DNA from: Cyanobacteriota bacterium | Lineage (GTDB): Bacteria > Acidobacteriota > Vicinamibacteria > Vicinamibacterales > UBA2999 | Length of the DNA stretch: 64,000 nt | Direction: 5' to 3' | Assembly (NCBI GenBank): GCA_019752015.1 | Contig: JAIEMQ010000011.1 | Span: 1-64,000 of the forward strand | Part shown: positions 1 through 64,000 of the stretch, in pieces | Position numbering within the stretch: position 1 is the first letter of the stretch | Layout: every line of letters starts with the position of its first letter | Program-made: the position numbers and the translations under genes | Notes under the pieces: model-generated | Told to the model about the DNA's origin: nothing | Databases searched by the model: none | The model's input: the letters and a program-made list of their open reading frames with translations, nothing else

Positions 1-38
1 CACTCTGCTATGAGGTACGGGCATTTCGAGCGTTTCGT

Positions 39-119
39 TTACACGCCGAGCCGCAAACGCGCTTGTACTGGGACTAGGAGCAGCGCAATCGCCGCGATCG
101 ACTGAAGGGCTCTGGTCAT
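39..119 (-). other. possible signal-peptide start of a gene entering from the left edge
   Basis: On the minus strand an ATG at 119, preceded by an AGGTGAG Shine-Dalgarno-like sequence, encodes a basic-hydrophobic leader (MTRALQSIAAIALLLVPVQA) typical of a signal peptide. The frame stops after 26 residues at 39-41. A neighbouring frame stays open from there to the window edge, so this may be the start of a secreted protein with a frameshift, or just chance. Too little is visible to name it. Confidence 0.2.
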
Positions 120-134
120 CTCACCTGCTTGAAG

Positions 135-140
135 TAATAT
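135..140 (+). promoter_or_regulatory. candidate -10 box for the zinc-ribbon gene
   Basis: TAATAT lies 11 nt before the ATG at 152 in an AT-rich patch within GC-rich DNA. No convincing -35 hexamer is visible. The spacing would give a very short or absent 5' leader. Confidence 0.3.
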
Positions 141-151
141 TCAATAGATAT

Positions 152-613
152 ATGTCACGGAAGTCGATCGGCAACAAGAAGGGCTGCGCCCTGTGCGGCG
201 CCAAGGAAGTATCGGAGCCCCGCGGCGAAGAGCGCTACTGCCGCGAATGCTGGGACAAGAAGATTGCGGTCGAAGAAATCGTCGCGCGCGATTTCGCGTT
301 GAAGCGCTACATCCGCGCGCACAGCGCCGAAAAATACCTCGTCTACCATTCCGCGCAGAAGCGCCCGATCGGCCAGATCATCGTCGTCGACGACGGCTAC
401 GATCTGTTCCTGACGATGACGATCTATCCGAACTTCGCGTGGGATGAGCCGGCCTACAGTCTCGACGGCGATCCGGAGGGCCGCACGTTCGCCGAGCTGC
501 TCGTCGACGTCGTCGCCACCGAGGTGATCGAGCCGTGGGGCGGCGGCAAGTGGCACCTCGAAGTGTTCCGGTCGACGGCGGCAGAGCCCGAGGACTGGAA
601 CGGCGAGATGTAA
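152..613 (+). CDS. hypothetical protein with N-terminal zinc ribbon
   Basis: A 153-residue cytoplasmic protein of unknown function. Four cysteines in two CxxC pairs (C12/C15 and C30/C33) form a likely zinc ribbon. The rest is a mixed alpha/beta domain of about 110 residues with no signal peptide or membrane segment. The first in-frame ATG follows an AT-rich stretch with a possible -10 box, and no strong Shine-Dalgarno is visible. The gene stands alone. Directly after its stop codon comes an array of AAAGAAC heptamers that separates it from the next gene. I do not recognise the family, so no role is proposed. Confidence 0.6.
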   Translation: MSRKSIGNKKGCALCGAKEVSEPRGEERYCRECWDKKIAVEEIVARDFALKRYIRAHSAEKYLVYHSAQKRPIGQIIVVDDGYDLFLTMTIYPNFAWDEPAYSLDGDPEGRTFAELLVDVVATEVIEPWGGGKWHLEVFRSTAAEPEDWNGEM

Positions 614-697
614 AAGAACAAAGAACAAAGAACAAAGAACGAAGAATGAAGAACAAGGGCAATCCTTCGTTATTTGGTCTTTGTTCTTCGTTATTGC
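613..697. repeat. AAAGAAC heptamer array with inverted arm
   Basis: Six 7-nt units (four AAAGAAC, then GAAGAAT and GAAGAAC) run from 613 to 654, starting inside the stop codon of the preceding gene. A loosely inverted arm rich in TTTGTTCTTCGTTA follows at about 665-697, so the transcript could fold into a long AU-rich hairpin. The same core recurs at 26329-26442. Confidence 0.75.
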
Positions 698-725
698 TAG
701 AATCCAACGCCTGGAGGTTAGTCGT

Positions 726-1187
726 ATGAAATTGCACCAGCGGACTGTGGCCATGGCCGCGGCTCTCGGGTTCCTGTTTGCCCCGGCGGCGATCGCGCAG
801 ACGCCGGCGCCGGCTGCGCCAGCCGCTCAGGCCGCGCCCCGGAAGTTGATCTCGCCGTTCCGCGGCGACGCGACGGTCGAGTACGCCAATATGGTTACAA
901 AGCCCGTCGGCGCCAACATCGTCACGACGCTGACGATCAAGAACACCTCGCCTGGGCCGCTGGCGGGTTTCCGTCTCGAGGAAAGCTGGGCGGATGCGAC
1001 CGGCAACCTGGCGGGCGGCGACACCTATCGTCATCCGCGGCCGCTGATGCCGAACGAAGTGATCAACGTCACGTTGACCACTCCACGAAACGCGCGCATG
1101 AAGAACAACAGCCTCAACTTCGTGCACGCCAACGGCAACGTGAAACCGAAGAGAGTGCCGAAGATCGACGTGCCGAAGACGGATTAG
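726..1187 (+). CDS. small secreted/periplasmic protein of unknown function
   Basis: A 153-residue protein with a clear Sec signal peptide (about residues 1-25, ending AAIAQ) and an Ala/Pro-rich linker to residue 37. The mature part of about 115 residues looks like an all-beta FxxxD-type domain: it reads as hydrophobic strands with 'tltikNtspgplagfrleE', which resembles conserved N-terminal strands of Ig-like or transport-associated beta sandwiches, but I cannot assign a family. The ATG at 726 is chosen over an upstream frame start because GGAGG lies 8 nt before it and the signal peptide begins there. An intrinsic terminator follows at 1211-1236, so it appears monocistronic. Confidence 0.65.
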   Translation: MKLHQRTVAMAAALGFLFAPAAIAQTPAPAAPAAQAAPRKLISPFRGDATVEYANMVTKPVGANIVTTLTIKNTSPGPLAGFRLEESWADATGNLAGGDTYRHPRPLMPNEVINVTLTTPRNARMKNNSLNFVHANGNVKPKRVPKIDVPKTD

Positions 1188-1208
1188 GCAGGCAGACAGG
1201 CAGACAGG
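1186..1208. repeat. AGGCAGAC octamer array
   Basis: About three 8-nt units of AGGCAGAC begin within the stop codon of the secreted-protein gene and end just before its terminator hairpin. Confidence 0.6.
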
Positions 1209-1210
1209 AG

Positions 1211-1236
1211 GGCGGGACGATGTCCCGCCTTTCTTT
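1211..1236 (+). terminator. intrinsic terminator
   Basis: GGCGGGAC, loop GAT, GTCCCGCC forms a perfect 8-bp stem followed by TTTCTTT. It ends the secreted-protein transcript and overlaps the 3' end of the convergent membrane-protein gene. Confidence 0.8.
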
Positions 1237-1600
1237 ATGTACTCGCGATCTTCGTTGCGAGATCAGCCGCCACCGGGATTCGCCACGTTTCACCGCGCCA
1301 CGTTTTGAGCAGCAGGAACAACCACAGCAACACCGCGCCCAGCCACAACACGTTTCCGACCGCCTGAATGATCTGGAAGACCGGGGTGGCGACGAGCAGC
1401 GCGACAGCGCTCGCGCCGCCGCACACGAAGAGCAACGCGGAGATCGCGCCGAACACGACCAGCGACTGCGCGGCATGGAAACGGACGTCGGAATTTTTCC
1501 GCTCGGCAAACAGGAACACGAGACCGGTCAGCCACCAGCCCGCGTAGCAGAGCATCGACGACAAGCGCGCGTCGACGCCCGTGCTCGTGGGGCTGGTCAC
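1235..1600 (-). CDS. small multi-pass membrane protein, DUF4870-like
   Basis: A 121-residue protein with three hydrophobic helices (about residues 12-30, 45-68 and 75-98) and the motif HAAQSLVVFG in the first loop. This resembles the DUF4870/Tic20-type small membrane proteins, whose hallmark is a polar-aromatic 'FHaaQ' stretch. Its function is unknown. I chose the GTG at 1600 because it overlaps the TGA of the upstream PrcB-like gene by GTGA, implying translational coupling. A longer frame runs upstream but has no membrane-protein character there. It is the last gene of a three-gene minus-strand operon with the VWA protein and the PrcB-like protein. Confidence 0.65.
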   Translation of the reverse strand: MTSPTSTGVDARLSSMLCYAGWWLTGLVFLFAERKNSDVRFHAAQSLVVFGAISALLFVCGGASAVALLVATPVFQIIQAVGNVLWLGAVLLWLFLLLKTWRGETWRIPVAADLATKIAST

Positions 1601-2022
1601 GGCTCGACTTTCTGGAACTTGATCTCGCCGTCGAATTTCGGGACCGCGGCGAAGAGCACCGGCGACGTAAGCACCTGCGCGAGGATTGACCCGCTCTCGG
1701 GGCGGCGCTCGGTCCACTCGACCGTCAGGACTCTTCCTTTCGCGCCAGCGCGAACGACATGAGCCGAGAACCCCGGCGTCGGCCGCGAGCCGAGGAAGAT
1801 GGCAACGACCGACTCCTTGCCGAAATCAACCTTCGGTGCCGGCTTGTTGACGCCGTGCGAGCGCCAGAGCGCTTCCCACTCCGACTGCGTGCGTGCCACG
1901 GCCTGCCGCGGCTCGTCGATCATGCTCATGTCGTCCTGCACGATGACACGCGCCGCCGGATGGCCCGCCTGTACTCCCGAAGTCTGCATGGCGAACGTCA
2001 GAAGCAAACCCAATAGCATCAC
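1597..2022 (-). CDS. secreted PrcB C-terminal-domain protein
   Basis: A 141-residue protein with a short hydrophobic leader (residues 1-18) and then a domain matching the PrcB C-terminal family: 'EWEALWRSH', 'VDFGKESVVAIFLGSRPTPGFS' style motifs (the VDF...E..VVA.FLG.RPT.GY signature) and a final beta strand. In Treponema PrcB is part of the dentilisin protease complex; elsewhere the domain occurs in short secreted proteins of unclear role. The GTG start at 2022 overlaps the TGA of the VWA gene (GTGA), and its own stop overlaps the next start, so all three genes are coupled. An ATG follows as codon two and could be the true start. Confidence 0.75.
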   Translation of the reverse strand: MMLLGLLLTFAMQTSGVQAGHPAARVIVQDDMSMIDEPRQAVARTQSEWEALWRSHGVNKPAPKVDFGKESVVAIFLGSRPTPGFSAHVVRAGAKGRVLTVEWTERRPESGSILAQVLTSPVLFAAVPKFDGEIKFQKVEP

Positions 2023-4130
2023 TGCCCTCCAGGCGCGGCGGGGGCGACGCGAAACACGATCTCTCTCGCCGTTGTCGGGCGATCGCCAATCCGCGTGATC
2101 GCTTCGACGCGAAGCACATACAATCCGGGCTCGAACGTCTTGAGCGGGACGCGCGCCTGGAATCCGTACCCGCCCGCGGAACCCGCGAGCTCGGAGCTGT
2201 CGTGCTCTTCGCGGGTCTGAAACACGGTCTGGCCGCCTTCGGCCTTGACCGTCGCGGTGATCTCGACCTTGTGCGCCTGCTTCACGTTGTCGTAGACCTC
2301 GGTGAAGAGCGCGATCTCGTCGATCGGCGCAAACTCGCGATAGCTGGTCAGCGGTCCCGGCAACATCTTCTCCAGCGGATCCTTCGGCCGGACGGTTGGT
2401 GCAACTCCGCTCATCGCGGACGTCACGGCGATGTCGCTCATCGACAATGGCGGCTTCGAGAAATCCGGCACTTCGAGATCGAACGACACCGATCCGGCCT
2501 TGCGTGTGTTGGCTTCGCGCACGGCGACGCGCAGAATGTACCGGCCCGGATTGAGATCGAGCGTTTGAATGAGGCGGAAGCCCGTGGCCGTCACTCGCTT
2601 CGCGGTGTCGGGCTTCATGTTGAGATTGACGGTGGCGCGCTCGGTCGAGAACGCCTTGCCCTTGTCGTCGGTCGCGATACCGAGGACTTCGACATCGTTC
2701 TTCATCATGCCGCCGCTCTCGACGAACGGCAGCATGCTGCCGGCGACGAACGTGGAGATCACGACCGCTCCCTTCGGGGCGGCGCCCTTGAACACCGCCG
2801 CCGTCACCGCCAGCGGCAATCCCGTCAACGGCAGGGGGCTGTCGAGTGCGGCCTTCAACTCGGGCGACGGAGCGTTGGTGCCGGCAGCGCTCTTCGGCGC
2901 CTCGGGCGCCTTGCCGCGCGGCGCCACGTAGCCCTTGCGCGCCCGCACCGTCAGCCCGGGCCGGTTGACCCGCACTTCGATCTTGCGGAAGCGGCCGTCG
3001 CGGCGATCGTTCGTCGAGTAGTAGCCCATCACGTAGTACGAGCTGTTGTCGTCCACGATGCGCTGGAACACGCTGCTGAAGTCGTTGCGGTTGACGGCGG
3101 CAAAGCCGCCGGTCTCGTCGCCCAGCACGCGCAGGCTGTCCTGGGAGAGCCGGACCTCGTTGAAGATCGACGACTGGCCAAGCCCCAGCGACGTGTCGTC
3201 CGGAAACGACTGAATCGCGGCGTTGTCCTGGAACTCGGCGCCGAGGCCGCGCGGATCGATGCCGTAGATCGCGACGTTGGCCCGCGTCGCCGCGGCAATG
3301 GCGTCGCGGGTCGCGTCGATCACGCTCTGCGCTTCGGTGATCTGATTGCTGAACATCTGATTGATGTCATAGTCGATGCCTTCGCCGAACAGCACGAGGG
3401 CCTTGCGGCGGCCGCGAACGTTGCCGAGATAGTCGGCGACGCTCTTGATCGACATCAACGTATTGCGCGCCTGGTAGCCGCGCTCCTTGTCGTCGATGTC
3501 GGCGGCGGGGTCGCCCGCCATCGGCGTGCCGGCGCGGCGTTGCACGTCGTCGATGCGATTGAGCGTCGACGAGTTCAGCTTGCGGCCCATGAACCCGTCC
3601 ACCGCACGCAGCAGGCGCGACTGGCTGGTCGTGAATTCCTGGCTGACGTCCGACCGGCCGCTGGTGTGCACGACCGCGGCAAGATCGTTGGCCCCGACAT
3701 AGCGCTCGATGAACTGTTTCGCCGCGAGCTTGACGCGCTGCGACCGCAGCGCCGAGGTGTGCAGGTCGTCGAGCATGATTACGTAGATGCGCCCGTCGGC
3801 GGCCTGCATGTTGTTGCGGACGTCGGGCTCGATCGGCTTCGACGCGAACAACGGCCGCTCGACGCGCTCGAGCGGAATGTTGACGAGCGAGAACGCCGAG
3901 ACCTTCTGCGGCTTGCCGTCTTCGAAGACCTGGAAGTCTTCGGGCTTCAACCCGGTGATGAACTTGCCCTGCTGATCGAGCACGCGCGCGTCGACCTCGA
4001 CGTAGTTCACTTCCGCGCGGAACGTGATCGGTGGTTGCTGCGGTGGCTGGGGCTGGCCTTGCCCGCGCAATACGGACGACTGGAAAGCAAGAAGCGCCGC
4101 GACGGCGCAAAAGACAAATGTGTTTCTCAT
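2019..4130 (-). CDS. VWFA-related acidobacterial-type secreted protein
   Basis: A 703-residue protein with a signal peptide (about 1-24), a conserved N-terminal block ('EVDARVLDQQGKFITGLKPEDFQVFEDGK') typical of the VWFA-related acidobacterial family, and a von Willebrand A domain at about 110-345. The metal site is degenerate, with a DDLHTS motif in place of DxSxS. The C-terminal half (about 400-700) is beta-rich, with strands ending in 'GLYVLRVEA', reminiscent of Ig-like repeats. It is probably periplasmic or outer-surface and may bind protein partners; no substrate is known. It is first in the operon with the PrcB-like gene. A run of ACCTGATT octamers abuts its start codon. Confidence 0.85.
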   Translation of the reverse strand: MRNTFVFCAVAALLAFQSSVLRGQGQPQPPQQPPITFRAEVNYVEVDARVLDQQGKFITGLKPEDFQVFEDGKPQKVSAFSLVNIPLERVERPLFASKPIEPDVRNNMQAADGRIYVIMLDDLHTSALRSQRVKLAAKQFIERYVGANDLAAVVHTSGRSDVSQEFTTSQSRLLRAVDGFMGRKLNSSTLNRIDDVQRRAGTPMAGDPAADIDDKERGYQARNTLMSIKSVADYLGNVRGRRKALVLFGEGIDYDINQMFSNQITEAQSVIDATRDAIAAATRANVAIYGIDPRGLGAEFQDNAAIQSFPDDTSLGLGQSSIFNEVRLSQDSLRVLGDETGGFAAVNRNDFSSVFQRIVDDNSSYYVMGYYSTNDRRDGRFRKIEVRVNRPGLTVRARKGYVAPRGKAPEAPKSAAGTNAPSPELKAALDSPLPLTGLPLAVTAAVFKGAAPKGAVVISTFVAGSMLPFVESGGMMKNDVEVLGIATDDKGKAFSTERATVNLNMKPDTAKRVTATGFRLIQTLDLNPGRYILRVAVREANTRKAGSVSFDLEVPDFSKPPLSMSDIAVTSAMSGVAPTVRPKDPLEKMLPGPLTSYREFAPIDEIALFTEVYDNVKQAHKVEITATVKAEGGQTVFQTREEHDSSELAGSAGGYGFQARVPLKTFEPGLYVLRVEAITRIGDRPTTAREIVFRVAPAAPGGQ

Positions 4131-4131
4131 A

Positions 4132-4191
4132 ACCTGACTACCTGACTACCTGACTTACCTGATTACCTGATTACCTGATTGCCTGATTATA
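4132..4191. repeat. ACCTGATT octamer array
   Basis: About seven 8-nt units (ACCTGACT changing to ACCTGATT, one with an extra T) fill the divergent gap between the VWA gene (start 4130, minus) and the M24 peptidase (start 4242, plus). It touches the 5' side of the VWA start codon. Confidence 0.8.
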
Positions 4192-4226
4192 GGACGCCTT
4201 GGCCGCGGACCTGGTTCGACCGCCGC

Positions 4227-4232
4227 TATAAT
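4227..4232 (+). promoter_or_regulatory. candidate -10 box for the M24 peptidase
   Basis: A consensus TATAAT sits 9 nt before the ATG at 4242. No good -35 is visible at 16-18 nt. The predicted start of transcription is at or within 3 nt of the ATG, which suggests a leaderless mRNA. Confidence 0.5.
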
Positions 4233-4241
4233 CGTGTGAAT

Positions 4242-5423
4242 ATGCGTCTCGATATTGGCGCCGTCCAGAAAGCGCTCGCAGCGGACGGTCTCGATGCCTG
4301 GCTCCTCTATGACTTTCACGGCTCCAATCCGGTCTCGTATCGACTGGCCGGGATGGCCGAAGCCGGACATCTCGCGACGCGGCGCTGGTTTTATCTGATC
4401 CCTCGAACCGGAGAGCCGCAGGCGCTGGTGCACGCGATCGAACGCGGCAACCTCGATCATCTTCCCGGATCGAAAATCGTTTACGCGGGCCGCACCCAGT
4501 TGCAGGCCGGACTCACGACGCTGCTCAAAGGATTGCGGCGAGTGGCGATGGAGTACTCGCCCAACTGCGCGATCCCGTACGTGTCGCGCGTTGACGCCGG
4601 CACCATCGAGCTGATTCGCTCGCTGGGCGTCGACGTGATGTCGTCCGGAGACTTGATCCAGCAGTTCGAGGCGCGCTGGAACGACGCCGCGATTGCCACG
4701 CATCGCACCGCCTCGGAAAAGCTGCATCGCATCAAGGATCACGCCTTCGAAGAAATCGCGCGGCGCCTGCGCGACGGCGTCGCGACCACCGAGTACGACA
4801 TTCAGAAGAAAATGGTCGGCTGGTTCAAGGAGGAAGGCCTGCTCTCGGATTCCGCGCCGTGCGTCTCGGCGATGGAAAACGCCGGCAATCCCCATTACCT
4901 CGCCACCGCGACGGACCATCGCGTGATTCGCAAGGACGAACTCGTCCTGCTCGATCTATGGGGCAAGCTCGAACAAACCGGATCGGTGTTCGCGGACATC
5001 ACCTGGATGGGATTCACGGGGCCGAGCGTGCCCGACCGCATGACGAAAGCGTTTGGCGCCGTCTGCGGCGCGCGCGACGCGGCGGTGGAAGCGGTGCAGG
5101 GCGCGGCGAAAGCGGGGCGCGAAGTCCGCGGCTTTGAAGCCGACCAGGCGGCCCGGCAGGTCTTGATCGACGCGGGATACGAAGACGCCATCCTGCATCG
5201 GACTGGACACAGCCTTGGCGAGAACGTCCATGGCAACGGTGCGCACCTGGACGATTACGAAACCCACGACGAACGGCGCCTGCTGCCCGGCAGCGGATTC
5301 ACGATTGAACCCGGGCTGTATTTCAAGGATTTTGGCGTTCGGACCGAGATCAATATGGTGTGGGCGGGCGGCGGACCGGAAGTGACGGGTCCGCGTCAAA
5401 AGGCTATCCTGTCATTGGTATAG
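4242..5423 (+). CDS. M24 family metallopeptidase (Xaa-Pro aminopeptidase type)
   Basis: A 393-residue cytoplasmic peptidase of the pita-bread fold. The N-terminal creatinase-like domain (about 1-150) is followed by the catalytic domain. All five dinuclear metal ligands are recognisable: Asp in 'LLDLWGK', Asp in 'VFADITW', His in 'RTGHSLG', Glu in 'TIEPGL' and Glu in 'RTEINMV'. It should remove N-terminal residues next to proline, or process related dipeptides. I start at the ATG 4242 because the 21 codons before it are unlike the family and a TATAAT lies just upstream. It precedes htrA by 52 nt and may be cotranscribed with it in protein turnover. Confidence 0.88.
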   Translation: MRLDIGAVQKALAADGLDAWLLYDFHGSNPVSYRLAGMAEAGHLATRRWFYLIPRTGEPQALVHAIERGNLDHLPGSKIVYAGRTQLQAGLTTLLKGLRRVAMEYSPNCAIPYVSRVDAGTIELIRSLGVDVMSSGDLIQQFEARWNDAAIATHRTASEKLHRIKDHAFEEIARRLRDGVATTEYDIQKKMVGWFKEEGLLSDSAPCVSAMENAGNPHYLATATDHRVIRKDELVLLDLWGKLEQTGSVFADITWMGFTGPSVPDRMTKAFGAVCGARDAAVEAVQGAAKAGREVRGFEADQAARQVLIDAGYEDAILHRTGHSLGENVHGNGAHLDDYETHDERRLLPGSGFTIEPGLYFKDFGVRTEINMVWAGGGPEVTGPRQKAILSLV

Positions 5424-5475
5424 TTCCGCGCCGAACAAACCCGGCCGCGGCCAAGGGAAATATCCGGAGGAATAA

Positions 5476-7029
5476 ATGTCGACCGGAAAGACGACGCTGT
5501 TTTACTCGTTCCTGATCATGGTGGCCTCGCTGGCTGTCGGGATGGTGATTGCTTCGCGCCTGGATCTGACGCCGGCCTCATTGGCGCAAGGCACGCCTGG
5601 CGCGGCGCCGCCGATGAACAGCGCCCCGCTCAGCGGCCCGGTCGACGCGAGCACGTTCCGCAACATCGCCAAGTCGATGTCGCCCGCGGTCGTGAACATC
5701 CGCAGCACGTCCAAACAGCGCGCGCAGGAGATGACCGAGTTCTTCGGCGGTGGCACCCCGAACGACGATTTGCTCGATCGCTTCTTCGGCGGCAACCAGA
5801 ATCGCCAGCGCCCGCAACGCCCGCGCGAGCAGGAGACGCAAGCGGCCGGCACCGGCTTCGTGATCAACAAGTCGCTCGGCTACATCCTCACCAACAATCA
5901 CGTCGTCCAGGACGCGACCAAGGTCGAAGTCAATTTCCTCGGCGAGGAAAACGACATCTACCACGATGCGAAGATCGTCGGCCGCGATCCGTTGACGGAC
6001 AGCGCGCTGATTCAGCTGGTCGACAAGAAAACAGATCTCATCGAAGTGAAATTCGGCGATTCGGCGCAGATGCAGCCCGGCGACTGGGTGATGGCCATCG
6101 GCAACCCGTTTGGCCTCGCGCACACCGTCAGCGTCGGCGTGATCAGCGCCACCGCGCGGTCGTTCCCGATTGCGGAGCAGCGCTTCGCCGACGTGTTGCA
6201 GACCGATGCGGCCATCAATCCCGGCAATTCCGGCGGCCCGCTGCTGAACGCCCGCGGCGAAGTGGTCGGCATCAACACCGCGATCTATACGGACTCACGC
6301 CAGCAGGGCAACATCGGCATCGGCTTCGCGATCCCGATCAACAGCGTGCGCGAGCTGATTCCGCAGCTCATGACCGGCAAGGTGGCGCGCGGCGTGATCG
6401 GCGTGCAGGTCACCCCGGTCCCGGCGGACGCACTGTCGGAATTCGGCTTGAAGGAGCGCCGCGGCGCGCTGGTCGGCGCCGTCTCGAGGGGCCGCCCCGC
6501 GGCAAAGGCCGGCATCGAGCCCGGCGACATCATCCTCGAGTTCAACGGCAAAGCCGTGAAGAACCGCGACGAGCTCGTCGCCACCGTCGTGGCGACGCGC
6601 CCCGGCACCACCGTGCCGGTAAAGATCCTCCGCGACAAGCAGGAGAAGACGCTGTCGATCACCGTCGACGAGCTCGATCTCGACGACGAAAGCAACCGCG
6701 TCGCCGAGCAGCGCACCAGCGTCGAGCCCGATGCGGAGCCGTCGCAGGGCTTCGGCATCACGATGTCCGCACTCAACGCCGAAACCGCGCGCCGTCTGCG
6801 CGCGCCGGCGGACACCCAGGGCGTGCTGGTCTCGGATGTCGAGCAAGGCAGCCCCGCGTTCCGCGCCGGTGTCGTGCGCGGCGACATCATCACGCGCGTC
6901 AACCGCCAGCAGGTCCGCACTCCGCAGGAAGCCAGCCGCGTGCTGGCGGCGGTGCCCTCGGGTGGCACGGCGTTCCTGCTCGTGGTCCGCGGCGGCCAGG
7001 AACAGTTCTTCACCGTTCGCAAAGAGTAG
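5476..7029 (+). CDS. htrA: Do-family periplasmic serine protease/chaperone HtrA (DegP-like)
   Basis: A 517-residue protein with an N-terminal signal anchor (about 8-27), a trypsin-like domain with intact catalytic triad (H142 in TNNHVVQ, D175 in LTDSAL, S252 in NPGNSGGP), and two PDZ domains (about 300-390 and 425-510). It degrades or refolds misfolded envelope proteins. A Q/R-rich insert at 100-125 corresponds to the LA-loop region. GGAGG lies 4 nt upstream of the ATG region. The gene is followed after 7 nt by the CYTH gene, so the two are probably cotranscribed. No sigma-E-like promoter could be recognised. Confidence 0.92.
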   Translation: MSTGKTTLFYSFLIMVASLAVGMVIASRLDLTPASLAQGTPGAAPPMNSAPLSGPVDASTFRNIAKSMSPAVVNIRSTSKQRAQEMTEFFGGGTPNDDLLDRFFGGNQNRQRPQRPREQETQAAGTGFVINKSLGYILTNNHVVQDATKVEVNFLGEENDIYHDAKIVGRDPLTDSALIQLVDKKTDLIEVKFGDSAQMQPGDWVMAIGNPFGLAHTVSVGVISATARSFPIAEQRFADVLQTDAAINPGNSGGPLLNARGEVVGINTAIYTDSRQQGNIGIGFAIPINSVRELIPQLMTGKVARGVIGVQVTPVPADALSEFGLKERRGALVGAVSRGRPAAKAGIEPGDIILEFNGKAVKNRDELVATVVATRPGTTVPVKILRDKQEKTLSITVDELDLDDESNRVAEQRTSVEPDAEPSQGFGITMSALNAETARRLRAPADTQGVLVSDVEQGSPAFRAGVVRGDIITRVNRQQVRTPQEASRVLAAVPSGGTAFLLVVRGGQEQFFTVRKE

Positions 7030-7036
7030 CCGCTGC

Positions 7037-7597
7037 ATGGCGCTCGAGCGAGAGATCAAACTCCGGTTTGATAACGCCGGCGATGCGCGGGAAAAGATTC
7101 TCGCGCTCGGCGCGGCTCCGCTGCTCGGCCGCCGGCTCCAGGAAGACTGCCTCTTCGACACCGAGGACGAGCGGCTGCGCCGGCAGCGCTCGACGCTGCG
7201 GGTCCGCTGCGAAAGCGGCAAGAGCCTGCTGACGTTCAAGGGCCCCGCCATTCCCGGCCTGGTCAAGATCCGCGAAGAGTACGAGACCGTTGTCGCCGAC
7301 GGCGCGGTGCTGCAGACGATTCTCGAACAGCTCGGCATGCACTGCTGGTTCCGCTACGAAAAGTACCGCGAGGAATTCTCCAACGACGACGTCGTGATCG
7401 CGCTCGACGAAACGCCGGTCGGCGTGTTCGTGGAAATCGAGGGCGGCGAGGACGCGATCCACGAAACCGCCCGCGCGCTCGGCTTCACGCCGTCGGACTA
7501 CATCACCGACTCGTACCGCTTCCTGTTCCTGCAGCATCGCGACGCCAACGGCATCGCCGGCCCCGACATGGTGTTCGCGGTCCGCGCCGGGGAATGA
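7037..7597 (+). CDS. CYTH domain protein (class IV adenylate cyclase / triphosphatase fold)
   Basis: A 186-residue single-domain protein starting with the ExExK signature (EREIK, residues 4-8) that binds the triphosphate of the substrate in the tunnel. Further basic and acidic strand residues ('STLRVRCES', 'KIREEYE', 'VFVEIEG') fit the CYTH tunnel fold. Members hydrolyse inorganic triphosphate or thiamine triphosphate, or (CyaB type) make cAMP; sequence alone does not decide. I start at ATG 7037, 7 nt after the htrA stop, as this puts ExExK at the usual distance from the N-terminus. Its stop overlaps the next start (ATGA). Confidence 0.85.
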   Translation: MALEREIKLRFDNAGDAREKILALGAAPLLGRRLQEDCLFDTEDERLRRQRSTLRVRCESGKSLLTFKGPAIPGLVKIREEYETVVADGAVLQTILEQLGMHCWFRYEKYREEFSNDDVVIALDETPVGVFVEIEGGEDAIHETARALGFTPSDYITDSYRFLFLQHRDANGIAGPDMVFAVRAGE

Positions 7598-8601
7598 CCC
7601 GACTTCGCGCCTTCGGCGCTTCGTCGAGGCAGGCTCTTCAGGAGTGGCCCGCGCTGATCCTCGCGGCCGGCCTTGGCACGCGCTTGCAGCCGCTCTCATC
7701 CGTCCGCGCGAAGCCGGCGCTGCCGATCGCGGGCGTGCCGCTGATCACCAGGACGCTCCAATCAATTCGCGCCGCCGGCATGCGCCGCGTCGTCATCAAC
7801 CTCCACTCGTGCGCGAGCTCGATCACGCGCATTGTCGGGGACGGTTCGCAGTTCGATCTGGACGTGCGGTACTCCTGGGAGACGAACGTGCTCGGCTCGG
7901 CCGGCGGTCCGGCGCGGGCAATGCCGCTGCTGGCCGCGGATCGTTTCCTGATCGTCAATGGTGACATGATCACCAACGTCGATCTGCGCGAGCTGGCGCA
8001 CCGTCACGTCGACGCGAACGCGCTCGTGACGATGGCGGTTATTGACGCCGATCCGCGCTACAACGCGATCGTGGCCGACGAGGCTGGCATTGTTCGCGGT
8101 TTCTCCACACGCACCTCAAGCACCGAGGCACCCCGGCACCCAGGCACCCAGGCACCGAGGCACCCAGGCACCTATCACTTCGTCGGCGTCCAGGCGGTGA
8201 ACGCGTCGGTGTTCGCCGGCGTCGATCCGGCGATCAAGTCCGAAACCGTGCACGGCATTTATCCGGCGTTGATCGCCTCCCGGCCCGAAGCGCTCCGCGT
8301 GTTCCACTCCAACGCCGAGTATTTCGACATCGGGTCGCCGCGTGATTATCTCGATACGGCGAGGACCATGTCGAAGCGCGAGAGTAAACCGCTCGATCGC
8401 GGCGTCGACTGCGAGGTCGCGACGGGCGCGCAGCTGGTCGACACCATCCTCTGGGACCGCGTTCGCGTCGGCGCCGGCGCGAGTCTTACCAGCTGCATCG
8501 TTGCCGACGATGTGATCGTCCCGCCGGGAGCACAGTATTCACACAGCGCGCTCGTAATGGGAGAAAATGGTCTCAGCGCGCATCGATGGAACCCCGCTTA
8601 G
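7594..8601 (+). CDS. NDP-sugar pyrophosphorylase (nucleotidyltransferase), MurU/GMPP-like
   Basis: A 335-residue protein with the nucleotidyltransferase signature LILAAGLGTRLQPL (from about residue 21), the conserved KPALPIAG block and a metal-site Asp in VNGDMIT. The C-terminal 60 residues look like a short left-handed beta-helix. It should couple a sugar-1-phosphate to a nucleotide. The neighbour is an AmgK-like kinase, so a MurU-like role in cell-wall sugar recycling is plausible, but MurU proper is shorter and lacks the helix. Two oddities exist: the first 17 residues come from a CTTCG-rich dispersed repeat, and residues about 175-193 are encoded by a CAGGCACC octamer array (APRHPGT twice). 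Confidence 0.8.
   Translation: MTRLRAFGASSRQALQEWPALILAAGLGTRLQPLSSVRAKPALPIAGVPLITRTLQSIRAAGMRRVVINLHSCASSITRIVGDGSQFDLDVRYSWETNVLGSAGGPARAMPLLAADRFLIVNGDMITNVDLRELAHRHVDANALVTMAVIDADPRYNAIVADEAGIVRGFSTRTSSTEAPRHPGTQAPRHPGTYHFVGVQAVNASVFAGVDPAIKSETVHGIYPALIASRPEALRVFHSNAEYFDIGSPRDYLDTARTMSKRESKPLDRGVDCEVATGAQLVDTILWDRVRVGAGASLTSCIVADDVIVPPGAQYSHSALVMGENGLSAHRWNPA
7598..7640. repeat. CTTCG-rich dispersed repeat, copy 1
   Basis: The sequence has the pattern CGCCTTCGGCGCTTCG followed by GAGGCAGGCT. Similar stretches occur at 21807-21848 and 35399-35460. This copy encodes the non-conserved N-terminus of the nucleotidyltransferase. Confidence 0.5.
8117..8172. repeat. CAGGCACC octamer array inside a coding sequence
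   Basis: Seven consecutive 8-nt units (consensus CAGGCACC; variants CAAGCACC, GAGGCACC, CCGGCACC) lie within the sugar nucleotidyltransferase gene. Three units equal eight codons, giving the repeated peptide APRHPGTQ/Y. The same octamer forms the array at 44708-44752. Confidence 0.9.
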
Positions 8602-9569
8602 AGCAGTACCTCGCCGAACAACGCCTCACTGGTCAGACGCTGAAAGTCGTGCCGCTCACCGGCGACGCGTCGGATCGCCGCTACTTCCGAGTGCTGTTGA
8701 AGGACGCCAGGCCGATCGTGCTGGCGCTGCACGCCGGACCGATCGATTTCGCGTCGATGCCGTTCGTGTCGATCGCCAGACTGCTGGCCGAAGTGCCGGT
8801 ACCGGTGCCGCGAATCCTCCACCACTCGGATTCGCTTGGCATCCTGGGCCTCGAGGATCTCGGCGACGTCACGCTGCAGGCGCATCTCGGCGCCGCGACC
8901 GCGAGCGAGCATGCGGCGCTCTACCGGCAGGCGGTCGGCTTCATCGCGCGGATGCAGGACCGGGGCGAAGCACTGCGGTCGGATCAGTACCCGCCCTACC
9001 GAATCGCCTTCGATGTCGACAAACTGACGTGGGAGCTCGAGTTTTTCGTCAAGCATTACCTGCTCGCCTACAAAGGCGCGACACCGGCGGATGCCGAGCG
9101 TGATGCGCTGCGCCAGGAATGGTCGGCCATCGTCGAGGAGCTGGCGGCTGAGCCGCGTGTGCTGTGCCATCGCGACTATCACAGCCGCAACCTGATGCTG
9201 CATGACGGGTCGCTTTACATCATCGATTTCCAGGACGCGCGGATGGGTCCCGACACGTATGACCTGGTGTCGCTGCTGCGCGATTCCTACGTCGACCTGA
9301 ACCCGCAGGTGGTCGACGGCCTGATCGCGTATTTCCTGGCACATAGCGCCGTCGACGCGCCCGACGAGGAGGAGTTTCGCCGCCGGTTCGACCTGATGGC
9401 GCTGCAGCGCAACCTGAAGGCGCTCGGCACGTTCGGTTACATGACGACTTCGCGCAACAACACGGTTTATATTCAATACATGCCGCGGACGCTCGCGTAC
9501 GTAAAGGCGAATCTGGCCAAGTATCCGCGATTCGGGCGCCTGCGCGAGCTGCTCGAACCGTGGCTGTAA
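8586..9569 (+). CDS. aminoglycoside-phosphotransferase-fold sugar kinase, AmgK-like
   Basis: A 327-residue kinase with the AmgK-type motifs GDASDRRYFRV near the N-terminus (glycine loop region), the catalytic loop LCHRDYHSRNLM (Asp base) and the metal-binding IIDFQDARMGP (DFG equivalent). AmgK phosphorylates the anomeric carbon of MurNAc/GlcNAc, giving the substrate for MurU in a peptidoglycan recycling bypass. The ATG at 8586 overlaps the upstream nucleotidyltransferase by 16 nt, so the pair is likely coupled. Another anomeric sugar kinase specificity cannot be excluded. Confidence 0.82.
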   Translation: MEPRLEQYLAEQRLTGQTLKVVPLTGDASDRRYFRVLLKDARPIVLALHAGPIDFASMPFVSIARLLAEVPVPVPRILHHSDSLGILGLEDLGDVTLQAHLGAATASEHAALYRQAVGFIARMQDRGEALRSDQYPPYRIAFDVDKLTWELEFFVKHYLLAYKGATPADAERDALRQEWSAIVEELAAEPRVLCHRDYHSRNLMLHDGSLYIIDFQDARMGPDTYDLVSLLRDSYVDLNPQVVDGLIAYFLAHSAVDAPDEEEFRRRFDLMALQRNLKALGTFGYMTTSRNNTVYIQYMPRTLAYVKANLAKYPRFGRLRELLEPWL

Positions 9570-9573
9570 CTCG

Positions 9574-9608
9574 GAAATCCGCAATCTGAAATCTGAGATC
9601 TGAAATGT
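9574..9608. repeat. GAAATCT heptamer array spanning a start codon
   Basis: Five 7-nt units (GAAATCC, GCAATCT, GAAATCT, GAGATCT, GAAATGT) fill the gap between the kinase and the isomerase. The last unit contains the isomerase ATG at 9605. The related array at 41989-42023 has the same consensus. Confidence 0.8.
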
Positions 9609-10468
9609 TCGGAGTCTCCACCCATCTCTTCGTTGCCGATCGACTCGATCGCGATCATCTCGTCGACATCGCCGCGCACGGCTTCGAGGCCGTCGAGCTG
9701 TTCGGGCTGCGCAGCCATTTCGACTATCGCGACCGCCGCGCCGCGATTGCGCTGGCGGAATGGCTCGACGACACGCGGCTGCGCCTGCATTCGATGCACG
9801 CGCCGATTGCCGCGTCGTACGACAAAGGCAACTGGAAGGACGGCTTCAGCGTGGCCTCCGCCGACGAAGGCCGGCGCAAGGCCGCGGTCGACGAAGTGCT
9901 GGCAACGCTGGACGTCGCCGCGGCGGTGCCCTACCAGGTGCTGGTCCTTCACTGCGGCGTGCCGGTTCCCTATGCCACCGCCGGCGATAACCATCGCGGG
10001 TCGCTGGTGCGGAGCCTCGAAGAGTTATCCCCGGTCGCGGAACGCTACGGCGTGCGCATCGCGATCGAAGTGATTCCGAACGAGCTGTCGACCGGGCAGG
10101 CGCTGGTCGAGCTGATTGAGAGCGACATCGACGCGGCCGGCCTCGGCATCTGCATGGACGTCGGCCACGCGCGCATCATGGGCGATGTCGTCGAAGCGAT
10201 CGAAGCCTGCTCCGGCCACGTCATCACTACCCACCTGCACGACAACCGCGGGCGCAGCGACGATCACCTGGTCCCCGGCAAGGGCGTGATCGACTGGGAC
10301 GCCGCGACGCTGGCGTTCCAGAAGGTCGGCTACGACGGCGTCTGGATGTTCGAGCTCGCCGTGGCCGCGGACCGCAAGCCGATCCTCGAGCAGGCCGCCA
10401 AGGCGCGCGAGCGGCTCGAATCACTGCTTCATATCGGCGATGAAATGCTGGGGATGGACGACACGTAG
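9605..10468 (+). CDS. sugar phosphate isomerase/epimerase (xylose-isomerase-like TIM barrel)
   Basis: A 287-residue TIM-barrel protein of the AP-endonuclease-2/xylose isomerase-like family. Metal-site residues fit the fold: Glu in AIEVIPNE, Asp-His in CMDVGHAR, His in TTHLHDN, and Glu in WMFELA near the C-terminus. Members isomerise or epimerise sugars or process related keto compounds; the substrate is not evident here. The start codon sits inside a heptamer array, and no Shine-Dalgarno is visible, so the true start may vary. It follows the AmgK-like kinase by 35 nt and may share its transcript. Confidence 0.8.
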   Translation: MFGVSTHLFVADRLDRDHLVDIAAHGFEAVELFGLRSHFDYRDRRAAIALAEWLDDTRLRLHSMHAPIAASYDKGNWKDGFSVASADEGRRKAAVDEVLATLDVAAAVPYQVLVLHCGVPVPYATAGDNHRGSLVRSLEELSPVAERYGVRIAIEVIPNELSTGQALVELIESDIDAAGLGICMDVGHARIMGDVVEAIEACSGHVITTHLHDNRGRSDDHLVPGKGVIDWDAATLAFQKVGYDGVWMFELAVAADRKPILEQAAKARERLESLLHIGDEMLGMDDT

Positions 10469-10475
10469 TGCAGGC

Positions 10476-10502
10476 CACAGATGGCACAGATGACACAGAC
10501 AA
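10476..10502. repeat. CACAGATGR nonamer array at the asnS start
   Basis: Three 9-nt units (CACAGATGG, CACAGATGA, CACAGACAA) span the asnS ATG at 10481, so the repeat encodes the protein's first residues MAQMTQT. Confidence 0.65.
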
Positions 10503-11785
10503 CAATCGCGAAAATTGGTGAGCACGTTGAACAAACGGTCACCATCAAGGGTTGGCTCAACAACCGCCGATCGAGCGGCAAGATTCATTTTCTCTCGGTG
10601 CGCGACGGCACCGGTTTCCTGCAGGTCGTGATGGGCAAAAAAGACGTCGACGAAGCGACGTTTCAAAAGGCCGATCACCTTGGCCAGGAGAGCGCCATCA
10701 TCGTGACCGGGACCGTGCAGGAGCACCCGAAACATCCCGGCAACTACGAGCTGATTGCCAGCGGACTCGAGGTAGTGAACCCGGCGAACGATTATCCGAT
10801 CACGCCGAAGGAACACGGCGTCGACTACCTGATGGATCGCCGGCACCTGTGGATCCGCGCCGAGCGGCAGACGGCGATCCTGCGGGTGCGGCACGAGATC
10901 ATCAACGCGGTGCGCGACTTCTTCAACAACGAGGGATTCATCCTCGCCGACACGCCGATCTTCACGCCGGCCGCGTGCGAGGGCACCACCACGCTCTTCC
11001 CGGTCGAATATTTCGACGACGAGAAGGCGTATCTCACGCAGAGCGGGCAGCTGTACAACGAAGCCAACGCGATGGCGCTCGGCAAGGTCTACGCGTTCGG
11101 GCCGACGTTCCGCGCCGAGAAGAGCAAGACGCGCCGCCACCTCACGGAATTCTGGATGGTCGAGCCCGAGATGGCCTACGCCGATCTCAACGACGTGATC
11201 ACACTCGCCGAAGGTTTGATCACGTCGGTGGTGGGACGCGTGCTCGATCGCCGGCAGAAGGAACTGAAGGTGCTCGAGCGCGACACGTCGAAGCTCGAAG
11301 CGGTGAAAGCGCCATTCCCGCGCCTTCATTATGACGAGGCGGCGAAGATCCTCCTCGAGAAGGGGCTGCCGTTTGTCGTCGGCGGCGATCTCGGCGGCAC
11401 CGACGAAACAGTGTTGTCGGAGCAGTTCGATCGCCCGGTGTGCGTCACGCACTACCCCGCCGCGATCAAGGCGTTCTACATGAAGCCCGACCCCAACGAG
11501 CCCGACAAGGCGCTGTGCGTCGACGTGCTCGCGCCCGAAGGCTACGGCGAGATCATCGGCGGCGGCCAGCGTCTCGACGATCTCGACCTGCTGCTGCAGC
11601 GCATCAAGGAGCACGATCTGCCGCAGGAGGCTTTCGAGTGGTATCTGGATCTGCGGCGATTCGGATCCGTGCCCCACGGCGGCTTCGGCATGGGCATCGA
11701 GCGCTGCGTCAGCTGGATCTGCGGGCTGGAGCACGTCCGTGAAACGATCCCCTACCCGCGCATGCTCTACAGGATTTACCCGTAG
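10481..11785 (+). CDS. asnS: asparaginyl-tRNA synthetase
   Basis: A 434-residue class IIb aminoacyl-tRNA synthetase. It has an OB-fold anticodon-binding domain (about 15-105; '[29 protein letters not shown]' type), motif 2 ('[21 protein letters not shown]') and motif 3 (GFGMGIERC near the C-terminus). It charges tRNA-Asn directly with asparagine, so the cell need not rely only on transamidation. Length is slightly below the usual 460-470, and the first seven residues derive from a nonamer repeat. It is followed by rimO after 25 nt. Confidence 0.95.
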
Positions 11786-11793
11786 GTTCCTGC

Positions 11794-11799
11794 TACACT
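11794..11799 (+). promoter_or_regulatory. candidate -10 box for rimO
   Basis: GCTACACT places TACACT 11 nt before the rimO ATG. It matches the same near-start layout seen at several other genes in this window. No -35 is convincing. Confidence 0.35.
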
Positions 11800-11810
11800 G
11801 AGCAGTTCCC

Positions 11811-13160
11811 ATGAAGATCGGGTTCGTCTCCTTAGGGTGTCCGAAAAATCTCGTCGACTCCGAGGTCATGCTTGGCATGGCCGAGAAAGAGGGCCACGAG
11901 ATCACCGCCGACGCGTCGCAGGCCGACGTGCTGGTGGTCAACACCTGCGCGTTCATCGATCGCGCCAGGCAGGAATCGATCGATACGATCCTCGAGATGG
12001 CCGAGCTGAAGAAGCAGGCCGCCGGCCGGAAGCTGATCGTCACCGGTTGCCTCGCCGAGCGCTATCGCGACGAGCTGAAGAAAGAAATTCCGGAAATCGA
12101 TGCGGTATATGGCACCGGCGAAGTTCCGGATTTCGTCCAGGGCCTTGCGCCCGGCGTGAAACCACTCACGCTGCACCGTCAACCGCCGGTCTTCGGCGTC
12201 GATCTGCCGACCTATATCTACGACGCAGCCACGCCTCGCAAGCGAGTCACGCCCGGCCACTACGCGTACATCAAGATCGCCGAAGGCTGCGACTACAAGT
12301 GCGCGTTCTGCATCATCCCGAAAATGCGCGGCCACTACCGCAGCCGCTCGATTGAATCGATCGTCCAGGAAGCGCGTCAGCTCGCCGGGCAAGGCGTCAA
12401 GGAACTGCTGCTGATCTCGCAGGACTCGACTTTCTACGGCATCGATCGCGGCGAGCGCGGCGCGTTGCCGAAGTTGTTGCGCGAATTGAATGGCGTGGAC
12501 GGTATCGAGTGGATTCGCCTGCTCTATCTGTATCCGACGACCATCACGAGCGAGGTGATCGACGCAATCGCCGATCTCGACAAGGTCGTGAAATACATCG
12601 ACCTGCCGCTCCAACACGCGTCCGATGCGGTCTTGAAGCGCATGAAACGGCCGGGGACGCGCAAATCGTACGTGCGGCTGCTCGAAAATATCCGCGCGCG
12701 GATTCCTAACGTGGCGCTGCGCACGACGTTCATCGTCGGCTTCCCAGGCGAGACCGCGGAAGATTTTGCCGAGCTCGAATCGTTCATCGAGCAGATCGGA
12801 TTCGATCACGTCGGCGTCTTCACCTACTCGCACGAGGAAGGCACGTCCGCGCACGAGCTCAAAGACGATGTGCCCGCCGCAACGAAGAAGAAGCGCCAGG
12901 AGCGCTTGATGGCGCGTCAGCGCGACATCGTGACCGCCCGGCAGCAGGCCCGTCTCGGTGAAAAGACACGCCTGGTCGTCGATGGCCAGTCCGCCGAACA
13001 CGAACTTGTCCTCCAGGGACGCCTGCCCGGCCAGGCGCCGGAAATCGATCCGGTCGTGTATCTCACGGACTGCGACCCGTCGGCGATCGCACCGGGCGCC
13101 TTTATCGACGTCGAGATTGTCGGGGCGGAAGCCTACGATCTGGTCGCACGACCCCTGTGA
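11811..13160 (+). CDS. rimO: ribosomal protein S12 methylthiotransferase RimO
   Basis: A 449-residue radical-SAM methylthiotransferase. The N-terminal UPF0004 domain begins with the family-typical KIGFVSLGCPKNLVDSE; its cysteines (C9-type, NTCAFI, TGCLAE) bind one Fe4S4 cluster. The radical-SAM motif CDYKCAFC (CxxxCxxC) binds the second. A C-terminal TRAM domain (about 380-448) recognises the substrate. It adds a methylthio group to Asp88 of S12. All nine expected features are in place and the length is normal. Confidence 0.95.
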   Translation: MKIGFVSLGCPKNLVDSEVMLGMAEKEGHEITADASQADVLVVNTCAFIDRARQESIDTILEMAELKKQAAGRKLIVTGCLAERYRDELKKEIPEIDAVYGTGEVPDFVQGLAPGVKPLTLHRQPPVFGVDLPTYIYDAATPRKRVTPGHYAYIKIAEGCDYKCAFCIIPKMRGHYRSRSIESIVQEARQLAGQGVKELLLISQDSTFYGIDRGERGALPKLLRELNGVDGIEWIRLLYLYPTTITSEVIDAIADLDKVVKYIDLPLQHASDAVLKRMKRPGTRKSYVRLLENIRARIPNVALRTTFIVGFPGETAEDFAELESFIEQIGFDHVGVFTYSHEEGTSAHELKDDVPAATKKKRQERLMARQRDIVTARQQARLGEKTRLVVDGQSAEHELVLQGRLPGQAPEIDPVVYLTDCDPSAIAPGAFIDVEIVGAEAYDLVARPL

Positions 13161-13175
13161 GCCGATATCCGGAAC

Positions 13176-14315
13176 GTGAGCGATCTCGATCGCGCGTTCC
13201 AGCAGGCGTTCGACGATGACGAGCCGACCGCATTCGGGTCGGGCTGGTGGAGCGGCGCCGCATCGGTGCTTTGCGGCGTCCTGGCGGTGGCCGGCGTCGC
13301 GTGTTTCCTCTTCCCCGATTACCTGACCACGCCGGACATTCGCGCGCGACTGCCGCTCTCGTGGGCGCGCGCCATCCTGCAGGCGGTCATCGTCCTCGCG
13401 TTCGTGCTCGGCCTCGTGTCAACGGCGCTGCGCCGGCGAAAGGTCATGGGACTGTTCGGCATGACGCTCGCATCGATCGCATCGATTCTCGGCGGCAGCG
13501 GCATTGATTTTTCGTTGACGAGGCCCGATGCGCCGTCGTTGGGACTGGATTGGTTCGCGCTGAACGTGTTGCTGCTGGCGGCGTTGTTCGTGCCGATGGA
13601 GAGGCTGTGGCCGCTCCGCCCGCAACAGAGCACGTTCCGGCCGGGATGGACCACGGACTCGCTGTATTTCCTCATCAGTCACCTGTTCGTGCAGGTGACG
13701 ACGTTCCTGATCCTCGCGCCGGCGAATGCGGCATTCGCGGCGCTCGAAGGCCAGGCGTGGCGCGCTGCGATCTCCGGACTCCCGCTGATCGTGCAGTTCT
13801 TCGCGGTGCTGCTCTGCGCCGATCTCGGCGAGTACTTCATCCATCGCGCGTTTCATGCGGTGCCGGCACTGTGGCGCTTCCACGCCATCCACCACTCGAG
13901 CCTCGACATGGACTGGCTCGCCGGATCGCGCCTGCACATTGTGGACGTCATCGTGACCCGCGCCGTCGTGGTGCTGCCGCTCTTCGCGCTCGGCTTCGAT
14001 CAACGGGCGGTGGCCGCGTACCTCGTCTTCGTCTCGTTCCACGCCGTTTTCATTCATGCCAACGTGCGCTTTGATCTGCGATGGCTCGAACGCTGGGTGG
14101 TGACGCCGCGCTTCCATCATTGGCATCACGCCAAGGCCGGCGCGGCCATTGACAAGAATTTCGCGGTGCACCTGCCGTGGATCGATCGGCTCTTCGGCAC
14201 TGCGTATGAGCCGGTCGGCGAATGGCCTGCGTCGTACGGCATCGAAGGCGATCCCGTGCCGCCCGATCTCGTGCCGCAAACGTTGTGGCCGATTATTCGC
14301 GATCGGCGCGGCTGA
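13176..14315 (+). CDS. sterol desaturase / fatty acid hydroxylase superfamily membrane protein
   Basis: A 379-residue integral membrane di-iron enzyme. Several hydrophobic helices precede the three His boxes: HRAFH (HxxxH), HAIHHS (HxxHH) and HWHHA (HxxHH), all in the order and spacing of the family. Members hydroxylate or desaturate lipids; the superfamily also includes alkylglycerol monooxygenase, which cleaves ether lipids. The GTG at 13176, 15 nt after rimO, gives a soluble N-terminus of about 25 residues. It converges with, and overlaps by 23 nt, a plasmanylethanolamine-desaturase homologue, so a lipid (possibly ether-lipid) role is attractive but unproved. Confidence 0.82.
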   Translation: MSDLDRAFQQAFDDDEPTAFGSGWWSGAASVLCGVLAVAGVACFLFPDYLTTPDIRARLPLSWARAILQAVIVLAFVLGLVSTALRRRKVMGLFGMTLASIASILGGSGIDFSLTRPDAPSLGLDWFALNVLLLAALFVPMERLWPLRPQQSTFRPGWTTDSLYFLISHLFVQVTTFLILAPANAAFAALEGQAWRAAISGLPLIVQFFAVLLCADLGEYFIHRAFHAVPALWRFHAIHHSSLDMDWLAGSRLHIVDVIVTRAVVVLPLFALGFDQRAVAAYLVFVSFHAVFIHANVRFDLRWLERWVVTPRFHHWHHAKAGAAIDKNFAVHLPWIDRLFGTAYEPVGEWPASYGIEGDPVPPDLVPQTLWPIIRDRRG

Positions 14316-14973
14316 CGGGCAATCCGAGCGCCGTGAAGACGGCTTCCGCGCGCGACCAGATCTGCAAGCGTTCACAGATTGGATTCAACCAGCCGGACGT
14401 GACGCAATAGCCCGCGGCGTACGGCGGCGCGTGATGCCTGGCGTGCCGGACGGGTGTCAGGACCAGGCCCGTCGATTGCAGAACACGCGCGAAAGCCGGC
14501 GGCGCCGGCTCGTGCGCCCAGCGGTGCAGTAGATTGGTGCATACGGCCCCGGTCGCAAGCGCGAATACGAACGCGTTGACATGGACCGGCAGCGGCTGAC
14601 CCATCCAGACAATCAACATCAGCAGCGGTGCGAGTCCGCGGAACGAGCTGCCGGTGAGCTCCAGGAATCCGTGTTGCGTCATCAACAGCGGATCGCGGTG
14701 ATGTTCGCGAAATGGCGCAATCAGGGCGGGGCCGATCAGCGGCGTGGTTTCGTCGAAAAACGTGTCGCAGAACCAGTGCACGAAACCTGTGAGCAGATCC
14801 GCCATCACATATCCAGCGGACAGCATCGCGAGCGCGCCGATCGCAAGGGCCGGCGAATCCACCGCGTGCCACAGGCGGTAGGCGAGAATCCCCAGCCCGG
14901 CCGCAACGATGGCCACCGCCAGAAGGTCCACGGTAATGGTCAGAGGCGTCCGCCTGGGCTGCCGCTCGGGCAT
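14293..14973 (-). CDS. plasmanylethanolamine desaturase homologue (CarF/TMEM189/Kua family)
   Basis: A 226-residue membrane protein with three to four helices and the His-rich signature of this lipid desaturase family: 'DLLTGFVHWFCDTFFDE', 'FREHHRDPLLMTQHGFLE', 'LLHRWAHEP' and 'HARHHAPPYAAGYCVTSGWLNP'. The Myxococcus CarF and animal TMEM189 enzymes introduce the vinyl-ether bond that makes plasmalogens. Conservation of all His clusters suggests an active enzyme. It runs opposite to, and overlaps, the sterol-desaturase-family gene, and shares its upstream region with the rimP operon. Substrate identity is inferred from family only. Confidence 0.82.
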   Translation of the reverse strand: MPERQPRRTPLTITVDLLAVAIVAAGLGILAYRLWHAVDSPALAIGALAMLSAGYVMADLLTGFVHWFCDTFFDETTPLIGPALIAPFREHHRDPLLMTQHGFLELTGSSFRGLAPLLMLIVWMGQPLPVHVNAFVFALATGAVCTNLLHRWAHEPAPPAFARVLQSTGLVLTPVRHARHHAPPYAAGYCVTSGWLNPICERLQIWSRAEAVFTALGLPVSRADRE

Positions 14974-14983
14974 GGCGCCATGC

Positions 14984-14991
14984 TAGACTAT
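14984..14991. promoter_or_regulatory. overlapping divergent -10 elements (rimP operon / CarF-like gene)
   Basis: CTAGACTATG contains TAGACT on the plus strand (14984-14989, toward rimP) and TAGTCT on the minus strand (14986-14991, toward the CarF-like gene, 12 nt before its ATG). The two -10 boxes overlap almost completely. Neither has a clear -35. Confidence 0.4.
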
Positions 14992-15020
14992 GAGGTCGGT
15001 TACTAGTCTGGGAAACCAGG

Positions 15021-15054
15021 GTGGGCCTGTAATTCAGCCCACTTTTTGTTTTTT
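15021..15054 (+). promoter_or_regulatory. rimP leader hairpin with U-tract (attenuator-like)
   Basis: GTGGGCCTG and CAGCCCAC pair around the loop TAATT with one bulged base, followed by TTTTTGTTTTTT. It lies between the promoter-like box at 14984 and the rimP start and overlaps nothing coding, so it looks like a terminator/attenuator placed in the leader of the rimP-nusA-infB operon. NusA-dependent autocontrol of this operon is known in other bacteria. Confidence 0.7.
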
Positions 15055-15064
15055 AGGGGAGCTG

Positions 15065-15541
15065 TTGGGCCCTCTTGAGAAAGTCCGGGAGCTGGCGGAA
15101 CGTGTCGCGTCGAGCTACGGCCTCGACATTTTCGATGTCGAGCTGAAGCGCGAAGGCGGCCAGCAGGTCTTGCGGGTCATTGTCGATCGGCCCGGACCTG
15201 CGGCCACCCCCGAAGAAAGCGTCAGCATCGACGATTGCGCGCGCGTCGCCGAGGATCTGGGCACGCTGCTCGACGTCGAGGACGTGATGCCGGGCGAGTA
15301 CACCTTCGAGGTGTCGTCACCCGGACTGGATCGGCCGCTCCGCACCGCCGATGACTATCGCCGGTTCGCGGGACGGTGGGCGAAGATCGTGACGTCGGAG
15401 CCGGTGCAGCGCCAGACGGCGTTCGCCGGACGCGTCAAGGGGATCGAAGGCGGCGACGTGCTGTTCGAATCGGAGGGCAAGAAGCTGATGAAGCTGCCGC
15501 TCCGGTTGATCGCGCGGGCTCGTCTTGAAGTGGAGTTTTAG
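15065..15541 (+). CDS. rimP: ribosome maturation factor RimP
   Basis: A 158-residue protein of the DUF150 family needed for 30S subunit maturation. The conserved N-terminal motif 'GLDIFDVELKREGGQQVLRVIVDRP', the 'SIDDCARVAEDLGTLLDVED' helix and 'YTFEVSSPGLDRPL' are all present, followed by an SH3-like C-terminal barrel. I propose the TTG at 15065 because it follows an AGGGGAG and the leader hairpin ends just before it, although the spacing is short. A longer frame from 14990 would have to translate through the hairpin. First gene of the rimP-nusA-infB-rbfA operon. Confidence 0.9.
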   Translation: MGPLEKVRELAERVASSYGLDIFDVELKREGGQQVLRVIVDRPGPAATPEESVSIDDCARVAEDLGTLLDVEDVMPGEYTFEVSSPGLDRPLRTADDYRRFAGRWAKIVTSEPVQRQTAFAGRVKGIEGGDVLFESEGKKLMKLPLRLIARARLEVEF

Positions 15542-15546
15542 GAGTT

Positions 15547-16698
<1,152 letters not shown>

Positions 16699-16704
16699 AC
16701 AAGT

Positions 16705-19410
<2,706 letters not shown>

Positions 19411-19429
19411 TTCAGAATCGAGGGCCGCC

Positions 19430-19885
19430 ATGGCTCTGACACACCGCGTAGAGCGCATTCAAGAGCAAGTGCGCGAGGAAGTCAGTCAAATGCTGGCGAC
19501 CGAGGTCCGCGATCCGGGCGTGGGCCTGGTCACCGTCACCCGCGCCACGGTCACCGGCGATCTGTCGCTGGCGCGCGTCTACTGGACGATCATCGGCGAC
19601 GCCAACGAGCGCAAGAAAACGCAGAAGGCGCTCGAGCGCGCCGGCGGGTTCGTGCGGCACCTGCTGGCGGAGCGGCTGTCGCTGCGCCGCGCTCCCGAAG
19701 TCAAGTTCATCTACGACGAGTCGGTGGCGGCGCAGGATCGCATCGAGCAGATCATCCAGGAAATCCACGCCGAGGAAGCGGCGCGCACCGTCCAGGATCC
19801 CGGGATCGTCGACACCGTCGTCGACGGCAAGGACGCGACCACCGTCAAGAATGACGAACCCGACACCGAGCCAACCTCCCGCTGA
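19430..19885 (+). CDS. rbfA: 30S ribosome-binding factor RbfA
   Basis: A 151-residue KH-fold protein with the conserved 'RVERIQEQVREEVSQMLATEVRDPG' N-terminus, 'LARVYWTI' strand and 'RLSLRRAPEVKFIYDES' motif. It binds the 30S central region during late maturation and cold adaptation. A C-terminal tail of about 30 residues is rich in Asp/Thr and overlaps the start of nrnA by 35 nt, so the two genes are tightly coupled. Confidence 0.93.
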   Translation: MALTHRVERIQEQVREEVSQMLATEVRDPGVGLVTVTRATVTGDLSLARVYWTIIGDANERKKTQKALERAGGFVRHLLAERLSLRRAPEVKFIYDESVAAQDRIEQIIQEIHAEEAARTVQDPGIVDTVVDGKDATTVKNDEPDTEPTSR

Positions 19886-20840
19886 TCTCGTCGACGTGAT
19901 CCGTCGCGGGCGGCGATTCATCGTCGCCTCGCATTCGCGTCCCGACGGCGATGCGATCGGCTCGGCGATGGCGATGGCGCTGGCGCTGCGCGCCATGGGC
20001 AAGGACGCGACGGTCGTCACCGACGGGATCCCGCCGGTGTTCCTGCAGCCGTTCCCGGAGGTCGCGGGCATCCAGATCACGCCCGAGGTGACCGAATCGT
20101 TCGACGCGGCGCTGATCATGGAGTGCAGCGACCTGGCGCGCACCGGCGTCAAGGGCCTCGATCGATCGCCGCTGATGAACATCGATCATCATCCCGGCAA
20201 CACGAGCTACGGCGCGATCAACTGGATCGACGAATCGGCGGCGGCCTGCGGCGAAATGGCGTTCACGCTGATCGAGGCGCTGGGCGCGCCGCTGACGAAG
20301 GAAATCGCCACACACATCTACCTCGCGGTCCTGACCGATACGGGATCGTTTCACTTCTCGCATCTGTCGCCGCGGACCTATGACATTGCCAGGCGGTGCG
20401 TCGAAGCCGGCGCCGATCCGCAATGGATCGCGCGCACGCACTACGACAGCAACAGCCTGGCGCGCGTGCGGATCTTCGGCGCGGTGATGAACAGCATGGT
20501 GATCGTCGATGAAGGCCGCGTCGCTTTGCTGTCGATCACGCGCAAGACGATGGACGACCTCGGCGGCACCAACGACGACCTCGAGGGCCTGATCAACTTT
20601 CCGCTGACGGTGAAAGACATCGAGGCGGTGGCGTTCTTCAAGGAAGTCGGCGACCACGACTGGCGTGTCAGCCTGCGGTCGAAGGGCAATGTGGATATCG
20701 GCGCGATCGCCCGCGCCAACGGCGGCGGCGGCCACACCAACGCGGCGGGCTGTTCCGCCACGGGCGCGCTCGACGACGTGACGAAACAGTTCGGCTCGCT
20801 GCTGGCGGAGGCGGTCCGCCTCAAGACCGTGAGGTCTTAA
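19851..20840 (+). CDS. nrnA: bifunctional oligoribonuclease / pAp phosphatase NrnA (DHH family)
   Basis: A 329-residue DHH/DHHA1 phosphoesterase. The Mn-binding motifs are intact: HSRPDGDAIGSA (DxD), Asp in 'IMECSDLAR', the DHH triad in NIDHHPGN, and Asp in 'LTDTGSFHFS'. The DHHA1 domain ends with the substrate-binding GGGGHTNAAGC. It degrades nanoRNA and 3',5'-pAp, compensating for absence of Orn. It overlaps rbfA, as in many genomes where nrnA sits between rbfA and truB. Confidence 0.92.
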   Translation: MTNPTPSQPPADLVDVIRRGRRFIVASHSRPDGDAIGSAMAMALALRAMGKDATVVTDGIPPVFLQPFPEVAGIQITPEVTESFDAALIMECSDLARTGVKGLDRSPLMNIDHHPGNTSYGAINWIDESAAACGEMAFTLIEALGAPLTKEIATHIYLAVLTDTGSFHFSHLSPRTYDIARRCVEAGADPQWIARTHYDSNSLARVRIFGAVMNSMVIVDEGRVALLSITRKTMDDLGGTNDDLEGLINFPLTVKDIEAVAFFKEVGDHDWRVSLRSKGNVDIGAIARANGGGGHTNAAGCSATGALDDVTKQFGSLLAEAVRLKTVRS

Positions 20841-20910
20841 GGCCTTCAGGTCTTGAAAATGCCGCAGCACGACCTCAGGACCTCAAGACCTCAGGACCTC
20901 AAGACCCTCG
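20831..20910. repeat. GACCTCAR octamer array with inverted arm around the truB start
   Basis: Five 8-nt units (GACCTCAG/GACCTCAA alternating, then GACCCTCG) run from 20871 to 20910. An inverted set (AGGTCTT, AAGGCCTT, CAGGTCTT) lies at 20832-20855 on the other side of the truB ATG at 20859. The pair could fold so that the start codon lies in the loop. Confidence 0.8.
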
Positions 20911-21806
20911 ACGGTGTTTTGGTCGTCGACAAGACCGAAGGGCCGACGTCGCATGACGTCGTCACGCTGGCGCGGCGCGCGCTTGGGGTATCGCGCATCG
21001 GCCACACCGGCACGCTCGATCCGATGGCGACCGGCGTGCTGCCGCTCGTGGTGGGCCGCGCCACGAGGCTCGCGCAGTTCCTGACCGCCAGCGACAAGAC
21101 CTACGACGCGGCCATCGCGTTCGGCCGCACCACCGATACGTTCGATGCGTCCGGCAAGACGGTGACGACCTGCGATCGCCGGCCGTCGCGGGATGCTGTG
21201 GCGGCGGCGCTCAAGAAATTCCGCGGCACCTTCGATCAAACGCCGCCGGTGTTCTCGGCGAAGAACATCGACGGCGAGCGGGCCTACGATCTGGCGCGGC
21301 GCGGCAAGCTCAAGGACGACGATCGACCCAAAGCGGTGTCCGTGAACGTGAAGCGCCTCGAGCTGTTGTCGTTCGACGGCGAGACTGCCCGATTCGAACT
21401 GCAGGTGACCGCGGGTTTCTACGTGCGCTCGCTCGCGCACGATCTCGGCGCGGTTCTCGAATGCGGCGGCGTCCTGACGGCGCTGCGCCGCACGCAGTCA
21501 GGCGAGTTCGGACTGGACCGTGCGGTCCCGCTGGCCGATGTGCTGCAGGCGCCGCGTGAATCGACCGTCGCGCGGCTCATCCCGTTCCGCGAATTGCTGC
21601 CCGAATTGCCCTCGGTCACGCTGCGCTCGCCGACGCAGCTGGAACGGCTCAAGAACGGCGTGGAAATGGGCCCCGGCGACCTGGTCGCGCCTCTCCCAAC
21701 CCTTCCCCCAATCGTCCGCCTCCTGGGTCCCGACGGGGATTTGGTTGGTTTGGCAAAACCGGGCAAAAACCTCGGAAATCTCCATGGATGGGTGGTTTTG
21801 AGCTAA
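20859..21806 (+). CDS. truB: tRNA pseudouridine(55) synthase TruB
   Basis: A 315-residue pseudouridine synthase. The catalytic motif GHTGTLDPMATGVLPL carries the nucleophilic Asp, and 'KTYDAAIAFGRTTDTFDASG', 'TPPVFSAKNIDGERAYDLARRG' and 'GFYVRSLAHDLG' are all typical. It isomerises U55 in the T-loop of elongator tRNAs. The first 17 residues (to LKTLDG) are encoded by octamer repeats and are unlike other TruB proteins; the conserved core begins at GVLVVDKTEGPTSHDV. A TTG two codons upstream is an alternative start. Confidence 0.93.
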   Translation: MPQHDLRTSRPQDLKTLDGVLVVDKTEGPTSHDVVTLARRALGVSRIGHTGTLDPMATGVLPLVVGRATRLAQFLTASDKTYDAAIAFGRTTDTFDASGKTVTTCDRRPSRDAVAAALKKFRGTFDQTPPVFSAKNIDGERAYDLARRGKLKDDDRPKAVSVNVKRLELLSFDGETARFELQVTAGFYVRSLAHDLGAVLECGGVLTALRRTQSGEFGLDRAVPLADVLQAPRESTVARLIPFRELLPELPSVTLRSPTQLERLKNGVEMGPGDLVAPLPTLPPIVRLLGPDGDLVGLAKPGKNLGNLHGWVVLS

Positions 21807-21848
21807 TCCGCCTTCGCTCTTCGAGCTTCGGCGAGACAGGCTTTTCGG
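21807..21848. repeat. CTTCG-rich dispersed repeat, copy 2
   Basis: Follows the truB stop directly: CCGCCTTCGCTCTTCG, then AGCTTCGGCGAGACAGGCT. The closest relatives in the window are 35399-35460 and 7598-7640. Confidence 0.65.
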
Positions 21849-21931
21849 GTAACATGACTAGGTTACAGACGATGTCGGAATCGTCATATACGGCGGTCTG
21901 GTTTCGACTGGACCGTGCGTGGAGGTAAGCA
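21849..21931 (+). promoter_or_regulatory. rpsO leader region, possible S15 autoregulatory fold
   Basis: The 5' leader of rpsO holds a small inverted repeat (GTAAC/GTTAC, 21849-21866) and a second possible stem, ACGG-GGTC paired with GACCGT, whose 3' strand ends 6 nt before the GGAGGT ribosome site. S15 represses its own mRNA through structured leaders in several phyla, but the folds differ by lineage. The assignment is inference. Confidence 0.3.
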
Positions 21932-22201
21932 GTGGCACTCACGAAAGACAAGAAGACCGCCCTCATCGGCGAATACAAGACGCACGACAAAGACACCGGC
22001 TCCCCAGAAGTCCAGGTCGCGATTCTCAGCGAACGCATCAATTACCTGACCGAGCATTTCAAGTCACACGGCAAGGATCATCATTCGCGCCGCGGACTGC
22101 TCAAGCTCGTCGGCCAGCGCCGGCGGCTTCTCGACTATCTGAAGAGCAAGGACGCCGACCGTTATGCAGAGGTGATCAAGCGCCTCGGCATCCGCAAGTA
22201 A
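21932..22201 (+). CDS. rpsO: 30S ribosomal protein S15
   Basis: An 89-residue S15 of exactly the usual length, with the conserved '[50 protein letters not shown]' core. It binds the central domain of 16S rRNA. The GTG at 21932 has a strong GGAGGT 6 nt upstream. It sits in the classical truB-rpsO-pnp order and precedes pnp by 33 nt. Confidence 0.97.
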
Positions 22202-22234
22202 CCCAGGTCGCATCCAACAAAGCGCAGGCCAGTT

Positions 22235-24454
<2,220 letters not shown>

Positions 24455-24477
24455 CTCGTCGATCCAACGTTCGAAGA

Positions 24478-24505
24478 GCCGGGGCTGTTAGCCCCGGCTT
24501 TCTTT
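24478..24505 (+). terminator. intrinsic terminator after pnp
   Basis: GCCGGGGC, loop TGTTA, GCCCCGGC is a perfect 8-bp stem followed by TTTCTTT. It ends the large rimP-pnp cluster and faces the vapC 3' end. Confidence 0.85.
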
Positions 24506-24515
24506 GTACCGGCAA

Positions 24516-24965
24516 CTACGGCTCGATCACGTGCAGCAACTCCGCGGTGCCGCCGCGGACGGCCTTCACGGGAATGGCCCGATCAAACGTCGCCAGCCGG
24601 CCGCCCATCTTTTTCGCCAGCCCCAACAAATACACGTCGGTGATCTGTCGATGGCCGCCAATGAACTGCCGCGCGAAGAGTGCGGAGTCGGTCAGAGAGA
24701 CCGAATCGGTCCACGTGCGGTGAAGCTTGTCCCGGCGGAATCGTTCGAGATGGGCGATCACATCGGCGGGGCGAACAAGCCCATCATCTGACGGTTGCTG
24801 GCAGGCGACGCGGATGAGGCCGTGCTCGGTCAACGGGCACGTCGCCCAGCCTTCGCGCCGATGGTCCGCGAACCAATCATGGGCGAGGTCGTGGTGGATG
24901 TGATCGGGGAAAAACAGCGCCACGAGCACGTTCACATCGAGTAAGGAAACGCGCGCCGCGGCCAT
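24516..24965 (-). CDS. VapC-type PIN-domain ribonuclease toxin
   Basis: A 149-residue PIN-domain protein with the complete acidic metal site: Asp in LLDVNVLVALF (about residue 10), Glu in CPLTEHGLIRV, Asp in ITDVYLLGLA and Asp in LATFDRAIP. VapC toxins cleave tRNA or rRNA and are blocked by the antitoxin. The ATG at 24965 lies 6 nt after the stop of the ribbon-helix-helix gene, the standard antitoxin-first order. It is complete, unlike the second PIN gene at 48.9 kb. Confidence 0.88.
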   Translation of the reverse strand: MAAARVSLLDVNVLVALFFPDHIHHDLAHDWFADHRREGWATCPLTEHGLIRVACQQPSDDGLVRPADVIAHLERFRRDKLHRTWTDSVSLTDSALFARQFIGGHRQITDVYLLGLAKKMGGRLATFDRAIPVKAVRGGTAELLHVIEP

Positions 24966-24971
24966 CAGACG

Positions 24972-25193
24972 CTACTCGTCGCGAAGCCGATTGACGGCCG
25001 CCATCGTCAGTGGCGGCGAGCCGGCCTTGCGCGAGAACATCGGCACGCCGTTACGCACCCTGGCCGTCTTGGGCGAGGCGAGCGCCTTTCGAACCAGCTC
25101 GGACACCACTTGACCGGCCGACATCCCGCGCGCCGCGCCGATCTCCTTGGCGGCCTGCAACACGTCGAGTTCCAAATCCAGGGTCGTCCTCAT
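24972..25193 (-). CDS. VapB-type ribbon-helix-helix antitoxin
   Basis: A 73-residue protein. Its N-terminal MRTTLDLELDVLQAAKEIGAARG part matches the ribbon-helix-helix fold of VapB antitoxins (DNA-binding strand, then two helices with 'SAGQVVSELVRKAL'). The C-terminal part (FSRKAGSPPLTMAAVNRLRDE) is the likely toxin-binding tail. It should repress its own promoter and neutralise the adjacent PIN toxin. GCATCAN heptamers lie just upstream of the start and overlap the presumed operator region. Confidence 0.85.
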   Translation of the reverse strand: MRTTLDLELDVLQAAKEIGAARGMSAGQVVSELVRKALASPKTARVRNGVPMFSRKAGSPPLTMAAVNRLRDE

Positions 25194-25200
25194 GGATCAA

Positions 25201-25228
25201 GCATCATGCATCACGCATCAGATGTCAA
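25201..25228 (-). promoter_or_regulatory. vapBC promoter/operator candidate with heptamer repeats
   Basis: Three GCATCAN units (25201-25221, plus-strand reading) lie 7 nt upstream of the vapB ATG and a TTGACA (minus strand, 25223-25228) lies just beyond. The -10 region is poor. Repeated half-sites in front of vapB are what an autorepressing VapB needs, but they also match the heptamer-array habit of this genome. Confidence 0.35.
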
Positions 25229-25297
25229 GGCCCGCCGCCCGCTCTGCCGGTCGCCATGGGCGTTCGCGCCTATAATCCGGCGTCCCCATGAGCCTGA

Positions 25298-25959
25298 TTC
25301 CAGTCCCTCCGAAATGGCAAGTGGGGCCTTTATCAGAAGAACGCTGACGGGACCGGAGCTGAACGCCTGCTGATCGAGTCGGAACGGCTGCAGTTTCCCA
25401 TGGACTGGTTCCCAAAAGGCCAGTCGATTTTTTACGTCGTGGGAGGCCGGACCGAAACGGCCTTATGGCTGCTCCCATTGACCACCGATGGCAAGGGTAC
25501 CAGGCTGACCGACTCGAAGTTCCCCGAAAATTTTCCTCAAATCTCTCCGGACGGCAAATGGCTGGCGTACGCGTCCCAGGAAAGCGGCGCCGAGCAGATT
25601 TATGTCAGAGCGTTTCCTAACGGCAACGGGAAATGGCAGGTCTCAATGGGCGCAAGAGGAGGATTTCCACGCTGGCGCAGTGACGGGAAGGAGCTCTTCT
25701 ATGCCACAGATTCTTCACAAGGCAAACTCATGTCCCGTCACGGTGAACGGATCGGGATCCAGCTTCGTCGCCAGCGCACCTGTGGAGCTGTTCGAACCCG
25801 GCACTTATGGAGGCGCGCTGATAGCACATCAGAGATTATTTCGGTTATGCGGTCTCGCCCGATGGTCAGCGTTTTCTGTGGCCTCAGCCCGCTTCCGGCA
25901 CAAAGAGATCGTCAACTATTAACGTGGTGCTGAACTGGACATCCCTGCTCACGAAATAA
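25298..25959 (+). pseudogene. decayed C-terminus of a Ser/Thr kinase-associated WD40/TolB-like propeller
   Basis: From 25298 an open frame without start encodes propeller blades ('NGKWGLYQKNADGTGAERLL', 'ISPDGKWLAYASQESG', 'QIYVRAFPNGNGKWQVS', 'PRWRSDGKELFY'). Near 25735 the match moves to a second frame (VNGSGSSFVASAPVELFEPGTYGG), and near 25830 to a third (YAVSPDGQRFLWPQP, ending VVLNWTSLL at 25957). These are the closing motifs of acidobacterial kinase-propeller proteins. The kinase domain and N-terminus are absent and there are at least two frameshifts, so this is a remnant. Its GC content is visibly lower than that of the neighbours. Confidence 0.8.
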
Positions 25960-25970
25960 AGTTGACGTCG

Positions 25971-25976
25971 TACAAT
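25971..25976 (+). promoter_or_regulatory. candidate -10 box for the cupredoxin gene
   Basis: TACAAT lies 6 nt before the ATG at 25983, predicting transcription to begin at the start codon. No clear -35. Confidence 0.4.
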
Positions 25977-25982
25977 CAACCC

Positions 25983-26330
25983 ATGCGCGCGCTCTTCGTC
26001 CTCCTCGTCCTGGCGCCCGTCTTCGCCGTCGCGCAGGAGCCGGCGCAGAATCGACGCGAGTTCACCATCATCGCGAAGGACCACACCTTCACCCCAGACA
26101 AGCTCGATGTGACGCAGGATGACCTGGTGAAGATCACGCTGACGAGTGAAGACGTGCCGGCGAGTTTCGCGATCGATGCCTATCGAATCATCAAGCGCGT
26201 GGCGGGCAAGACGTCGGTGACCTTCGAGTTCCGCGCCGATCAGGCCGGGACGTTCCCCTTCTATTGCAATCTCACGACCGACGCCGCGTGCAAGGAGATG
26301 CGCGGCGTGCTCAACGTCCGATCGAAATAA
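25983..26330 (+). CDS. secreted cupredoxin-fold protein, copper ligands incomplete
   Basis: A 115-residue protein with a signal peptide (residues 1-18, ending AVAQ) and a cupredoxin domain of the COX2/NosZ C-terminal type ('FTIIAKDHTFTPDKLDVTQDDLVKITLTSEDV', 'AGTFPFYCNLTTDAACKEMRGVLNV'). Cys and Met sit where the copper ligands are expected, but the usual His before the first strand and the His of CxxxCGxxH are not seen, and the Cys-to-Met loop is rebuilt. It may bind metal differently or not at all. It could be a periplasmic electron carrier or structural relic. Confidence 0.75.
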   Translation: MRALFVLLVLAPVFAVAQEPAQNRREFTIIAKDHTFTPDKLDVTQDDLVKITLTSEDVPASFAIDAYRIIKRVAGKTSVTFEFRADQAGTFPFYCNLTTDAACKEMRGVLNVRSK

Positions 26331-26442
26331 CAAAGAACAAAAAACGAAGAACAAAAATTTCGTTCTTTGTTATTCGTTCTTTGTTATTCGTTCTTTGTTA
26401 TTCGTTCTTTGTTATTCGTTCTTTGTTATTCGTTCTTTGTTA
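26329..26442. repeat. TTCGTTCTTTGTTA 14-mer array (two heptamers) with inverted arm
   Basis: Six perfect head-to-tail copies of TTCGTTCTTTGTTA span 26359-26442. An inverted arm (TAACAAAGAAC and relatives) at 26328-26356 faces them. The array fills the gap between two convergent genes and supplies both stop codons (26328-26330, and TAA of the GDPD gene at 26440-26442). The reverse-strand core AAAGAAC equals that at 613-654. Any RNA from either side would form a long AU-rich stem. Confidence 0.95.
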
Positions 26443-27354
26443 TTTCCTTGGAAACTTGTCGGGGTTGTCGGTGAAGACCGCGTCGACACCGAGTCGATAA
26501 AGAAAGTGCGCCATCTCCTCGTTGACGTTCCTGAACCCTGATTTCAAGACGTCTGATTCGCGGAACGTGTAGGGCGTGACGGTCATGCCGTCGGCGTGCG
26601 CCCATTTCACGAAGTCGGGGTTCTCGAACACGATGCGCTTGGTCGGGCCGAAGCCCTGCACGATGCCCTTCCAGCCGCGCACTTCTTCCTGCGTCTTCGG
26701 GCGGTTCTCGTACTCGACCAGCCACACGACCGGCACGCCGATCTTCATCTTGGCGAGGTTTCTCGCCGTCTCTTTCCCGAACGTCTGCAGGATGACCGGC
26801 GTCTTCGGATCCGCCTTCGGACCGCGCAGGCCGTTCTTGTCGAGCGCGGCGGCGACCATGTCCTCGAAGTTCACATTGCGGCCCGCGTAAATCTCCGGCG
26901 TCTTGAGCTCTGGGAAGATGCCGGCCTTGCCGCGGATCAGCGCGATCGCCTCGTCGAACGTCGGCACTTTCTCGCCGGAGAATTTCTTGTCGAACCACGA
27001 TCCGGCATCGAGCCGCTTGATCTCGGCAAGAGTGAAGTCGTTGGCAAGCCACGCCTTGCGCGTCTTGCCTTCAATGGTCTGCGTGCTGACGCGATCGGGA
27101 AACAGCTCCTCGACGTTGGTGGTGCGCTCGAGGCTGGCGTCGTGCAGGCAGATCAGGATGCCGTCCCTGGTGACGGCGAGATCCTGCTCCACGTAGTCGG
27201 CGCCCATTTCGATCGCCAGCTTGTAGGCCGCCAGCGTGTGCTCGGGCGCATAGGCCGACGCGCCGCGGTGCGCAACGACGGTCTTCCTGGTGTATTGGGC
27301 CGAGCCGGTCACGGTGGCCAACAGGATAACGGCAATCGCGAATTCAAGCCGCAT
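26440..27354 (-). CDS. secreted glycerophosphodiester phosphodiesterase
   Basis: A 304-residue GDPD-family protein with a signal peptide (about residues 1-19). The signature VAHRGASAYAPEHTLAAYKLAIEMGADYVEQDL (HRG...E.T...A...GAD..E.D) and catalytic second His in 'LHDASLERTTN' are intact. It hydrolyses glycerophosphodiesters to glycerol-3-phosphate and an alcohol, probably in the periplasm. I prefer the ATG at 27354 (GAGGG 5 nt upstream, good signal peptide) to one six codons further up. It overlaps the M48 protease gene by 11 nt. Its stop codon lies in the 14-mer array. Confidence 0.88.
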   Translation of the reverse strand: MRLEFAIAVILLATVTGSAQYTRKTVVAHRGASAYAPEHTLAAYKLAIEMGADYVEQDLAVTRDGILICLHDASLERTTNVEELFPDRVSTQTIEGKTRKAWLANDFTLAEIKRLDAGSWFDKKFSGEKVPTFDEAIALIRGKAGIFPELKTPEIYAGRNVNFEDMVAAALDKNGLRGPKADPKTPVILQTFGKETARNLAKMKIGVPVVWLVEYENRPKTQEEVRGWKGIVQGFGPTKRIVFENPDFVKWAHADGMTVTPYTFRESDVLKSGFRNVNEEMAHFLYRLGVDAVFTDNPDKFPRK

Positions 27355-28480
27355 GGGAACCCTCTCGCGCAAACGCGCGCGCCGCGTCGATTCGCTCGCG
27401 AATCGGCGGGTGCGAATAAAACAGCCAGCGAACGATCGGTGAAGGATACTCCTCCGCGAGATTCTGCTGCGAGAGCCGTTTCATGGCGGTCACGAACGCG
27501 TCAACATTCCGTGTCGTGGTCAGCGCATAACGGTCCGCGGCCCGCTCCTGGGCGCGCGACATGGCATTCGCCAGCGGCAGCGCCAGGAACGACCAGACGC
27601 CGCCGCACAGCAGCAGCAGGGGCAGGCCGGCCGGATCGGGAACGCCGCGGAGCTCGAGCGGTCCGGCCAGCGCGCGCAGGACCAGGTCCGCGACAAAAAA
27701 CCCGCCCAGCAGGATCACACTCTGCACCGCGATGCCGCGCCATAAATCGCGATGCACATGATGCGCGAGCTCGTGCGCGAGGATCACTTCGATCTCGTCT
27801 TCCGAATAATCGGCGAGCAACGTATCCGACAGCAGGATGCGGCGCGTCCGCCCCATGCCGGCCAGTGCTGCATTGGCTTTCCTGGTATGCCCGCTCAACA
27901 CCCACTCGAACACGCCGACCACGTCGGTGCGCGCGCGAGTGGCGAGCGCCATCAGCCGATCGACCAGCGCGGGACGATCGAGCGGCTTGAACTTGTAGAA
28001 GATCGGCAACAGCAGCACCGGCGCGATCCGGGCCAGGCCGATCGTCGCGAGCGCAAAGGTGGCTGCTGAGATAAACCACCAGCTGCCGGGCGACTCGCGG
28101 AGCGCGAGATAAATCACCGACGTGCCCGCGACCGCGAGCACGACGCCAAGCGCGATGCCCTTGGCTTGATCGGCAAGCCAGTGCGCGGTGGTTTGCGTCG
28201 AGAGTCCGTAGCGATGTTCGAGCAGATGTCCCTGATAAAACGCGAACGGGAATTCGATGATCTGCAGGATGACCATCAGCATGACGGTGAACAGCACCAC
28301 CGTCACGGATTCTTCGAGACCGCCGGGCGCCCACTGCGCGATCGCCGCCGCGAGTTCGCGCAGCTTGTGCGCGCCGCCGAGCACCAGCAACCCCAACAGC
28401 ACGACGCCGGCAGCAGCCGTCCCCAGCAGGTCGGCGCGCCGGCGCAAGCGGTGGTAGCGAGTGGCCTTGTCTTCGTTCAA
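27344..28480 (-). CDS. M48 family zinc metalloprotease (Ste24/CAAX-protease type)
   Basis: A 378-residue integral membrane protease with about six transmembrane helices, the zinc motif HELAHH (HExxH) and a downstream Glu ligand in ERAADRYAL. The size and topology are those of Ste24-type peptidases rather than HtpX. It likely degrades or processes membrane proteins from the cytoplasmic face. It starts at ATG 28480 (gap of 22 nt after the ExeA gene) and its end overlaps the GDPD gene, so the three may be one operon. Confidence 0.88.
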   Translation of the reverse strand: MNEDKATRYHRLRRRADLLGTAAAGVVLLGLLVLGGAHKLRELAAAIAQWAPGGLEESVTVVLFTVMLMVILQIIEFPFAFYQGHLLEHRYGLSTQTTAHWLADQAKGIALGVVLAVAGTSVIYLALRESPGSWWFISAATFALATIGLARIAPVLLLPIFYKFKPLDRPALVDRLMALATRARTDVVGVFEWVLSGHTRKANAALAGMGRTRRILLSDTLLADYSEDEIEVILAHELAHHVHRDLWRGIAVQSVILLGGFFVADLVLRALAGPLELRGVPDPAGLPLLLLCGGVWSFLALPLANAMSRAQERAADRYALTTTRNVDAFVTAMKRLSQQNLAEEYPSPIVRWLFYSHPPIRERIDAARAFAREGSHAA

Positions 28481-28483
28481 CCC

Positions 28484-28506
28484 GTAACCAGAATAACCCT
28501 GGTTAC
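28484..28506. terminator. inverted repeat at the 3' end of the ExeA-like gene
   Basis: GTAACCAG and CTGGTTAC form a perfect 8-bp stem around a 7-nt loop, overlapping the ExeA-like stop codon (28503-28505). There is no U-tract, so termination is uncertain; it may be an RNA processing or attenuation site between cotranscribed genes. Confidence 0.45.
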
Positions 28507-30248
28507 TGTTCGGCGATCACCCTCGCATCGCCGTAACCGCCGAGCGCGTGCAGGCGCTGGAGGTCGGCAACTGCATCCTCACGGCTGAAGAATGGCCCCA
28601 ACACGACTTGTTGCGCTTCGCTTCGGGCCATGCGGAACGGCCGCTGCATGGCCGGCAGGCCGGCCCGCGTCAGCGTATCGACGAGCCCATCGGCGCGCTC
28701 GCGGCTCGTGAAGAGGCCGACAGCGACGAGATAATCCCCGGACACTGCCGCTGGCCTATGCTCTGCAGCCGGTCGATGCTCAACGACGGGACGATGCTCG
28801 GCGACCGGCTCCGCAAATGACGACATTGCGTCCTCAAACCTGACGAGCATGTCCGGCACCGACGCCTCAACGGCGGCGTTCTGCATGGGCGTCAACGTCG
28901 ACACGCCCAGCACTGCCAGGTTGATGCCGACGAAGGCGACAACGACGATCGCGGCGCGCTTCGCCCACAAGCGAAGCAACTTCTGCATGTAGGTTTCCGA
29001 CCGGACGTTGCGCGGCCAGTCGGTCTCGACCGGGCGCGCCGCTGTTTCACGCTTCGCGGGCGTGATTGGCGCGGGACGCCGGCGTGGCGCGGCAGTCGCA
29101 GTCTTGACGATCGATGTTGCCGACGGCCGGGATGCCGGGCCCAGATCCTTGTTCGTCCACTTGTCGATCAGTTGCTCGAAGTCTTCTTCCTCGTCGAGCG
29201 GCGGCTCGGGCGCGATCGCCGCGGGCGGGGTGACCGCCGCGGGTTTCGATACCGGTGCGGCCGCGGCTGCCGGTGCGGCTGATGCCTCGGCGAACACGAT
29301 CGCGTCCCACGTCGGGGAGAGCGTCGCGGAGCCCAGCTCGAGGAGCGCCGCGTCGAGCATCTGCTGGCTCACCGCGTCGGCGCGCCGCTCGAACGCCAGG
29401 TGCAGCGCGCGATCGCACACCCGATTGATCAACCGCGGCACGCCGCCGGTGCGGCGATGCATCGCATCGATGACGGCCGGCGGGAACAACACGCGATCGC
29501 GGCTGCCGCCGGCGGCCTGCAATCGATAGTCGATGTAGCCGGCAACCACCTCGCGGGTCATCGGCGCGAGACGATGGTAGCCGCAAACGCGCTGGTCGAC
29601 CTGCCGCATCTCCGGCAGCTTCAACTTGGCGTGAAGCTCGGGCTGCCCGACGAACACGATCTGCAGGCGGCCGCGCGCGCCGAACGTATCCGACAGAATG
29701 CGCGTCTCCTCGATCAGCGGCAGCGACAGGTTCTGCGCTTCGTCGAGAATGACGACGGCGAAGGCGTCCGCGGCGAGCGAGTTCAGGAACTCCGACAAGA
29801 GATAGCCGAGCTCGGTGCGCGACGCCTGGCGCAGCCGGCCGTCGGTAAGCTCCTGGATCGACAACACCCCGAAGTCGATCAGCATCATCTTCAGCAGGTC
29901 TTCGCGCGACGCAAACGGATCGGGCACGATCGAACTGTGCGTCTTGCGGCCCATCTCGCGCAGCACGGCGCGGCACAACGTGGTCTTGCCGGTGCCGATC
30001 TCTCCGGTCAGCACCGAAAGACCCTCACGACGTCGAATGCCGGCGAGGAGCTTGTCGCGCGTGGCGCCGTAGGCCGGACTCTCGTAGACGAATCGCGGGT
30101 CAGCATTCAGGCTGAAGGGTTTTTCGTCCAGGCCGAAGAACGGCTCGTACGTCAGGGTGTCTGCGGGTGGCGTAAACGGCACCAGCGAGGCGGGCTTCTG
30201 GCCAGCCTCAACGAGACTTGCTGGCTTTTGATGGTAGTCTATGGACAC
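28503..30248 (-). CDS. ExeA/GspA-like AAA ATPase with C-terminal SPOR domain
   Basis: A 581-residue protein. The N-terminal ExeA ATPase ('YEPFFGLDEKPFSLNADPRF', Walker A GEIGTGKTT, Walker B VVILDEAQN, sensor and lid, about 40-300) is followed by a Pro/Ala-rich linker, a transmembrane helix (about 425-445; AAIVVVAFVGINLAVLGV) and a SPOR domain (about 500-580) that binds denuded glycan. This topology, ATPase inside and peptidoglycan binding outside, fits a role in remodelling the wall for envelope machines, as ExeA does for secretin assembly. Start is GTG at 30248. The N-terminus repeats QKPASLV twice. Confidence 0.85.
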   Translation of the reverse strand: MSIDYHQKPASLVEAGQKPASLVPFTPPADTLTYEPFFGLDEKPFSLNADPRFVYESPAYGATRDKLLAGIRRREGLSVLTGEIGTGKTTLCRAVLREMGRKTHSSIVPDPFASREDLLKMMLIDFGVLSIQELTDGRLRQASRTELGYLLSEFLNSLAADAFAVVILDEAQNLSLPLIEETRILSDTFGARGRLQIVFVGQPELHAKLKLPEMRQVDQRVCGYHRLAPMTREVVAGYIDYRLQAAGGSRDRVLFPPAVIDAMHRRTGGVPRLINRVCDRALHLAFERRADAVSQQMLDAALLELGSATLSPTWDAIVFAEASAAPAAAAAPVSKPAAVTPPAAIAPEPPLDEEEDFEQLIDKWTNKDLGPASRPSATSIVKTATAAPRRRPAPITPAKRETAARPVETDWPRNVRSETYMQKLLRLWAKRAAIVVVAFVGINLAVLGVSTLTPMQNAAVEASVPDMLVRFEDAMSSFAEPVAEHRPVVEHRPAAEHRPAAVSGDYLVAVGLFTSRERADGLVDTLTRAGLPAMQRPFRMARSEAQQVVLGPFFSREDAVADLQRLHALGGYGDARVIAEQ

Positions 30249-30365
30249 GATCCCTGCAAACTAAGCAGGAAAAATGCCCACAATACAGGCGCCCTTTTGG
30301 GCTGTTATTCGCTGGATGACCGCCCTGCTGTCCCAAATTGAGACTGCCCAGCGACATTTCTGAAA

Positions 30366-31199
30366 TTACGTCGTCGACTTTTCGCCGGTCTTGCCGATAC
30401 GCACGCCGCCGTTGGTGGTGCTCAAATTTACTTTCGCGCCACCGCCGTTCATGGTGCCGTTCAGGCGCCGCCGCTTGTCGAACTCGTTCTGCTGCGTTTC
30501 CTTGTTGAGATCGAGGTTCTCGACGCGCACGCCGCCATTGACGCACCGCGCCGCAATCGTCGCCTTGCTCTCTGACGGCAGATCCAACTCGATGCCGCCG
30601 TTCACGGTCTCCATCTCGATCGAGTCACTCGCCTCGAGCGGAGCGCTCAGGGCCAACTCCACGCCACCGTTGACGGCCGACCCTTCGAAGATGCTCGCGT
30701 TGATGCCGATGCCCTTGACGCCGCCGTTGGTCGTCCTGGCGTGAATCTCGTTCGAGAGATTGTTCATGCGCACGCCGCCGTTGATCGTCCTCAGGTCGAC
30801 CACGACGCCCTTCGGCACCTTCACGGTCCACTCGATCTCGTGATCGGCACGGCGCGGCGGACGCGATTCCACGCGCACTGAAGAGTCCCCGGCCTCTTCC
30901 CTGATCTCGAGCTGGGCCAGGACCTCCCTGGCTTTCTCGTCCGACATCGCCTTGGCGGTTCGCTTTCCCTCGACGATCACCTCGGCGCCGTCGGTCGGCT
31001 CGGCGGTGATGCGGCCGTTGACGTTGATCAGCTCGAATCTCTGTTTGTCGCCCAGCTTGTAGGTGCGCGACCAGGTATCGGTGGCCTTACCGGCGGCAAT
31101 ATCGAACGACAGGTTGCCGTTGGCGCTGGTCTGGATATCACAGGCCGCCGTGGCCAGCCCAACCGCGAAGACCGCCGCGAGTACAGAGATTTTGCGCAT
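30366..31199 (-). CDS. DUF4097-family beta-solenoid lipoprotein
   Basis: A 277-residue protein with a lipobox-type leader (MRKISVLAAVFAVGLATAAC; Cys20) so probably a lipoprotein. The body holds about six NGGV/I-containing turns ('TTNGGVKGIGI', 'AVNGGVELAL', 'TVNGGIELDL', 'CVNGGVRVENL') of the DUF4097 family, a right-handed beta-helix-like adhesin/anchoring domain. The function is unknown. It is monocistronic, with TATAGT 5 nt upstream of its ATG, and faces away from a gene stump at 31265. Confidence 0.82.
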   Translation of the reverse strand: MRKISVLAAVFAVGLATAACDIQTSANGNLSFDIAAGKATDTWSRTYKLGDKQRFELINVNGRITAEPTDGAEVIVEGKRTAKAMSDEKAREVLAQLEIREEAGDSSVRVESRPPRRADHEIEWTVKVPKGVVVDLRTINGGVRMNNLSNEIHARTTNGGVKGIGINASIFEGSAVNGGVELALSAPLEASDSIEMETVNGGIELDLPSESKATIAARCVNGGVRVENLDLNKETQQNEFDKRRRLNGTMNGGGAKVNLSTTNGGVRIGKTGEKSTT

Positions 31200-31204
31200 A
31201 AACC

Positions 31205-31210
31205 ACTATA
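31205..31210 (-). promoter_or_regulatory. candidate -10 box for the DUF4097 gene
   Basis: TATAGT on the minus strand ends 5 nt before the ATG at 31199, again pointing to a leaderless message. Confidence 0.45.
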
Positions 31211-31251
31211 CGAGTCCGACTGGCTCCGGTTCCAGTGCCGGGCCGGGGTGC

Positions 31252-31257
31252 TATTCT
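31252..31257 (+). promoter_or_regulatory. candidate -10 box for the gene stump
   Basis: TATTCT lies 7 nt before the ATG at 31265 on the plus strand. It is a promoter-like element still attached to a truncated gene. Confidence 0.35.
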
Positions 31258-31264
31258 GCGAAGG

Positions 31265-31436
31265 ATGTCGCGTCGCGTCGCTATTGCCACGGCCGTGCTG
31301 ACGGTGGCATGGCTGCTGGCATACGCTCCGACCGTCGCCGGCGGATTCATCAAGGATGACTTCGGCTGGATCGATCGCAGCCGGATGGAGGGCTGGCCGT
31401 CGCCTGGAACCCCTGGAACCCCCGGAACCGAGGTTA
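31265..31436 (+). pseudogene. 5' stump of a membrane protein gene cut at a nonamer array
   Basis: ATG 31265 opens a frame with a strong N-terminal membrane helix (MSRRVAIATAVLTVAWLLAYAP) followed by TVAGGFIKDDFGWIDRSR, which resembles the start of polytopic glycosyltransferase-like or TPR membrane proteins whose first periplasmic loop carries a DD motif. After about 45 residues it enters CCTGGAACC nonamers (31403-31429) and then runs backwards over the 3' end of smc. The rest of the gene is missing, so it is a truncated remnant. The exact family is a guess. Confidence 0.65.
31403..31429. repeat. CCTGGAACC nonamer array
   Basis: Three 9-nt units at the junction between the gene stump (plus) and the 3' end of smc (minus), 5 nt before the smc stop codon. 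Confidence 0.75.
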
Positions 31437-34400
31437 GTGCAGCTGAATGGAGATCAGCTTCGACACGCCCGGCTCTTCCATGGTGACGCCGTAGAGACGA
31501 TTCGCGATTTCCATCGTCTTGCGGCTGTGCGTGATGATGATGAACTGCGTCTTGTCCATCATCGAGCGCAGCATCTCGATGAAGCGGCGGATGTTGGCGT
31601 CGTCGAGCGGCGCGTCGATTTCGTCGAGCAGGCAGAACGGGCTCGGCCGGTACTTGAACATGCCGAACATCAGCGCGATCGCGGTCAGCGCCTTCTCGCC
31701 GCCTGACAGCAGCATCACGCTCTGCAGCCGCTTGCCGGGCGGCTGCGCGACGATGTCGATGCCGCTTTCGAGCGGATCGCTTTCATCGAGCAGGACGATG
31801 CCGGCCTTGCCGCCGCCGAAGAGCGTGGAGAAGGTCTGCTGGAAGTTGGCGTTGATGGCGGCGAACGCTTCGCGGAAGCGCGCGTGCGTGGTCTCGTCGA
31901 TCTTGCTGATTGCCTGATTGGTCTGATCGATCGAGTCGACCAGGTCCTGCCGCTGCGTCGTCAGGAAGCCATGACGCTCTTCGAGCTCCTTCGACTGCTC
32001 GATGGCCATCATGTTGACCGGGCCCATGCGCTCGATCTTTTCGCGGAGCTCGGCGATTGCCTCTTCGGCGGTCATCTGGGCGGGGGCAGCCTCCGTGTCC
32101 TCCGTGTCCTCCGTGTGCAGCGAAGCCGCCTCCGTGTCCTCGGCAGCCTCGAGCTCGTCGGGGTCGACGGCTTCAGCGGCGCGAATCGCGCGCACATCAG
32201 GCTGCACTTGACCAGAGGCTTCCATCTGCGCGACTTCGTCGCGGATCTCGTCGAGGGACGCGTTGACGGTATCGAGCGCCTGTTGCGCAAGGTGCGTGAG
32301 GTCCGATTCCGCGGTGGCGCGCTGCACGTCGACTTCCGCCGCCAGCGCGCGCAGTGCATCGACGGCGCGGCGGGCATCGCGGATGACCTCTTCCTGCCCT
32401 TCGGCGGACTGCCTGATCTCGAGGGCGCGCTCGTCGGCGCGCACCATGTCCTGCTTGAGGCCGTCGAGCCTGGAGACGTCTTCGTCCATCAGGCGCTGTC
32501 CGTCGACAATCGCCTGCAGGAGCCGCTCGCGCTGATCGCGCATCAACGCCACGTCGCGCGTGCACGAGTCCACGCGCCGCTCGAGGTCGGCGGCGAGATC
32601 TTCGAGCCGCGATACTTCGGCAACGGCGGCGGCACTGCGCTCCACCAGGCCGGCGTGATTGGCGCGTGCCTCGGCGGCCTTCGCGCTCAGGCCCTCTGCG
32701 GTGTCTCGCGCGTCACCGAGACGGCGCTGCGTCTCGGCGAGCGTAATCTCCGATTCGGTCTTCTGCTCGTTGAGCCGCGTGATCGATTCGCGCGCTTCGG
32801 CCTGCCGCGCGTCGAGGCCCGAGATCTCTTCCTTGACGCGATGGATTTCAGAACCGACGAGATCGACACGCTGATGAAGCCGCGCTTCATCGTCGTTGGC
32901 GCGCTCGGCCCGTGCCTGGACGCCGACGATCGATTTTTCCTGCCGGTGAATTTCGTCCGTGAGCCCGGCGATCGCCGCGGTGGCGTGGGCCATGGCCTGC
33001 TCGAACCCGCCGGCCTCGCCGTTCAACCGATCGAGCGCCGCCTTCGCGTCGTTGATCTTCTCGCGCAGCTCCTTGATTTCCCGCTTGGTCGCGAGAATGC
33101 CGCGCGACTCGGTCTTGTCGCCGCCGGTGACGACGTGCTTGCCGCGGAACACATCGCCTTCGAGCGTCACGACCGGGGACTGCACGGTCTGCGCGATGCG
33201 CGACGCCGATTCAAACGAGTCCGCGATCAGTGCGCCGCCCATCACGGCGTGAATCGCCTGCGGGAACGGGCCGCCGATGCGGACCACCGACGACAACGTC
33301 ACCGAGCCCGAAGGTGCGACGTGCTGCTGCAACCCGCCGCCGCTATCAACGCCACCCGGCGTCGTGCCGCCAAACATCGAGCGGAACGACGACACCATGC
33401 CGCCCCTCTCCGAGTTCTCCGTCAGTACCTGGTACGCCTCCGTGCCCTCGGCTGGTTTTCCAACGATGAAGCCACAACGGCCGGCATCCTCCTGGCGAAT
33501 CAACTGCAATCCCGCCGACACGTGCTCGAGCCGCTCGACCAGGATGTGCTGCAGCAGATCGCCCATGCACGCCTCGACGGCGCGCTCGTAGCGCGGCTCG
33601 ACCTCGATGAAGTCCGCAACCGCGCCCATCTGCCCGACCCTGCCGTTGGCGTTGACGAGCACCATCCGCGCCGCGTCGGCAAAGCCGCCGCGATGCGTAT
33701 CGATTTCCTCGAGCGAGTGCAGGCGCGCGGCCATGCCGGCGAGCTCCTGCTCGCGCGTGCGCCCTTCGCGCGAACGCCATTCGTGTTCGAGCCGCGCGGT
33801 GGCCAGCTCGGATTCACGGCCGGCGCGCGACATGCGCGCCGATTCAAGACCGTCCTGGGCGCGATGCAGCGCTTCCGCCGCCGCCACCCGCTGCGCGCGC
33901 GCTGTCTCGAGCTCGACATTCAGCTCGCGGGCTTCCAGATCGAGCCGGTTGTTGACGTCGATCGCCCGCTCGCGCTGCGCCGCCGCGGAATCGTGCGCCG
34001 CCGTCAGCGCCGTGATGGTATTGAGAATCGCGTACACGTCGCCGCGCGCCTTCTCGACGTCCTGCTCGAGCGCCTCGATCGCCATCCACGCGCGCCTGTA
34101 TTCCTCGGCGGCCGCCGCCGCAAGCGCCGCTGCTTCATTCCGCGCTGCCGCGGCTTCACTTGCGGCGCGACGCCGGCCCTCGAGCGCCACGCGCTCGGGC
34201 TCACGGCGCGCTTCGAGCTGCACGCGCTCGGCGTCCAGCTCGCCGGCGCGCTGCGTCAGCATTTCGGCCTGCTGGGTGTCGAGCGCGATCTGCTGCTGAC
34301 GACGATTGATTTCGAGCTCGTGGGCGTGAACCGCTTCACGTGCCTGCGTAGCCGCGGCATCCGCCGTGGCCAGCTCGATGCGAATCCTGCCGAGCTCGTT

Positions 34401-35297
34401 TTCGACTTCGGCGAGGCGTGCCGATGCGGCCGCTTCGTTCGTGCGCGCTTCGTTCAGCCGCGCGCGCGCGGCTTCGATCGCTTCGGACAGGCTGCGATAG
34501 CGCCGCGCGAACAGCACTTTCTCCCAGCGGCGCATCTCGTCGCGGAGACGCGTGTAGCGTCGGGCCTTGGCCGCCTGCCGCTTCATCGATCCACGCTGCT
34601 TGTCGATTTCGTAGATGATGTCTTCGAGGCGGGTGAGGTTCTGCTGCGCCGCTTCGAGCTTGAGCTCGGCGGCGCGGCGCCGGGCCTTGTATTTCGTGAT
34701 GCCCGCCGCTTCCTCGATCAGCTGACGACGATCGGTCGGACGCGAGCTGAGGATCATCCCGATCTTGCCCTGCTCGATGATCGCGTAGGCCTTGGCGCCA
34801 AGGCCGGTGTCCATCAGCAGCTCGTGGATGTCCTTGAGCCGGCACGTCTGCCCGTCGATCAGGTATTCGCTCTCGCCCGATCGGAACAGCCGACGCGTCA
34901 CCTCGACCTCGCGCGTGACGGTATCGATCAGCGCAACCGCCTCGGGATAATGACCGTTCCCGTTGGCTCCCGGTTCCCGGCTCCCGGCTCCCGGTAGTTC
35001 CTCGCCCAGTTCTTTTGCCAGCGAGGGAGGCACGATGACGTTGCCGAAACGGAGACGCACTTCCGCGGCGCCGGTGGGCTTGCGCGCATCGGAGCCGCTG
35101 AAAATGACGTCTTCCATTTTGTCGCCGCGCAGGCTTTTGGCGCTCTGCTCGCCAAGCACCCACGTGAGCGCATCGGCCACGTTGCTCTTACCGCAGCCGT
35201 TGGGTCCGACAATGGCGGTGACGCCACGGTCGAATGCCAGCTCGGATCGATCCGAGAAGGACTTGAAGCCTGAGATTTCTAGACGTTCGAGATGCAT
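31434..35297 (-). CDS. smc: chromosome segregation ATPase SMC
   Basis: A 1287-residue SMC: ATP head with Walker A GPNGCGKSN (about 32-40), two long coiled-coil arms, a hinge (about 540-660), then the C-terminal head with signature LSGGEKALTAIAL and Walker B FCLLDEIDAPLDD. It should act with ScpAB, which are not in this window. It is about 100 residues longer than usual SMC. Part of the excess comes from repeat-encoded inserts: GAGSREPGA at about 102-111 in the head (a heptamer array) and TEDTED-type acid repeats at about 1054-1069 near the second head (a nonamer array). Confidence 0.95.
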   Translation of the reverse strand: MHLERLEISGFKSFSDRSELAFDRGVTAIVGPNGCGKSNVADALTWVLGEQSAKSLRGDKMEDVIFSGSDARKPTGAAEVRLRFGNVIVPPSLAKELGEELPGAGSREPGANGNGHYPEAVALIDTVTREVEVTRRLFRSGESEYLIDGQTCRLKDIHELLMDTGLGAKAYAIIEQGKIGMILSSRPTDRRQLIEEAAGITKYKARRRAAELKLEAAQQNLTRLEDIIYEIDKQRGSMKRQAAKARRYTRLRDEMRRWEKVLFARRYRSLSEAIEAARARLNEARTNEAAASARLAEVENELGRIRIELATADAAATQAREAVHAHELEINRRQQQIALDTQQAEMLTQRAGELDAERVQLEARREPERVALEGRRRAASEAAAARNEAAALAAAAAEEYRRAWMAIEALEQDVEKARGDVYAILNTITALTAAHDSAAAQRERAIDVNNRLDLEARELNVELETARAQRVAAAEALHRAQDGLESARMSRAGRESELATARLEHEWRSREGRTREQELAGMAARLHSLEEIDTHRGGFADAARMVLVNANGRVGQMGAVADFIEVEPRYERAVEACMGDLLQHILVERLEHVSAGLQLIRQEDAGRCGFIVGKPAEGTEAYQVLTENSERGGMVSSFRSMFGGTTPGGVDSGGGLQQHVAPSGSVTLSSVVRIGGPFPQAIHAVMGGALIADSFESASRIAQTVQSPVVTLEGDVFRGKHVVTGGDKTESRGILATKREIKELREKINDAKAALDRLNGEAGGFEQAMAHATAAIAGLTDEIHRQEKSIVGVQARAERANDDEARLHQRVDLVGSEIHRVKEEISGLDARQAEARESITRLNEQKTESEITLAETQRRLGDARDTAEGLSAKAAEARANHAGLVERSAAAVAEVSRLEDLAADLERRVDSCTRDVALMRDQRERLLQAIVDGQRLMDEDVSRLDGLKQDMVRADERALEIRQSAEGQEEVIRDARRAVDALRALAAEVDVQRATAESDLTHLAQQALDTVNASLDEIRDEVAQMEASGQVQPDVRAIRAAEAVDPDELEAAEDTEAASLHTEDTEDTEAAPAQMTAEEAIAELREKIERMGPVNMMAIEQSKELEERHGFLTTQRQDLVDSIDQTNQAISKIDETTHARFREAFAAINANFQQTFSTLFGGGKAGIVLLDESDPLESGIDIVAQPPGKRLQSVMLLSGGEKALTAIALMFGMFKYRPSPFCLLDEIDAPLDDANIRRFIEMLRSMMDKTQFIIITHSRKTMEIANRLYGVTMEEPGVSKLISIQLH
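32090..32137. repeat. CCTCCGTGT nonamer array inside smc
   Basis: Three adjacent 9-nt units plus a fourth after an 12-nt spacer. On the coding strand they read ACACGGAGG and encode TED repeats just before the C-terminal coiled-coil end. In frame because nine is divisible by three. Confidence 0.85.
34965..34992. repeat. GGCTCCC heptamer array inside smc
   Basis: Four 7-nt units (GGCTCCC, GGTTCCC, GGCTCCC, GGCTCCC) flanked by degenerate ones, within the N-terminal head-encoding part. They encode a Gly/Ser/Pro-rich loop not expected in SMC. Confidence 0.85.
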
Positions 35298-35398
35298 TTC
35301 GACGGGTACAAAAGGAAACGCCCGTCAGTCTAGCAAGCACAGTTTGTTGTAGCAAGAAGGAAAAGACCCCCAATATTTAGGGGCATTAGCCCGAAGCG

Positions 35399-35460
35399 AC
35401 GTCCGCCTTCGCCCTTCGGGCTTCGGCGAGACAAACCCTTCGCCTTGCGGCTCAGGGTTT
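35399..35460. repeat. CTTCG-rich dispersed repeat, copy 3
   Basis: In the gap between smc and the S41 protease, this has CCGCCTTCGCCCTTCGG, GCTTCGGCGAGACA and a second CCTTCGCCTTGCGG half. It overlaps the S41 stop codon (35452-35454). The remaining gap (35298-35398) holds no recognisable feature except an imperfect CCCC/GGGG hairpin near 35365-35382. Confidence 0.7.
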
Positions 35461-37062
35461 GGCTGTATTCGTCTTCTTGAGCTCGAGCAGCTTTTCGGCT
35501 TCAGAGAACTTCGAGATCGCAAACTTCGCCTGCGGATCGACGGTAATCAGATGCTGCCGCGCGGTCGCGACGTCGAACACCACTTCATCGATGTAGAAGT
35601 GAATCATCGCGCGGATGAATTCAACGTCCTTCGTCCAGGCGTCCTCTTCGATCTTGAAATTCTTCGACGCGACGAACTTCTTGAAGTCGGCGACCATCAC
35701 GTCGTCAACCGTGAAGTCCTTCTGCACGATCCGGCGCGACGGACCCGAATGTCCGATGCGCGGATCGCCTTCGCGATCGAACGCTTCCGCGTACAGCTGG
35801 AACAAGCCGCGGCCGTAAAGCGTGCGGCCGAAGCGCGTCGGATTGAAGCCTTCGACCGGGCCATCGAAGCGCAGGTCGGGCTCGATGCCGCCGCCCGAAT
35901 ACACTTTGCGGCCCGCCGCCGTGTACTTCAACTGGTCTGCGGACTTCTCACGCTCTTTCTGATCCTTCAGCGTGTAGGTCAGGTACTCGTCGAAGGTGCC
36001 GTCCCACGGGCGCTGGATCAGGCGGCCGCTCGGCGTGTAGTAACGCGCGGTCGTCAGCGCGAGGCCCGCGCCGCCGCTGACGCGATACACCGACTGCACG
36101 AGCGCCTTGCCGAACGTGGTCTCGCCGACGACCAGCGAGCGATCGTAATCCTGCAGCGCGCCCGACACGATTTCCGACGCGCTCGCGCTGTTGCGATTGA
36201 CGAGCGTGATCATCGGAATCGTCAGGTAGTCGCCCTGATCGGTCGCGCGATAATCCGAATCCGAATTCGGCACGCGGCCGCGCGTGTAGACGACCATCGA
36301 GCCCTTCGGCACGAAACGGTTGGTCATTTTAATCGCCTGATCGAGCTGGCCGCCCGGGTTGCCGCGCAGGTCGAGCACGAGGCGCTTCATGCCCTGCCTG
36401 GTCAGGCGCTCGAGCGCAAGGCCAAGATCCTCATCCGTGTGCTCCGCGAAATCCGTGACGCCGACGTAGCCGGTCGTGCTGTCGATCATGAACGACGCCG
36501 ACAGGCTCGGGATGCTCACCTGATCGCGCATCACGCGCATTTCGAGCAGCCGCTCGAACCCCTTGCGCCGCACGCCGATGTTGACGAAGGTGCCCTTCGG
36601 TCCCTTCAGCTTGTTGACGGTCGCTTCGGTGGTCCAGCCCTTGGCGCTGACGCCTTCAACCGTCGCGATCACGTCGCCGCGCCGGATGCCGCTGCTGAAT
36701 GCGGGCGACCCTTCGAACACGCGGTTCGCCGTGATGTCCCCGTCGATCGAGGAAATGGTGAGGCCCAGGCCGTAGTAGCGGCCTTCCTGCCGCTCGCGCA
36801 TCTGCGCGTAGGTGCGCGGGTCCATGAAGCTCGAATGCGGATCGAGCGTCTGCAGCATGCCGTTGATCGCGCCGTAAACCATGCGGTCCGATTCGACCGG
36901 TTCCGCGTACTGCGTCTGGATCGCCGTCAGCGCCGCGGTGAAGGTCTTGTAATGGTTCGGAACGGTGTCGGCAGTGGCGAAGGCGCTTTTTCCGTAAACC
37001 CCTCCAACGAGGGCGGACACCACGATGGCGACGACAGCGGCAACGGTCGATCTACTGCGCAT
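35452..37062 (-). CDS. S41 family C-terminal processing peptidase (Ctp/Prc)
   Basis: A 536-residue periplasmic protease with an N-terminal signal anchor (about 7-24), a PDZ domain (about 85-170) and the S41 catalytic core with the Ser/Lys dyad: Ser in NSASASEIVSG and Lys in GETTFGKALVQ. An extra C-terminal region of about 150 residues is Lys/Glu-rich and helical. It trims C-termini of envelope proteins. TACCAT lies 5 nt before the ATG at 37062. Its stop codon lies in a CTTCG-rich repeat. Confidence 0.92.
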   Translation of the reverse strand: MRSRSTVAAVVAIVVSALVGGVYGKSAFATADTVPNHYKTFTAALTAIQTQYAEPVESDRMVYGAINGMLQTLDPHSSFMDPRTYAQMRERQEGRYYGLGLTISSIDGDITANRVFEGSPAFSSGIRRGDVIATVEGVSAKGWTTEATVNKLKGPKGTFVNIGVRRKGFERLLEMRVMRDQVSIPSLSASFMIDSTTGYVGVTDFAEHTDEDLGLALERLTRQGMKRLVLDLRGNPGGQLDQAIKMTNRFVPKGSMVVYTRGRVPNSDSDYRATDQGDYLTIPMITLVNRNSASASEIVSGALQDYDRSLVVGETTFGKALVQSVYRVSGGAGLALTTARYYTPSGRLIQRPWDGTFDEYLTYTLKDQKEREKSADQLKYTAAGRKVYSGGGIEPDLRFDGPVEGFNPTRFGRTLYGRGLFQLYAEAFDREGDPRIGHSGPSRRIVQKDFTVDDVMVADFKKFVASKNFKIEEDAWTKDVEFIRAMIHFYIDEVVFDVATARQHLITVDPQAKFAISKFSEAEKLLELKKTNTAKP

Positions 37063-37067
37063 AAATG

Positions 37068-37093
37068 ATGGTAACCCGGTTTAGGTCTATACT
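37068..37093. promoter_or_regulatory. divergent -10 boxes for ctp and tatA
   Basis: Minus-strand TACCAT (37068-37073) sits 5 nt before the protease ATG. Plus-strand TATACT (37088-37093) points to tatA, whose ATG is 87 nt downstream. The boxes are only 14 nt apart. Confidence 0.4.
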
Positions 37094-37144
37094 GGGCTTT
37101 GGACGTTTTTGCCTGAAAAAAGGCCGTGCGGACTACGAAAGTCC

Positions 37145-37159
37145 CCCGCCGGAGGCGGG
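37145..37159. other. small GC hairpin in the tatA leader
   Basis: CCCGCC, loop GGA, GGCGGG is a perfect 6-bp stem 20 nt upstream of the tatA ATG. A similar CCCCGC/GCGGGG hairpin occurs at 57243-57261, suggesting a dispersed palindromic motif. Confidence 0.4.
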
Positions 37160-37179
37160 TGAGTCAAAGGGGCACTTAT

Positions 37180-37491
37180 ATGTTTGGTTCCATCGGCATG
37201 CCCGAGCTGATCATCATCCTGGTGATCGCCCTCATCATTTTCGGGCCCCGGAAGCTTCCCGAGCTCGGCAAGTCGCTCGGCCGCAGCCTGAACGAGTTCA
37301 AGAAGGCGTCGACCGACCTGCAGAACACCCTCGAGCAGGAAATCAAGATCGAGGAGCAGAAGGAACAGGCAAAGAAGGACAAGGAGGAAGAAAAGACCGC
37401 GTCCGCGGCATTCGACTCGGGCAACCGATTCGATGCCGACAAGAAGAACGACGATCAGAGCAAACCGCCGCAGACGGTCTCGCGCGGCTAA
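37180..37491 (+). CDS. tatA: Sec-independent protein translocase TatA/TatB
   Basis: A 103-residue Tat subunit: short periplasmic N-terminus (MFGSIGMPE), one transmembrane helix ([12 protein letters not shown]), the [14 protein letters not shown] hinge and amphipathic helix, then a Lys/Glu-rich tail. Glu at position 8 is compatible with TatB as well as TatA. ATG at 37180 follows AAAGGGG; an upstream in-frame extension does not fit the family. It precedes tatC by 9 nt. It exports folded, twin-arginine substrates. Confidence 0.92.
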
Positions 37492-37500
37492 GTAAGTCCC

Positions 37501-38337
37501 TTGGCTCTAGTACCGTTTCCCAGCCAGAACCGTCAGGACGACGAGCAGAACCTGCCCGCGAAGCCGGGCGGATTCTCGCCCTTCGATGACGAGGAGCAGC
37601 CCGGCGAAGGCCGGATGACGTTCCTCGAGCATCTCGACGAGCTGCGCAAGCGCATCACGCACGCCGTCGGCGGATTGCTCGTCGGCTTCATCATCTCGTT
37701 CGCGTTCATCAACCGCATTTTCGACATCGTCTATCAGCGGCTGGCCGCGGTCATCCCCAGCGGAAAACTGATCTACACCGAAGCGCCAGAGATGTTCATG
37801 CTCTGGATCAAGATCGCGGCGCTCACCGGCGTCTTGATCGCGTCGCCGTACATCATGCTGCAGGTGTGGCTGTTCATCGCGCCCGGGCTGTACGCGAAGG
37901 AAAAGAAGCTCGCGATTCCATTCGTGCTGTCGTCGTCGCTGCTGTTCATCGGCGGCGCGGCGTTTTCGCACTTCTACGTCTTCCCGGCGGCGTGGAACTT
38001 CTTCGCGGGGTTCGGCAATGCCTACGTCGAGTTCCTGCCGCGCGTCGATCCGATCTTCGGGATGTATGTGAAGTTGATGCTCGGCATCGGCCTGACCTTC
38101 CAGTTGCCGGTGCTGATGTTCGTCCTGGCGAGGCTCGGAATCGTCACCGCCGGTTTCCTCGTCAAGAACTTCAAATACGCAGTTCTGCTTATTTTCATCT
38201 TCGCCGCGGTCATCACGCCCGACGGTAATCCGGTGACTCAGGTGATGGTTGGCGGGCCTATGGTCCTGCTTTACATCTTGGGCATAGCCGCCGCTTGGCT
38301 TTTTGGGAAATCCAAAAAAACAGATCAAGATGCGTAG
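37501..38337 (+). CDS. tatC: Sec-independent protein translocase TatC
   Basis: A 278-residue TatC with six predicted membrane helices, the N-terminal MTFLEHLDELRKRI motif that binds the twin-arginine signal, and FINR... and YTEAPEMFMLW loops. The first 38 residues are an unusual hydrophilic extension; the start is TTG at 37501, but a downstream ATG at the M of RMTFLEHL would give the normal length. It forms the receptor complex with TatA/B. Confidence 0.95.
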   Translation: MALVPFPSQNRQDDEQNLPAKPGGFSPFDDEEQPGEGRMTFLEHLDELRKRITHAVGGLLVGFIISFAFINRIFDIVYQRLAAVIPSGKLIYTEAPEMFMLWIKIAALTGVLIASPYIMLQVWLFIAPGLYAKEKKLAIPFVLSSSLLFIGGAAFSHFYVFPAAWNFFAGFGNAYVEFLPRVDPIFGMYVKLMLGIGLTFQLPVLMFVLARLGIVTAGFLVKNFKYAVLLIFIFAAVITPDGNPVTQVMVGGPMVLLYILGIAAAWLFGKSKKTDQDA

Positions 38338-38361
38338 ATCGAGCTAACCCTAAACGTACAT

Positions 38362-38391
38362 TTGACTTTCGGGTTTTTTCGGCTCTACACT
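38362..38391 (+). promoter_or_regulatory. sigma-70-type promoter of the ompA-like gene
   Basis: TTGACT (38362-38367) and TACACT (38386-38391) are separated by 18 nt. The ATG at 38398 lies 6 nt after the -10 box, so transcription would begin at or next to the A of the ATG. This is the clearest leaderless promoter in the window. Confidence 0.65.
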
Positions 38392-38397
38392 CTGTGT

Positions 38398-40026
38398 ATG
38401 AAAATCCTTCGCCCTTTGGCGATTGGCCTAACGTTGAGCTTGGCGTGTACGGTTTCTGCATTCGCTCAAGACAGTCGCCCCGGTTCAAATACAGTTTTCG
38501 GTGACACCGGAATCTGGTTCGTGCCTACGGGCGAAACCTTACCCAAGGGCAAGTGGAGCGTCGGCGCTCAGCTCGTCAATTCTGATCGCAGCGAAGGATT
38601 CAGCGACATCACCGACATCGGCGGTATGTTCGCATTCGGCGCCACCGATCGCATCGAGCTCTTCGGCACGTTCGGCGGACGCCGGATCGACGCCGATCTC
38701 ATTCCGGTCGCGCTCAACGGCCAGCCGCAGGATTACCTGATCACGAAAGGCTGGAGCACAGGCATCGGTGACGCGTGGGTCGGCGCGAAATTCAACATCA
38801 CCTCGCAGGCATCGAACAACGGCTACGCGACCGCGCTGCGCGTCATGGCGAAACTTCCCGCCGCGAGCAGAGGGAACGGTCTCGGTACGGGCAAGTTCGA
38901 TGTGCAGTTCGATCTGATCGGCTCGCGCGAGTTCGCGCGGAAGATCGAGCTCACCGCTGACGCCGGCATCAAGCTGCGCGGCCGGCCCGATGGCTACAAC
39001 CTGACGCCCGGTTTCGTGTGGGGCATCGGCGGATCGTTCCCGAGCCGCTCGCAGTTCCGCATCGTCGGCGAAATGAAGGGCGAGGCGCTCTTCAATCAAT
39101 CGCAGACGTTTACCGGCAGCAGCCCGGCGCCGGGCATGCCGAGGGAGTGGGATCCGGATGCGACGCGCGATCTGTTCGGCGGCTTCCAGTGGAACGCGAA
39201 CAGCGGCTTCTATTTCGGCGCCGGTGTCACCTATACCGCGTCGTACGGCCGTCATCGTCGCGACTTCGTGACATCGGAACCCAGCGACTTCGATCGCCTC
39301 GGCCTGCAGGTGCGGCTTGGCTACAACCCCGGCGGCGTGAAGACGTTCGTCGAGGCGCCGGCAACTGTCACGCCGACTGCGCCCGCCACGCCGCCCATGC
39401 CGGGCAATCGGCCGCCAACGGTGAAGGCGCGCTGCGAGCCGTGCACGGTTGAAATCAATCGCCAGCTGACGGCGTCCGCCGAGGCGCAGGATCCGGACGG
39501 CGACACGCTGCGCTACCGCTGGACGAGCCCGACCGGCACGTTCGCCAACCCCGGCGATCGCCAGACGCCGTGGACGCCGCCGGGCCAGGCCGGCGCGGTG
39601 CCGCTGACGATTACGGTGGACGATGGCAAGGGCATGACCGCGACGGATACGGTGACGGTGCAGGTGATTGCGCCGGCGCCGAAGCGGCAGGTGACGTTCG
39701 AAGATGTGCACTTCGAATTCGATCGTTACTCGCTGCGGCCCGAAGCGACGCGCGTTCTCGACGAAGCCGTCAAGGCGATGCAGGACGATGCGAACCTGCG
39801 GTTCACGGTCGAAGGCCACACCTGCAACATCGGCACGACCGAATACAACCTCGCCCTCGGCGAGCGCCGCTCGACGGCGGTGCGCGACTACCTGGTGGGC
39901 CGCGGCATCAACGCGAGCCGCATCCAGACCGTGAGCTACGGTGAAGAGCGGCCGAAGCACGATAACGGCCGTGAGGAAACGCGGCGCTTGAATCGTCGCG
40001 CGGCGCTCACGATCAGATTGCAATAG
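38398..40026 (+). CDS. OmpA-family outer membrane protein with PKD-like domain
   Basis: A 542-residue protein: signal peptide (about 1-23), an N-terminal beta-barrel-like region of about 300 residues with alternating strands, a Pro-rich linker, an Ig/PKD-like domain (about 335-425; NRPPTVKARCEPCTVEINRQL... DPDGDTLRYRWTSPTG) and the OmpA peptidoglycan-binding domain (about 430-542; FEFDRYSL, RFTVEGHTCNIGTTEYNLALGERR, LNRRAALTI). It tethers the outer membrane to the wall. Start at ATG 38398, chosen for signal peptide and promoter position. Monocistronic; a hairpin ends it. Confidence 0.88.
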   Translation: MKILRPLAIGLTLSLACTVSAFAQDSRPGSNTVFGDTGIWFVPTGETLPKGKWSVGAQLVNSDRSEGFSDITDIGGMFAFGATDRIELFGTFGGRRIDADLIPVALNGQPQDYLITKGWSTGIGDAWVGAKFNITSQASNNGYATALRVMAKLPAASRGNGLGTGKFDVQFDLIGSREFARKIELTADAGIKLRGRPDGYNLTPGFVWGIGGSFPSRSQFRIVGEMKGEALFNQSQTFTGSSPAPGMPREWDPDATRDLFGGFQWNANSGFYFGAGVTYTASYGRHRRDFVTSEPSDFDRLGLQVRLGYNPGGVKTFVEAPATVTPTAPATPPMPGNRPPTVKARCEPCTVEINRQLTASAEAQDPDGDTLRYRWTSPTGTFANPGDRQTPWTPPGQAGAVPLTITVDDGKGMTATDTVTVQVIAPAPKRQVTFEDVHFEFDRYSLRPEATRVLDEAVKAMQDDANLRFTVEGHTCNIGTTEYNLALGERRSTAVRDYLVGRGINASRIQTVSYGEERPKHDNGREETRRLNRRAALTIRLQ

Positions 40027-40041
40027 GCAGGACGCTTGGAG

Positions 40042-40063
40042 AGCGGCGGCTTTAGCCGCCGCT
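40042..40063. terminator. bidirectional hairpin between ompA-like gene and NUDIX gene
   Basis: AGCGGCGGCT and AGCCGCCGCT form a perfect 10-bp stem with a 2-nt loop. It sits between convergent genes and overlaps the NUDIX stop codon. It has no U-tract on either side. Confidence 0.6.
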
Positions 40064-40516
40064 GATAAGGGTCAACAGCCGGTCCAGGAATGGTTGTTGG
40101 CCCTTTAGTATTTTCCGGCGCGCTTCCTCGATCGAAAACCACGCGGCGCGATCGACTTCAGGGAATTCAGCCTTCTTGCCCGACCGCGGCGGCCACTCCA
40201 TCGAGAACAGGTTGCTCTTCACGCTCGAGCAATCGAAGTCCGCTTCGGCCGCCCACCCGTGAATCACTTTTCCGCTTGGCTGTTTGAGTGTGCCGAGCGA
40301 CTGGAAGTCGCCGCCGGGCGCCGAACCCATTTCCTCTTCGAACTCGCGCTTGGCGGCATCGAGCGGCAATTCACTCTCGGCGAACTGCCCTTTCGGCAAG
40401 GTCCAGGCGCCGTGGTCCTTGCGCGCCCAGAGCGGGCCGCCTGGATGCGCCAGCAGCACCTGCAGTCCCGCCGGACCTCGGCGGAAAAGAAGGATGCCGG
40501 CGGCCTGCTTCGCCAA
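40052..40516 (-). CDS. NUDIX hydrolase
   Basis: A 154-residue NUDIX protein with the complete box GX5EX7REUXEEXGU (starting GQFAESE and ending REFEEEMGS, residues about 52-75). The N-terminal strand AAGILLFRRGPAGLQVLLAHPGG and the WTLPKG before the box are typical of diadenosine polyphosphate or nucleotide-sanitising members. I choose TTG at 40516 because the true upstream frame belongs to the 3' end of proS and a strand-typical N-terminus begins there. It is 5 nt past the proS stop and so probably cotranscribed. Confidence 0.8.
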   Translation of the reverse strand: MAKQAAGILLFRRGPAGLQVLLAHPGGPLWARKDHGAWTLPKGQFAESELPLDAAKREFEEEMGSAPGGDFQSLGTLKQPSGKVIHGWAAEADFDCSSVKSNLFSMEWPPRSGKKAEFPEVDRAAWFSIEEARRKILKGQQPFLDRLLTLISGG

Positions 40517-40521
40517 GGCGG

Positions 40522-41982
40522 TTAGTAGGCCTTTGCGAACCAGGCCGACACGGTCGCCGGCATGTTGCACTTGATGCACGGCTTGCCCGGCGCCTGCTCG
40601 TAGCCCTTCGGGATGTTGCGGATGGTCGCCTGCGTTTCGGCCTTGATGTCCGCTTCGCACTTCGCCGTGCCGCACCACGGCGAGATCACGAAACCGGGGC
40701 GGCCTTCCATGATCTGCTTGAATTCGTCGTACGCGTCCGTGCGCGACGTATGCTCGTCGCGGAACTTCACCGCGCGATCGAACAACGCCTGCTGAATCTC
40801 GTCGAGCATCTTCGTGATCGCATCGGCCAGGCCTGCCATCGGCATCGACGCCTTGGCGCGCGTATCGCGGCGAGCCGCGAACACCGCGTTTTTCTCGATG
40901 TCCTTCGGGCCGATCTCGAGACGGAGCGGCACGCCGCGCATTTCGTATTCGGCAAACTTCCAGCCGGGCGTCTGGCTCTCGTCGGCGTCGAGCTTGACGC
41001 GGATGCCGGCGGCGGTCAGCTGCGCCTTGATCTCTTCGCACCTGGGCAGCACGGTTTCTTTCCAGTTGCCGCGCGGAATGGGCACAATCACGACCTGATA
41101 GGGCGCGATCTTCGGCGGCAGGATCAGGCCGCTGTCGTCGCCGTGCGTCATGATCACCGCGCCGATCAGTCGCGTCGTCACGCCCCATGACGTGGTCCAG
41201 GCGTACTGCACCGTCTTATCGCGGCCCTGAAACTGAATCTCGAACGCCTTGGCAAAATTCTGCCCGAGGTTGTGCGAGGTGCCGGCCTGCAGCGCGCGCC
41301 CGTCGCCCATCAGCGCTTCGATCGAGTAGGTCTTCGATGCGCCGGCGAATTTTTCGCTCTCGCTCTTCTGCCCGTCGATCACCGGCACCGCGAGGACCTG
41401 CTCGCAGACTTCCTTGTAGAGCGCGAGGATCTTCATCGTTTCTTCCTGCGCTTCCGCCTCGGTCTCGTGAGCGGTGTGGCCTTCCTGCCAGAGGAATTCG
41501 GTGGTGCGCAGGAACGGACGCGTGACTTTTTCCCAGCGGACGACGTTGGCCCACTGGTTGATCAGCACGGGCAGATCGCGCCACGACTGGATCCACTTCT
41601 GATACATCACGCCGATGATGGTTTCCGAGGTCGGCCGTACGATCAGCTTCTCGGCGAGATCCTCATCGCCGCCTCTGGTGACCCAGGCCACCTGGGGCGC
41701 GAAGCCCTCGACGTGATCCTTCTCCTTCATCAACAGGCTTTCGGGGATCAGCAGAGGAAAGTAGGCGTTGACGTGGCCGGTCGCCTTGATGCGGACGTCG
41801 AGCTCGCGCTGCAGGTGTTCCCACATCGCGTAGCCGTACGGCCGAATCACCATGAAGCCCTTGACCGGCGAATAATCCGCGAGCTCCGCCTTCTTGACGA
41901 CGTCGAGATACCAGCGGGAAAAGTCGACGGACTGCTTCGTGATTTCAGTTACGAACGCTTCTTCTTGAGGTTTTCCGGCCAT
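40522..41982 (-). CDS. proS: prolyl-tRNA synthetase, archaeal/eukaryotic type
   Basis: A 486-residue class II synthetase of the shorter, archaeal-like ProRS type. It lacks the INS editing domain of the bacterial type, and has 'EITKQSVDFSRWYLDVVKKAELADYSPVKGFMVIRPYGYAMWE' at the N-terminus, motif 2 'RWEKVTRPFLRTTEFLWQEGHTAH' and the C-terminal zinc-binding extension (CGTAKC and CIKC) ending with a tyrosine, as is typical. It charges tRNA-Pro. The ATG at 41982 follows a heptamer array; an in-frame TTG five codons upstream is an alternative. Confidence 0.94.
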   Translation of the reverse strand: MAGKPQEEAFVTEITKQSVDFSRWYLDVVKKAELADYSPVKGFMVIRPYGYAMWEHLQRELDVRIKATGHVNAYFPLLIPESLLMKEKDHVEGFAPQVAWVTRGGDEDLAEKLIVRPTSETIIGVMYQKWIQSWRDLPVLINQWANVVRWEKVTRPFLRTTEFLWQEGHTAHETEAEAQEETMKILALYKEVCEQVLAVPVIDGQKSESEKFAGASKTYSIEALMGDGRALQAGTSHNLGQNFAKAFEIQFQGRDKTVQYAWTTSWGVTTRLIGAVIMTHGDDSGLILPPKIAPYQVVIVPIPRGNWKETVLPRCEEIKAQLTAAGIRVKLDADESQTPGWKFAEYEMRGVPLRLEIGPKDIEKNAVFAARRDTRAKASMPMAGLADAITKMLDEIQQALFDRAVKFRDEHTSRTDAYDEFKQIMEGRPGFVISPWCGTAKCEADIKAETQATIRNIPKGYEQAPGKPCIKCNMPATVSAWFAKAY

Positions 41983-41988
41983 TTGTCC

Positions 41989-42023
41989 AATCTGCAATCC
42001 GACATCCGAGATCAGAAATCTCT
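41989..42023. repeat. AATCTGC/GAAATCT heptamer array between nadB and proS
   Basis: Five 7-nt units (AATCTGC, AATCCGA, CATCCGA, GATCAGA, AATCTCT) span the nadB stop codon and the region just 5' of proS. Rotated, they read GCAATCC, GACATCC, GAGATCA, GAAATCT, which matches the array at 9574-9608. Confidence 0.8.
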
Positions 42024-43592
42024 TATGTCTCCCAGATGAATCTTAAATTTTACGTCATCTCGCGACGGAAAGTCCGCGCGCGCGTGGGAGCCGCGGCTTT
42101 CCTCGCGGCGCAGCGCGGCGCGGGCCATCAAGCGGCCCACCGTGACGAGCGCGGCAATCCGGCTGCGATCGTTGCCGAGGGCCGCATACCAGTCGTCAAG
42201 GGCTTCAACCGCCGTCTGCAGCAGCGCTGCCTCTCGCCACAGGCCGACGGAATTCCACATCAACCCCCGCACGTCCGCTTCCCGTAAGCGGGTGCCTGGC
42301 ACCCGATGACGGTCCAACCGCCGTCGGGTGCCTGGCACCGTCTGACGGTCCGACCGCCGTCGGGTGCCTGGCACCGTCTGACGGTTGTCAAGAATTGAGA
42401 AGGGGGTGGAGATTTCGCTGGGGAGAAGCATGGCTTGTGCCGCGCGGGCGCCGAAGACGAGGCCCTCGAGCAGCGAGTTGCTGGCGAGGCGATTGGCGCC
42501 GTGGACGCCGGTGCAGGCCACTTCTCCTGCGGCGTAGAGGCCCGGCACGGTCGTGCGGCCCCACAGATCGGTCTCCACGCCGCCCATCACGTAATGCGCC
42601 GCGGGGCCGACAGGCATCCGATCGGTGCCGAGGTCGAGTCCCACCGATTTGCAGGCCGCCGCGATCGTCGGAAATCGCGCACGCGTCCATTCGGGATCGT
42701 GCTTCTCCATGGAAAGGTAGACCGCGCCGCCGGTGCGATGCTGCTCGCGGGCGATCGCACGCGAGACCAGATCGCGCGAGGCCAGCTCGCCCGCCGGCTC
42801 GTATCGCGTCATGAATCGCTCACCGGCTTCGTTCAGCAGCTCGGCGCCCTCGCCTCGCAGCGCTTCGGACAACAGGAAGCGAGGCGCACCCGGCACATCG
42901 AGCGCAGTCGGATGGAATTGGACGAACTCGAGGTCCGCGACTCGGGCGCCCGCAAACCAGCCAAGCATCACGCCGTCGCCGGTCGCGATCGACGGATTGG
43001 TCGTCTCGCGAAACACCTGGCCCGCGCCGCCGGTGGCCAGCAGCACCGCGGCGGCGTGCACTTCGTGAACGCCCGATTCGTTCTGGTAACGGGCGCCGAT
43101 GCAGCGGCCGCCGTCGACGATCAACTCGTGCACGCGGGCGTTGCGCTCGACGCGCACGCGCGATTGTTCGGCGACGCGCTCCCACAGCGCGCGGCCGATC
43201 TCGCGGCCCGTCGCATCAGCGGCGTGCAGCACGCGTCGCCGGCCGTGCGCGCCTTCGCGACCGAGCGACAGGGCGCCGCTGCGATCGCGATCGAATCGCG
43301 CGCCCCATTCGATCAGCTCGTTGACGTAGCGAACGCCGTCGTTGACGAGCACCTGCACGGCCGCGTCGACACAGAGCCCGTCGCCGGCGTTGATCGTGTC
43401 GATCGCGTGATCGCGCGGATTGTCTTCAGGCCCGACCGCGGCGGCAATGCCGCCCTGCGCGTAGCCGGTGTTGCTCTCGGTGGGATCCGCTTTGGTCAGC
43501 ACCAGCACATCGCCCGCGAGCGCAAGATCGGCGGCGGCGCGAAGGCCGGCAATGCCGCTGCCGATGATCAGGAAGTCCGTTCGACGCGGCAC
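42012..43592 (-). CDS. nadB: L-aspartate oxidase
   Basis: A 526-residue FAD enzyme of the NadB/succinate dehydrogenase family. FAD-binding GSGIAGLRAA (about 12-21), the STGYAQGGIAAAV-type motif, the active-site 'HPTALD' and 'EALRGEGAELLNEAGERFM' blocks and the C-terminal helical domain are present. It oxidises aspartate to iminoaspartate for NAD synthesis; nadA and nadC are not in the window. Residues about 402-434 hold TVPGTRRRSDRQ-type tandem repeats encoded by a 36-nt repeat, placed before the helical domain. Start is GTG at 43592. Divergent from aroB. Confidence 0.92.
   Translation of the reverse strand: MPRRTDFLIIGSGIAGLRAAADLALAGDVLVLTKADPTESNTGYAQGGIAAAVGPEDNPRDHAIDTINAGDGLCVDAAVQVLVNDGVRYVNELIEWGARFDRDRSGALSLGREGAHGRRRVLHAADATGREIGRALWERVAEQSRVRVERNARVHELIVDGGRCIGARYQNESGVHEVHAAAVLLATGGAGQVFRETTNPSIATGDGVMLGWFAGARVADLEFVQFHPTALDVPGAPRFLLSEALRGEGAELLNEAGERFMTRYEPAGELASRDLVSRAIAREQHRTGGAVYLSMEKHDPEWTRARFPTIAAACKSVGLDLGTDRMPVGPAAHYVMGGVETDLWGRTTVPGLYAAGEVACTGVHGANRLASNSLLEGLVFGARAAQAMLLPSEISTPFSILDNRQTVPGTRRRSDRQTVPGTRRRLDRHRVPGTRLREADVRGLMWNSVGLWREAALLQTAVEALDDWYAALGNDRSRIAALVTVGRLMARAALRREESRGSHARADFPSRDDVKFKIHLGDIRDF
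42289..42386. repeat. 36-nt tandem repeat inside nadB
   Basis: Two full 36-nt copies (42289-42324, 42325-42360) and a partial third (to 42386) each carry the palindrome GGTGCCTGGCACC. Because 36 is a multiple of three the frame is kept, adding about 33 residues. The GGTGCCTG half is the reverse complement of the CAGGCACC octamer used at 8117 and 44708. Confidence 0.9.
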
Positions 43593-43595
43593 CAG

Positions 43596-43610
43596 ATGCT
43601 ATCGTAGCAT
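43596..43610. promoter_or_regulatory. palindromic bidirectional promoter between nadB and aroB
   Basis: ATGCTATCGTAGCAT is a perfect 6-3-6 inverted repeat. It contains TATCGT (plus, 43600-43605, toward aroB) and TACGAT (minus, 43601-43606, 8 nt before the nadB GTG), so both -10 elements overlap. It could also be an operator. Confidence 0.5.
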
Positions 43611-43627
43611 TGCGTGATGGGCGCTCA

Positions 43628-44707
43628 GTGGATCGCATAACGGTCACCGCGGCCGCGGGTCCGTACTCCGTGCTGATCGGGGCCGGCGCGATCGATGCGC
43701 TGGGCGCCGAGATGGACAAGGCGAAGCTGGGCAAGCGCCGCCTCCTGATCTCGAGCGAGCGCGTGTGGGACTTTCACGGACCGCTGTTCCGTAAAGCCGG
43801 CGCCGAGCGCACGCCGATCCTGATCGAAGACGGTGAGCGCTACAAGAACCTCAACACCGTCGCACGCCTGCTCGATGCGCTGGTCAAGGCCAACGCCGAT
43901 CGATCGACCGTGATCATCGCGGTCGGCGGCGGCGTGATCGGCGACATGGTTGGATTCTCAGCCGCCACGTACCTGCGCGGATTGCCAATCGTGCACGTGC
44001 CGACGACGCTCCTCGCCCAGGTCGACAGCGCCATCGGCGGCAAGACCGGCGTCAATCATCCGCTCGGCAAGAACCTGATCGGCTCATTTCACGCGCCGAG
44101 CCTCGTCGTCGCCGACCCGATCGTGCTCCAAACGCTGCCACGCCGCGAATTCCGCGCCGGCTTGTACGAAGTGATCAAGTACGGCGTGATATCCGATCCG
44201 ACGCTGCTCGATCGCATGCGCGATTCGATCACCGCGATCTTCAATCGCGACGGCGATGCGATCGCGCCGCTCGTGACCGCGTCGTGCCGCATCAAGGCGC
44301 AAGTCGTATCCGCGGACGAGCGCGAATCGGGGCTGCGGCGTATCCTCAATTTCGGTCATACCGCCGGCCACGCGCTCGAGGCGGTGACCAAGTACAAGCA
44401 GTTCCGCCACGGCGAGGCGATCGGCTACGGCATGCTGGCGGCGCTGGCGATCGGCGTGGCGCGCGGCATCACGCCGACGTCGCTCTACGAAGAAGTGGAA
44501 TCGCTGATCACGCAGCTGGGGCCGCTGCCGCCCGTCGGCGACATCTCCGCCAAGGACGTCTTCGCGGCGATCGGGCGCGACAAGAAGGTGGTCGCCGGCA
44601 CGCTGCATTTCATTGCGGCGTCGGATCGCGGCAAGACCGTGGAATTGACCGATGTGACCGAAAAGGAAATCAAGGCCGCGTTAAAGAAAATCGGCCTTCG
44701 CGCTTAG
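43628..44707 (+). CDS. aroB: 3-dehydroquinate synthase
   Basis: A 359-residue AroB. NAD-binding and catalytic motifs are in order: 'GERYKNLNTVARLLDALVKANADRSTVIIAVGGGVIGDMVGFSAATYLRGLP', 'TTLLAQVDSAIGGKTGVNHPLGKN', zinc ligands Glu/His/His ('LYEVIKYG', 'ILNFGHTAGHA', 'HGEAIGYGM'). It makes the first ring compound of the shikimate pathway. I prefer GTG 43628, which gives the normal family N-terminus (DRITVTAAAGPYSVLIG), over TTG 43610, which lies in the palindrome. Confidence 0.95.
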   Translation: MDRITVTAAAGPYSVLIGAGAIDALGAEMDKAKLGKRRLLISSERVWDFHGPLFRKAGAERTPILIEDGERYKNLNTVARLLDALVKANADRSTVIIAVGGGVIGDMVGFSAATYLRGLPIVHVPTTLLAQVDSAIGGKTGVNHPLGKNLIGSFHAPSLVVADPIVLQTLPRREFRAGLYEVIKYGVISDPTLLDRMRDSITAIFNRDGDAIAPLVTASCRIKAQVVSADERESGLRRILNFGHTAGHALEAVTKYKQFRHGEAIGYGMLAALAIGVARGITPTSLYEEVESLITQLGPLPPVGDISAKDVFAAIGRDKKVVAGTLHFIAASDRGKTVELTDVTEKEIKAALKKIGLRA

Positions 44708-44752
44708 CACCTCAGGCACCTCAGGCACCCAGGCACCCAGGCACCCAGGCAC
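44708..44752. repeat. CAGGCACC octamer array
   Basis: Five to six 8-nt units (two TCAGGCACC-like then three CAGGCACC) fill the convergent gap between aroB and the NtrC gene, starting directly after the aroB stop. The unit is the same as in the coding array at 8117-8172, 36 kb away. Confidence 0.9.
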
Positions 44753-46119
<1,367 letters not shown>

Positions 46120-46123
<4 letters not shown>

Positions 46124-46698
46124 GCGCCCGGTCGCAGCCAGCCCGACGGCACGCCGGCCCGGCGCGCCTCTTCCTCGATCGCAGCGATGTTCTTCTGGAT
46201 GTCGGTCAGCTCTTTCTTGACGCGCTCGAGCTCGCCGAGTGCCTGCTGCCGATCGGTCTGGATTTTCGCGCGCTGCGCCGGATCATCGCGATTGACGAAA
46301 TCGGTCGTCAGCGAGTTGATGCGGGTCTGCAGGGAATCGGCGAAGAGCTGCGTGCGCTGCAGCTGATCGCGGGCGGTTTTGATGCGGTTCTGCCAGTAGG
46401 CCTGCGTCTTGGCCGGCTCGGGCTCCGGCGCCGGTTCCGGATCACCGGCGACGGGAGCGGACGCCGATGTGGGATCGACCGCCGTGCCCGTTGCCGCGGG
46501 CTCGGAACCCCGCGAATTATCGGGCCGCAGATTGGCGTTGGTGATGACCCTGGCGGGCTTCCTGATCTGCTTTCGGCGCGCCTCTTCGTCCTTGGCGACT
46601 TCGGCGAGCGGCCTGTTCTGTGCCGCTGTCGACTGTGCCATCGCGAGCGGCGCGCTGACGAGGACCAGCGTAACGGTCAGGGTGATGACGCATTTCAT
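46120..46698 (-). CDS. secreted coiled-coil protein of unknown function
   Basis: A 192-residue protein with a signal peptide (MKCVITLTVTLVLVSAPLAMAQ; 22 residues), an N-terminal charged segment (LAEVAKDEEARRKQIRKPARVITNANL), a Pro/Ala/Glu-rich linker and a C-terminal coiled coil of about 80 residues ('LQTRINSLTTDFVNRDDPAQRAKIQTDRQQALGELERVKKELTDIQKNIAAIEEEARRAG'-like heptads). It sits between minor pilins and the NtrC gene in the same operon and may be envelope-associated. ATG at 46698 chosen for the signal peptide; a longer frame starts in a hairpin. Confidence 0.7.
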
Positions 46699-46723
46699 GA
46701 TGGTGTTATCGGCCCTTCGGCTC

Positions 46724-46752
46724 GTGAACAGAAGCCTTCGGCTTCTGTTCAC
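46724..46752. terminator. 13-bp hairpin downstream of pilX
   Basis: GTGAACAGAAGCC and GGCTTCTGTTCAC form a perfect 13-bp stem with a 3-nt loop, in the 107-nt gap between pilX and the coiled-coil gene. No U-tract; it may separate the pilin transcript from the NtrC part or stabilise its 3' end. Confidence 0.6.
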
Positions 46753-46804
46753 TCGCTCAGGGCTGTCCCCCTATCTTCGAATCTACGCTTCGTATTTCCG
46801 CAGG

Positions 46805-47509
46805 TCAAGGAACGGTCTGGCGCAGTTCCTGCCACGATTGCACGCGGATGCCGGGCAGGCAGGCGCCGACGCCGGCGCCCCTGCAAGCCGTCGCCAGCTC
46901 AGCCTCGAGCACGCGCCTGGAGCCGGCGCGGCCGAACGCTTCCGCATGAATTCGCACGATGCCATGTCCCGGCGCATCGCTGGCGGCGTCGGTCGATGGA
47001 TCGCCGTCCCTCTCTCGCTCGTCGTCTGCGACCCATACCGCGAGATAGCACGGCAACGGGTCGGAGAACTGCGTCAGCCGCTCCATCGGCCCAAACGCAT
47101 ACAGGCGCCATCGCGGATTGTTGGCGCCCCACGGACGCTCACGCGAATTCGCATTCATTTGCGCCGGAGTGCAGTTGGTGGCTTTGCCGCAATTCAAGAA
47201 GTTCGTCGTCGCTGTGAGATCGACCGTGCCGCCGCCAGGAATGCCGCGCACGCCTCCAGGGGCGCCGTCGGTGAAGCTGCTCTGCCGCGCGCCGGTCAGT
47301 ACCGAATTCCAGTCGGCCACCTGGGACAGATCGCGCGCGGCCAATTCGATCGCCGCATCGGCGGCGTGCAACATCGCTGTTGATCCGGAGAGATTGCCGG
47401 TGGCGAGCCGATCCATGAACACGGCCAGGATGAGTCCGGCTCCGAGCGCCGACAGAAACGCCGTCACCAGGATGACCATGATCAGCGCGATACCGCGCTC
47501 GGCACTCAT
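46805..47509 (-). CDS. PilX-like minor pilin assembly protein
   Basis: A 234-residue protein with the N-terminal hydrophobic stretch of PilX-type proteins (ERGIALIMVILVTAFLSALGAGLILAV, about 5-30). After it come 'TAMLHAADAAIELAARDLSQVADWNSVL' and a Cys-containing C-terminal domain, consistent with the pilus tip component recruited by PilW/PilV. It lacks the canonical GFTLIE prepilin motif, as PilX does. The ATG overlaps the pilW stop by 4 nt; it is the last minor pilin in the cluster. Confidence 0.8.
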   Translation of the reverse strand: MSAERGIALIMVILVTAFLSALGAGLILAVFMDRLATGNLSGSTAMLHAADAAIELAARDLSQVADWNSVLTGARQSSFTDGAPGGVRGIPGGGTVDLTATTNFLNCGKATNCTPAQMNANSRERPWGANNPRWRLYAFGPMERLTQFSDPLPCYLAVWVADDERERDGDPSTDAASDAPGHGIVRIHAEAFGRAGSRRVLEAELATACRGAGVGACLPGIRVQSWQELRQTVP

Positions 47510-48231
47510 GACGGATTCCTCGATTTGATCGACGTTCGAAAAGTGCGCGCGCGCATCATCGCGCGCAAGGCATCCGTCTGCGGCTCGATGCTGATCCGGA
47601 CATCGACGTGCTCCGCGCCGACATCGAACGACAGATCGCTCACGAAATCCACCAGCGGCTGAATCGCGCCTGCGGCGGTTTCGCGAATCAGCGAGTAGCT
47701 GCCGTCGGCCTGCTCCGCCAATGCGAACGTAAATTGATCGACTTCAATGGTGAATGAACCGGCCGGATACGGCCGCGATAACGGGGCCGACGGCGTCAGG
47801 CGCCGCGCGCCCGTGTTGACTGATGCGATGGAGAACACGTCCTGATGCGCCGCGGAGTCAGCGATCATCACAGTGGATCCCGCCTTGAATCCGCAGACAT
47901 CCTTGATATTCGGACACTGTTCCGTGCTTAACGTGATCGGCGCGGCGGGATCTGATTGATCAGCCGACAACAGTCCCCGCGCCGCGTCGGTGACGGGCAC
48001 AACGACGGTCAGCTCGTCGAACACTCCGGATGCGCTCGCCTTCGACACCGATGCCCGCAACGCCTGCGAGATCGCATCGATCGCGGTCCTGCCGCGCTGC
48101 TGCAGGTCCAGCTCCGCGGGCACGCGATCGAAGGCCGCACGCGCGGGTTGCGCCACACCCGCCAATGCGCCCGCGAGGAGCAACGTGATCGTCATCGCGA
48201 CGAGCAGCTCGATGAGTGTGAAGCCCTTCAC
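47506..48231 (-). CDS. PilW-like minor pilin
   Basis: A 241-residue prepilin with the short leader MKG, cleavage site G3/F4 and the FTLIELLVAMTITLLLAG helix, with Glu5 of the mature protein. The C-terminal domain is beta-rich with 'FTIEVDQFTFALA' strands. It belongs to the PilW family that initiates pilus assembly with PilV and PilX. It overlaps pilV and pilX by 4 nt each, so the three are translationally coupled. Confidence 0.82.
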   Translation of the reverse strand: MKGFTLIELLVAMTITLLLAGALAGVAQPARAAFDRVPAELDLQQRGRTAIDAISQALRASVSKASASGVFDELTVVVPVTDAARGLLSADQSDPAAPITLSTEQCPNIKDVCGFKAGSTVMIADSAAHQDVFSIASVNTGARRLTPSAPLSRPYPAGSFTIEVDQFTFALAEQADGSYSLIRETAAGAIQPLVDFVSDLSFDVGAEHVDVRISIEPQTDALRAMMRARTFRTSIKSRNPS

Positions 48232-48698
48232 GGCTGCCTCGTTCGAACCGTTGCCAGACAGGCATCCGGCGCGCCGGCGTCAAAGCGGAACACGCACACT
48301 TCGATCGCGATCGCATCCGGCGTGGTGGTCCCGAGCGATGTGATGCGCCATCTTCGCGACAACACGGCCTCGTCCGCATCGTCGGTGAGCTCTCCGTCGG
48401 CATCGAGCCAGTCGACGTACGGATCGAGGTCCTCTGACAAGCTGGATTCCGGTGATGGTTCGAGCGCGGGATCAGTGACGGTGAGTCCCGATGGGTCGTA
48501 GGTGAACGCCTGACCGCGCAGCAGCTCCAGCCGTTGCTGCGCGGCGATGAGCGCCGTCCCCGACACACCGGCCTGGCGTGTCAGGTGTGAACCGAGTACG
48601 AAGAGTTGAGCCACGCCCGCCAGGGTGGTAACGAGAATGCCGGTGGCGACGAGCGTCTCGAAGAGCGTGAATCCACGAGCCGATGAGAGTGAGGACAT
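48228..48698 (-). CDS. PilV-like minor pilin
   Basis: A 156-residue prepilin with leader MSSLSSARG (cleaved G9/F10) and hydrophobic helix FTLFETLVATGILVTTLAGVAQLFVLG; Glu5 is conserved. The body has 'ALIAAQQRLELLRGQAF' and a short beta domain with one Cys pair (C in EVCVFRF and DACLAT). Matches PilV/GspI-type pseudopilins. The upstream 162-nt gap to the truncated PIN gene has one frame open into pilV but no recognisable gene, and a FimT-like gene one would expect upstream is not present. Confidence 0.8.
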   Translation of the reverse strand: MSSLSSARGFTLFETLVATGILVTTLAGVAQLFVLGSHLTRQAGVSGTALIAAQQRLELLRGQAFTYDPSGLTVTDPALEPSPESSLSEDLDPYVDWLDADGELTDDADEAVLSRRWRITSLGTTTPDAIAIEVCVFRFDAGAPDACLATVRTRQP

Positions 48699-48860
48699 GC
48701 CCGCATTCCTGCAACCGGGCTGCCGGGCGTCAGATCGAGCGTCACTCGTGAATTCGGGCGCGTTTCCGTGACGTCGCGAATGGCACGATCCGTGTCGCGA
48801 TCATTTCCTGCGTTGCGGCACGGGTGGATCGAACGCAATTTTTTCGCGGCGCGTGCGCGC
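48699..48860. other. gap upstream of pilV; nothing recognised
   Basis: 162 nt between the PIN gene stop and pilV. No promoter, repeat or gene could be supported; one minus-strand frame stays open but carries no familiar motif. Confidence 0.5.
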
Positions 48861-49331
48861 TTAGGCGCCAAGCACCGCGAACTTGCGGGTCCGATTCCAT
48901 CGATAGACAGTGAAATCCAGGTCGAACGTCGCGATCCGGGCCTCGCCGTGGATCTCGGCGCAACGAATGAGGCAGGCGTGGGCAAACGAGATCGGCCGAT
49001 CGGCATCCTTCTTCAGCGTGGCCGCCAGCGGCGTCCAGTGTGCGCCGGTGTCGAGCGCGATCGTGAGCACGCCGCGCGAGGCCAGCGCCAGCACTTCGCC
49101 GGGCGCCGCGGGCGCCACCTTGCGCATCAGGAAACACGCCTCGGCGATGACCGCGTCGCAGCAGCGGAACGGCGGGAGGGTGGCGGCAAACATCGCCCTG
49201 GCGCGGTCGTGGTTCGCATCGTTCCGTGACAACAACGGGACGAGTTCGCGATTATATCTATCTGGGCTCACGGCTAATAAGCGCAGTCGCCAAGAATACG
49301 ACCGACGATCCCGTCGGCTACAACCTTCCAC
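48861..49331 (-). CDS. 5'-truncated PIN-domain protein (likely inactive toxin)
   Basis: The C-terminal two thirds match a PIN toxin: [31 protein letters not shown] (catalytic Glu), [17 protein letters not shown] and [13 protein letters not shown] (Asp). The normal first strand with the leading Asp (LDTGPLVALL-type) is missing: upstream of [10 protein letters not shown] the reading frame continues through unrelated sequence that is the antisense of an adjacent plus-strand gene. So the gene lost its 5' end and one metal ligand, near 49244. No antitoxin gene is next to it. Any product probably lacks nuclease activity. Confidence 0.7.
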
Positions 49332-51280
49332 TTACACCGTCTCATGTCTACGCGACCAGCTGGCAAGTACCGACGGGAACTGGTGATGGGGCGCTGATCG
49401 CCGGCGGCATCAGCGCCGCCGCCCGCACGTCGTCGCATCCGGATATGCCGCGTACCGGTATCCGCCTAGGCTTGGCATTCGGCACCGTTGCGAACATGAC
49501 CAATGGTCCAATGTTCGTGGGCAACAATGCGGGCAATCCGAAACAAGGCGGTGTGTTCATTGAGTTCGCCATCGAGCGACGACCCTATTCGGACGAAGCA
49601 GAGATCTTGTCGAATGGCGCGCTGATTCTTTACGTCAACGCGAGCGGTCAACTGGTGCTGAAGCACGATGGCGGTCGCCCGACACCGATCACAGTTTGGA
49701 CGTCTCCGGTGATTGAGCTCGACGAAATACACACGCTTGAGATTCGATCGGAGTTCAATTCGACAACGCCGACATACCCGACGCCGAATCCGCCATGGGA
49801 TAACCTGACCAGCTGGGCGCAGGTGTTATTTGACGGAGCAATCCTCGCGACCTACGGAGCTTCGCCAGGAGGACAGTGGAACAGCCCCGAAGCCTCGCCG
49901 AAGGGTCTCGATCTCACCAATGGCACCGGATGGCTAGCCATCACTGAACTGAAGTCACCGGCCGCCACTAATGGTCTCTTGATGAACGTGTTCCGCGCGG
50001 GACTAACGGCCGGCCAGACTCACGCTAACACTCTCGATCATTACGGCGACACTTGGAGAACGACGCTGGTGGACGCTGTCGGGCCGGGAACATATTCGCA
50101 GTGGACTGGAGGCTTTCCGGACTGGCGAGGGCGGTCCATGGTCTCAGGAAAGAACAACTTCCTCAATGTGGTCACATCGAGCGTAGCAGGTCAGAAGATC
50201 TCGTACCTGATGGAGTCGATGTCGGCGCGGGGAATCACCGGCAACATCGGAGCGGTACTCGTCGGCGTACGCACGCACACCGTGTCGTCTACGACCAAAG
50301 TGTTCGTCCGTCGCAACGGCGTGGAGACGCAATTGGACGACTTTGCTTTGAGTACTCAGACCACCAGGTGGTACCGTGTAGCCAATTCCGGTTGGTCTCC
50401 GTCCGACGTGATCGAGATCGGACTGACGAATGGCGCGAACACCGCCAATTCGCTTCACTCGCTAGCCCTCCTGGTGGAGCACAACACGCCCGAACCCGCA
50501 CCCCTCACTGACACTTCGATGCAGGTGGTAACTGTCAACTACACGGGCAATGGCACTGCGCAAACCAAAGACTTCGGCGTAGATGCACTGCCGACCGCCA
50601 TGTTCGTCATGCCAGTAAACGGCCTCGGCAGCACACGGCCGATCTGGTGGTGGGATTCGCGGCAGGGAGCGTCGTCCTTCAACGATTCGGTACCCTCTTT
50701 CAATCGCATCTGGCCACAGAAGGGCAAATTCCACGTGGCCGACAGTGGCGGTAACGATAACTACAATTCGAACGGCGTCAATTACGTTGCGATTGCGCTC
50801 TTCGACCCTTCGGGACGTTATGTGATTCCGTTTGCGGTATCGAAGTCGTCAAACGACGACGATTACCAGCACAAACTGCGCTATCCGCAAACAGGCGCCC
50901 CTGCGACCGACTTCATTCCCAATTTCGTATTCGGCGGCGCCGCGTACGGCATTACATCCGACGCCATCCGAGCGAGCTATTACAAGGGCCCAGGCCATGC
51001 CGGGGATCTGACTGGCAAGCTCGGCGTGGCTCATGCATCAGACGCCGACCGCATCCAAGGGATGGGGCCGGGTACGGTTGAATTCGGCTCGCTCGTCTCC
51101 ACCGGTACGGGCGGCGGCGACAATGCATTCTGGGCTGGGCGCGTCGATGACGGCGTCTCGACTACGCGGTTGATGGCGGTGACGTCGTACGTCGGCAATG
51201 GAACATCGAGCAGAAACATCGCGGCAGAACTAAGAAGCACAATGACCGACCATGGTATCGGGACTTCGCCACGACCGTAG
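49226..51280 (+). CDS. large unrecognised protein with RHS-like N-terminal stub and unfinished repeat
   Basis: A 684-residue open frame whose first 20 residues ([16 protein letters not shown]) are the typical closing motif of RHS proteins, so the 5' end is probably a fused RHS 3' fragment. The rest is beta-rich: about 35-440 with LamG/lectin-like features, then two copies of a module starting YTGNGT (about 443 and 655), the second cut off after about 12 residues. No signal peptide, no membrane helix. It is lower in GC than its surroundings. It may be a surface or phage-tail-like protein relic. I do not recognise the family. Confidence 0.5.
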   Translation: MTTTGRVRDYIYLGSRLISAVAKNTTDDPVGYNLPLTPSHVYATSWQVPTGTGDGALIAGGISAAARTSSHPDMPRTGIRLGLAFGTVANMTNGPMFVGNNAGNPKQGGVFIEFAIERRPYSDEAEILSNGALILYVNASGQLVLKHDGGRPTPITVWTSPVIELDEIHTLEIRSEFNSTTPTYPTPNPPWDNLTSWAQVLFDGAILATYGASPGGQWNSPEASPKGLDLTNGTGWLAITELKSPAATNGLLMNVFRAGLTAGQTHANTLDHYGDTWRTTLVDAVGPGTYSQWTGGFPDWRGRSMVSGKNNFLNVVTSSVAGQKISYLMESMSARGITGNIGAVLVGVRTHTVSSTTKVFVRRNGVETQLDDFALSTQTTRWYRVANSGWSPSDVIEIGLTNGANTANSLHSLALLVEHNTPEPAPLTDTSMQVVTVNYTGNGTAQTKDFGVDALPTAMFVMPVNGLGSTRPIWWWDSRQGASSFNDSVPSFNRIWPQKGKFHVADSGGNDNYNSNGVNYVAIALFDPSGRYVIPFAVSKSSNDDDYQHKLRYPQTGAPATDFIPNFVFGGAAYGITSDAIRASYYKGPGHAGDLTGKLGVAHASDADRIQGMGPGTVEFGSLVSTGTGGGDNAFWAGRVDDGVSTTRLMAVTSYVGNGTSSRNIAAELRSTMTDHGIGTSPRP

Positions 51281-51312
51281 CTGCTCTGGTTAGCTGGGCA
51301 GAAACTCGCCGC

Positions 51313-51520
51313 AAAAGGAACCGAACGCGGCTTCGGGGATTCGCGGCGCGGCGATCAAGCCGTTGTCCGACACGATCGCCCTCTGCAGTCTGCACTCTGC
51401 AAGGCCGAGGCGAGGCCCGTAACGTTCGTCGAACGGTTGAACACCTTCGACAGATACTCCGGTGAGAAGGCGGGGCCGCAGTCGTCGATGCGCAGGTCGG
51501 CATGTGATCGCGCGGATTCC
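51313..51520 (-). pseudogene. decayed copy of a histidine kinase 3' end
   Basis: Minus-strand sequence here matches the intact kinase at 52.5 kb: DDCGPAFSPEYLSKVF (from DNGPGFSPEYLSKVF) and, at the nucleotide level, ACACCTTCGACAGATACTCC and GGCGATCAAGCCGTTGT are shared with 52680-52702 and 52590-52607. The G1-G2 spacing is disrupted by a deletion, and the protein frame is broken, so only remnants of the ATPase domain remain. It lies between an unrecognised protein gene and an SGNH fragment, in the same orientation as the intact kinase. Confidence 0.75.
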
Positions 51521-51534
51521 GTCGACACAGGTCC

Positions 51535-52488
51535 TTGCTTGCGGCGAGAGCGGGCGGCGGCTCCCAAGAAGGCCTGCTTCATGTCAATTCACTCGGCTAC
51601 CGCGGCGATGAGTTTGCCATGGCGAAGGGCGAGGCGATTCGCATCCTTGCGATCGGCGATGAAGCCACCTTCGGCTGGGGAAGCCGCGATGAGGAATCGT
51701 ATCCGGCGCAGCTCCAGACATTCCTGACGGAGCGGTTTCCGTCGAAGCGTTGGCAAGTGATCAACGCGGGCCTCACCGCCGGCGACGCCCCCGACACCTA
51801 TAATCTTTACCTGAAGCGCGAGGGTTTCGCGCTCGAACCCGACATGATCCTCGTCGGCCTGTTCGTCCGCGACGATCTCGGCGCCATGCACGATTGGATC
51901 GAGCAGGATGCCAACGGCCTGCCCTTGCGAATTCGCGATGATGACTCAGAAGTCGCCGATAACCACCGCGTACCTCGCCAGCTGCCACTTCGCTACCGCG
52001 CGCCGCTGATCAGCCGATCGCACGTCTTCCAACGGATCGTCGACATCGTGTCGCGGCTGGCGCCTGCTGCGCGGCCCCATCATGAGGTGCAGGCCAAGTA
52101 CCGGTTGACCGACGCCGAAGGCGCCGAGCCAGCGTTTGCGCGCGCTTGCAAGCTGTTGGCCGCGATGCACAAGATGTCGCGGGAGCATGGAGTGCCGCTG
52201 TACGTCCTGATCATTCCCGAGCGCGCGCAAATGGACCCCCGCGCCTTTGCGAGCCAGCAAGCCGACAGCGAACGACCGCAACAACTCCTGAGCAAGTTCT
52301 TCGATCGTGAAGGCATCAGGTACATCGATCTGCTTCCGCCGCTCAGAGCGGCGAGCGGCGGACGAGCGATCCACCTCGAGTATCTCAGCGTTCCTGATCC
52401 AACCGGTGTTCCTGATGCGCTCGGTAACTATTTGATCGCCGAGCACTCGGTTGGCATTCTCGCGCAGGAGTGGATCTCGCAAGACTGA
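51535..52488 (+). CDS. SGNH/GDSL-hydrolase-like protein with lost catalytic residues
   Basis: A 317-residue frame. NSLGYRGDEF and ILAIGDEATFGWGSRDEESYPAQL mark a membrane-linked SGNH hydrolase, but the nucleophile Ser of GDSxTFG is Glu (GDEATFG), and the C-terminal DxxH is changed (DPTGVPDALGNYL). Typical members carry an N-terminal membrane part before NSLGYRG; here that is missing, and the upstream 20 residues belong to the kinase-remnant region. So it is 5'-truncated and probably not an esterase. It ends 9 nt before the intact kinase stop (opposite strand). Confidence 0.6.
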   Translation: MLAARAGGGSQEGLLHVNSLGYRGDEFAMAKGEAIRILAIGDEATFGWGSRDEESYPAQLQTFLTERFPSKRWQVINAGLTAGDAPDTYNLYLKREGFALEPDMILVGLFVRDDLGAMHDWIEQDANGLPLRIRDDDSEVADNHRVPRQLPLRYRAPLISRSHVFQRIVDIVSRLAPAARPHHEVQAKYRLTDAEGAEPAFARACKLLAAMHKMSREHGVPLYVLIIPERAQMDPRAFASQQADSERPQQLLSKFFDREGIRYIDLLPPLRAASGGRAIHLEYLSVPDPTGVPDALGNYLIAEHSVGILAQEWISQD

Positions 52489-52496
52489 GTACGCGT

Positions 52497-53768
52497 TTAG
52501 AGAGAACGCGGCGTCAGCGGGCCCGGGTCGCGCGACGCAAGCGGCAGGCGAAGGCGAAACTGGGCGCCGCCTTCGGGTCGATTGGCGGCGGCGATCAAGC
52601 CGTTGTGCGAGACGATCACCTTCTGCACGATCGCCAGGCCCAGGCCAGTGCCGTTGGCCTTGGTGGTCGCAAACGGTTGAAACACCTTCGACAGATACTC
52701 CGGCGAGAAGCCGGGACCATTGTCTTCGACGGTCAAGATTGCGTGATCGTCGGGAATGTCGCTGCGGATGTAAATGTGCGGCGGCATGCCCGCGTCGGCG
52801 CACGCTTCCAGGCTGTTGCGAACGAGATTGCTGAACGCTCGTCGCAGCAATACGTCGTCACCGTTAATCGCCGGGAAATCGCCTTCCAGTTCGACCGCTG
52901 CTGCCGCGCCGGGCACGTCATCGATCGCGCGCTGGATCACCGTCTTGAGCTCGACCGGCGTCATGGTCATCTGCTCCGGCCGCGCGAAGCGGAGGAAGTT
53001 CGTGACGACCTCGCCGAGCGCGATCGTTTCGGCGCGGATGCCGTCGACGCAGGTCTTCGCCTGCGGCGGCAGCGACTGCGGATCGAGCAGCTTGCCGTAG
53101 CCGTGAATCGTGGCGAGGCCGTTGCGGAATTCGTGCGCGAGGCCGGCCGTCAACTCGCCAAGACGCGCGAGCGCTTCCTTCAACCGCAACTGCTCTTCCA
53201 GTTGCATCACATCCGTGAGATCAGTGAACAGGCAGACCGATGCCTGCAGCGAGCCTTCATCGTTGATGATCGGCGAGATGGTCACGCCAAGGTGACGCGG
53301 TTTCTCAGAACCGATCATGATCGTGCGTCGAACGATGGGTGACGATCCTTCGAGCGCCTCATCGATCAGGCCCGAGAGCGGCTGCACGGGACGGAGCGCT
53401 TCTCGATAGGGCTTGCCGGCGCCGCCATCGATGCCGAGAATCCTCTTTGCGGCGGGATTGATCGCCTGGATCTGGCCGCCACGATCGACCACGACCAGTC
53501 CCGACGTCAGGCCCTCGACGATCTGATCGGCAAGGCGCTCGGAGGCTTCGGCGCGCGCCGCCATGGCGCGCTCCTGCTGCTTCAGCTTGACGAGCGCGTC
53601 CTGCAGCGCCATCGAGAGCATTGCGGCCTCGCCGCCAGACTCCCGGCGCGCATTACCACCGCCGCTGGCAACCCGGATCGCACGCACCAGCACCACGACG
53701 AACGCAATGATGATGACGAGCAGGATGCCGAGCATCCCCATGCTCGCGAAGCCAAGCGTTGGCGCCAT
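52497..53768 (-). CDS. PAS-containing sensor histidine kinase (NtrB/AtoS-like)
   Basis: A 423-residue kinase with one N-terminal membrane helix (about 8-29), a coiled coil, a PAS domain (about 70-190), HisKA with phosphoacceptor His in AHEFRNGL (about 240) and HATPase with N-box (NLVRNSLEA), G1 (VEDNGPGFS) and G2 (NGTGLGLAIV). It should phosphorylate an NtrC-type regulator; the one at 44.8-46.1 kb is unpaired and is the best candidate. It directly follows pilD (ATG adjoins its stop) and lies in the operon with PilD and the ABC genes. Confidence 0.9.
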   Translation of the reverse strand: MAPTLGFASMGMLGILLVIIIAFVVVLVRAIRVASGGGNARRESGGEAAMLSMALQDALVKLKQQERAMAARAEASERLADQIVEGLTSGLVVVDRGGQIQAINPAAKRILGIDGGAGKPYREALRPVQPLSGLIDEALEGSSPIVRRTIMIGSEKPRHLGVTISPIINDEGSLQASVCLFTDLTDVMQLEEQLRLKEALARLGELTAGLAHEFRNGLATIHGYGKLLDPQSLPPQAKTCVDGIRAETIALGEVVTNFLRFARPEQMTMTPVELKTVIQRAIDDVPGAAAAVELEGDFPAINGDDVLLRRAFSNLVRNSLEACADAGMPPHIYIRSDIPDDHAILTVEDNGPGFSPEYLSKVFQPFATTKANGTGLGLAIVQKVIVSHNGLIAAANRPEGGAQFRLRLPLASRDPGPLTPRSL

Positions 53769-54539
53769 TTAGAAGAACCCCGCGTACCAGGCGATCAGCG
53801 GGTCGCCAACGAACATGGCGACGACCGCACCAATCGCGAGGAAAGTACCGAACGGCAGCGCGTACTTCATGGTGCCGCGCTGCACGGCCATCATCCCGAC
53901 ACCGATGAACGCGCCGGCGAACGATGCGAGTATCAACGTGATCAACACCGCCTTCCAGCCGAGGAACGCGCCAATCATCGCGAGCATCTTGACGTCACCC
54001 ATGCCCATGCCTTCTTCACGGCGCCAGAGGTAATAGCCCCAGGCGATTGCATACAGAATGCCACCGCCGACTACGACGCCGATCAAAGCGTCTTTCCCAC
54101 CGGGCGGCGCGATCAGGCTGAACAACACGCCGATGGCAATCCCGGGCAGCGTGATCGAATTCGGAAGAATCTGGTGCTCCAGATCGATCCCGAAGAGCGC
54201 AATCAGGATGCCGATCAGAATCAGCCGGCTCGCCAGCAGCGGACCGAACGGCGTCAACCAGATCGTCAGCACGAACAGCGCGCCGGTGATCAGCTCGACA
54301 ATCGGATATTGAATCGATACCGGCGTGCCGCACCTGCGGCAGCGGCCGCGCAGGAACACCCAGCTCAGAACCGGGATGTTGTCGTACCACTGCAGCAGAT
54401 AATCGCACTTGCGGCATCGCGACGGCGGTGACACGATCGATTTGCCCAGCGGCAGACGATAGATGACGACGTTCAGAAAACTGCCGATGCAGAGTCCCAG
54501 CAGTCCGCCATAGATCATCACGAACGTCGGCGTGATCAT
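53769..54539 (-). CDS. pilD: type IV prepilin peptidase/N-methyltransferase PilD
   Basis: A 256-residue membrane aspartic protease. The N-terminal methyltransferase-like zinc domain has two CxxC pairs (SRCRKC and RGRCRRCG), and the peptidase Asp residues sit in FGIDLEHQILPNS and GMGDVKMLA. About seven membrane helices. It cleaves and N-methylates PilA and the minor pilins. ATG 54539 overlaps the TPR gene's stop (ATGA), and a longer upstream frame is the wrong one. Confidence 0.92.
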   Translation of the reverse strand: MITPTFVMIYGGLLGLCIGSFLNVVIYRLPLGKSIVSPPSRCRKCDYLLQWYDNIPVLSWVFLRGRCRRCGTPVSIQYPIVELITGALFVLTIWLTPFGPLLASRLILIGILIALFGIDLEHQILPNSITLPGIAIGVLFSLIAPPGGKDALIGVVVGGGILYAIAWGYYLWRREEGMGMGDVKMLAMIGAFLGWKAVLITLILASFAGAFIGVGMMAVQRGTMKYALPFGTFLAIGAVVAMFVGDPLIAWYAGFF

Positions 54540-55480
54540 CGAGGCGGCCCTTGCGTGGGCTCCGCAGGCAGCGGCCACATCGGCGAGCTCTTGGCGACGT
54601 CGACCTTGCCGGTCTGCGCGTCGACGACAAACGGCACGCCGGCGGGATCGACCGGTATCCCCCGCCAGCGCTCGGCGGCGGCGAGCTCCTGCCACGAGGA
54701 CGGCATGCGGCCCGTTCGATCGCGGAAGCGCTGCAGCGCCGCGGTGATCGTGTCGATGGTATCCATCGCGTCGAGCTGCTGCAGCCGATGCTCGGCCTGA
54801 TTGCGAATGTAGGCGGCATCGACGTTGTTCAGGAGCTCGGTCCACAACTGTCGCGACGATTCGCGGCTGCCGCCCACCGCCAGCGTCGTCGCCGCGAGTC
54901 CGAGCAGCCAGCTCGGGGCGCCCGGCCGCTCCGCCGCGCGCTTGAACCATTCGGCCGCGCTCTTGTAATCGTGCCGCCACCAGTAATGAACGAAGCCAAT
55001 GTCCTCGTAGTACTCCCAGTCACCGTCACGCTCGACGCCGCGCTCGAGGAGCGCGATCGCCAGATCGGGACGGCCGGGACCGCCCGGCGGCGGCTCGGAC
55101 AGAAACAACGCACCGAAGCGATACGCGGCCTTGAAGCGCGGATCGAGCGACGTCACCAGATCGAGCAGCGCATAGAGCTGATCGTAAGTACGGTGCGTAC
55201 CGGCGAGGCGGCGTTCGCCGTAATAAATGACCGCGCGAATCCAATACACGTCCGCGGCGAGTTCGTCATAGCTCAACGCGGCCCGCTTGGCGGCGTCACC
55301 CGAGCGCAGCCACATCACCGAGTTTTCCGGTTCGTAGGCTTTCCAGCCGCGATCGCGAACTACCTGAATCGCGATGGCCGCGGCCAGTAACACCGCGATC
55401 GCCGCGTAGGCCGGCCGGACGCGCGGCCTTGCCCTGAGCGAAGTCGACGCGGCAGTCGTCGACTGAGTCGAAGGGTTCAT
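54536..55480 (-). CDS. membrane-anchored TPR protein, PilG-like by position
   Basis: A 314-residue protein with one N-terminal membrane helix (about 24-42) followed by TPR-like helical pairs ('YDQLYALLDLVTSLDPRFKAAYRFGALFLSE', 'AIALLERGVERDGDWEYYEDIGFVHYW', 'AAEWFKRAAERPGAPSWL') and a C-terminal helical part of about 70 residues. It lies between ABC permease and pilD with 4-nt overlaps, the place where Myxococcus PilG, a pilus assembly factor, is found relative to PilH/PilI. The first 15 residues are encoded by a dispersed repeat. Confidence 0.7.
   Translation of the reverse strand: MNPSTQSTTAASTSLRARPRVRPAYAAIAVLLAAAIAIQVVRDRGWKAYEPENSVMWLRSGDAAKRAALSYDELAADVYWIRAVIYYGERRLAGTHRTYDQLYALLDLVTSLDPRFKAAYRFGALFLSEPPPGGPGRPDLAIALLERGVERDGDWEYYEDIGFVHYWWRHDYKSAAEWFKRAAERPGAPSWLLGLAATTLAVGGSRESSRQLWTELLNNVDAAYIRNQAEHRLQQLDAMDTIDTITAALQRFRDRTGRMPSSWQELAAAERWRGIPVDPAGVPFVVDAQTGKVDVAKSSPMWPLPAEPTQGPPR
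55427..55476. repeat. dispersed palindromic repeat at the TPR gene start
   Basis: Contains CCTTGCCCTGAGCGAAGTCGAC and GTCGACTGAGTCGAAGG halves separated by about 9 nt, an imperfect palindrome of the type CTTCGACTNNGCTCAGGG found scattered in many GC-rich genomes. It supplies the N-terminal codons of the TPR gene. Confidence 0.6.
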
Positions 55481-56286
55481 TTGAAATCCCTGCGCCCGAA
55501 GATCGTGACCGACGCCGTGAGAAGCAGGCCGATGTACACCGCCGCATAGGCCAGCGTGTAGGCCACGTGACGCGCGGCCACATGAATGCCGTGCACGACT
55601 TCGCCTTTCACATCGAACGGCGCGAGGTTCGGAATGACGTAATAGATCACCCGCGCCAGCCAGATCACCGGCGCGGAATCAACGACCGTACCGAAATTGC
55701 GAAGGTCGCTGTTGAAGTGACCGGCGACCCAGAGCCCGAGCGTCAACAGCGTGGCCCACAGCGGGCTGGTGAACGTCGAGAAAAACAACGCCAGCGCCGT
55801 GACCAGCATCAGCTCCGCGAAGATCAGCACGATCGCGGTGAGCATTCGCGGATCGACCGCCGGCGCCTCCCAGCTTTGCCGCAGGCCTTCGGGCGCCATC
55901 AGGTTCGAGAAGAAGAGCACCGCGTACAGCGCGGCCGTCATCACCGCCAGGTTGACGGCCAGCGTCATCACCAGGCCGGCGTACTTGCCGAGCAGGAATT
56001 CGGCGCGCGACAACGGCTTCGTGAGCAGCCCGTAGACGCTGCGCTTCTCCACTTCCTTGGTCACGAGGCCGACGCCAATGAACACGGCGATCAGCAAGCC
56101 GAAGATCGACAGCGCCGCAAGGCCCAGGTCCTTGATGATCTTCATGTCCTGGCCGGCGGTCAGCTGGCTGATCAGATAGGACGCCGCGATCATCAGCACG
56201 GCGAAGACGACAATGCTGTACGGCACGCGGTCGCGGACCGACTCGCGGAATACGGCGTTGGCACCGAGCCAGATTTGCCGCATCAC
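55477..56286 (-). CDS. ABC-2-type transporter permease (PilI-like by context)
   Basis: A 269-residue membrane protein with six predicted helices and the ABC-2 permease motifs 'EVEKRSVYGLLTKPLSRAEFLLGKYAGLV'. It pairs with the adjacent ATPase (overlap 4 nt). In Myxococcus the PilH-PilI ABC pair is required for pilus assembly and lies next to pilG and pilD; the same neighbours occur here. What is exported is unknown. Confidence 0.82.
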   Translation of the reverse strand: MMRQIWLGANAVFRESVRDRVPYSIVVFAVLMIAASYLISQLTAGQDMKIIKDLGLAALSIFGLLIAVFIGVGLVTKEVEKRSVYGLLTKPLSRAEFLLGKYAGLVMTLAVNLAVMTAALYAVLFFSNLMAPEGLRQSWEAPAVDPRMLTAIVLIFAELMLVTALALFFSTFTSPLWATLLTLGLWVAGHFNSDLRNFGTVVDSAPVIWLARVIYYVIPNLAPFDVKGEVVHGIHVAARHVAYTLAYAAVYIGLLLTASVTIFGRRDFK

Positions 56287-57233
56287 AATCCCGTGGCGCG
56301 CTGCGGCGCGCTCCGCACGTGCTGCATGAAAAAGTCTTCGAGCGAGTGACGGATCGGATTGAGCGACTCGACGCTTGCACCCTCGGCGCGCAGCGTGCTG
56401 ATCACGCGATCGGGCTCGGCATCCGCGGCCAGCTTGAGCGCGACGCGGCCATGCGAGAGGCTCGTGACGCTACCAAAGCGTGCCGGCAGCGTTGCGGCGA
56501 GTGCCTCGGGCACATTCGAGATCACCAGCTCCCAGCCCTGCAGCTCGAACGCGAGCAGCGCGTTGAGCCGGCCCGAGGCCGCCAGCTTGCCTTGCGCGAC
56601 GATCGCCACGCGATCGCACAGCGCCTCCGCATCCGACAGGATGTGCGAGCTGAAGAACACGGTGCAGCCGCGCTTCCGTAATCCGAGGATCAGATCGCGC
56701 ACGTCGCGGCGGCCCAGCGGATCGAGTCCCGACATCGGCTCGTCGAGAAACACGACTTCCGGCTCGTTGAGCAGCGCCTGCGCCAGGCCGACGCGCTGGA
56801 TCATGCCCTTCGAGAAACTGCGCAGCCGCATCCGGCGTTCGGCGCCGAGGCCAACCTGATCGAGCACGCTCGCGACGCGCGTCTTCGCCTCCGCTGACGT
56901 GTATCCAAAGAGCCGCGCGAAATACGTCAGCAGCTCCTCGGCCGTGAGGTAGTCGTAGTAGTAAGGATTTTCCGCGAGGAAGCCGATGCGGCGGCGCACG
57001 GCGACATCGCCGACCGGGCTGCCGAGAATCCGCGCGGATCCGCTGGTCGGAAAAATCAGCTGCATCAGCAGCTTGAGCGTGGTGCTCTTGCCCGCGCCGT
57101 TCGGGCCGAGAAAGCCGAACACTTCGCCGGATTCGACACTCAGCGTCATTCCATCGAGCGCGCGATAGGGACGCGGCCGCCAGAAGCCGACAAGGTAGTC
57201 CTTGGTTAACGCTTCGGTCTCAATCGCCGGCAT
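56283..57233 (-). CDS. ABC transporter ATP-binding protein (PilH-like by context)
   Basis: A 316-residue ATPase with Walker [12 protein letters not shown]-loop, signature [14 protein letters not shown], Walker [13 protein letters not shown] and the H-loop. A C-terminal extension of about 100 residues is typical for ABC-2 exporters. First gene of the four-gene run with permease, TPR protein and pilD. Two hairpins upstream separate it from the VKOR-DsbA gene. Confidence 0.85.
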
Positions 57234-57242
57234 AGGGTAATT

Positions 57243-57261
57243 GCCCCGCGGGAGGCGGGGC
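57243..57261. terminator. GC hairpin upstream of the ABC operon
   Basis: GCCCCGC, loop GGGAG, GCGGGGC is a perfect 7-bp stem in the 68-nt gap between the VKOR-DsbA stop and the ABC ATPase. It resembles the hairpin at 37145. Confidence 0.5.
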
Positions 57262-57279
57262 CAAGCAAAGCTGTCTCAA

Positions 57280-57302
57280 ATGGCGAGGCGCAGCCTCGCC
57301 AT
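57280..57302. terminator. hairpin at the VKOR-DsbA 3' end
   Basis: ATGGCGAGGC and GCCTCGCCAT form a perfect 10-bp stem with a 3-nt loop, adjoining the VKOR-DsbA stop codon at 57302-57304. No U-tract is seen on either strand. Confidence 0.55.
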
Positions 57303-58522
57303 TACCTGGCGCTGGTGACCCTCTTCAGTTCCCATGCGATCGCGGCATCGAAGAACTCGCCGCGCAGTCCGGGCAGCGGCATTCCGTTCATGAAGAACGA
57401 CGGCGTGCCGCTGATCTTGAGCTGCCCGCCCTGCGCCACATCAGCCTTGACGAGCTCCAGCGTGGCGGCAAACCGGGCGTCGAAATCCGTTACGCCGCCA
57501 ACGCTCGCCGCGGCCTTCTTCACGGTCTCCGGATTCATGGCCGGCTGATTCGAATACAGCCACTCTTCCATCGCCTCGGCCTTGCCCTTCTCGCGCGCGA
57601 GCCGCACGGCGACCGCCGCTTCGCAGGCGCCAAGGTGCAGGTCCTGGGCGACGTTCGGGTTGCACTGCCGCTCGAGCGGATAGTCCTTGGTGATGAACTT
57701 GACCTTGCCGGGCGACTGCTTCGCCCACTTCGCCAGCACCGGCTTGTAGTCTCGGTACGTCTGGCCGCAGCCCGGGCACTGGTAGTCGTTGAACTTCACG
57801 ATCACGACTGCTGCGCCGTCGCTTGGCGCCATCACCGGCACGCGCGGCTGGCTCGCGAGCCACGATTCAAGCTGCTGAATCTGCGACGCGGTGGCGGTCG
57901 GAGTGGTCTGCGCCGGCTCTACGCCGGCTGCAGTCGCCGCTGCCGCGGTCACCCGGTGCTCGGGAAACACCACGATCGCCGCCACCGCCGCGGCCATGAA
58001 GACGACCGCGGCCGTCAGGGCCTGCGGAGAGCGAACGAGCAGTTTCCAATCATCGATGATGCGCATAGGGAGACTCGCCAAAGGTTCTTTCGCAGCCGCT
58101 CCGGAAATCAGGAACAGGCCGATGACTGCGACGTACGTGCCCACGCACAGCAGGCACACCACATTGAGAATGAAATAGGACGCGTACGCGAGATACAGAA
58201 TAACCGCGAGACCGATCGTCGACGCCGCAAAAACATATCCGGGGAGATGTGCGGCGGCGGCCTTCGACGCCGAACACAACGCGATCAAGCCGAGCACGCC
58301 GGCAAAGAACAACAAACCAAACAGCGCCACCGGCACGCCGGCGACCGCGCCAAACTGGCTCGTATAAGCGCTCGTGCAGTTCAGCGTGGAGCTGACGTCG
58401 CAGAAGCTCTCGGCGTGGGTCGGGTTGGTCAGGATGTCGTGGTGCACCCAGGTCGAGGCCGCGGCAAAGCCGAGCCCGAGGACGGCGAAAGCCGCCAGCC
58501 AGGGTGTGGACGCGCGGGACAT
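57302..58522 (-). CDS. VKOR-DsbA fusion thiol oxidase
   Basis: A 406-residue protein fusing a VKOR domain and a DsbA-like thioredoxin domain. VKOR: four to five helices, loop cysteines C41 and C49, and the CxxC C123-C126 facing quinone. DsbA part: from about 230, with the active-site CPGC (C249-C252), the KDYPLERQCNPN loop and the cis-Pro in 'SGTPSFFMNGMPLPG'. It should oxidise periplasmic thiols using quinone, replacing DsbA/DsbB. TAGAAT 7 nt before the ATG suggests its own promoter. It follows pilA, which has two Cys. Confidence 0.88.
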   Translation of the reverse strand: MSRASTPWLAAFAVLGLGFAAASTWVHHDILTNPTHAESFCDVSSTLNCTSAYTSQFGAVAGVPVALFGLLFFAGVLGLIALCSASKAAAAHLPGYVFAASTIGLAVILYLAYASYFILNVVCLLCVGTYVAVIGLFLISGAAAKEPLASLPMRIIDDWKLLVRSPQALTAAVVFMAAAVAAIVVFPEHRVTAAAATAAGVEPAQTTPTATASQIQQLESWLASQPRVPVMAPSDGAAVVIVKFNDYQCPGCGQTYRDYKPVLAKWAKQSPGKVKFITKDYPLERQCNPNVAQDLHLGACEAAVAVRLAREKGKAEAMEEWLYSNQPAMNPETVKKAAASVGGVTDFDARFAATLELVKADVAQGGQLKISGTPSFFMNGMPLPGLRGEFFDAAIAWELKRVTSAR

Positions 58523-58529
58523 TCGAAGG

Positions 58530-58535
58530 ATTCTA
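58530..58535 (-). promoter_or_regulatory. candidate -10 box for the VKOR-DsbA gene
   Basis: TAGAAT on the minus strand ends 7 nt upstream of the ATG at 58522. It is a typical near-start -10 box of this genome. Confidence 0.35.
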
Positions 58536-58547
58536 CCCGTACAAGCT

Positions 58548-58575
58548 GAAGGGCGCGGTTTTCACCGCGCCCTTC
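58548..58575. terminator. hairpin downstream of pilA
   Basis: GAAGGGCGCGGT and ACCGCGCCCTTC form a perfect 12-bp stem with a 4-nt loop, 20 nt past the pilA stop. No U-tract follows on the pilA strand, but its strength and place suggest it ends or protects the abundant pilA mRNA. Confidence 0.65.
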
Positions 58576-58594
58576 CGCCAAGCGTTGGATTCTC

Positions 58595-59179
58595 TTACTG
58601 GAGAACCTGTGCCGTGGCGGCACCCGGGGCCTTCGAGCCCTCGGTTTCGCCGCTCAGCGTGCCGTCGCCCTGCTGGTGCACGTAGATGGTGCCCAGCGTG
58701 TTGGTCCAGAAATAACGCGAGCCCGACGAACCCGCGGTGACGGGATCGGCATACGACACGTACTCGGAGACGAGCTCTCCCATCGGCACGAGGTTGCACG
58801 CGTCGCGTGACGCCGCGTTGGCGCTCGCACCGATCGCGAGGGTCACGTTATAGCCAGACTTTTCGTTGCTGGCGCCGTTGCCAACCGACGCGCCCGCCGC
58901 GTTGCGGCCGAGGTCGGGGCTGATGAACGGCGCGCCGCCGGCGGCCGGGGCCGTTGCGAGCGCGCCGAGGCCCTGGGCGTAGAAGCCGTTGGCGCACGCC
59001 GACGAATACGCCTGCTGCGAGCTGTTGATGGCGCGCAGCGAGCCGATGGCCGACGCCTCGTTGCCCGACATACGGGCGCGGAGCAGGCCGGGGACCGCGA
59101 TGGCGGCGATGATGCCGATGATCGCGACGACGATGAGCAGCTCGATGAGCGTGAAGCCCTTGTTCGAACGAATACGCAT
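58595..59179 (-). CDS. pilA: major type IV pilin PilA
   Basis: A 194-residue prepilin: leader MRIRSNKG, cleaved at G8/F9, then the FTLIELLIVVAIIGIIAAIAVPGLL helix with Glu5, and RARMSGNEASAIGSLRAINSSQQAY. The C-terminal domain has two cysteines (C62 and C128) and ends with 'GTIYVHQQGDGTLSGETEGSKAPGAATAQVLQ', typical of delta-proteobacterial and acidobacterial pilins. ATG 59179 is chosen over a TTG three codons up because GGAG lies 10 nt upstream of the ATG. It is preceded by a sigma-54 promoter and a palindromic upstream site. Confidence 0.93.
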   Translation of the reverse strand: MRIRSNKGFTLIELLIVVAIIGIIAAIAVPGLLRARMSGNEASAIGSLRAINSSQQAYSSACANGFYAQGLGALATAPAAGGAPFISPDLGRNAAGASVGNGASNEKSGYNVTLAIGASANAASRDACNLVPMGELVSEYVSYADPVTAGSSGSRYFWTNTLGTIYVHQQGDGTLSGETEGSKAPGAATAQVLQ

Positions 59180-59236
59180 GATGTTCAATCTCCTAAACGT
59201 GACGCGGTGGTTTCCGGTTATATGTTCACTCAGGCT

Positions 59237-59260
59237 ACGCCGCCGTTTTTGAGGCGGCGT
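59237..59260 (-). other. hairpin in the pilA 5' leader
   Basis: ACGCCGCC, 8-nt loop, GGCGGCGT is a perfect 8-bp stem within the predicted untranslated leader, between the sigma-54 promoter and the Shine-Dalgarno. It may stabilise the message. Confidence 0.5.
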
Positions 59261-59277
59261 CGGCCTGTCCGGTGTAG

Positions 59278-59293
59278 AGCAACCCTCGTACCA
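59278..59293 (-). promoter_or_regulatory. sigma-54 (-24/-12) promoter of pilA
   Basis: On the minus strand TGGTACGAGGGTTGCT matches the RpoN consensus TGGCACG-N4-TTGCW, with GG and GC separated by exactly 10 nt. Predicted transcription start is about 12 nt downstream of the GC, near 59268, leaving an 88-nt leader. PilR is encoded nearby, as in the PilSR-controlled pilA of other bacteria. Confidence 0.75.
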
Positions 59294-59380
59294 CCTGAGG
59301 TAGACTTCCTATAATTGACTGTTGCGAATGGGTTTATCGGCAAAATTTCGACGTATCTAAGGGCCCAAAACCCTCAAAAA

Positions 59381-59397
59381 CTGACAAATCCTGTCAG
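59381..59397 (-). promoter_or_regulatory. palindromic upstream activator site candidate for pilA
   Basis: CTGACA-N5-TGTCAG is a perfect 6-bp inverted repeat about 100-120 bp upstream of the predicted pilA start. TGTC half-sites are known in PilR binding. A further TGTCA occurs at about 59414. Confidence 0.55.
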
Positions 59398-59431
59398 GGG
59401 AACCTGCCAGTTCTTGTCACCCTTCACAGCA

Positions 59432-60996
59432 TTACATTTCGACGACCCAGAGCCTGGATCCGGTCTGGAAGAGGACTCGCTTGTACAGCCTGCGCGCCGG
59501 CAATTCGTCGAGCCTCAAGGCGGCGATGTAGCGCACGCCCAGCTCCCTCCATATCTGGATGTTCTGCTCCGCCCTGACGCTGACGAGGCCCTTGTGGCCA
59601 GTCCGCAGATACAGCAATCCTGGGTTCGAGGAGGCGATCACGGCATCGCCGGGGATGTTCGTCGAGACGAATGTAATGACTTCGTCGATTTCCTGCCCGC
59701 CTGCAATCCACACGGGGTTGCCGGCCATTTTGAGTCGCACGTAGAGGGCGTGGTCCACGAGCTGCGCCATCAGCACGCACAGCACGGCAATCCGCGCCGC
59801 GGACGGGTGCTTGATGCCGCGCCATAGATACAACAACAAAAACGGCGCCAGCGGGATCACGTAGCGGATGGTCTGAGAGCCGACCGACGAGATCATCACC
59901 AGCGACGTCCCGATCAAAATCACCGGCAACGAGAACCACGCGCGCGCGCGGACGATGCCGGCGATCATCACCAGCACCAATATCGACGACACGATCATCG
60001 TCCCGGTGGCCCCGCCCATGCTGCCGCGCCCTGGCCGGCCGACCGCGATCACTTCTTCGCCGCTCTCCAGCGGACCACGGTACAAACCCGGCACGAGCAC
60101 CGCGCCGACGTCGAGCATCAGCATGTCCTGGATGTTCCGGGCGGCTCTCGTGATCCGCGCCGCCGGCGACAGCGACGTCGTGATCAAGCCGGGCCGCTCC
60201 ATCGCCAGCAGCTCGTAATAGGTGTAGGCAATAGTGCCGCCGTGCACGACGCGCTCACTGAATGGCGAGGCGTTGACGCTGGCGTAAATCTGCCACGGCG
60301 CCATCAACACGGCAGTGACCGCCGCGAAGATCGCCGCCTGCTTCCAGCGCCGCCGCCATACGAAGTATGCGAGGCCGGACGCGACCACCGCCAGGCCGGC
60401 GGTGCGAATCAACATCGTGAACGCCGCCATGAATCCAGCGGCAATCGGCGCGCGGGCATGGTCCGCACCTCTCACCGCGCGCTCGACCGCGATCACCGTC
60501 AGCAGCTGCGCCAGCGTGAACCACGCTTCGGCCATCACCGTTGATGTGGCCAGAAACACGAACGCCGGAACCAGCAGCGTCGCGGCGACCAGCCAGACCG
60601 CTTCCGCGGGCGGCACCTGTCGGTGGCGCGTGAAATCAAACCAGCAGGCCACGCCGATGCCGGCCATGGCGATCAGCGAGACGCCCTTCAACAGCATCAG
60701 GTTGCCGGGATACGCCGGGCTGATCAGAAACACGATCGACAGGAGCGCGGGGAACGCCGGCGGTACGACGGGAACGATTGGCGTGGCGGACGCGCTGATC
60801 AACCGGAAGCCTTCGCCCTCGGCGAGCGACTTCGCGAGCACCATGTACCACGCATCGTCGATCATCAAACCGGCGTAGCTGTCGAGTCTCAGCAGGTAGA
60901 TGGCCGCGACAATCGTGAAGACAATGGCCGCGGTGATCGCGACGCGCCGGGTCACCCCTCGACTGCGCTCGGGGTGATCCTGAGTGGGTTGAAGGA

Positions 60997-61000
<4 letters not shown>
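59432..61000 (-). CDS. PMT/ArnT-type glycosyltransferase
   Basis: A 522-residue polytopic membrane protein (about 10-11 helices). The first loop carries LDSYAGLMIDDAWYMVLAKSLAEGEGF, with the acidic pair typical of GT39/GT83 lipid-linked sugar transferases, and a C-terminal periplasmic part of about 110 residues follows. It transfers a sugar from a polyprenyl-phosphate carrier to protein or lipid A. It overlaps pilR by 4 nt and lies between pilR and pilA, so a pilin may be the target. The first 15 residues (PERSRGV) come from a dispersed repeat. Confidence 0.8.
60951..61000. repeat. dispersed palindromic repeat encoding PERSRG at the GT start
   Basis: Contains TCACCCC and GGGGTGA arms around GACTGCGCTC and an ATCCT/AGGAT arm pair. 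This is the CTTCGACTNCGCTCAGGATC-type repeat that in many genomes yields the peptide PERSRG when inserted into genes. Here it provides the first codons. Confidence 0.6.
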
Positions 61001-62420
<1,420 letters not shown>

Positions 62421-62424
<4 letters not shown>

Positions 62425-64000
62425 GACGCTTGTCGCTCCGCATGAACCGCAACCGGCTCAGGAAACCTGATGCGGAATACCGTGCCGCCGGTCGCGCGCG
62501 GCCGGACCTCGATCTGGCCGCCGTAATCGGTGACGATGCGGTGCACGATCGCCAGGCCAAGGCCGGTGCCCTTGCCGAACGATCCGCGGAACGGCTGGAA
62601 GATTGAATCCACGTCCTCCGGCGGAATGCCGACGCCTTCGTCTTCGACGAGCAGCACGGCGACGCGGCCGGAGCCCGACGGTTCGTTAACAGCGCTCAGG
62701 CACAACGTGCCGCCATTCGGCATCGCGCGCAGTCCGTTGGTCGCGAGGTTCCAGAGGATCTGGCGGATCTGCCCTTCGTCGCCCTCGACCATCACGGGCT
62801 CGTCGGCCTTGTTCGCTTCGATCTCGTGCTGCTCCTCGACTTCAGGGCTGTTGCGCAGCAGCAGCGCGGTCTCTTCGACGATGGGACGGAGATCGAGTTT
62901 CTGCAGCGAGAAGCGCTGCGGGCGCGCGTAGGCCAGGAACGACTTGATCGTCTGGTTGAGGCGCTCCGATTCCTTGAGCACGATGTCCATCAGCTGGGCC
63001 TGGTCCGCCGACAGCGGCAGCTCCTGCTTGAGCATCTGCATCGAGCCCGACATCGACGCGAGCGGGTTGCGGATTTCGTGCGCGATACCGGCGGCCATTT
63101 CACCGACCGCGGCGAGGCGCTGCTGCAACCTGGCGTTCTGCTCGTAGCGCTTGATGTCGGTCACGTCCTGGAACGTGTAGAGATAGCCGCGCGAGCCGTC
63201 GGGCAGCGGCAAGGCCGCGACGCTCAATCCGAGCTCGATCGTGCCGCCGGTCGGCATCTTGAACAGATAATCGGTGCGCTTGCTGCGCACGCGCGCGAGA
63301 TCCTGCGACAGCGTGCCGGCGAATGCCGGCGGCAGCTGCAGCGCGTCGGATGCGAGCTCGCCAATCGGCAGCGCGCCGTCGCGCCCGGTGATCAGCATCG
63401 CCGATCGATTGAACGTCAGCAGCCGGTTGTCGGCGTCCGCGGTGGCGAGGCCGCTCACCAGGTTGTCGAACACGTATTGATTGAACGCCTGCAGGTCGGC
63501 GATCTCTTCGGTGGCCTGCTCCAACTGGGCTTCGCCGCGGCGGGCGCGCTCGGCCAGCGAGCCGCTGAGGAACGCCACCGCGAAAAATCCGAACGCATTC
63601 AGCGCCACGGTGTACTGCGCGACATTGACCGGCGGCAGCTCGCCGGTCACGAGGTCCGTGAACGGCAGCGCGAGATATCCGTTGACGCTCAGATACTGCG
63701 CGACGACGACGCCGAAAAACAGGATGGTGCTGAGGCCCGCCAGCTGCAAGCCGCCGCGGCGGAACTGCAGGTTGCTCGCGGCCACGATCGGCAGCATGTA
63801 GAGGATGGTGAACAGGCTCTCGACGCCGCCGGTGATGAACACCGCGGCAGAGACGACGACGGCATCGATGGCGAAGTGCACGTCGGTCAGCCACGGCAAC
63901 CGCTGCACCAGCTGCAGTGAAGCGATGAAGCCGAGGCTGACCGCATAGGTCAGCCCGACGAGGAAATAGAACGGATCGATCGACTGCCCGGGCGTGCGCA
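62421..64000 (-). CDS. pilS: sensor histidine kinase PilS (partial, runs off the right edge)
   Basis: At least 526 residues visible; the open frame continues to the window edge. It has several membrane helices (first visible one VGLTYAVSLGFIASLQL), a PAS domain (about 190-300 of the visible protein), HisKA with AHEIRNPLASMSG and HATPase (NLATNGLRA, VEDEGVGIPPEDV, GKGTGLGLAIV). This is the polytopic PilS layout. It should phosphorylate PilR. The missing N-terminal helices lie beyond 64000. Confidence 0.9.

Follow-up and report, generated by a model that had tools for sequence, protein, structure and literature searches.

STRR sequences of cyanobacteria are short tandem heptamers that are scattered through the genome. 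Heptamers of Xanthomonas (GGGAATC) and Nostoc (GGGGA(T/C)T) were described, in the excerpted text of one report (PMC4692102), as dispersed and intergenic, located near or over stop codons, often present as two convergent (inverted) arrays and under-represented between divergent genes. The same excerpts call them G-rich and quadruplex-forming, leave their function unresolved, and state that 83% of the sites of one Xanthomonas species lie in the same context in the other. The TAACTGA heptamers of Beggiatoaceae, according to excerpts of a second report (PMC4679880), are lineage-specific and intergenic, carry stop codons, may overlap gene ends and are patchy across phyla. REP and REPIN sequences, in the extracts of two further papers (PMC3733652; PMC3116915), are short inverted pairs that lie downstream of coding regions, where the neighboring genes are convergent or unidirectional; the extracts of the former add that GTAG REPs are a frequent source of the TAG stop in flanking ORFs. 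For the origin of bacterial heptamer repeats, the published guess is polymerase slippage.

Here we examine an A-rich heptamer palindrome between two convergent genes in a window of 64,000 nucleotides, the whole stretch of DNA that was analyzed. We favor, with a probability of roughly 0.55, the reading of the array as one member of a REPIN-like repeat family, dispersed and fast-changing, with a T-rich arm that has grown by 14-nt slippage. The locus looks like a REP-like genomic repeat and not a one-off terminator, because the palindrome is scattered and sister species often have other repeats in its place.

Anatomy and folding of the palindrome

The window's own genome (G000; 5.9 Mb, 82 contigs) was compared with congeners G002 to G008. 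Gene ends are calls of our own codon-usage gene finder, made without annotation. The features are collected in Table 1.

Table 1. Features of the convergent junction and the second element of the family in the window.
Feature	Position	Strand	Description and basis
Cupredoxin-like gene	25983-26330	+	Pfam PF13473, E 4e-14; gene finder; sequence
A-rich arm	26325-26357	+	Heptamers AAATAAC, AAAGAAC, AAAAAAC and GAAGAAC, then AAAAA; TRF, period 14 at 26325-26357; census
T-rich arm	26359-26444	-	6.1 identical copies of TTCGTTCTTTGTTA; TRF; repeat search
Whole palindromic element	26324-26446		Lies between, and over, both stops; inverted repeats; folds
GDPD-family gene	26440-27372	-	Pfam PF03009, E 4.5e-48; ORF; gene finder
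Second palindromic element of the family	613-696		At the stop of gene 152-613; the next gene, at 726, follows after 29 nt

The cupredoxin-like ORF has the ATG start picked by the gene finder and also opens at TTG 25962, and the GDPD gene starts at TTG 27372 or, according to the gene finder, at 27354. By sequence, the cupredoxin stop (TAA 26328-26330) is inside the first heptamer of the A-rich arm. The GDPD stop (TTA 26440-26442 on the plus strand) is formed by the final three bases of the sixth 14-mer. The palindrome spans stop to stop, and the 14-mers contain the GDPD stop only. An earlier, sequence-only reading of this DNA had the 14-mers supply the stop codons of both genes, which is correct for the palindrome as a whole; it also began the array at 26329, and although the array is real, that boundary cuts the cupredoxin stop codon. 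Nor need the GDPD stop stem from the array. All eight species compared have a lysine codon followed by a stop at this position; the terminal AAATAA is found in G000, G002, G005, G006 and G008, and in the last three the GDPD gene ends in this way in the absence of an AAAGAAC-type heptamer array.

The six perfect 14-mers of the sequence-only reading were recovered by TRF (100% matches, score 172), with six complete copies of TTCGTTCTTTGTTA at 26359-26442 and a seventh begun. Each 14-mer consists of two alternating heptamers; on the minus strand the arm reads AAATAAC AAAGAAC GAATAAC and so on. The inverted A-rich arm was likewise found: 26324-26355 and 26415-26446 are 88% complementary over 32 nt, and 26326-26356 and 26358-26388 are 87% complementary over 31 nt. 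The recent expansion proposed from the perfect identity is plausible, given that no difference separates the six 14-mers whereas units vary, as judged by eye, in most other arms. With no more than one mismatch allowed, GAACAAAGAAC had 12 matches in the window compared to 0.43 expected in shuffles (maximum 3), so chance is excluded for these repeats. The layout at 613-697, where the same core had been noticed, is like that of the element at 26324-26446, with inverted arms at 614-647 and 662-695 (85%), but these are not two sites alone, as described below.

Both RNA strands of the element, folded over 171 nt, were more stable than shuffled sequences (z -3.0 and -4.3), in agreement with the suggestion that transcripts of either direction form a stem, and the core hairpin gave -26.2 kcal/mol (z -6.7). 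Folding was computed for four inverted-pair elements and supports a trait of REP/REPIN sequences, namely folding inverted pairs. The polarity, with the A-rich arm first and the U-rich arm last in either direction, suits a terminator, and the bidirectional terminator put forward earlier is possible at this convergent pair, with its hairpins on both strands. A scan of 25800-27500 for canonical terminators (stem with at least three GC pairs, loop of 3-8) called two sites, neither at the array, with 1.9 expected by chance. The stem of the array is AU-rich and is not the G+C-containing stem followed by a T-run of an intrinsic terminator. Six permutation tests detected no within-site covariation of the arms (p 0.86 and 0.93 in two, 0.91-0.96 in the other four), and the arms of a site paired slightly worse with each other than with arms swapped between sites. 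Because own arms pair no better than those of other sites, base pairing is not maintained site by site, and arm covariation was ruled out as proof of a selected hairpin. Termination or 3'-end protection is a possible side effect of the element and not an established or general function.

Placement and architecture of the AAAGAAC family

With up to two mismatches, a two-heptamer pattern had 281 matches in G000 and its reversed control had 10. At least 41 sites of the AAAGAAC-heptamer family were identified in the 627,860 bases analyzed. This list is a minimum, drawn from the best 100 of the 281 pattern matches, a profile search (best 150 candidates), contig C2 and the window, and it leaves out two weak pattern matches (C1:66853 and C9:40179). 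The unbiased sample consists of the window together with contig C2 (333,646 bases); the remaining G000 stretches entered the analysis on account of a match within them. The sites comprise 25 inverted pairs, nine A-rich-only arrays and seven T-rich-only arrays. Read along the plus strand, all 25 palindromes open with the A-rich arm, and the reverse order was seen at none of the 41 sites. Other perfect or near-perfect arrays of the family are at C46:13125, C18:82666 and C2:4063.

Sites of the family are placed at gene 3' ends. This was the case for 38 of the 41, nine between convergent genes and 29 in tandem pairs; two were flanked by gene starts and lay more than 40 nt from any 3' end, and one was inside a predicted ORF. 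Divergent gaps, which make up 35% of the intergenic bases of the unbiased sample, held 2 of the 40 intergenic sites (p 6e-6). In tandem pairs, the A-rich strand was the sense strand in 10 of 13 direct arrays, and 16 palindromes sit in such pairs with one 3' end each. The next start codon is no more than 30 nt from 9 of these 16, where strong termination would cut the operon or require a new promoter. Phase variation and start-site regulation were set aside because 38 of the 41 sites are at 3' ends. A quadruplex role was set aside as well; the arms have no G-runs.

The stop codons are in phase with the heptamers. Among the 37 stops at an offset of 0 or less relative to the array, 28 were at -6, -13, -20 or -27, and these share one heptamer phase, bases 4-6 of the unit (AAA-TAA-C), the codon being TAA in 27 and TGA in one. 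Arm lengths were counted as whole heptamers (an earlier reading of 31 nt moved in steps of seven with the pattern). Four was the commonest number in both G000 and G002: four full heptamers were counted in 16/25 A-rich and 9/25 T-rich arms of G000 and in 12/13 A-rich and 6/13 T-rich arms of G002. The T-rich arms are more variable in length than the A-rich arms. At the G002 loci examined, 12 of 19 clusters were inverted pairs, and a double element is present there (locus L179). The heptamer set of G002 differs from that of G000, and its third unit has T as the fifth base (SAATTAC or SAAGTAC type) in 8/13 A-rich arms and in 6 of the 9 T-rich arms that are long enough. Unit-by-unit identity in G000 is modest; in arms without a stop, units 1 and 2 differ at p 0.045. 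The four-heptamer arms and the unit order of G002 point to copies of a defined inverted element of about 70 nt and not to independent slippage at each place.

The same junctions in related genomes

The GDPD/cupredoxin pair is kept in all seven congeners, G002 to G008 (G001 had a weak match only), and the sequence between the two stops differs among them. A different heptamer palindrome (-36.7 kcal/mol) was found in G002, a unique GC-rich hairpin of about 20 bp (-36.1 kcal/mol) in G005, and a CACGAAG-type 9-mer array with an inverted arm in G006. The G004 junction is an 11-nt spacer with GAAGTGA-like units, and the stops of G003, G007 and G008 are separated by 0-4 nt. G003 also carries two tandem GDPD genes (L072/L078), 77% and 61% identical to the protein of the window. 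The genus is thus a natural experiment in which one junction holds a heptamer palindrome, a different one, a 9-mer array, a hairpin, a short spacer or almost nothing. Because this junction varies by species, its gain and loss, and any consequence for mRNA ends, can be tested directly, and the variety across the genus warns against taking a single array as a purpose-built terminator.

Other slots were compared in the same way. At C18:82666, all five species compared have an inverted repeat, each of a different sequence, between the stop and a conserved leader: heptamer palindromes of two kinds in G000 and G007, a 16-bp repeat in G004, and GC hairpins in G003 and G005. The leader itself, a conserved non-coding sequence around GACCACG-TTCGCTCGCTGCAGGCCTG (about 15000-15170 of L153, equal to C18:82500-82670 of G000), is present in all five species and could be a structured RNA. 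Empty slots were found in relatives at C27:11432 and C27:17082 (G003), C2:153152 (G008) and C7:65870 (G002). The C18:71546 slot is empty in G003 and, by eye, in G004, and holds a GTAGCCA array in G005. Turnover is not complete, because the C47:9368 and C46:13125 slots are also filled in G002 by related repeats, a palindrome and a short direct array, respectively. The direct array at C18:83908 lies in a conserved cluster and is unlikely to be a terminator, since three relatives have a gap of 3 nt there.

Short-period arrays of other sequences also occur in these genomes. Six congeneric genomes, each sampled in part, gave 91 intergenic arrays with periods of 4-14, of which 80 had a unit of 7-9 (86 if period 14 is counted as 2x7). 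The excess of periods 7-9 is intergenic; inside called G000 genes, periods 7 and 8 accounted for 9 of 19 arrays. Convergent junctions of C2 and the window held AAAGAAC, CACGAAGGA, GCAGACAG, AACAGATC, GCACCCAG and CTTCTGC arrays. Two of these lie between convergent stops of the window, 8-mer arrays of GCAGACAG at 1187-1234 and of GCACCCAG at 44707-44753, and the junction of the latter holds a GC hairpin in G003, other short repeats in G004 and a 1-nt gap in G005. Other families also reach beyond 3' ends, with arrays in 5 of 40 divergent junctions of G000. At 4132-4189 of the window, an 8-mer array of ACCTGATT occupies a divergent gap, and the orthologous gap of G004 holds a different 8-mer array, CTGGCCTG. 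A 36-bp tandem repeat at 42289-42385 (2.7 copies, 93% matches) appeared by eye to be unrelated to the heptamers.

A family-wide search (best 150 candidates per genome) gave matches in 8 of 43 genomes. Six of these are among the nine genomes of the window's genus, with none in G003, G004 or G005, and two are of another genus (one match in G034 and 22 in G063, where the four stretches viewed were direct arrays). AAAGAAC arrays were rejected as a clade marker; the heptamer occurs in many phyla among the matches listed. At 111 listed loci elsewhere (120 clusters, length-based gene calls), two clusters were inverted with the A-rich arm first and two had the opposite order, and the contrast of 2/120 with 25/41 is approximate, the pattern used for the collection being stricter than that used for G000. 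A Roseiflexaceae MAG (L222, L229 and others) carried mosaics of the related heptamers GAACAAA, GAACAGA and GGTTCTG at several places and may be a rich system in which to study heptamer spread.

Origin of the repeat and comparison with known systems

In the REPIN-like reading, the basic element is a short loop between inverted arms, each with about four AAAGAAC-type heptamers. Copies lie at gene 3' ends, and the stop codon there is often part of the outer heptamer, AAATAAC. The copy at 26324-26446 fills the gap between the convergent genes. This anatomy, the family, its position, the arm order, the stop phase and the differences among species are observed; the copies would have spread as whole elements, and the T-rich arm at this junction would have been lengthened later by slippage of the 14-nt double heptamer. 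A transcript of either gene would run through the A-rich arm and then the U-rich arm and can form a long AU-rich hairpin, which may contribute to ending or protecting the two mRNAs. An insertion with target duplication was not observed. What counts against the spread of whole elements is that 16 of the 41 sites lack an inverted arm; direct arrays of this kind could arise by slippage alone. A plain simple-sequence repeat, formed by slippage wherever the sequence is free, with 3' ends the freest places and the inverted layout a matter of two independent arrays, is a doubtful explanation of the whole family. It would fit the narrow range of unit lengths, the arrays of other families in divergent gaps, the array that occupies the 3-nt gap of relatives at C18:83908 and the lack of covariation between own arms, and slippage is the published proposal for the heptamer excess (Mrazek 2007, as given in the excerpts of PMC4679880). 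However, slippage does not easily explain why one heptamer is found at 41 sites and a different one in a sister species, why 16 palindromes sit in tandem pairs with a single 3' end, why the order of the arms is fixed, or why an arm has four heptamers.

Selection for a bidirectional intrinsic terminator, in which the palindrome is kept because both convergent transcripts end through its hairpin and U-rich arm, is unlikely. Hairpins on both strands with the favorable arm order, the near absence of the family between divergent genes, and GC hairpins in the same slot of relatives (C18:82666 in G003 and G005, the GDPD slot in G005) are what such selection might produce, yet no canonical terminator was called at the array, arms swapped between sites pair at least as well as own arms, G003, G007 and G008 manage with their minimal junctions, and over half of the tandem-pair palindromes are close to the next start. 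That the palindrome is a true REPIN mobilized by a Y1 (RAYT-like) transposase of the genome is very improbable, despite the inverted pairs, the 3' ends, the stop codons within the end of the element and 13 Y1_Tnp (PF01797) matches in G000. By reading, the GTAG or CGTC tetranucleotide is absent from both arms (26325-26357 and 26359-26444) and from the species arm consensuses, and the stretches around all 13 PF01797 matches contained no palindromic copy. In two of them an A-rich direct array lay at a distance of 2.6-2.8 kb, about as expected by chance; one of these arrays is at C13:90548-90578, 2.8 kb from the match at C13:93383-93697. With no link found in the stretches around the 13 matches, a REP transposase is not favored as the mover. 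The REPIN-like reading also has a more specific form, which we offer tentatively and consider rather unlikely. It holds that the family is a separate class of small palindromic repeat, with four phase-locked heptamers per arm and species variants, whose whole elements would spread to stops with neither a linked transposase nor a REP-type tag and would then grow by 14-nt slippage. Template switching at the terminal AAATAA of some genes is one example of how they might spread. If true, this class would be the missing link that joins tandem heptamer repeats to REP palindromes.

Our search of the open-licence literature found no report of A-rich heptamer palindromes of this kind. The likeness to cyanobacterial STRR sequences is by description only. 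Tandem 7-base units above chance place the family with heptameric intergenic simple-sequence repeats. So far as the excerpts of PMC4692102 describe them, the heptamers of Xanthomonas and Nostoc share with it the placement at stop codons, the convergent inverted pairs and the scarcity in divergent gaps, but the AAAGAAC family is A-rich, has no G-runs and has arms mostly of four heptamers. It also changes much among congeners, unlike the Xanthomonas sites of those excerpts, although the congeners may be more distant from one another. The TAACTGA heptamers of Beggiatoaceae are, in the excerpts of PMC4679880, mostly direct and upstream of starts, whereas the AAAGAAC family is often inverted and downstream of stops. 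Dispersed inverted pairs (25/41) and a position downstream of genes (38/41) are REP/REPIN traits, and, going by the extracts on REPs, both kinds of repeat lie at 3' ends and supply stop codons. In contrast to REP/REPIN sequences, the AAAGAAC arms carry no GTAG/CGTC tag or detected transposase link, are periodic at 7 nt and are prone to array growth. In the AAAGAAC family, heptamer units come together with a REPIN-like inverted element that is free of REP tags and changes between congeners.
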